IMG/VR virus record: IMGVR_UViG_3300042341_000189
Coordinates: 1 to 24,824 of that record
DNA: 24,824 bases
Source: a virus
Strand: one strand, 5' to 3'
The position numbers were made by a program, and so were the translations under genes. The notes beneath the pieces are model-generated. The model searched no databases. It saw only the letters and a list, made by a program, of their open reading frames with translations, and had not been told where the DNA came from. Of the stretch, positions 1-24,824 are shown piece after piece (positions within the stretch are counted from its first letter, which is position 1; every line of letters starts with the position of its first letter).

Positions 1-203
1 CCCTCTGACTTTGTATCTCTACGAAATTAGCCTCGCGCCTGCTCCGGCGCCAAACGGTGTACTTTTAGTTCTCAATCAGCCATGTGGTAGTGCATGAGTA
101 CTACAATCTGATGCCGTCATGCGCCCGATGGTGTGCTATTGCAAACCCAAGAATTACAAAATGCAGGGTCTGCTGTATAGATGCACAGGTGTAATGGTGG
201 ATA
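1..203. other. Gene-free left edge, possible packaging-site region
   Basis: I find no supportable gene here. All three leftward frames lack a usable ATG/GTG that stays open to the edge. One rightward frame is open from base 2 to the TGA near 97, but it has no start and no recognisable product. A 6-bp inverted pair GCATGA/TCATGC lies at 92-97 and 117-122. Because the HNH gene at 204-629 reads leftward into this stretch, and such genes commonly precede the small terminase gene near cos in cohesive-end phages, this could be the cos/terminase leader. That is inference from position only. Confidence 0.25.
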
Positions 204-629
204 TTAGCCAGAAGTAATTACAGAATGATAATCAGATAATGAATAATCTTTTTCACCATTTACTGTGTAATGTCTATATATTCCTTTTGATTCAAGGCCT
301 GTTTTTATTGAATGGTGTGATTCGCACAGGCTTTGGAATATGTTTAATTTAAAGGCATATTCTCCAAGTGCAGACCATGCGAATAGATGATCGATATGGT
401 TTGCCTGTGTAATGTGGTTATTTAATAAACAGGCTTGGCAGAGTGGCTGTTTAGATAACTGAATGGCTCTCTGGGTTTGCCATGCTGCTGTCTTGTAGTG
501 GCTGTTAAACCTGTGCCTGTCCTGTGTGGTGGTCTTTGGTGGTGAATGCTCCACACAGAAGGCACTGCCTTTGATCGATGGCCGTTTGCAATGGTATTTA
601 TTGCACTGTGGTGGTGGTGTGCTTGGCAT
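204..629 (-). CDS. HNH endonuclease (terminase-associated type)
   Basis: A 141-residue HNH nuclease using the ATG at 629. A longer reading from GTG at 644 would start inside a DnaA-box word, so I prefer 629. An N-terminal Cys cluster (C9, C14, C25, H28) looks like a small zinc knuckle. The HNH core follows: C64-x2-C67, the NHIDH motif with D80/H81, N96, then C102 and H105/H106. In this family the DH pair, Asn and last His bind the metal and water for DNA nicking, and the Cys residues hold structural zinc. Small HNH proteins of this layout often sit beside terminase genes and help cut DNA during cos packaging. The gene is transcribed leftward, out of the window, which fits that position. A free-standing homing nuclease is the alternative. 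Confidence 0.85.
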   Translation of the reverse strand: MPSTPPPQCNKYHCKRPSIKGSAFCVEHSPPKTTTQDRHRFNSHYKTAAWQTQRAIQLSKQPLCQACLLNNHITQANHIDHLFAWSALGEYAFKLNIFQSLCESHHSIKTGLESKGIYRHYTVNGEKDYSLSDYHSVITSG

Positions 630-636
630 CTGCAAA

Positions 637-767
637 TTATGCACAGCTTATGCACACACAGGCAAGTTATCCACAGATGTGCAAGATATGGGCCTGACTT
701 ATACACAGATTGTCAGTCTTATAGAAGACTCAAATCTGTGGATTGATACCACTACTGGTGTGGATAA
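637..767. promoter_or_regulatory. Cluster of five DnaA-box words (candidate origin)
   Basis: Five exact matches to the DnaA-box consensus TTATNCACA lie within 131 bases: 637-645 and 648-656 (TTATGCACA), 667-675 (TTATCCACA), 699-707 (TTATACACA), and 759-767 on the opposite strand (TTATCCACA). The first two starts are 11 bases apart, about one helical turn. By chance such a word should occur far less than once in this length, so the cluster is real. It lies in the gap between the leftward HNH gene and the rightward operon. Plausible roles are a replication origin using host DnaA, or titration or regulation by DnaA. No AT-rich unwinding element is obvious. Confidence 0.7.
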
Positions 768-873
768 CTTTTTCTAAGGGGTAAGTATGGACAAAGCCAA
801 AAAGCGCTTAAAAGGCCTTTAAAAGGCTTCTGTGGGCCTGTGTGAGAAAGCCACATATAAGAGTAATTTCTTG

Positions 874-902
874 TTGATAACTTCCCTGTGCTGTGGCGTA
901 AT
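874..902 (+). promoter_or_regulatory. Putative sigma-70 promoter for the rightward operon
   Basis: A -35-like TTGATA (874-879) is followed after 17 bases by a -10-like CGTAAT (897-902). Transcription would start near 909, giving a leader of about 28 bases before the gene at 937. The -10 is poor (4/6), so the call rests on spacing and position. The gap also holds an 11-codon open frame (787-822) with AAGGGG in front of it, which could be a leader peptide. Confidence 0.35.
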
Positions 903-936
903 AGAGGCTCCATCTTTTCTTTTATAGGAGCTTCAA

Positions 937-1182
937 ATGAAAACCTTCACTTATGCGCCCTTTCACTTCACCACTGGACGCACCTATGACACACCACAGG
1001 TGCTTTGGATTACTGTGGAAGACCAGACCACAGACAATTTCGGTATCGTTGATTTCACCGCCCGATTCGTTGACGAGTCGCGCCACATCTCTGGCCGGGT
1101 GGAAACTGTCTTGTTTCCCGGTGGCCTGATAGGTGAAGCTGTGCTGGCCGCATATGACGCTGGTCAATATTCCCCCCTGTAA
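937..1182 (+). CDS. Small hypothetical phage protein (81 aa)
   Basis: I do not recognise this 81-residue protein. It starts at ATG 937 behind a good ribosome binding site (AGGAG, 8 bases upstream) and is the first gene of the rightward operon that ends at the terminator 2790-2816. The sequence is mixed beta-like with hydrophobic and aromatic strands (VLWITVEDQ, FGIVDFTARFV) and ends in a Gly/Ala-containing helix-like stretch. It has no signal peptide, membrane segment or Cys pairs. Soluble, small and operon-leading, it is typical of phage early host-takeover or accessory genes, but no function can be assigned. Confidence 0.75.
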   Translation: MKTFTYAPFHFTTGRTYDTPQVLWITVEDQTTDNFGIVDFTARFVDESRHISGRVETVLFPGGLIGEAVLAAYDAGQYSPL

Positions 1183-1206
1183 ACATTAACCACAAAGGAG
1201 AAAACC

Positions 1207-1431
1207 ATGAAATACCAGTCAGCATTCAACGTCTGGGCCATGCCTGATGCCTTCTATAAGCACATCCAGCCCGGTCAATGGGTGTATGCAGGAGACAAGA
1301 CAAACAAGGGAATCTTCTTGGGTGTCAGGAAATCGGGCACTGTGGTGGTGGCTTGGTACATGAACGCCAAGAATCACAAATCCTTCAGAGACTATGTGAA
1401 GACCCTGCATAACTACGCCACAGGCAAATAA
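1207..1431 (+). CDS. Small hypothetical phage protein (74 aa)
   Basis: A 74-residue protein of unknown function. The start at 1207 is set by AAAGGAG seven bases upstream. It is basic and aromatic-rich. Its centre, with PGQWVYAGD followed by GIFLGVRKSGTVVVAW, resembles a small SH3-like beta barrel, but this is an impression and not a family match. Twenty-four bases separate it from the gene before and 22 from the gene after, so it is co-transcribed in the rightward operon. Confidence 0.75.
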   Translation: MKYQSAFNVWAMPDAFYKHIQPGQWVYAGDKTNKGIFLGVRKSGTVVVAWYMNAKNHKSFRDYVKTLHNYATGK

Positions 1432-1453
1432 ACCATCAAAAGGAGAAACCGAA

Positions 1454-1738
1454 ATGAAAGCATATAAGCACCTTGTTAAACACTCTCTCTCTATGGGTTG
1501 CGCTGTCTCTGTGTGGGATGGTGAAGAGTGGCAAGTAAAACGCAGCACAGCCTATCAGGCCATCATTGATGCCATTGAATCAGTGGAAGAGGCACAGTTA
1601 AGAATCAGGCAGCAAGACGCTGTTATCGGCTGGGCTTTGGTGTCTGCCTTTGGTCTTGAAGATGATGAAACGGTGGTAGATCACACTTGCACATCATTTA
1701 TGGAAGAGTGGTCAGAGATTTATTCAGAAACCATTTAA
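1454..1738 (+). CDS. Small hypothetical acidic phage protein (94 aa)
   Basis: A 94-residue protein that I do not recognise. AAAGGAG lies ahead of ATG 1454. The N-terminal third is a beta-like segment (GCAVSVWDGEEWQVKR). Residues from about 30 to 57 form a likely amphipathic helix rich in Ala, Glu and Gln. The C-terminus is strongly acidic (LEDDETVVD, then MEEWSEIYSE). Acidic small phage early proteins are often host-protein inhibitors or DNA mimics, but nothing here proves that. It is third in the rightward operon. Confidence 0.75.
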   Translation: MKAYKHLVKHSLSMGCAVSVWDGEEWQVKRSTAYQAIIDAIESVEEAQLRIRQQDAVIGWALVSAFGLEDDETVVDHTCTSFMEEWSEIYSETI

Positions 1739-1750
1739 GGAGAAACAGAA

Positions 1751-1846
1751 ATGAAAGAAAAAACCCTTGATTATTTGACAGCCGCAGGCCTGTGCTTTTG
1801 CTTGACTTGCTTTGCACTGGCTTATTTCGATATCCTGACATATTAA
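1751..1846 (+). CDS. 31-residue single-pass membrane protein
   Basis: A short frame of 31 codons starts at ATG 1751, behind AAGGAG 12 bases after the stop of the previous gene, and ends at TAA 1844-1846. A charged N-terminus (MKEK) is followed by a hydrophobic, Cys-rich stretch (about residues 11-25, with three Cys) long enough to cross the membrane once. The Shine-Dalgarno sequence repeats the pattern of its operon neighbours (GGAGAAAC), which supports expression. The function is unknown. Small phage membrane peptides of this kind can be holin-like, exclusion or host-interaction proteins. Confidence 0.55.
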   Translation: MKEKTLDYLTAAGLCFCLTCFALAYFDILTY

Positions 1847-1870
1847 TTAACCAATACAAGAGAAGACAAA

Positions 1871-2521
1871 ATGCAAAAAGTGATTATGTTAAAAAAAGAG
1901 GCTTCCATTATTAATGGTGGCTTAACCCAGACATCTAAGATGCCCTGTAAGTCTTATTCACTGCCTACACTGGCATGCAAGACAGGCTTCAAGATGGCAC
2001 AGATTAAAGGGAGCATCTGCTCCACCTGTTATGCAGACAAGGGCTTTTATTCAATGTATGCCAAGACTATTCAGCCTGCACAGCATGCCCGTTTAGATTC
2101 CCTGTCTAATGAATATTGGGTTCCTTCTATGGTGGCTTTAATTGGCTCTGATGCCTTTTTTAGATGGCACGATAGTGGAGACCTGCAAGGCCTTTGGCAT
2201 TTGGAGAAAATCGCTGCTGTGGCTGCTGCCACTCCTGACACCATGCACTGGCTGCCTACAAGAGAATATTCAATGATTAAAGAGTATGTGTCTAAATATG
2301 GCGCCATTCCTGATAATCTGATTATTCGGCTGTCTGCCATGTACCCAGACCAGCCTGTAAAAGTGCCTTCAAGCCTTCAAGGCATCAAAAATATTACTGT
2401 GTCTAATGTCCACACAAAAACCCCTATGGGTGAAGCATGCAAGGCACCACAGCAGGGTGGAGAGTGCAGAGAGTGCAGAGTTTGCTGGTCTGCTGTGCCT
2501 GTGTCTTATGAATTGCATTAA
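1871..2521 (+). CDS. Gp88-like Cys-rich phage protein of unknown function
   Basis: A 216-residue protein resembling the phage 'gene product 88' family, which is widespread and uncharacterised. The hallmarks are visible: C26, C36, then C50-x2-C53 followed by YADKGFY; a central HDSGD motif at 100-104; LPTRE around 128-132; and a C-terminal Cys cluster C190, C199, C202, C205 ending CRVCW. Four-plus-four Cys with a conserved His/Asp centre suggest a bound metal or iron-sulphur cluster. An older idea for such proteins is a radical-chemistry or metal enzyme, but no reaction is known to me. The start is ATG 1871, or the in-frame ATG at 1886; an AAGAGAAGA-type site precedes the first. It is the largest gene of the rightward operon and probably its main product. 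Confidence 0.8.
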   Translation: MQKVIMLKKEASIINGGLTQTSKMPCKSYSLPTLACKTGFKMAQIKGSICSTCYADKGFYSMYAKTIQPAQHARLDSLSNEYWVPSMVALIGSDAFFRWHDSGDLQGLWHLEKIAAVAAATPDTMHWLPTREYSMIKEYVSKYGAIPDNLIIRLSAMYPDQPVKVPSSLQGIKNITVSNVHTKTPMGEACKAPQQGGECRECRVCWSAVPVSYELH

Positions 2522-2535
2522 TAGGAGATTATCAA

Positions 2536-2778
2536 ATGAGTTATTTTTCAAATTTAGATACAGCCATTCAAGAGAAGAAGCAAGGAAGAGGGAGAGAGAA
2601 TATCGCTGTTGGTTCTTTAGGGGTGTGCCTTGAAGATACAGGACAGCCGGTCAAGCTCTATATCGTTGATTTTATTTTTGTGCATGGTTCCATCAATGTA
2701 TACCCATTAGACAAGGAAGGCCCTGCGTATGGATTCCCAAGACAGATTAAAGCCTGTGATTTCTGGGCATTGACTTAA
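2536..2778 (+). CDS. Small hypothetical phage protein (80 aa)
   Basis: An 80-residue protein, last in the rightward operon, 14 bases after the Gp88-like gene and 12 bases before the terminator hairpin. TAGGAG lies ahead of ATG 2536. The N-terminus is basic and hydrophilic (QEKKQGRGREN). The rest looks like a small beta fold with hydrophobic strands (KLYIVDFIFVHG). I do not recognise a family. Its place next to the Gp88-like gene suggests shared expression and possibly a shared role. Confidence 0.75.
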   Translation: MSYFSNLDTAIQEKKQGRGRENIAVGSLGVCLEDTGQPVKLYIVDFIFVHGSINVYPLDKEGPAYGFPRQIKACDFWALT

Positions 2779-2789
2779 TAAACCAAAGC

Positions 2790-2816
2790 AAACCCGGTGG
2801 AATTCCGGGTTTTTTT
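2790..2816 (+). terminator. Rho-independent terminator of the rightward operon
   Basis: AAACCCGG (2790-2797) pairs perfectly with CCGGGTTT (2805-2812) across a 7-base loop, and the T-run continues to 2816. It sits 12 bases after the stop at 2778 and closes the operon 937-2778. Confidence 0.9.
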
Positions 2817-2829
2817 GGGCTTGCTAAGT

Positions 2830-2845
2830 AAGTGAGCGCTCACTT
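2830..2845. promoter_or_regulatory. 16-bp perfect palindrome, operator-like
   Basis: AAGTGAGCGCTCACTT reads identically on both strands. A near copy lies 229 bases to the right (3059-3074). Perfect 16-bp palindromes with short half-sites are typical targets of dimeric repressors (the core GTGAGCGCTCAC resembles TetR- and LacI-type operators). It stands in a gene-free zone just after the rightward terminator, so it is not overlapping an obvious promoter of a known gene. Confidence 0.6.
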
Positions 2846-3008
2846 CTTGAATGCAGGGTCTTGGAGCCACTTTTAGGGTGTCAAGCCACTACCCTACAGC
2901 CATACACAAAAGGCAGCGCTGTGGGCCTGCTGTGGGCTTCTGTGGTGGTGTCTTCCTGCTGGTGGTCTGCTGCTGATCTGACTGCAGAGGATGCAGGCAC
3001 AAAAGCAA

Positions 3009-3051
3009 GGGTTTACCCGTAATGGTTTACCCTGCGTAGCAGGGTTTACCC
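3009..3051 (+). repeat. Three GGTTTACCC direct repeats (iteron-like)
   Basis: GGGTTTACCC at 3009-3018, GGTTTACCC at 3024-3032 and GGGTTTACCC at 3042-3051 form a short direct-repeat array. The outer copies are also near-palindromic (GGGT/ACCC). Eight bases separate the third copy from the second palindrome. Such arrays serve as iterons for initiators or as operators. Confidence 0.6.
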
Positions 3052-3058
3052 TAATGCG

Positions 3059-3074
3059 AAGTGAGTGCTCACTT
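3059..3074. promoter_or_regulatory. Second copy of the 16-bp palindrome, one central mismatch
   Basis: AAGTGAGTGCTCACTT differs from the copy at 2830-2845 only at one central base, so both half-sites AAGTGAG/CTCACTT are intact. The shared half-sites argue that one dimeric protein binds both and could loop the 230 bases between them. Confidence 0.6.
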
Positions 3075-3156
3075 GCAGTTTTGTAAGGATTGTAAGAAAA
3101 GGGGGGGTAAAAAAGTCCCTAAGCCAACTACGCATTTCGGAAAAAAAAATTGCAAG

Positions 3157-3182
3157 AAAAAAAATGCCTCGACTGGCGAGGC
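3157..3182 (-). terminator. Rho-independent terminator of the leftward middle operon
   Basis: Read on the minus strand, GCCTCG (3182-3177) pairs with CGAGGC (3171-3166) over a five-base loop and is followed by A then eight T. It lies 37 bases beyond the stop of the gene at 3220-3435 and ends the long leftward operon. Confidence 0.88.
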
Positions 3183-3219
3183 GTAAAAAGTGGTTTTTTC
3201 TCAACCCACCAAGGAAAAA

Positions 3220-3435
3220 TCACAGAAATTTTTGCATTTGCAGAGTTTGTTTTTCCAGCAATTTGTTTGGCGCTTTCCACAAAGACGGATCAACTCTATA
3301 GGAAATTGGCTGAACTTCCTGCGGTTTGTAGCCAACCTTTACAGCAGGCTGACGAATAGCCAGCGCTTGTGATTTGTCTGCGAATGGCCCTTGCAGGCCG
3401 CAGTACCAGCCGACTTGATTGTTTTGCAATGTCAT
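3220..3435 (-). CDS. Small hypothetical protein, last gene of the middle operon
   Basis: A 71-residue protein that I do not recognise, starting one base after the stop of the Dps-like gene (start ATG 3435). It has the look of a real protein, with well-spaced aromatic, Pro and charged residues (QVGWYCGLQGPF, then GYKPQEVQPISY). It is not low complexity, and a terminator follows directly. The ribosome site is weak, so translation is probably coupled to the gene before it. There is no membrane segment. Confidence 0.6.
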   Translation of the reverse strand: MTLQNNQVGWYCGLQGPFADKSQALAIRQPAVKVGYKPQEVQPISYRVDPSLWKAPNKLLEKQTLQMQKFL

Positions 3436-3436
3436 A

Positions 3437-3826
3437 TTAGCTCAGACGGTTCAGCAGGAATTCGGTGTGGCGGCACAAAGCGGCGATTTCGTCCACGATG
3501 TTTTGCACTTCGCTCATTTGCGTGAAGCCGGGAGCGTGGCGGTACTTGTAGGTTTCGGCGTAAACGTAGCGCACAAGCTCCAGACCATTTTCCCCCAGAA
3601 AAAGTGCCTTCTCGCTGGAAATTATTTTGCCTTTTTCCAGCAGGACCGCTTCTACGAATGAATCAGCCAGATCGGACAGCTTGTCATAGAACTCGCCAAG
3701 GGCTTGGTGCTGGGCGTAGCTCTCTGTGTTCCAGTGATGGATGTGGGCGGCTGTCACGCCATGCAAAAGGCATACAGCATAGTCGCTGATGATGTCTGAC
3801 TTGGCTTCATTGATGGTGAATTTCAT
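3437..3826 (-). CDS. Dps/ferritin-like helical phage protein (DUF5856-like)
   Basis: A 129-residue, all-helical protein. The first part carries a pattern close to the Dps/mini-ferritin ferroxidase helices: H28, H30, H31-W32, H40, E45, D48, then D52, D55 and E59 in the segment EFYDKLSDLADSFVE. Phage proteins of this kind (DUF5856) are shorter than true Dps (about 160-170 aa) and their role is not established. Iron or DNA protection is an inference from the fold. The start is ATG 3826 with AAGGA in front. It is near the distal end of the middle operon. It could also be a helical scaffold without metal activity. Confidence 0.65.
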   Translation of the reverse strand: MKFTINEAKSDIISDYAVCLLHGVTAAHIHHWNTESYAQHQALGEFYDKLSDLADSFVEAVLLEKGKIISSEKALFLGENGLELVRYVYAETYKYRHAPGFTQMSEVQNIVDEIAALCRHTEFLLNRLS

Positions 3827-3838
3827 GGCAGCGTTCCT

Positions 3839-4234
3839 TTATTTGATTGTACCCAAGATGTGGTTCATGGCTTGTTGAAGAATGTCGGACGGTATTTTGG
3901 TCCACTTGTTGACGCAGATGTCGATGGCGTTGTCTATGGTGATGGTGTCTATCTTGCGCCAAGTGAACTTTCGCTCTGAGCAGGCAACCAGCACCAGCAT
4001 GGCCGAGCGCAGCTTTCTGTAGTCAATGGATTTTTCGTCTTTAATCAACTCAAAGGCATAGGCCATGATGAACACTGCGTCCGAGATGGGCATGATGTGC
4101 GCTCTTGCGTCTGCTCCTTCGTCCAGCATGAAAAGTTGGATTCTGTGTTCGACCATGCGCGTCTTGAGTTGCTGTGCTGCTACGGCCCGTGCAACAGGGT
4201 TTCTGGCTACCTTTTGCTCCTTGAGGACGATCAC
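3839..4234 (-). CDS. Conserved-type hypothetical phage protein (131 aa)
   Basis: A 131-residue protein that I do not recognise. It begins at GTG 4234, which overlaps the TGA of the previous gene (GTGA), behind a strong GGGGAG site. It is basic at the N-terminus (KEQKVARNPVARAVAAQQ) and mostly helical, with no membrane segment and no Cys pair. Its place in the replication/recombination operon suggests a DNA-metabolism accessory role, but that is context only. Confidence 0.75.
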   Translation of the reverse strand: MIVLKEQKVARNPVARAVAAQQLKTRMVEHRIQLFMLDEGADARAHIMPISDAVFIMAYAFELIKDEKSIDYRKLRSAMLVLVACSERKFTWRKIDTITIDNAIDICVNKWTKIPSDILQQAMNHILGTIK

Positions 4235-4566
4235 AGTGTCTCCCCAATCATGCGCTTGACGTTGAACATGTCTTTGTACATGGGGTATGTTTCCCTCCAG
4301 TGCCGAGCGTAGAAGGCAATGAAATCGTTGCTGATCTTGAATTCATTGCCCGTGGTCATAATGGATGTCTCCCAGCGGATGCGGTTGATGATGAGCCAGT
4401 GGCTGATCTTCTTTCGGTTCATCTTCACTGCTTGGAAGGCAAACTGCTCAAACATCTTCCAGACCATTGGGTTGGCCGTGTGCCATTCCAGCCACGCCTG
4501 CTTTTTTGCAAGGAAGTCTTGGTGCAAGGCCAACTGCAATTGGTTTTTGTGTTCTTCTCGGCTCAT
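4231..4566 (-). CDS. Conserved hypothetical phage protein (111 aa)
   Basis: A 111-residue soluble protein of a type I have seen often in phage replication regions but that has no known function. Typical features are the aromatic N-terminal helix (AWLEWHTANPMVWKMFEQFA) and the later segments INRIRWET, FKISNDFIAFYARHW and YPMYKDMF. ATG 4566 follows AGGGGGA and overlaps the previous stop (ATGA). The strongly helical, Trp/Arg-rich make-up suggests nucleic-acid or protein binding. Confidence 0.75.
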   Translation of the reverse strand: MSREEHKNQLQLALHQDFLAKKQAWLEWHTANPMVWKMFEQFAFQAVKMNRKKISHWLIINRIRWETSIMTTGNEFKISNDFIAFYARHWRETYPMYKDMFNVKRMIGETL

Positions 4567-4817
4567 GTGTTCCCCCTTGCTCGAATAGCTCGGACTACAC
4601 GCAATGTCAACTCATGGCTTGCGCCTAGCATTGCAACAACCGCTCTTTCAATAGCGATCTCACGCTCATCAGCACGGGCAAGGGCAACAAGGCGATTAAC
4701 TTCTTTAGTGATACACGCATTGGCAATGAAAATATCCTCTGGCACATGAGGCAAAAGCCCATGCGCCCGCATCGCTTCAAAGCCAGCCTCACGGGCCATG
4801 TCTATCGTGTCTCTCAT
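4563..4817 (-). CDS. Small hypothetical phage protein (84 aa)
   Basis: An 84-residue protein beginning MRDTIDMAREAGF at ATG 4817, chosen because AAAGGAG lies just upstream. A longer in-frame reading exists but overlaps the previous gene deeply. The N-terminal signature and the segment NRLVALARADEREIAIERAV resemble small proteins common in phages of Burkholderiales-like hosts; their function is unknown. The gene overlaps its neighbours at both ends by 4 bases. Confidence 0.7.
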   Translation of the reverse strand: MRDTIDMAREAGFEAMRAHGLLPHVPEDIFIANACITKEVNRLVALARADEREIAIERAVVAMLGASHELTLRVVRAIRARGNT

Positions 4818-5530
4818 GTGTTCTCCTTTTTGAGTTTGGCTTCGATGGCTCGGGCAAAGTAAAACTGGCTTGTCCAATCGCCACTCATCGTCTGCATTAC
4901 TTCCGCATCCGTCAGCCCAACCCATTGCCGCTGTGCTGTGGGCGGGGTGGTGTAAAGGGGTTCAACCCAACCCTTGTGGTTTGGATTGCGCTCGTTCCAT
5001 TCTTTGGCATAGCCCTCGTTCATGTCGTAGGTGCGATAGTCATATCCACCTTCACCGTCAAAAGTGCGCCACGCCACAGGCTCCTGCACAGGTGCTGGCT
5101 GTGCTGCGGGTGGGGTGGGGTAAAGTGCAAGATCAACGGTTTCTTTGAAGCATTTGTCAAAGAAGTCCTCATACAGCTTCTTCAATTCGGGGTGCATTCG
5201 TTTTTGCGCAGGCTCTGGAGGAGGTGCTTTGAAATACGCTGTTGCCGCTCCAACCCATCCCGGGGGGCGGGTAGGGCCATAATGCGCAACGCCAGAGTTG
5301 TTAAGACCATTAGTTCTTACCCAAACCACAGGCTCCTGCACAGGTGCTGAACGGGCTTGCTTGATGGCGGTGATGATCGGCTTGGCCTTTTCATCGAACT
5401 CACGCAGATCAACATAATCGCCCGTTGCCGTTGGCTCAAACTTGATAAAGATTTTTGATCGAACACCTTTGTATCGTTGCATAGTTTCAAAGAACTCAAG
5501 CGCTAAGTCGAGTGCTTCGTCTTTGGTCAT
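4814..5530 (-). CDS. Phage protein with repeated Pro-rich linkers (238 aa)
   Basis: A 238-residue mosaic protein starting MTKDEALDLALEFFETM at ATG 5530. Short modules are joined by Pro/Ala/Gln linkers: APVQEPVVW near residue 61, then PPAAQPAPVQEPVAW and LYTTPPTAQRQWVGLTDAE near the C-terminus. This architecture, with repeated QEPVAW and WVGLT motifs, is common in phages but has no established function. The linker is repeated at DNA level (24 identical bases at 5074-5097 and 5326-5349), so the protein has probably grown or shrunk by recombination. A longer upstream reading exists but would run into the 44-residue gene. Confidence 0.7.
   Translation of the reverse strand: MTKDEALDLALEFFETMQRYKGVRSKIFIKFEPTATGDYVDLREFDEKAKPIITAIKQARSAPVQEPVVWVRTNGLNNSGVAHYGPTRPPGWVGAATAYFKAPPPEPAQKRMHPELKKLYEDFFDKCFKETVDLALYPTPPAAQPAPVQEPVAWRTFDGEGGYDYRTYDMNEGYAKEWNERNPNHKGWVEPLYTTPPTAQRQWVGLTDAEVMQTMSGDWTSQFYFARAIEAKLKKENT
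5074..5349. repeat. 24-bp direct repeat inside the linker-rich gene
   Basis: Bases 5074-5097 and 5326-5349 are identical over 24 positions and encode the linker PVQEPV in the same frame. Their spacing is 252 bases (84 codons), so recombination between the copies would delete a module without shifting the frame. Confidence 0.8.
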
Positions 5531-5661
5531 GGCTTCCACCCCATTCCAATTGCCGATGTTACGATCAGCGTGACGCAGCCTCCGATTTGGGCAAGATGTT
5601 TTGGCATGTGCGGCGCAAACCAAATGCAACTTGCCAATACAAGAAATTGTTGGTCAGTCAT
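5527..5661 (-). CDS. 44-residue small membrane protein
   Basis: A 44-codon frame from ATG 5661 with GAGGAGAAAG upstream. Its TGA overlaps the next start (ATGA at 5530). The sequence has one or two hydrophobic stretches (FLVLASCIWFA and GGCVTLIVTSAIGMGW), so it is probably membrane-associated. I do not recognise it. The strong ribosome site and 4-base overlaps at both ends argue that it is translated. Confidence 0.6.
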   Translation of the reverse strand: MTDQQFLVLASCIWFAPHMPKHLAQIGGCVTLIVTSAIGMGWKP

Positions 5662-5822
5662 AGCTTTCTCCTCGCTTTGCACTTGTTTTGCTCTGGTTGC
5701 GCCAACTCTTGGCAGTCTGTTGGGTTGTTCGTCCTCGGTGCGTACATAAACACCAGCGTAAGGGCCACAACCCAGATTGCAATGGCAATGGTCAAATAGA
5801 TGTGGGTCTTAAACAAGAGCAT
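5658..5822 (-). CDS. 54-residue N-anchored membrane protein
   Basis: 54 codons from ATG 5822, overlapping the previous gene's end and sharing ATGA with the next start. A short charged N-terminus is followed by a hydrophobic helix (about residues 9-27) and a polar, basic tail with two Cys that would face the periplasm or cytoplasm. AGGAG touches the ATG, so the TTG two codons later (5816), with better spacing, is an alternative start. The function is unknown. The layout, one N-terminal anchor and a short tail, is like a small inner-membrane accessory protein. Confidence 0.5.
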   Translation of the reverse strand: MLLFKTHIYLTIAIAIWVVALTLVFMYAPRTNNPTDCQELAQPEQNKCKARRKL

Positions 5823-5913
5823 CTCCTACGCTGTCACGCTTTTGTTGCTCGTATTGCTTGATCTGCTCTGGTGTCCAAGGCACAGGACCAGTTACTGGAG
5901 GAAAGGGCCACAT
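5809..5913 (-). CDS. 34-residue Pro-rich small protein
   Basis: 34 codons from ATG 5913, starting one base after the stop of the previous gene and ending inside the start of the next. The sequence opens MWPFPPVTGPVPWTPEQ and then turns helical and charged. A weak AAGGG site lies upstream. Its composition (Trp/Pro N-terminus then Gln/Lys helix) and tight packing suggest a real small gene, but I cannot name it. A much longer in-frame reading reaches 6129 and would overlap the gene before it. Confidence 0.45.
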   Translation of the reverse strand: MWPFPPVTGPVPWTPEQIKQYEQQKRDSVGDALV

Positions 5914-5914
5914 G

Positions 5915-6169
5915 TCATGTACCCTTTGTGCCCCAATCGGGCATTGATTCTTTGGCCGCAAGCGCTTCAAGCTGGACGTACAGATTGTCCAAACCGGGAT
6001 CGCCAAAGCTGCGGCTGCAATAGTGCGACCAAAACCAAGTGGCTTCTTCCCACAGGCAATCTTTGAAAAGCCTGTCACGCACAAATGCGCCGGGGCTGTT
6101 AGGCATGTACAGCTTTTTGCTGTCTTCAATTTCGGCTCTCATGGCCGCTGCAATGGCTTCGTAGTTCAT
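5915..6169 (-). CDS. Small acidic hypothetical protein (84 aa)
   Basis: An 84-residue protein from ATG 6169, which overlaps the HNH stop (ATGA). An in-frame GTG 27 bases earlier is less likely. It is helical with conserved-looking aromatic positions (LWEEATWFWSHYCSRSF) and an acidic C-terminus. There is no membrane segment. I do not recognise a family; its position directly after the HNH nuclease in the recombination module is the only clue. Confidence 0.65.
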   Translation of the reverse strand: MNYEAIAAAMRAEIEDSKKLYMPNSPGAFVRDRLFKDCLWEEATWFWSHYCSRSFGDPGLDNLYVQLEALAAKESMPDWGTKGT

Positions 6170-6435
6170 TTCTGTCCTGTCTTGTTTAGTGTCCACTCAA
6201 GCAGTTCTTGCTGAGTGATGTCATAGTAGTCAACAAATCCCTTGCTGCCTAGCCCGTGAAAACCCTTATTGCCACGGTGATGTTCTACGCATAGCGGGAT
6301 CAATGTCTTGTAGTCGCCTTTACCCCATCCCCCTGCTCTGAGGTGGTGAAGCTCGACAGGACCGGGTTCGTGGTCGCCATAGAGGTGATGGCACAAAGCG
6401 CATCCAAGGCTTGCCACTTTGCCCTTGTGGATCAT
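6166..6435 (-). CDS. Ref/YbcO-like HNH nuclease
   Basis: An 89-residue protein from ATG 6435, set by the upstream gene ending two bases before. The core holds C12-x2-C15, the motif PVELHHLRAG, then IPLCVEHH and GFHGLGSKGF. This matches small HNH nucleases of the Ref/YbcO type that phages carry in lambda nin-like regions, where they act with NinB and resolvases in recombination or end processing. C-terminally it keeps a short helix (QQELLEWTL). It is close to the minimal length for the family and lies directly after NinB, the same order as in nin-type regions. Confidence 0.8.
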   Translation of the reverse strand: MIHKGKVASLGCALCHHLYGDHEPGPVELHHLRAGGWGKGDYKTLIPLCVEHHRGNKGFHGLGSKGFVDYYDITQQELLEWTLNKTGQK

Positions 6436-6436
6436 T

Positions 6437-6748
6437 TCAGCGCTCTTCAATCTTGACTCCGTTGGTGTTGGCCCAATACAGCAACCATTCGGTGAAGCTG
6501 ATGGCTTGCTCTTTGGTGAACCTGCGGCTTTGGTGGCCGAGTTGGACAATGCGTTCGCCATCAATGCTTGGCATGACCTTGCTGATGGTTGACATGTGGC
6601 CGCTTTCGTGTGCCCACTGGTCGATCAGAAAGCGCTTCCACGACTCTTGATTCCATCTGCTGCCATGAAGCTGGCTTTGCTTGGCGATCTGCCCGATGAT
6701 GCTGTGGTACAGCTTTTCCTGCTCACGGCTTTTCATGTCAGGAGCCAT
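6437..6748 (-). CDS. ninB: NinB-like recombination protein
   Basis: A 103-residue protein matching NinB (lambda Orf), a single-strand DNA and SSB-binding recombination mediator that supports RecA loading. Visible family features are SREQEKLYHSIIGQIA at the N-terminus, the central WKRFLIDQWAHE, the PSIDGERIVQLGHQSRRFTKEQA block and a C-terminal aromatic helix (FTEWLLYWANTNGV). ATG 6748 has AGGA nine bases upstream, and it overlaps the resolvase gene by 11 bases. Lambda Orf is longer (146 aa), so this is a compact version. Confidence 0.85.
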   Translation of the reverse strand: MAPDMKSREQEKLYHSIIGQIAKQSQLHGSRWNQESWKRFLIDQWAHESGHMSTISKVMPSIDGERIVQLGHQSRRFTKEQAISFTEWLLYWANTNGVKIEER

Positions 6749-7166
6749 TGTGATTCCTCAGTTGCCAAGCCACCATTGCTGCGTCACGCTCATGTTGGTT
6801 TGACCTATGCTCCCATCCTGTAAACAAGTTGAAGTCCTCTGAGTTCATCTTTGCACCTTTGGCTTTTGGGCTGACTCGCATGAACCTGATTTCCCAACGT
6901 CTGCAAATTTCCTCTATCAACGAACACAACGCATCAACCTGCCCAATCTTCCGAGCAATGTTGTTTGCCACAGCCTTGTTTTTTGATGGAACCCACACAG
7001 CGCTTTGCAGGCGGCTATCTTCAAACACAATCAGGTCTGCAAATGACCTTTTGACGCAATCTTGGATGTCGATGGGTTGAATGGTCTGCAATGACAACAG
7101 CTTGCCATTGGTGAACAGGGCAACGCCTGTGTTGACTCCGGGATCAATCCCGATTACTTGTTTCAT
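6738..7166 (-). CDS. RuvC-like Holliday-junction resolvase
   Basis: 142 residues with a RuvC/RNase H-like fold. Strand one carries GIDPGVNTG with catalytic D8. E49 follows in VFED. The end has HERDAAMVAW with D128, matching the last acidic site. These would bind two Mg ions to cut four-way junctions symmetrically. Phages use such enzymes to debranch DNA before packaging. The start is ATG 7166, which overlaps the previous stop (ATGA) and has GGAG upstream. The lengthy basic segment SPKAKGAKMN fits DNA binding. Confidence 0.85.
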   Translation of the reverse strand: MKQVIGIDPGVNTGVALFTNGKLLSLQTIQPIDIQDCVKRSFADLIVFEDSRLQSAVWVPSKNKAVANNIARKIGQVDALCSLIEEICRRWEIRFMRVSPKAKGAKMNSEDFNLFTGWEHRSNQHERDAAMVAWQLRNHNGS

Positions 7167-7372
7167 TCCAATTCTCCGTCTTGTAGTTTCTTCATGTATC
7201 CACGGATACGGGCAACCGAGCCTGTTCCGTACCTTCTCTCAAGCCATTCAATGCGAACTGGCGTAAGAACCTTTTGGCCTGTCGATTCGTAAGTCCTGTA
7301 CAGAACTCGCGCTTCACCAAGCTCAATCATGTACCTTTCGCCTTCATCGCTAACTGCTCTGCGTGTCATCAT
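7163..7372 (-). CDS. Small hypothetical protein (69 aa)
   Basis: A 69-residue protein. ATG 7372 is preferred because it forms an ATGA overlap with the winged-helix gene before it; ATG 7384 and 7369 are also in frame. It is rich in Arg and Glu. Its centre (TPVRIEWLERRYGTGSVARIRGYMKKL) looks like a helix-turn-helix or basic helical DNA-binding patch, though no family is recognised. It lies between a winged-helix protein and the resolvase. Confidence 0.65.
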   Translation of the reverse strand: MMTRRAVSDEGERYMIELGEARVLYRTYESTGQKVLTPVRIEWLERRYGTGSVARIRGYMKKLQDGELE

Positions 7373-7536
7373 GTCAACGTCCATTTGCCGTTTTCACGCT
7401 TGATTGCGTGAATTTCGGAAAGGTATTGCAGCACAGAATTAACATGCGCTTTTGTCCAGCCAGTGATCTCAAGAATCTCTTGGCGTTTGAGTGCGCCATG
7501 CTCAAGAAGCTTTTTCAGTGCGTAAGATTTGGTCAT
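7369..7536 (-). CDS. 55-residue winged helix-turn-helix protein
   Basis: A 55-codon frame from ATG 7536, overlapping the replication gene's TGA (ATGA), with GAGGAAAG upstream. The layout is a winged helix: helix 1 (SYALKKLLEHGAL), a turn into KRQEILEITGW, recognition helix TKAHVNSVLQYLSEI, and a short wing (AIKRENGKWTLT). It is probably a small DNA-binding regulator or replication accessory. The gene is well supported by overlaps at both ends. Confidence 0.7.
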   Translation of the reverse strand: MTKSYALKKLLEHGALKRQEILEITGWTKAHVNSVLQYLSEIHAIKRENGKWTLT

Positions 7537-8306
7537 GCTTTCCTCAGTACAGAGTTGATTTGTTGACGGATGCTTTCAGGGATTGGAGCAGCCTTTTTGC
7601 GATCTGCCTCAATTTTCAGCAACTCAGGGTCAGGACCAGAGTGTTTGGCAGGGACTGTTGTTCGGGCAACGTCAGCGGCTTGCTGGGCATAGGATTGCTT
7701 GGGGGCCACCCACTCAGCCTTGAACCCTCGCCATCCACGGGCCGCACACTCTGCCAAAGCCTTCTCAAGCGTCCAGCCTGCCAGCTTTGCCTGTTCGGCA
7801 ATGCTGTTGACAACCACGGGGGTGATGATGGCTCTGGCGGTCTTCCTTTGTTTGACAAAAGAATCCCAAACCTCTGGTGACACGCCTTCAGGCGCGGCAA
7901 CGACAGTTGCCTTCTCTTTCTTTGTTTCTTGTTTATTGGTTATTGGTTCTTGTTTATTGTTTGGTTGAACGTCCGTTGGACGGGCGTTGTTCCTGCGTTC
8001 AGCAGATGCCTTACCTGCGCGTGACGCTTGTTCGATTTTCGAGTGAAAGTGGGCAATTTCCTTGTCGGCACGGCTGCTTGCATAGCCTTCTTCCGTGTGT
8101 TCAAAGAACTCATTGAGGACATCCCGGACAAGTGCGGCGTGGTCTCGCATACCGATCTGCTTGGCGACAACTGAAGCGTCATTGCTCAGTGGCTTTTCGT
8201 GCAGGTAGTACAGGTCCAGAAGCCTGCGATACGCCAAGTCCTCAAGCAAGTCGAGGTGACGGGTATGGGACGCATAGTCCCCAATGTTGAATTGGTAGTA
8301 GTGCAT
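7533..8306 (-). CDS. DUF1376-type phage replication protein
   Basis: A 257-residue protein with an N-terminal DUF1376 (YdaU-like) domain. Its first 50 residues hold the diagnostic pattern YYQFNIGDYASHTRHLDL followed by EDLAYRRLLDLYY. A Lys/Gln/Thr-rich linker (about 105-135) leads to a C-terminal part with EVWDSFVKQRKTARA and WTLEKALAECAARGWRGFKAEW, the helical tail found in phage replisome organisers that helps load the host helicase. ATG 8306 is used with AAGG upstream; an earlier TTG is in frame. Putative promoter 8404-8433 lies in front. This is the likely initiator or helicase-loading protein and thus the functional partner of an origin. Confidence 0.8.
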   Translation of the reverse strand: MHYYQFNIGDYASHTRHLDLLEDLAYRRLLDLYYLHEKPLSNDASVVAKQIGMRDHAALVRDVLNEFFEHTEEGYASSRADKEIAHFHSKIEQASRAGKASAERRNNARPTDVQPNNKQEPITNKQETKKEKATVVAAPEGVSPEVWDSFVKQRKTARAIITPVVVNSIAEQAKLAGWTLEKALAECAARGWRGFKAEWVAPKQSYAQQAADVARTTVPAKHSGPDPELLKIEADRKKAAPIPESIRQQINSVLRKA

Positions 8307-8403
8307 TATCAACCTTACTTCATCGGTTCACTTCACTGAAGAAACATTGGCAGGACGGTGAAGAATCGTCTTTTCAGGAGCTACCCTAGCCATGTCTCAT
8401 AAA

Positions 8404-8433
8404 ACTATACCACCATTCAGGCTCGGCTGTAAA
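8404..8433 (-). promoter_or_regulatory. Putative sigma-70 promoter before the replication gene
   Basis: On the minus strand a -35-like TTTACA (8433-8428) and a -10-like TATAGT (8409-8404) are separated by 18 bases; each matches the consensus at 5 of 6 positions. It overlaps the 3' end of the preceding gene and faces the 110-base gap before the DUF1376 gene. Confidence 0.4.
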
Positions 8434-8818
8434 TGGTGATGGGTTTGTTCTGATGGTACTTTTGAGTCATCCGAGCAATCTCGCTTTTGTCAAACATGCT
8501 CTTGGTTGACGCAGACAGGTCAAAGGCATTGCCTCTGGACTTGGGTGTCCCATCTTCCCATTTGTCTGCCACAATGGCTGGCAACTTTTGGTCTGGCACT
8601 TTCATCTTCTTGTTTGTCAGCTTGTAGTAATGATGGATTTTGCGTGTTGCTGCATTACGCTTTGTGTGAGACAACTCAATCAATCCTTCTGCCAGCAGCG
8701 CTTCTTTGATGGCTGATGGAGAGGTTGTGTAGCGGTGGCTTATCCTGTTTGCAAGCCCTCTTTGAGACAGAGGGCCGTTCTCCAAGCATTTCAAGAAGAA
8801 CTGTTTTTCTTGTAGCAT
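8417..8818 (-). CDS. Winged-helix regulator (133 aa)
   Basis: A 133-residue protein from ATG 8818, chosen for AAAAAGGAAG ahead of it. An upstream in-frame reading would overlap the previous gene more than needed. Residues 1-70 form a MarR-like winged helix: KQFFLKCLENGPLSQRGLANRI, then SPSAIKEALLAEGLIELSH as the recognition helix and wing. The C-terminal half is basic and polar (KMKVPDQKLPAIV, STKSMFDKSEIARMTQKYH) and may mediate multimerisation or partner binding. It is probably a transcription regulator of the middle operon; replication function is an alternative. Confidence 0.7.
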   Translation of the reverse strand: MLQEKQFFLKCLENGPLSQRGLANRISHRYTTSPSAIKEALLAEGLIELSHTKRNAATRKIHHYYKLTNKKMKVPDQKLPAIVADKWEDGTPKSRGNAFDLSASTKSMFDKSEIARMTQKYHQNKPITIYSRA

Positions 8819-8982
8819 ATTTCCACTTCCTTTTTGGTGATGATTTCGATTGATCGGGTCAGGATTGCCACGGCTGCGGCATCCCAGTCTCCGGGGTGAG
8901 GGCAATTGGTGTAAGCCTCAAGCATGGTGAAATCTCGGATGGTCCATGCTGAGTCTTCTTCAAGTTGGTCTGGTGTTTTCAT
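8791..8982 (-). CDS. Small hypothetical protein, first gene of the leftward operon
   Basis: A 63-residue protein from ATG 8982 (an in-frame TTG sits two codons upstream). It is acidic at first (MKTPDQLEEDSAW) and then helical. It contains PHPGDWDAAAVAILTRS, which suggests a small alpha-helical fold, and ends in a lysine-rich tail (KKEVEICYKKNSSS). I do not recognise it. It overlaps the winged-helix gene by 28 bases and is the most upstream gene of the leftward operon. Confidence 0.65.
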   Translation of the reverse strand: MKTPDQLEEDSAWTIRDFTMLEAYTNCPHPGDWDAAAVAILTRSIEIITKKEVEICYKKNSSS

Positions 8983-9086
8983 TCGCAAAGATTACCATCT
9001 TAGACCCGCTTGTATATTGGGGTTTGTCCTAATGTTTTTTTCTTTGTTGCGTCATAAGATTGAGGCTCAACAAGACAGGAGTTCAC
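8983..9086. promoter_or_regulatory. Divergent intergenic region
   Basis: This gap of 104 bases separates the start of the leftward operon (8982) from the rightward gene at 9087. It must hold the start signals for at least one of them. An AT-rich core with T-runs lies at 9030-9045. A -10-like TATACA is on the minus strand and a TAAGAT-like element on the plus strand, but I could not match either to a good -35. It is the natural place for an early switch. Confidence 0.45.
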
Positions 9087-9242
9087 ATGAACATCACGCT
9101 TTTACGCCACGCACGGCGCATTTTTCAGACATACAATGCCTCCCCCGAGGTAATCCGCAGTTATCAGCGCAAGTGGGCGCGATCTGTTCATCAGCTTGGT
9201 CCTAACTGGCTGTTGGCTCAACAAGTTACAAAGGTGCAATGA
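9087..9242 (+). CDS. 51-residue small basic protein
   Basis: 51 codons from ATG 9087 behind ACAGGAGTTCAC, a strong ribosome site. It is basic and helical (RHARRIFQTYN, EVIRSYQRKWARSVHQ). It is the first rightward gene of the early cluster 9087-11603 and overlaps the next start (ATGATG). It may be a regulator or host-takeover protein; I do not recognise a family. Confidence 0.6.
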   Translation: MNITLLRHARRIFQTYNASPEVIRSYQRKWARSVHQLGPNWLLAQQVTKVQ

Positions 9243-9391
9243 TGGCTGCAATTATTGGTATTTCGTGTTTTCTCGCATGGATCACACACATCTTCACTTG
9301 CTTTGCCGAGGGCTTGTGGGGCTTTCTGATTGCTGGAGCATTGCTGTTCCCGATTGGAATTTTGCACGGTTTTTATCTTTGGTTCAGATAA
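9239..9391 (+). CDS. 50-residue small membrane protein
   Basis: 50 codons from ATG 9239 (or 9242). It is hydrophobic throughout: AAIIGISCFLAWITHIF, then GLWGFLIAGALLFPIGILHGFYLW, which would form two membrane segments with a short polar link around ITHIF...CFAE. The WITH...IAGA...FPIGI...HG pattern is one I have seen in other proteobacterial phages, where it sits in the early region; its function is unknown. A holin-like or exclusion function is possible. Confidence 0.65.
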   Translation: MMAAIIGISCFLAWITHIFTCFAEGLWGFLIAGALLFPIGILHGFYLWFR

Positions 9392-9397
9392 GGTGTT

Positions 9398-9424
9398 CAG
9401 CCGACCTGTAACGGCTGTTTTTTT
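9398..9424 (+). terminator. Strong hairpin with T-run ahead of the SSB-like gene
   Basis: CAGCCG (9398-9403) pairs with CGGCTG (9412-9417) over an 8-base loop, followed by seven T to 9424. The hairpin sits between two co-directional genes: it starts 7 bases after the stop at 9391, and its T-run directly precedes the GGAG ribosome site (9425-9428). It is therefore a terminator, or a gate that attenuates expression of the replication genes downstream. Confidence 0.75.
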
Positions 9425-9435
9425 GGAGAATGAAA

Positions 9436-10068
9436 ATGGGCTTTGTAGCTTCTGACAGTGGTGGTGGCAACTTCAAACGAGTGCCTTCTGGCGTTCATAT
9501 TGGTCGTTGCTATTCGTTGATTGACCTTGGCACTCAGTTGTCATCTGGTCAATACGGCGAGAAATTGCAGCACAAGATTCGTGTTGCTTGGGAGTTGTTT
9601 GGCGAGGATGAAGAAGGCAATCCATTGACCGTTGAGTTTGACGGCCAAGTGATGCCAATGACCATCAGCAAGTCATACACATTGTCTCTCAGTGAGAAGG
9701 CATCTTTGCGTAAAGATTTGCAATCGTGGCGTGGCCGTGAGTTTACAGATGAAGAGGCCAAGGGCTTTGACATCAGCAAGCTGCTTGGCGCGTACTGCAT
9801 GGTCAACGTCACAACCAGCGAAACCAACGGCAAGACGTATTCCAACGTGGCAAACCTGACTCCATTGCCAACGGCATTGAAGAACAGCAAGCCTGTTGCC
9901 GTCCACCAGAACGTGATGTTCGATTTGGACAATCCTGATTGGGGCATCTTTGACACGTTCCACGACAAGCTCAAAGACGCAATCAAGCGCAGCCCTGAGT
10001 TTGCTCAAGCATCGGGTCAATCTGCCGGTCAAGCGCAATCAGGTGGCTTTGAGGATTCGGACTTCTGA
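9436..10068 (+). CDS. SSB-like single-strand DNA-binding protein
   Basis: 210 residues from ATG 9436, two codons inside the longer reading at 9430, because GGAG has proper spacing only to 9436. The fold looks like an OB barrel with a phage-type pattern: GVHIGRCYSLIDLGTQ, QHKIRVAWELFG, KSYTLSLSEKASLRKDLQSWRGREFTDEE (in parts), DISKLLGAYCMVNV, YSNVANLTPLP. It ends in an acidic tail FEDSDF, the typical SSB C-terminus that docks replication partners. The likely role is protecting phage ssDNA and recruiting partners. It begins a cluster with Gp157, MazG-like and DUF3310 genes. Confidence 0.75.
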   Translation: MGFVASDSGGGNFKRVPSGVHIGRCYSLIDLGTQLSSGQYGEKLQHKIRVAWELFGEDEEGNPLTVEFDGQVMPMTISKSYTLSLSEKASLRKDLQSWRGREFTDEEAKGFDISKLLGAYCMVNVTTSETNGKTYSNVANLTPLPTALKNSKPVAVHQNVMFDLDNPDWGIFDTFHDKLKDAIKRSPEFAQASGQSAGQAQSGGFEDSDF

Positions 10069-10070
10069 CC

Positions 10071-10565
10071 ATGACCAGTCTCTACCAACTTGCACACGAT
10101 TTCCGTGAACAACTTGACGATCTTTTTGATCCAGAGACTGGTGAGGCTTTGCCAGCGTTTGACGAGTTCCGGGTCATGCTCGGCAACAAAGCAAACGCTG
10201 TCGCTGCCTACGTCCTTAACTGCGAATCGGATGCCGAGCAGGCCAAGAATGCCATCAAACGCATCAAAGCCTTGCAAACGGCCTACGAGCGAAAAGCTGA
10301 GAAGCTGAGGGATTACCTTGCCGAGAATATGAAAACGGCTGGAATCCACGAAATAAAGGCTTCTGACGGGTCTTTCATCGTCAAGCTTTATGTTGACCGT
10401 GATGAATCTGTTGTGTTGGATGAGGGTGTTGTTTTTCCATTGCACCTTCGTGCCGACCCAAAGCCTCCAGAGCCAAGCAAAACCAAGATCAAAGCAGCAA
10501 TCCTTGCTGGTGAGCCTGTTGCTGGAGCCTACATTGTTCGCAAGGACAGGTTGACCATCAAATGA
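10071..10565 (+). CDS. Gp157-like phage protein
   Basis: 164 residues resembling siphovirus Gp157, a family linked in streptococcal phage work to resistance phenotypes but without a biochemical role. Visible are LYQLAHDFREQLDDLFD at the start, a central coiled helix with NAVAAYVLNCESDAEQAKNA and KALQTAYERKAEKLRDYL, then a small beta unit (GSFIVKLYVDR) and an ending with TKIKAAILAGEPVAGA. It begins two bases after the SSB-like stop. Confidence 0.8.
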   Translation: MTSLYQLAHDFREQLDDLFDPETGEALPAFDEFRVMLGNKANAVAAYVLNCESDAEQAKNAIKRIKALQTAYERKAEKLRDYLAENMKTAGIHEIKASDGSFIVKLYVDRDESVVLDEGVVFPLHLRADPKPPEPSKTKIKAAILAGEPVAGAYIVRKDRLTIK

Positions 10566-10657
10566 TTTCGGGCCGAAAGCGGATGCTGCGTGATGACGCA
10601 TGGCTCATAGCCATAAAGGTCGGCGCAGTGCAGCGAGTAGGCCCACCCTTTTTTTAA
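10562..10657 (+). CDS. Putative 31-residue basic protein
   Basis: A frame of 31 codons opens with ATGA overlapping the Gp157 stop and ends with TAA at 10655-10657. It would encode MISGRKRMLRDDAWLIAIKV and a GPPFF end. Without it the otherwise tightly packed cluster would have a 106-base gap. No separate ribosome site is visible, so it would be expressed by coupling. The same bases also fold into stems (see findings), so it could instead be an untranslated structured leader. Confidence 0.4.
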   Translation: MISGRKRMLRDDAWLIAIKVGAVQRVGPPFF

Positions 10658-10671
10658 CCACAGGAGAAGAT

Positions 10672-10881
10672 ATGTCCCGCATTTACACCGTTGGCTACGG
10701 CCAAGAAACCCGTCTTGTTCGCGCCAACACTCGCGCACAAGCCATGAACCATGTTGCTCAAAACATCATCAAGGTTCAGATTCCAACACAAGATCAGTTG
10801 ATTGATCTTATTTCCAAGGGCGGCTCGGTTGAGACCGCCCTGCGTCAAGAGCAAGACAACCTTCCACTGGAGCAAGCATGA
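10672..10881 (+). CDS. Small hypothetical protein (69 aa)
   Basis: 69 residues from ATG 10672, set by ACAGGAGAAGAT just upstream. It has a Tyr/Arg-containing N-terminus (SRIYTVGYGQETRLVRANT), then helices (RAQAMNHVAQNII and DQLIDLISKGGSVETALRQE). It looks like a small regulator or partner protein. Its stop overlaps the MazG-like start (ATGA at 10878). Confidence 0.65.
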   Translation: MSRIYTVGYGQETRLVRANTRAQAMNHVAQNIIKVQIPTQDQLIDLISKGGSVETALRQEQDNLPLEQA

Positions 10882-11183
10882 GCTACGCAGATGTTGAGAT
10901 GAACATCATTCGGTGGGCTGAGTCACGGAAGATTATTCCAAATAGCACCCCTGACACGCAGTTGCTCAAGGCCATGTCTGAGCTTGGCGAATTGGCCGAT
11001 GCCACCATTAAGAAGGACCGCGCCGGGATCATTGATGGTGTTGGTGATGTGATGGTCTGCTTGGTCAACTATTGCGCCCTGCAAGACATTAACTTGGTAA
11101 GCTGCATTGAAGCGGCATACGATGAAATCAAGGACCGCAAAGGCACTCTGATGCCAAATGGCGTGTTCGTCAAGGAGTCGTGA
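10878..11183 (+). CDS. MazG-like nucleotide pyrophosphohydrolase
   Basis: 101 residues. MazG-type enzymes hydrolyse NTPs or (d)NTPs to the monophosphate and PPi. The metal-binding pattern is visible: E35-x2-E38 in SELGELADA, then D53 and D57 in IIDGVGDVMVCLVNY. Family members often have E instead of D53, so activity is likely but substrate unknown. Phages use such genes to adjust nucleotide or (p)ppGpp pools. It starts at ATG 10878 and has a stop-start overlap with DUF3310. Confidence 0.8.
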   Translation: MSYADVEMNIIRWAESRKIIPNSTPDTQLLKAMSELGELADATIKKDRAGIIDGVGDVMVCLVNYCALQDINLVSCIEAAYDEIKDRKGTLMPNGVFVKES

Positions 11184-11425
11184 TGCCGTTTAATCTTCCA
11201 GTCTCTGCCCTTGATAAGCAAATATCAGGCAACCACTACAAAGACAAAGGCATCCAGCCCATTGTCTACATCCACGCAAACAATCTGGGATTCTGTGAGG
11301 GCAACGTAGTGAAATACGTTACCCGGCACAAGGAGAAGAACGGCGCTGCTGACATCCGCAAGGCCATTCATTACCTAGAGTTGCTGCTGGAGTTGGAATA
11401 CAAAGATGACACCACTGCTGTTTGA
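11183..11425 (+). CDS. DUF3310 (SaV-like) phage protein
   Basis: 80 residues from ATG 11183, overlapping the preceding TGA (TGATG) with AAGGAG upstream. The family block is clear: GNHYKDKGIQPIVYI, then ANNLGFCEGNVVKYVTRH and KNGAADIRKAIHYLELLLE. DUF3310 proteins are common in phages beside nucleotide-metabolism genes. A role in nucleotide kinase or dNTP pool control has been proposed, but none is established. Confidence 0.85.
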   Translation: MPFNLPVSALDKQISGNHYKDKGIQPIVYIHANNLGFCEGNVVKYVTRHKEKNGAADIRKAIHYLELLLELEYKDDTTAV

Positions 11426-11603
11426 TGTCTGTCGTTGCGATCCAGAAGTGGTCGATAACTACTGCAAGAACTGCAAGCGATGGCTCCAACACCCTGAACA
11501 GGTATTGGGGCCACGCACTCCAGTTGTCAGTGTAGAAACAAGCGCATCAGAGGCTTGCTGCTACACGCCAATCAGCCTTCAAGAACTTCCAAAACGTGCT
11601 TGA
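11406..11603 (+). CDS. Small Cys-rich (zinc-knuckle-like) protein
   Basis: 65 residues from ATG 11406, overlapping DUF3310 by 20 bases. C9, C11, C20 and C23 (VCRCDPEVVDNYCKNCKRW) form a compact knuckle likely to hold zinc; two more Cys sit at 51 and 52. It has no recognised function. Its end overlaps the converging endolysin gene by 32 bases, so both are read through each other's 3' end. Confidence 0.6.
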   Translation: MTPLLFDVCRCDPEVVDNYCKNCKRWLQHPEQVLGPRTPVVSVETSASEACCYTPISLQELPKRA

Positions 11604-12171
11604 TGTGCTTGATGCGATCATCTAAGCCAATCACACCGCCATTGATCTTCTTGGTCATGGCGGTGTAATCTTTTGCGTCTGCCTCTTTATTCAGGCTACG
11701 TTTATTCCAGAACCATGCCGCCGATAGTGCTGCATACTTTGGCGCAAGAATCAAATCAGGCGAATGGATGAAGTCAATAGCCAAAGCATCACCGCACAGG
11801 GTGTAATTGTCCTTGCCAGTCAATTGGATCAAGCCACGACCCTTGTAGAGGCTTCCTTCCCCTGTTTCTTCAGTGCCGTTACCCATGCGGCCACCGTAGA
11901 CCTTGTTGGCGATCTTGTCGGGGTTTCGATGGTAGGGCTGGGCAGCTTCCAGTGAAGGAAAGCGTGAAGGCCACACACGGCACAGACCTTCAGCAGAGTA
12001 GTTCAGGTTCTCTTGCAAGGTCTTGAAGTTGCCAGATTCATGGGCGCATTGACCAATGAAAGAGGCCATCCGCAAAGGCGTGTTGATTTCGTAACGCTGC
12101 ATCGCCTCATTCAACGGCTCCAGCCAATCTTCATCAATCTTCAGTGCTTTGAGTTGTTCAGCGGTAATCAT
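11572..12171 (-). CDS. GH19 endolysin (chitinase-like muramidase)
   Basis: 199 residues of glycoside hydrolase family 19, used by many phages to cut host peptidoglycan. Key features are MASFIGQCAHESGNF with catalytic E45, then E54 in TLQENLNYSAEGL, the segment GSLYKGRGLIQLTGKDNY, and AAWFWNKR later on. There is no signal peptide, so it depends on the holin encoded upstream (12168-12596), with which it shares ATGA. It is the last gene of the late operon; I see no terminator after its stop. Confidence 0.9.
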   Translation of the reverse strand: MITAEQLKALKIDEDWLEPLNEAMQRYEINTPLRMASFIGQCAHESGNFKTLQENLNYSAEGLCRVWPSRFPSLEAAQPYHRNPDKIANKVYGGRMGNGTEETGEGSLYKGRGLIQLTGKDNYTLCGDALAIDFIHSPDLILAPKYAALSAAWFWNKRSLNKEADAKDYTAMTKKINGGVIGLDDRIKHIKHVLEVLEG

Positions 12172-12596
12172 TTTGCGTCTTTGTCCTTCTTGTCAGATTT
12201 CATGTCCATGATTTTCTCCAGAGTGCGACCGCCAAAGTAGAAGCTCATCACCAGCATCCCCCACTGCCCAAGCAACTCAACGTAGCTGCGATTGGTGTCG
12301 TAATCAAACGCCGACATCATGGCAAAGGTGAAATAGCCTCCCAGAATCAACAGGAGGGTCATAGGACGAATATTTTTCGACAGCCAAGAGTCAGATGACA
12401 TATCTGCTTTTAAGCGGTCTGTGAGGTTGTTTTGTTCAGTCTCAAACAGCTTGGTGTCGTTTGCCATCTTTGCCAACTCGCCGTCTTGCGCCATCTTTGC
12501 AAGTTCGGCAGTTGCTTTGGCTTTGGCTTCAGGATCGGGGATCAGCTTGTCAATAAGCTTCCCGCCTACGTTTAAAAGTGCGTCAAGTCCAAACAT
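12168..12596 (-). CDS. Holin (3TM/GTA-type)
   Basis: 142 residues from ATG 12596. The N-terminus has the family pattern LNVGGKLIDKLIPDPEAKAKA, followed by a helical, charged stretch and two clear membrane segments (about 79-96 and 106-122). It ends in a very basic tail (KSDKKDKDAK). Holins of this family make the membrane lesion that lets the endolysin reach the wall. It overlaps both neighbours (TGATG before, ATGA after). Confidence 0.85.
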   Translation of the reverse strand: MFGLDALLNVGGKLIDKLIPDPEAKAKATAELAKMAQDGELAKMANDTKLFETEQNNLTDRLKADMSSDSWLSKNIRPMTLLLILGGYFTFAMMSAFDYDTNRSYVELLGQWGMLVMSFYFGGRTLEKIMDMKSDKKDKDAK

Positions 12597-13213
12597 CAAT
12601 TTCCCCTTTTGGTTAACATGGCGCTGGCAATCTCCAGCATGAATTTGATCTGCTCAAGGTTCTCAGGCTGCTGCGCCCAGCCAACAGTGATCTGCCCGAC
12701 AAATCGATGGCTGTCAGGTGGAACACTTATGCGGCAAGTAAAACCCACACCTTTTTCGATGTACCACAGGCCCACCTCAGACTGTGCGTAGCGATACTCT
12801 CCACAGGGAATCTCATTGGTCATCAGCTTGATGATGTCGGCGTTGTTGGCGGCGTTCTGACTGAACAGGCCTACATCGATGTCTTCGATACTCTTGTCTC
12901 GACCATCCTTGGTGTACGCCTTGTACAAGACCCTGCTGCCAAACAATGGGTTGACCCGGAAGATCGCCACGACAGTTGCACCAGTTTTCTTGAACAACAT
13001 GGCGCTGGCTTCATCTGCACGACCAGTGTTTATCTCGGGAAGCTTCTTGGATTCCTTGTAGGCATCCCGCATGAACTCTTGGTTTTGCCACAGAAAGTAA
13101 CCAGAGAAGGCCACGATGCCCATGACAAGTATGGCAAACAGCTTGAACGGGGAGTCCACATAACCCAGCACCTTGTCGAGTGTTGAGTTGGCGTTTAGCT
13201 TCTCGTCACTCAT
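12596..13213 (-). CDS. Single-pass membrane protein in the lysis cluster (205 aa)
   Basis: 205 residues. A polar N-terminus is followed by a hydrophobic helix at about 24-42 and then a soluble domain, which would be periplasmic if the usual positive-inside rule holds. It contains MLFKKTGATVVAIFRVNPLF and GLWYIEKGVGFTCRISVP, which look like strands of a sensor-like alpha/beta domain. I do not recognise a spanin. It is fixed between the holin and another membrane protein by 4-base overlaps, so a lysis or host-envelope role is likely but unproven. Confidence 0.65.
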   Translation of the reverse strand: MSDEKLNANSTLDKVLGYVDSPFKLFAILVMGIVAFSGYFLWQNQEFMRDAYKESKKLPEINTGRADEASAMLFKKTGATVVAIFRVNPLFGSRVLYKAYTKDGRDKSIEDIDVGLFSQNAANNADIIKLMTNEIPCGEYRYAQSEVGLWYIEKGVGFTCRISVPPDSHRFVGQITVGWAQQPENLEQIKFMLEIASAMLTKRGN

Positions 13214-13656
13214 CGCAGATACCTCATGTAAAGCACGATGCCGTAAATTATCAGAGCAGCCAGAATCACCGCAGCCATGCCCATGACGATGTACTCTGTG
13301 AGCCTTGCAGCACGTTCTTTTCGCCTTATCGCTTCACGGGCAGCAGCTTCTTTGGCCTCTCTGCGCTTACGAGCAGCGTGGGCTTGGAACTTTACCCAGT
13401 CATCCCACATGCCCGGACGACCAGCGTAGACCATGCGCTCACGCAACTCTTCTTCTTGCTGCTTGAGCCGCTCAAGAGCCATGAATTCTTCAAGGTCTGA
13501 GCCACCGCCCTTCTGGGTAGCCTTCTCCTGAATTTTGGCCTTGTTGTCAAAGTAGTCGAATACCCGAGAGCCAAGCTGGTGAAGCTCTTTGCCGTTTGCA
13601 AGAGCGCCCTTGATGACTGCAAACGCAGCGTTGGCCGCAGCAATTTCTGCAATCAT
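13210..13656 (-). CDS. C-terminally anchored coiled-coil membrane protein (148 aa)
   Basis: 148 residues. It has an Ala-rich hydrophobic N-terminal helix (IAEIAAANAAFAVIKGAL), a charged helical middle (DLEEFMALERLKQQEEELRE, then a long Lys/Arg/Ala helix) and a membrane segment near 122-144 (IVMGMAAVILAALIIYGIV). I have seen similar proteins in aquatic phages beside tail or lysis genes; their role is not known. The elongated helix plus a tail anchor is spanin-like in outline, but there is no lipobox partner nearby. Confidence 0.65.
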   Translation of the reverse strand: MIAEIAAANAAFAVIKGALANGKELHQLGSRVFDYFDNKAKIQEKATQKGGGSDLEEFMALERLKQQEEELRERMVYAGRPGMWDDWVKFQAHAARKRREAKEAAAREAIRRKERAARLTEYIVMGMAAVILAALIIYGIVLYMRYLR

Positions 13657-13745
13657 TTCAACACCTCAATTACTACTTTGACTGTCCATACAACAATGCC
13701 GACAATCAAAACTGCCGCGACAAAAGCCTCGGCAAATTCTCTCAT
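13653..13745 (-). CDS. 30-residue membrane peptide
   Basis: 30 codons from ATG 13745 to TGA, overlapping both neighbours by 4 bases (ATGA each time). Apart from a short acidic start (MREFAEAF) it is a single membrane helix (VAAVLIVGIVVWTVKVVIEV). The perfect overlaps on both sides and absence of a gap otherwise argue for a real small gene of the late operon. Confidence 0.6.
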   Translation of the reverse strand: MREFAEAFVAAVLIVGIVVWTVKVVIEVLK

Positions 13746-14158
13746 GGGTTGGCTGCCCCATACAGTTGTGCAATTGAAATTGTTCCAGATGAAGGAACGC
13801 CTGTGTTGATGGCAACAGTCGATGGGTATTGTCGGCTTACCTGATAGCGATTTTGTCCAAACGAGCTGGATACAAGTGATCCTCTGAAATATGTAGTAGA
13901 GCCAACTGCGATACTTGTTGCACCGCCGTAACTAGATGTGCTGTAAACAGCTGCGCCAGCCCAGTAGATAGTAAGAAAACTTGAAAACGTATACCAGTCA
14001 TACACGTTTTGTTGGTAAAACGGGCCTTCTGAAACTGTTGTAGTTCTTGTTGCAGGAACGTAAGGCCCACCACGGTAGTACTCACTCATGGATATGGGAT
14101 TGACCCCGCCAAGCGCAGCTTGCACGTTTGCTAAGTTGTATTGCGTGACGGTTCCCAT
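13742..14158 (-). CDS. Tail-associated protein with SEYYRGG motif
   Basis: 138 residues from ATG 14158 behind AAGGGG. It contains the phage structural signature NPISMSEYYRGGPYVPA and ends SSGTISIAQLYGAANP. This pairing of an N-terminal ISMSEYYRGG block with a C-terminal 'SG-I-S..-YGA' end recurs in phage tail and fibre proteins. Tyr/Ser/Thr-rich beta structure fills the middle. It is probably a fibre-tip, decoration or virion-associated protein. Confidence 0.65.
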   Translation of the reverse strand: MGTVTQYNLANVQAALGGVNPISMSEYYRGGPYVPATRTTTVSEGPFYQQNVYDWYTFSSFLTIYWAGAAVYSTSSYGGATSIAVGSTTYFRGSLVSSSFGQNRYQVSRQYPSTVAINTGVPSSGTISIAQLYGAANP

Positions 14159-14167
14159 GATTGCCCC

Positions 14168-14392
14168 TTATGCTTTATCGGCTTTGCCGTCAAGCTTGTC
14201 AAAAATCTGCTTCAGAATTGATTTGACTTCAGCAATGTCTGATCGGTAGTCATCCTTGGCAACGTAAGTGTGCGGCAGGTCGTTAACCTTGTCTTCCAGC
14301 CTCTGGATCGTGCGAGTCAGTTGATTGATGACGTAGATAGCCAAAAAACCCGCAACGGATACGACCAAATTAAAAAGTTGCTGGTTGTCCAT
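14168..14392 (-). CDS. Small membrane protein with coiled coil (74 aa)
   Basis: 74 residues from ATG 14392 with AAGGATG upstream. The N-terminal membrane helix (about 6-23) leads into a coiled coil (QLTRTIQRLEDKVNDL, then DIAEVKSILKQIFDKLDG). It resembles XhlA-like or DUF2730-like phage proteins that assist lysis or sit in the membrane near holins. It does not contain an obvious spanin lipobox. Confidence 0.6.
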   Translation of the reverse strand: MDNQQLFNLVVSVAGFLAIYVINQLTRTIQRLEDKVNDLPHTYVAKDDYRSDIAEVKSILKQIFDKLDGKADKA

Positions 14393-14393
14393 G

Positions 14394-14939
14394 TCATCGC
14401 ATCCTTGGGCCGTTAAGCCAAATAACAGCAGAGTTTCTGATGCCCGAAATTATAGGCAAAACTCTGTGCTGGAGCATTGAAGGGAACGCAATCAGTTGGC
14501 CTTTTTGCATGTCAACCTTGTAGTTCTGATACAACTGAATTTCAAGCTCTCCACCCTCGTATTCTTCAGGATTGCTCATCAAGCAGATCACGCTCACCTT
14601 GCGCTCAATGGGTTGCCCAGAAAGCATAAATGTGTCCATGTGCCAGCCATAGTGACCTTTGGGGCCGTAAGAGCCATATTGGACGTTCTCATGGCCTGTT
14701 AGGTCGTAGTTCCAGCCAGCAGATTGATTTGCGGCCAATCCATGCTGGTACATGATGCCGCCAAACCAATGATTGTCAGGAGCAAACCTCAAAACAGTGT
14801 CACGATGGCTTGTGTCTTTGTTCTGCCCGTCAGCGCCCATTGTGGCGCTCTGAGGCTCAAGTGCCATAAATTCCCGAGCAGCCGCATCACATACGTCTGC
14901 CGGGACTTGGCCCATGTACCAAATTGGTAGATGACTCAT
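14394..14939 (-). CDS. 2OG-Fe(II) dioxygenase, prolyl-4-hydroxylase type
   Basis: 181 residues of the 2-oxoglutarate/Fe(II) oxygenase superfamily. The iron triad is visible: H100-x-D102 in GWHMDTF and H158 in MLQHRV, with R168 (GIRNSAV) as the 2OG carboxylate ligand. [10 protein letters not shown] and KGQLIAFPS are typical P4H/PiuC strand motifs. These enzymes hydroxylate an unactivated C-H bond, in P4H the proline ring of proteins. The start ATG 14939 overlaps the stop of the collagen-like fibre gene (ATGA), so the two are translated together. A phage-borne host-modifying or nucleic-acid oxygenase is the alternative, since such genes are common in phages of aquatic bacteria. Confidence 0.85.
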
Positions 14940-17900
14940 TCTTTTGCCTTTTTCATCAACGCTTCTAACGCAGTCACACGCTCTAGCAGCAGGTCAATAA
15001 TTTCATCATGCTCATTGCTGGTCTGAGTCAGCAAAGGAACCAGTTTCTCGTATTGCACAGTGAGATAATTTTTCCCAGATTTACTACCGCCAGCCAGAGG
15101 GTCTATGTCAAAGGGGGCTGGGTGTACCGCTTCAGGAACAATTTTTCGCACACGTTGAGCAAGCAAGCCAATGTCACTGGCCGGGGGTTTAAACCCCCAT
15201 TTGTTGCACTCCTCCAAGTCCCAATCAAAATACACGCCATCAATTTGACGCAACATTTTTCGCGCATTAGGAATTGCTTTGACGTTTAACTTGAGTCGCT
15301 CGTCAGAAGCGTAAGCACTCACGTTGCCTGTATTGATTTGGTTGCCAGAGCCATCCCAATACACCCGCCAAGTACTGTTGTTGTAGTAGAAGCCGGTTGC
15401 GCTTGCTGACATCATCAATGTGCCAGATACTCCAGAGAATGAGACTCCAGCGTAACCGTTGGTTGTGCCAGACACACCAATTGATCCGTATGAACCATAG
15501 TCGATGGCGTTTGGGTTGATACGACCGTTTGGCCCAACAGGGCCAGTTGGTCCAGTTGGACCTATTGGTCCTGTAGGACCGGGAGCGCCTGTCGGACCAG
15601 CCGCACCAGTTGGGCCTGTAGGTCCAGTTGCACCAGTGTCGCCGCGAGGGATTGTGAAATCAAACACAGCATTAGACGATGTGCCGCTATTCACAACAGC
15701 AGCACTTGTACCAGCAGCGCCAGTAGTTGTGGCTCCAGCAGTCGCTGTTGCCGATGTTCCTGCGGGGCCAGTTGGGCCAGTTGGGCCAATAGCGCCTGCG
15801 GGTCCAGTTGGGCCATCTGCTCCAGCGGGGCCAGTTGGGCCGGTTGGACCAGTTGCGCCTTGAGGGATGGTGAAATCAAAGACGGCGGCAGAAGATGTGC
15901 CACTGTTTGCCACAGAAGCAGAAGTTCCAGCCGCGCCAGTTGTTGTAGTGCCAGCAGTTACGGTTGCAGCAGCGCCTGCTGCGCCTGTTGGGCCAGTGGG
16001 TCCAGCGACTCCAGCAGGACCAGTTGCACCAGTTGGTCCAGTTGGTCCAGCCAATGCAAGCTGAGAAACCGTAGCCTTGCGAGTCGCCCCAGCAGACACA
16101 TCGTAAAAGGCCAGCAGGTCAGATGACTGCGTTGCAGACTCTGATGTCAAGCCATTGATATTGAGGTCATTTGATGTTGCTGCTGTAGTGGCTGTGGCAG
16201 CGTTGCCAGAAATGTCAATTGCCCATGTGCCAGTTGCGTTTACGCCGCTGACAGATGGAGCGCCAACATCAGCATAGCCAAGCACAACAGTGCCTGTCTG
16301 GCCGTTCACAGATGTCACGGCATCGGTGTTGTCAATCTTCTGCCAAGCAGTCCCACTGAACACAATCCAGTCGCCAGTGACCCATCCAGAAATACCATCA
16401 ATTGTTGTGTTGCCAGAAACGCTCACAACGTAGTAATGGCCTTTTGTGCCAACGCCAGATGTGATTGTTGGCGTATTGGTAGAAGCATTCCATGTGCCTT
16501 CGTAAGTCAAAGCACCTTGCAGTGAAGCAGGGATTTGAGACAAAGGAACTGTTCCGCTGGAGTCCAGAGTTGCCACGCCGTTGGCAGCGCCAGCGGTCAA
16601 AACAGCAGCAGAGCCAAGGCCAAGGTTGTCACGGGCATCTGATGCGTTGTCAGAACCAGTGCCGCCGTTTGCAACAGGCAAAACACCAGTCACACCAGTG
16701 CTGAGTGGCAAGCCAGTCGCACCAGACAGAACAGGCGCGTTTGATTTTTCCCACAGGTTGCTGACAGAGTTAAAGACAAGCGTCTGTCCGTTTGTTGGAG
16801 ATTGAGCAGCTACGTTGTGCAACTCATCCATTTCGTAGCCGTTCTGGACGCGCAGGTAAATCTGCCCGTTGCCAGAGTTTGCACGTTCAACAACACCTAT
16901 GTAGACCAAATGGTTTGGGGCGTATTGCTTGACGTTTGTGATGGAGCCGGGAGTAGCGCCAAGATAAAGCGTGTCTCCGGGGCTGAAGCTGGAAAGGTTC
17001 AAGCCTTCAATCACGCCTTGACACATCACAAAGCCAGTCTGGCCTGCTGCAATGGCTTGGTTGGCAAGTCCAAGAGTTTTGGCAGAGCCTGCGTCAGAGG
17101 TGTTGTATGCCAGTTTGACAGTGGCCCTATCGCCCTGTGCGGCGAACAGATAAACCGCTTGGCCCTTTTGAATTGTTGTGGACTCAGCGTTTGTTACTCG
17201 GGCAAGAATAGATTGACCAATCCTAACAACTCCATCGCTTAAAGCATTAAAAGCAATTGTTCCTTGGGCCGAATCCCAAACCATTTTACCGACACCAACA
17301 GCTTCTGTGGCAGTTGTGTCAATCTGGATGTAGTCACCAGTGAAACTGTTGCCAGACACGTTGTTGTTGTCATCAATGAGGACACCAGAGTTTTGGATGG
17401 TGTAGCCATTTGTCCCGTCAAATTTAGGAACAGCGTTGTCTGTTGCGGTTGGAGACTTGGCAACAAAACTGGTCGATGGAACAAAAGCAGCTTCCCATGC
17501 AGAACCGTTATATGTTCGCATGACATTGTTGACGGTGTTCCAATACAAAGCGCCAACAACTAGAGGGTTGCCATCATTGTCTGTTGATGGATCGGAATTC
17601 TTTGGCCCAAGATAACGCTCATCAAAGTTATCGTAGAGCGCGGCTGCGTTGTTCTCAGAAACCAAGGCAGCGGCAGCGCTGGTGGCGGCGTTTGTTTCGC
17701 TATCAGCAGCAGCATTCTCAGAAGCCAAAGCATCAGCAGCACTTGCAGCAGAAGCGTTCTCAGAAGCCAATGCAGCGGCCTCAGAGGCGGCGGCAGCGTT
17801 TTCTGATACCAATGCCGCAGCAGCACTCGTTGCGGCCTCTCCGGCCCGTGTTTCAGAGATTACAGCTTGATTAGTGGCAATGGTTGCCTGCTCATCTGCA

Positions 17901-18457
17901 AAGATGGCAGATGCATCTGCATTGGAAGCCGATAAGGCAGCGGCAGATTCAGAGGCGGCAGCAGCATTTTCAGAATCAAGGGCGGCAGCAGCACTTGCGG
18001 CAGCGGCAAGAGCGCTGGCATCAGCGGCAGCAGCTTCAGCAGGAGCGGCAATAATTGCCGCCATGTTGACATCACAATTCTGGATGGCAGCAAGGTTGTC
18101 ATACACATCATTGATGACGGCAAGATCGCCTGCAACCGCAGTGATGCTAACCATGTTGTTTTCGATGTCAATAAGAATTGCGCTGCTGACACCGATTGGG
18201 CCAATCTGCTCTGATGTGCCATTCGTGTAAACGATGTCCAGATAGGCATAGTCATCAATGTCAACTTCGGTGATGCTTTCAATGCCAGTTCCGGCAACAC
18301 CACGATCAATGTTGATGACTTGCGTTGGCGCTGGATACAACTCCATTGCGACACCAGCACCAAATCCAGACTCGACAACCAGTGTCGAGGATGCAGAAGG
18401 GGAAACAACAAGGTTAATGTTGTTGCCGTCAATGACGTTCACATCAATGTTTGCCAT
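14936..18457 (-). CDS. Long tail fibre with collagen repeats and S74 chaperone tip
   Basis: 1173 residues. Order of parts: N-terminal attachment-like domain (1-130); Ala/Ser/Glu-rich helical coiled coil (about 132-290); a spacer beta domain with [19 protein letters not shown]; beta/fibre modules including LPVANGGTG and [15 protein letters not shown]; three collagen-like blocks between 804 and 978 separated by two related non-collagen inserts ending FDFTIP; and a C-terminal S74 intramolecular chaperone from about 1051 (SDERLK, with Ser1051 and Lys1056 as the self-cleavage pair) ending in a coiled coil. The chaperone trimerises the fibre and is then cut off. The start is ATG 18457 behind AAGGAG. 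It is the receptor-binding protein candidate. Confidence 0.9.
15524..16048 (-). repeat. Collagen-like Gly-X-Y repeat zone
   Basis: Three runs of Gly-X-Y: residues 804-828 (8 full triplets), 867-899 (11) and 939-978 (13 plus final Gly), with 5 more Gly-rich positions beside them. GPT is the most frequent triplet (15 by my count); the rest are GPA, GAT, GAA, GPI, GPV and similar. Pro lies almost only in the X position; only GAP has Pro in Y. The inserts at 829-866 and 900-938 are copies of one 38-39 residue motif. At DNA level it is a GGN-CCN rich, recombination-prone repeat. Confidence 0.85.
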
Positions 18458-18468
18458 GTGAACTCTCC

Positions 18469-18966
18469 TTAAACAACAGCAGCAGTGTTTACAACGCCGT
18501 CAGAGCGCACGAGGAAAAGCAAAAAGATGATTGCATCATCTTGCGGTGTGCCGCCAGATGCAGGAAAACCAATCTTGATGCGGCCAGAAAAGCCGACAGG
18601 GCTTTGCGCGGAGATGTCCAACTCTGGATCATCAGCAATCACATCCCAAGCGGTCTGGTCAATTACCAACGTGAATGAGCCAGCAGCATCAATACGATTG
18701 CTGATCGTCAAAGAGACTGGGGTCGGCGCTGGTGCGTAATCAGTAATGTCAAACGTCAAGCCATTACGGCTGTCATTGATGTTGGTCAGCAGGCGGCGAA
18801 CAATCTGAGCATTGATAGTTGCGCCAGTCAAATCGACTGGGGTTGAGCCAGCGCCTGTGAAGACAAGGTTCCAATATGTTTTTTGCTGGTAGACAAGTTC
18901 GCCAGCAATGATTGGATTGTTGAACCCTGAAACCTGAGTCAGAGTGTTTTTATTGAAGATGGCTAT
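18469..18966 (-). CDS. Tail-cluster structural protein, non-canonical AUA start
   Basis: The coding frame extends to 165 residues (18469-18966). The N-terminal extension [20 protein letters not shown], followed by [15 protein letters not shown], is clearly protein-like and continuous with the rest ([37 protein letters not shown]). Homologs I recall begin 'MA(I/V)..[11 protein letters not shown]', so the codon at 18966-18964, read ATA, stands where ATG should be. The frame is closed by TAG four codons further up, and no ATG, GTG or TTG occurs before it. AGGA lies seven bases upstream, placed for the ATA. The next TTG start (18831) would cut 45 residues. The gene begins 4 bases after the stop of the homing endonuclease. 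Its place between the fibre and the tail proteins suggests a structural or assembly role. Confidence 0.7.
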
Positions 18967-18970
18967 GATT

Positions 18971-19450
18971 TTATCCTGCTACTTTCTGCTCAAATGCGTA
19001 CCCTTTTTTGGGCGACAAAAATTTACCATTGACTTCACGACCACGGCAACGCCTGATAATGGTTGTTTTAAAGCATCCGTGGGCTTTCCCGGCATCTTCC
19101 GGTCGATCAAATCTTCCAAGAGGGGTAATGTACCAACCAATAAAATTGGGGGCTTCTTCGCCAAGTTTTCCAGTATTTGGATTGTCTTTGCCAAGCATCA
19201 CGTTGTTTTTGTTTCCGCCAATAGATTTGTTCCATCCAATCAGTCTTGATGGACGCAACTTCTGCTCAATGAAGAAACAATAATTTTCTGTGGAAACCAA
19301 AAGTTGCTCAACAACAACTTTGTCCCAGATGCTTTTAAAACGATGCTTGTGAGAACGCAGTCGTTTTTCAATGTGCGAGGTGACACCAACATATCCTTGT
19401 GAGAACATATCGGTGTGCTCAGGAAGCCTGAGCCAATAAAGTACAGCCAT
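18971..19450 (-). CDS. GIY-YIG homing endonuclease
   Basis: 159 residues. The nuclease domain opens with VLYWLRL (GIY-like) and GYVGVTSHIEKRL (YIG-like), with R30 in place for catalysis, E62 in IEQKLR and N74 in GWNKSIGG. A C-terminal DNA-binding part follows, with NUMOD-like GKDNPNTGKLGEEAPNF and then a helix-turn-helix type segment (TPLGRFDRPEDAGKAHG, TTIIRRCRG). It is the free-standing form, placed between a cupin gene and the structural gene whose start it abuts. These genes are mobile and cut intron- or gene-less alleles in competing phages. Confidence 0.85.
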   Translation of the reverse strand: MAVLYWLRLPEHTDMFSQGYVGVTSHIEKRLRSHKHRFKSIWDKVVVEQLLVSTENYCFFIEQKLRPSRLIGWNKSIGGNKNNVMLGKDNPNTGKLGEEAPNFIGWYITPLGRFDRPEDAGKAHGCFKTTIIRRCRGREVNGKFLSPKKGYAFEQKVAG

Positions 19451-19482
19451 AACATTTTCCCCAAATCTCGGGTGGTGACGCT

Positions 19483-19500
19483 CCCCGCAAACTCGCGGGG
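19483..19500. promoter_or_regulatory. Hairpin upstream of the homing endonuclease
   Basis: CCCCGC (19483-19488) pairs with GCGGGG (19495-19500) over a 6-base loop. No T-run follows on either strand, so it is not a plain terminator. It lies 33 bases before the endonuclease start. Homing endonuclease genes are often held down by leader hairpins, and this could do that or insulate the cupin gene. Confidence 0.45.
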
Positions 19501-19533
19501 CTACGAATGCTGTCTTGTCTTGGGAATATTATC

Positions 19534-19812
19534 TCAGTATTTGCCTTCAGAGAACATGTTGACGAAAATAGTTCCGTCCTCTAAAGCTTCAATCTCATGC
19601 CACTCATCGGCGACCAAATTGACTGGCTGAGTTTCTTTGGTCATCACCAAGCTGCGCCTTTCATTGCTGACTTTTATGGAGCCAGCATGGCACATGGTCA
19701 AGTGAGAAAAGACATGGCTATGCTTGGGTAGCCCCTCGCCTTTGTCTGCGTGATAGACGTTCATGGTTGCGCCGTCTTGCGTCACCATAAAACGAGGGGA
19801 AACCGTGTTCAC
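19534..19812 (-). CDS. Small cupin-fold protein
   Basis: 92 residues from GTG 19812 (GTGA overlap with the previous stop). The cupin motif 1 is LPKHSHVFSHLTMCHAG with H31, H33 and H37; motif 2 is VADEWHEIEALEDGTIFVNMF with H72. Small single-domain cupins bind a metal or small ligand. Here it lies in the tail cluster next to tail-assembly-type genes, so it may decorate the tail or modify sugars. I cannot say which. Confidence 0.75.
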   Translation of the reverse strand: MNTVSPRFMVTQDGATMNVYHADKGEGLPKHSHVFSHLTMCHAGSIKVSNERRSLVMTKETQPVNLVADEWHEIEALEDGTIFVNMFSEGKY

Positions 19813-20057
19813 AGTGTTTGCGCCCCATCAACAACGGGTTGATCTTTTTGGGCTGGAACATATTCGGCAATAGGACCATACTGCCCAGCAACAATGTCAG
19901 CAAAGATTGCGCGACCGTGCGGCTCCACATCGTTTGGAGAGGCTGTGAACGGTAGCAGCTCATCTCCAAATTGACTGGTTGTAATTTCGCAGTTAATGGC
20001 TGTATGCTCTGCGTCAACCCACACTGGGTTTTTAACGGATGTCAGTTCTGATTGCAT
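19809..20057 (-). CDS. Small tail-cluster protein with NPVWVDAEHTAI motif
   Basis: 82 residues from ATG 20057 with GAGG upstream. It carries a pattern I have met in phage tail regions: NPVWVDAEHTAINCEITTSQ, then LPFTASPNDVEPHGRAIFADI and AGQYGPIAEYVP. The role is not known; its place between short fibre and cupin genes suggests a virion or assembly protein. Confidence 0.65.
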   Translation of the reverse strand: MQSELTSVKNPVWVDAEHTAINCEITTSQFGDELLPFTASPNDVEPHGRAIFADIVAGQYGPIAEYVPAQKDQPVVDGAQTL

Positions 20058-20065
20058 GATGGTCC

Positions 20066-20665
20066 TCAAGAAATTCGGAGAAATTCGTATGTCCAGTGAG
20101 TTACAAATGCGGCGCTACATCCAACTGGCTGGTATATAACAACAAGATTACTTTTAGTCATACATCGCCAAGTTCCTGCGCTACCAATAAACATACTGCT
20201 GGCGCTGTATGTGGTTCCCACGTTAAAAGTAATTTGCGACACATAACTGCCGTAAGTCCCAACAGCACCAGCACTTGCTCCTGCCGTAGCTGCAAGAACG
20301 TTTGATGTATTTGGCAAAGCCACCGTAACAGCGCCCGTGCTGCCGTTGACACTTGTTACACCACCGTTGCCAGCAGTAGTGGCATAGTTCGCGGTGCTTG
20401 CAGTGGTGGCACTCGTTGCAGTTGTGGCCGTGGTAGCGCTGGTCGCAGTTGCGGCATTCCCAGAAATGGAAATGCCCCAAGTGCCTGTGGCTCCAAACCC
20501 AGAAAGAGATGGCACAGCCAAGTTTGTCCGAGCCGCAGAAGCATCAGAAGCACCTGTACCTCCATTGGTGACTGGGACAGCGTTTACAAGACCATCAGTT
20601 GCATCAAGCTGGCCGCTTGAGTTGATGTTGTTTGCAAGCTGAGAAAGGTTGAAGGCTTGGGTCAT
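20066..20665 (-). CDS. Short fibre-like protein
   Basis: 199 residues from ATG 20665 behind AAGGACATC. Repeat-type fibre modules are visible: VPVTNGGTGASDASAARTNL and [17 protein letters not shown], related to modules in the long fibre ([35 protein letters not shown]). A Thr/Ala-rich stretch leads to a C-terminal beta domain (AGTWRCMTKSNLVVIYQPVG ... EFLRIS) of the type found at fibre ends. It is a second, short fibre or an adapter. Confidence 0.75.
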   Translation of the reverse strand: MTQAFNLSQLANNINSSGQLDATDGLVNAVPVTNGGTGASDASAARTNLAVPSLSGFGATGTWGISISGNAATATSATTATTATSATTASTANYATTAGNGGVTSVNGSTGAVTVALPNTSNVLAATAGASAGAVGTYGSYVSQITFNVGTTYSASSMFIGSAGTWRCMTKSNLVVIYQPVGCSAAFVTHWTYEFLRIS

Positions 20666-20674
20666 GTGATGTCC

Positions 20675-23600
20675 TTATGCCGCGCCAATACGAGCAAAAG
20701 TTTGCTGGTTAAGAAGCGTGAAGTTGTTGTTGAACGGAACTGTCAAATTATAGTTTGCTGAACTGGCAGTGTAGTCATACGCAGAACCTTTCGTCAAGAG
20801 AGCGCCATTTGCATAGACTTCCATTGCCAAAGGGTTGCTGGCAAAAATGTATGTCAATGCGCCACTGTTTGAATAGGCCACTGTATTTGTCACGTTGGAG
20901 GCGGGAATTCCAAGATTGTTTTCGGCGTACATGATGATTGTCATTTTGCCGGTTACATTGGCTGGGAAGCCTGTGATTGCATCTCCAGACAAATCATAGT
21001 CAATCTCATTGAACTGAACTCCATTGACATAGACGGCTTCAAATCCATTGCGAATTGTGAAGTCTGACGGCGTGTATGACGATACGTTTGCAAGGTCGAA
21101 TGTGTACCTGCTGAATGGTCTATAAGTAGACCCAGCAGCACGTTTTCTAAACAAGCCATAGCCCGTGATCGCCCCAGAAATGCTGGTTGTAAAGGTGATC
21201 GTTTTTGTTGATGTGTTGACCGACTGAACTGTGAATGCGGTTACTACATCAGTAGAAGCTGGCTGCGTTGCGGCAAAGCACAGCAAGTCACCGGCCTCAA
21301 TAATTTGATCTGTTGGGTCTTCATACACAATTGTGGTTGACCCGCTAGATACGATGTTTGTTCCAAGAACCTCGTAATATTGGTCTGTGCTGACCGCCCT
21401 CATGTTGATGACGACAACAATTTCCCCTGCCGCACAAGCGGTAACCATCACAACATCGGTTGTTGTCTCGGTGTACTCGGAAGTGTCCAGCAAAATGCCA
21501 TTCCTGAACACCAGTATGTTTCCAACAATATGCGCCACAGCAAAAGATGTTTGCCCACCAGTGGCACTAAAGACATCCTCAGAGTAATAGAAATTATCAG
21601 ACTCTGTAAAACCAACGACTCGGCCAAAAACGTCAACCGTCAACGTGGCAACATTAAACGATTTGGAATAAATGCCAGAGCCAAAATTTAGGAACTTCTG
21701 CAACGACACCACCATTGAACCGCTGGTGTTGTTTGTCACGCTCAACAGTCCATCAGCAGAACTAATTGCAGTTGTGCCTGCTCTAGTCAATTGACCAGTT
21801 CGCAAATCCAAGTCAATAAAGTTTTGACCATCTTCCAAAGCGCCCCAAACAGATGAGTCGTAAATGGATGTCTCGGATGGAACAAAAGCGCCGCCCAAGT
21901 TTGCAAAGCCTGCGTTGCCAACTGCAAAGCTGAATTTCCTGTTTGAACGATTGGCGATCAACAGGTAATGTGACGTTCCAAAGCTGGCTGCATACCAAGT
22001 GTAGTCAGCAGGGTTTGTGCTGCCGTTCGCCGTGGTGTTGTTGAACAGGCCGTAGTAGGTCTTGCCGCGAGGATTGAGGCTAAAACCAGTTGTGCCATCT
22101 GCGCTGTCAGCGTAGGCAACAGCAATCCATCGCTCTGTGTACTGAAAGGTTGTTGGCCTCCAATTGACAACAGCAGAGGCTGGAGAGTATTGGCTGGTTG
22201 CAGCAAAGTTCACCAAGCGATAAAACACATACCAGTTGCCAGCAGGAATTTGAACTTCAACGCTTGGCAATGTTTCGCCAACAACGTATGGAACTCCATT
22301 GCTTGGAATGCTTGTTGTGCCAGCAAGATAAATCTGAGAAGACGATGGGCTGCTAAAAGCAGAGTACCAAACCTCGGCATACGAAACAAAGCCTGCCGTG
22401 CCCATGTATGGCTGCACATTGAAGCTAGGGACGGCTCCAAACGGGTTGGAGAAAGCAATTGTTGGCGCAGGCAGCGTGCCAAAGAAAGATGGGTTTGGAA
22501 GGTTGGTATTGGGCGCAGGAGTGTATTGCGAAATGTCCTTGTCATCGTAGACTTGAGCGTTGTATTCGTTAAGCTCAAATGTCGCTCCAAGGTTGCCATC
22601 GGGCAAAGAAACCTCAGACACCTTCATCACACGGAATAGCTTTGCTGTCCAACCGTATGAAGAGTTTGTGATGGAGATGACATCGCCTGCATCAATTTGA
22701 ATCCCGGTATAGACGGTGCTGATGTTGACGATCAGGTCTTCACGGGCCTGCTCAAGAATGCGAGAAGCCAAGTACTGAGCCTGAACAGAGTTGTTGACCA
22801 TCGACAACTGAATTGACTGCTTGTTGATAGGCTCATTTGGGTACAGCAGCAATGCTGGAGTCTCGTAATAAACAAAATCCGACTGGTCGCGGTTTTGCTT
22901 GCTTGGGAATTCGGCCTCAATCTGGTTGACGCTGCTGGTGATGTCAAAAGCGCTTACGCGAATTTCGCCAACAATGTTGTCATCGTCAAAAGCATAGGCA
23001 GTTGTTTCTGCCTTGTTAATGACAATGCTCCACTGACCTAGCGCTGCGTTGTATTGATTCCAAGAATCACAAGCAACCATGATTGAGTTGATGTTGTTTA
23101 AGCAGCTTTGTCCAGTGTCAATGATTCCATTGATTCGATAGCGAGGCTGGGTTTTTAGTATGGAGTCTTCAGTGTATGTAATCAGCTCGTCAGAGTACGC
23201 ATTTAATGCCGTTGCAGATGATGCGTTTACGATGTCTGTCGCCATTGCGGAGCCATACAGATCATTTGTGATGTAGTCGTACCAAACGTCACCGGGCTTG
23301 GCAACGCCTGTGCCATTCAGATATTGACTCGCCTTGAATGTCACCGTCTGCATACTGGTTGTCTCTGCATCACGGTTGTAGTTCAACTTCACAATCGCAA
23401 AAGCCAAACCGTTCATTTGACGGCCAGATGGCGACCAACGCAACTCAGATGGAATATCAGTGCCGCCCATAAACGATGAAGGCAAAGCTGCGCCGTTAGC
23501 CGATGAAATTACGCCAGCTTGTGTGGATGTGTACAAAGCAATAAACAAGTTGCCGTTGACCTTCCCATCCACATTGCCAGCGCCATCAGTCAAGCTGACA

Positions 23601-23992
23601 ACTTGTGTCTGGTTGGAGCCGCTAAAAGTTATTTTGCGATCACCCCAATACATTCCTGACAAGTCAAACCCAAACTGCCCATTAGGACTGATGTGAGAGA
23701 TGACCATGACGTAATACATTGTTTTTGCATCGGTACTTAAAACCGCATCAACAAAACGAGCGCCGCAATACGCATCGCCGTAAACAATCGGGATGCTGTT
23801 TGTGGTGGCTGGAGGAACCTGTTGACGGACTCCGTTATCAATAGCCTGAGTCGAGCTTGCATCTGGAGCAAAAGATCGTGAAATCAGTGTGGATACTGCA
23901 AAGTTAATTGCAAATGCAGCAGCCGTCATGCCCCATGTAAATGCAGCCACCGCTGTTTTTGTAATTGCCGCGACAATGAGTGAGCCGACCAT
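20675..23992 (-). CDS. Tail tip / host-specificity protein (lambda J-like)
   Basis: 1105 residues. A hydrophobic N-terminal stretch (about 1-40) is followed by DNGVRQQVPPATTNSIPIVY (the start of the conserved tip core) and later blocks such as YLASRILEQAREDLIVNIS, QIDAGDVISITNSSYGWTAK, LFRVMKVSEV and GNLGATFELNEYNAQVYDD. This is the pattern of tail tip (J) proteins of non-contractile tails, which form the hub and contact the receptor. The C-terminal half has Ser/Thr-rich, fibronectin-like and fibre-like beta segments. Start ATG 23992, GGA upstream. Confidence 0.85.
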   Translation of the reverse strand: MVGSLIVAAITKTAVAAFTWGMTAAAFAINFAVSTLISRSFAPDASSTQAIDNGVRQQVPPATTNSIPIVYGDAYCGARFVDAVLSTDAKTMYYVMVISHISPNGQFGFDLSGMYWGDRKITFSGSNQTQVVSLTDGAGNVDGKVNGNLFIALYTSTQAGVISSANGAALPSSFMGGTDIPSELRWSPSGRQMNGLAFAIVKLNYNRDAETTSMQTVTFKASQYLNGTGVAKPGDVWYDYITNDLYGSAMATDIVNASSATALNAYSDELITYTEDSILKTQPRYRINGIIDTGQSCLNNINSIMVACDSWNQYNAALGQWSIVINKAETTAYAFDDDNIVGEIRVSAFDITSSVNQIEAEFPSKQNRDQSDFVYYETPALLLYPNEPINKQSIQLSMVNNSVQAQYLASRILEQAREDLIVNISTVYTGIQIDAGDVISITNSSYGWTAKLFRVMKVSEVSLPDGNLGATFELNEYNAQVYDDKDISQYTPAPNTNLPNPSFFGTLPAPTIAFSNPFGAVPSFNVQPYMGTAGFVSYAEVWYSAFSSPSSSQIYLAGTTSIPSNGVPYVVGETLPSVEVQIPAGNWYVFYRLVNFAATSQYSPASAVVNWRPTTFQYTERWIAVAYADSADGTTGFSLNPRGKTYYGLFNNTTANGSTNPADYTWYAASFGTSHYLLIANRSNRKFSFAVGNAGFANLGGAFVPSETSIYDSSVWGALEDGQNFIDLDLRTGQLTRAGTTAISSADGLLSVTNNTSGSMVVSLQKFLNFGSGIYSKSFNVATLTVDVFGRVVGFTESDNFYYSEDVFSATGGQTSFAVAHIVGNILVFRNGILLDTSEYTETTTDVVMVTACAAGEIVVVINMRAVSTDQYYEVLGTNIVSSGSTTIVYEDPTDQIIEAGDLLCFAATQPASTDVVTAFTVQSVNTSTKTITFTTSISGAITGYGLFRKRAAGSTYRPFSRYTFDLANVSSYTPSDFTIRNGFEAVYVNGVQFNEIDYDLSGDAITGFPANVTGKMTIIMYAENNLGIPASNVTNTVAYSNSGALTYIFASNPLAMEVYANGALLTKGSAYDYTASSANYNLTVPFNNNFTLLNQQTFARIGAA

Positions 23993-23994
23993 AT

Positions 23995-24441
23995 CTATTC
24001 CTTCACAAAACTTGCACCAACAGCTTTATAGCCACGCTTGGTGTAATCAATCAACGGGCCTGATGCTGACACTGAGGTGATGGAGAAGTGAATGTCGCCA
24101 CGCTCCAGCATTTCAGTAGCCTCTTTGTCAAACGCTTTCCACAGACGGCCACCAATTGTTCCGTTCCTGTATTCAGGCTCAACCCACCAAAGCAACTCAT
24201 TCAATTCTCTCACTTTTGGACACCAGACATTTTGGCCCTTGATGCCAATAATTGCTCCGCGCATGTGGCTGTCAATGTAGATGAAGCCTCTGCCCATGAT
24301 GATGCCAAACAACAAGCTCTCAACGTACTTGGGATCGTGGTTGACTTGCTTGCCCAAAACCGTAATTGGATTCTCAAAGGCATAAGCCTCCACAATCTCA
24401 AGCAGCCTTGGTATGTCGTATCTTGTCGCTTTTCTTATCAT
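23995..24441 (-). CDS. GNAT-family N-acetyltransferase
   Basis: 148 residues. The opening MIRKATRYDIPRLLEIVEAY, the acetyl-CoA loop RNGTIGGRLWKAF and SVSASGPLIDYTKRGYKAVG place it in the GNAT superfamily, which transfers an acetyl group to amines. Phage tails often carry such a gene next to the tip gene; the target is unknown. It overlaps the tail gene before it (ATGA). Confidence 0.8.
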   Translation of the reverse strand: MIRKATRYDIPRLLEIVEAYAFENPITVLGKQVNHDPKYVESLLFGIIMGRGFIYIDSHMRGAIIGIKGQNVWCPKVRELNELLWWVEPEYRNGTIGGRLWKAFDKEATEMLERGDIHFSITSVSASGPLIDYTKRGYKAVGASFVKE

Positions 24442-24824
24442 CGCCCAAATATTCTTTGTGATAGTGAACCAGAAGCAGCTTGGGTGCTGGCTGCAATTTG
24501 AGCATTCCCAAAGTCAAAGTAGGAGCCAGCAATTGATGGGACACGGTTCATGCTGGTGTCGCCGGGATAGTAGACCTGCCAAATTTTTGGAGTGGTTCGC
24601 ACACCGCCAACACGGTTCTCAAGAATTGTCCTGAAAGAAGCACACGATAGTCCAACAGTGGCAACGCGACTTCTTAGCTGCTCGTTCCAGTCTTCCGTGA
24701 TGGAGAAGTTGGACACAATGCCCTGATAGCGCTTAAAGAACTGCTGCGTAGGCGATTGGATGATCTGGTTATTGGAGTCCAAGAAGCCACGCCAAACCTC
24801 AATGCGAGAGCCTTTGATTTCAGC
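24438..24824 (-). CDS. Tail protein, cut by the right edge (DUF2163-like)
   Basis: The frame is open across the edge, so only the C-terminal 128 residues are seen. It reads IKGSRIEVWRGFLDSNNQI, FKRYQGIVSNFSITED, SRVATVGLSCASFRTI and NRVPSIAGSYFDFG. The mix of strands and a DW/SCASFR pattern fits the tail proteins encoded upstream of the tip gene in non-contractile-tail phages (DUF2163-type). Order and overlap with GNAT support a tail role; the exact family is a guess. The TTG at 24782 is inside the gene and is not its start. Confidence 0.65.
   Translation of the reverse strand, partial: AEIKGSRIEVWRGFLDSNNQIIQSPTQQFFKRYQGIVSNFSITEDWNEQLRSRVATVGLSCASFRTILENRVGGVRTTPKIWQVYYPGDTSMNRVPSIAGSYFDFGNAQIAASTQAASGSLSQRIFGR

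Follow-up and report, generated by a model that had tools for sequence, protein, structure and literature searches.

Iteron origins with DnaA boxes are known from plasmids and phage-plasmids, the P1 oriR type being the example. Limnohabitans phage DC31 and phages of its type resemble these origins in carrying ~20 bp iterons, AT-rich repeats and DnaA boxes in a row; the locus described here differs in that the window (the whole analysed stretch of virus DNA, 24,824 bases) is without iterons, no ParB_N domain is found in the carriers, and no initiator was identified. Bacterial oriC and other DnaA-dependent origins (BUS architecture, PMC8287927) share with our locus an intergenic cluster of DnaA boxes, in some carriers with an AT-rich repeat or a skew minimum alongside, but the phage module has no sequence match to Burkholderiales genomes and does not lie beside dnaA. 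The terminal repeats of T5-like phages likewise hold non-coding DnaA boxes in lytic phages and gave short, weak matches (18–19% of the query); they have, however, no palindrome or tail and are not homologous over the module. For Pseudomonas phage PseuGes_254, a putative origin with DnaA boxes and AT-repeats was predicted by Ori-Finder (PMC11512268); unlike the present module, this is a software prediction only, with no palindrome described and no conservation across phages. Nothing matching on phage DnaA origins or DnaA decoys was found in the searched open-licence literature, and DnaA is not mentioned in the DC31 paper. Clusters of DnaA boxes in phages are known but scattered; the parts of the module are known, and the same literature yielded no case of DnaA boxes combined with a host metabolic operator.

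The DnaA-box cluster and its gene surroundings

Exact TTATNCACA words were located at 637, 648, 667 and 699 (plus strand) and at 759 (minus strand); the original prediction of five boxes in 131 bases was right in every coordinate and strand. Word counting, which had been proposed as a check, gave zero further copies outside 637–767 in the record. Shuffled records of 24.8 kb contained on average 0.84 such words (maximum 3), and five or more in the given 131 bp have p ~1.5e-14 under a dinucleotide model; the density is indeed far above chance. Several near-consensus boxes in one cluster, unique within the record, are what is looked for in an oriC-like origin.

Box 1 (637..645, +; TTATGCACA) is followed after 11 bp by box 2 (648..656, +; TTATGCACA), then by box 3 (667..675, +; TTATCCACA) and a conserved spacer (681..697, +; GCAAGATATGGGCCTGA, GCAAGTATCATGCCAGA in relatives). 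Box 4 (699..707, +; TTATACACA) is the left partner of an inverted pair about the central palindrome (716..729; GTCTTATAGAAGAC); the right partner is a degenerate box (737..745, −; CAATCCACA, two mismatches to TTATCCACA), which in most relatives not of the window type is an intact TTATCCACA or similar. Box 5 (759..767, −; TTATCCACA) is contained in a conserved tail (749..786, +; CCACTACTGGTGTGGATAACTTTTTCTAAGGGGTAAGT). The cluster is lengthened by the degenerate box at 737–745 and by a second one with one mismatch (872..880, −; TTATCAACA); intact boxes stand at the equivalent positions in relatives, three of which (L005, L008, L009) have an exact box at about the same distance as the latter.

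The module sits between the packaging and early operons, both pointing away from it. The first packaging-side gene, transcribed away from the module, encodes an HNH endonuclease (204..629, −; ATG start at 629; an alternative GTG start at 644 would overlap box 1). Beyond the same gene in G403 (40.9 kb), the nearest circular relative, come the small terminase, a 559-aa ORF, portal and major head, which bears out the earlier placing of the cluster at the packaging end. Rightward small genes span 937–2778 and comprise the first ORF downstream of the module (937..1182, +), a small conserved ORF (phrog_21585; 1207..1431, +), an ORF in which the second piece of the DC31 DNA match lies (1454..1738, +) and a GP88-family ORF (1871..2521, +), which served to find relatives; small ORFs of different lineages, similarly spaced to the right of the module, group into a protein cluster. 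A minus-strand block (3437–8905) carries a Holliday-junction-resolvase-like protein and the DUF1376/primosomal replication protein (7533..8312, −), the latter ~6.8 kb from the module and hence several kb away, as had been noted; plus-strand genes, Gp157-like and MazG-like ones among them, follow, then lysis and tail genes. The circular relative G403 encodes a replication-initiation/primosomal-like protein, and a BLAST comparison with the polymerase and primase-helicase of other lineages gave no homologue of either in it.

Two further stretches of the window were noted. An AT-rich two-copy repeat with 21-bp spacing (7922–7962) lies within the DUF1376 gene and may be an alternative origin inside the replication gene; an iteron origin within 3.4–9.5 kb was rejected, as this region holds no array and two-copy repeats only. 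At 5068–5118, pieces of 34–50 bp are 96–100% identical to stretches without annotated genes in the spring-water phage records MW202484 and MW202867.

A conserved module around a host-type palindrome

On blastn of the first 3 kb of the window a single phage record was matched, that of Limnohabitans phage DC31, one piece covering the boxes (667–787) and another lying further right; identity over the module, intergenic DNA, was 71–81%. For Curvibacter phage P26059A a match to part of the module was obtained, again in intergenic DNA, and the host of the window's freshwater phage is inferred from these two phages. Viral-contig relatives found through the GP88 protein had the same cluster in 8/8 cases (L005–L012), two of them (L011, L012) as a mirrored variant with an additional inverted box upstream. 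Taken as the union of a palindrome-based and a palindrome-free scan, together with relatives, the ~150 bp module was found at no fewer than 44 distinct phage loci, including DC31 and P26059A. Sequences from the palindrome-based scan conserve the palindrome by the way they were selected, a bias of which the protein-found and palindrome-free sets are free; in the palindrome-free scan GTCTTATATAAGA was present in 23 of 24 matches though absent from the pattern. In an alignment of 30 sequences (A2) a box is separated by 6–8 bp from the palindrome, which is followed after 7–10 bp by an inverted box and, ~11 bp further on, by a second inverted box and then CTTTTTCTAAGGGG; the palindrome GTCTTATATAAGA is thus flanked by boxes of opposite orientation. 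Because the cluster has been kept as one block across unrelated phages, its conservation shows, on comparative grounds, that it is functional. In one contig (G413, end/start) an array of 49-bp repeats, each with CTTATATAAG, was seen ~1.4 kb after the module.

The central palindrome, common with a host metabolic operator, had been missed when the boxes were first noticed. The published site of SdhR, from a paper on GntR regulators, is TCTTATGTCTTATATAAGACATAAGA (PMC4494728); the phage palindrome GTCTTATATAAGA equals the core of this operator of a host TCA-cycle regulator. The 14-bp core, GTCTTATATAAGA(C), is identical in nearly all phage modules (with C or G as the last base in the window's relatives), but the outer TCTTAT/ATAAGA arms of the host operator are in phages usually replaced by flanks running into DnaA boxes. 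The core GTCTTATATAAGAC, as it stands beside mdh/gntR/sdhC/acnB, is present in relatives; the window differs by one mismatch, GTCTTATAGAAGAC agreeing with it at 13/14 positions. Among 150 Burkholderiales genomes GTCTTATATAAGA was found in 69, vs ~5 for the reversed pattern, and 22/30 of the sites sampled lie at mdh|gntR-sdhC (20/30) or acnB (2/30), the adjoining regulator having GntR and UTRA domains. No GntR protein above cut-off was detected in the scanned phages, and the binder of the palindrome would therefore be a host protein; a phage-encoded GntR or ParB was rejected as the binder, none being above cut-off in the scanned carriers. Given the host sites beside TCA genes, the GntR/UTRA regulator next to them and the lack of a phage GntR, the palindrome is very probably readable by host SdhR. 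In a Burkholderiales MAG (L178:5550–5600) TTATCCACA stands beside CTCTTATATAAGACTC upstream of atpI, a box-palindrome pair as in phages.

Other sites of host type gather near the modules. Sites of the form ACTGTN8ACAGT, which we take to be LexA-type, occur 9 times within 500 bp of the 44 modules and twice elsewhere (permuted arms, maximum 3), and those near the DnaA cluster are in L208, L210, L212, L216, L217, L218 and L270; exact palindromes TGAGAATCATTCTCA, presumably of Fur type, occur 6 times within 500 bp and 0 times elsewhere (permuted arms, maximum 1), the carriers being L209, L212, L216, L217, L218 and L271. These counts are to be read with the caveats that some of the phages are related, that coding DNA makes up most of the far set and that several motifs were noticed before testing; both types were recovered without prior motifs by de novo palindrome counting, and the FNR and CRP patterns, taken as negative controls, gave no enrichment near modules. 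Sites that we regard as parS-like (TGTTCCACGTGAAACA or one mismatch) were found in L212 (~3063–3078), L217 and L218, only beside the module and ~100–140 bp from the palindrome; no ParB_N domain was found in the module carriers, these three contigs included. Two sites assumed to be NrdR-like (ACACTATAGGTAGTGT), 32 bp apart, precede the palindrome of L269 by 231 and 199 bp. The motif GGGTTTACCCTA is ~17-fold enriched near modules, in many within ~300 bp. The window has no extra site of LexA, Fur, parS or NrdR-like type.

Origin, promoter region or decoy

The original prediction offered a second origin, a DnaA-dependent promoter control or a decoy titrating host DnaA; a functional module emerged, with support for an origin in relatives, and the window itself has neither an iteron nor a clear skew minimum. 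We give even chances to the cluster being the DnaA-binding core of a conserved phage module that acts as a host-DnaA-dependent origin or control element. Evidence for an origin comes from DC31-type phages, in which ~20-bp iterons (DC31, G410, G412, G414, G415, G418) and AT-rich ATATAAGC-type repeats adjoin the boxes directly; next to the boxes of the window no iteron was found, and its least stable 60 bp, considered as an unwinding element, are not exceptional (p 0.08–0.12). The cumulative GC-skew minimum lies 195–289 bp from the module in G416, G417, G419 and G426 (records of ~26–40 kb), ~640 bp away and weak in G403/G404, and 13–17 kb away in 76–84 kb phages; in the ~38 kb phages skew is confounded by gene direction. 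In the DC31 record the module is at ~20.2–20.35 kb and the skew minimum at ~35 kb, close to the polymerase operon. The skew analysis proposed for the window revealed no clear minimum at the module, the 24.8 kb fragment being itself uninformative. The ~38 kb and ~80 kb carriers have a primase-helicase and a polymerase of their own, which normally have no need of DnaA, and this was counted against a DnaA-dependent origin, as were the mismatch in the window's palindrome and its degenerate inner right-hand box.

Since many carriers have their own replisome and the module lies between divergent operons, promoter control has to be reckoned with: the module would then be a divergent promoter/operator region and not an origin, at which host DnaA, SdhR and, in some lineages, LexA/Fur/NrdR serve as transcription factors setting early-operon expression. 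The gene order fits, packaging genes and early/replication genes standing on opposite sides, both directed away from the module, in the window and G403, in G416 and in L217, as do the small ORFs on the right common to several lineages, the strong enrichment of LexA and Fur operators within 500 bp and the very different replisomes of the carriers. We nevertheless consider this rather unlikely, as no sigma-70 match beyond chance was found at the boxes, iterons, AT-rich repeats beside boxes and parS sites are unusual for promoters, and dense, phased box arrays are more origin-like. Origin and promoter roles may also coexist at the module. Titration, by which the multiplying phage DNA would soak up host DnaA (with SdhR, Fur, LexA and ParB), halt host replication and distort host regulation, would be independent of the phage replisome type and would explain why high-affinity consensus sites of several host proteins are clustered together, in positions varying by lineage; it appears improbable, because ~5 boxes per genome are few, the module always occupies a single place between operons, and a sponge needs neither a fixed box-palindrome-box geometry nor a conserved tail.

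That a structured RNA or a coding sequence is conserved for another reason, with the box words as by-products, is hardly credible. Folding of the strand is somewhat more favourable than that of shuffled sequences (z −1.9), and ORFs cross the module; an RNA element was nonetheless ruled out by the lack of covariation, consensus folding of 30 sequences giving no compensatory pair with both sides changed, and of any Rfam match, and coding by the ORF across the cluster (526–777) having no family match and by a short frame after AAGGGG in close relatives of the window being, by eye, broken in others. A copied host oriC was rejected, the module being absent by BLAST or profile from 399 Burkholderiales genomes; the best host scores with the module profile (R1) were ≤20 bits vs 81–93 for phages, and 30 Burkholderiales dnaA loci had 0–3 exact boxes each and no palindrome. 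A plasmid-derived origin was discarded as well, just two matches being obtained, short, weak and unrelated.

If the boxes form the DnaA-binding core of a phage origin, host DnaA would assemble on the boxes and open the DNA there, and phage replication would start early in infection. In phages of the window type their DUF1376/primosomal protein would help to load the host replisome; other lineages would load a primase-helicase of their own at the module. Host SdhR, a GntR/HutC regulator of TCA-cycle genes, would bind the central palindrome and compete or cooperate with the two flanking DnaA molecules, and firing would track the energy state of the host. In the window phage, whose operator is degenerate by one base, SdhR control may for this reason be weak or lost.

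Implications for freshwater phages

With more reserve we entertain, as a tentative and wider reading, one intergenic hub that would read several signals of host state: DnaA (replication), SdhR (TCA cycle) and, depending on the lineage, LexA (DNA damage), Fur (iron), NrdR (dNTPs) and ParB (parS). Palindrome operators gathered round a DnaA core common to phages with different replisomes would in this way decide when to replicate or to switch on early genes. The module is directly testable in cultured phages, e.g. Limnohabitans phage DC31, and its sequence can serve as a DNA signature in searches for phages that infect freshwater Burkholderiales. If the proposal is true, the module links virus replication or early expression to the carbon and energy state of the host, in phages with and without their own replisome; its carriers may use it to couple their replication or early genes to the condition of the host cell.
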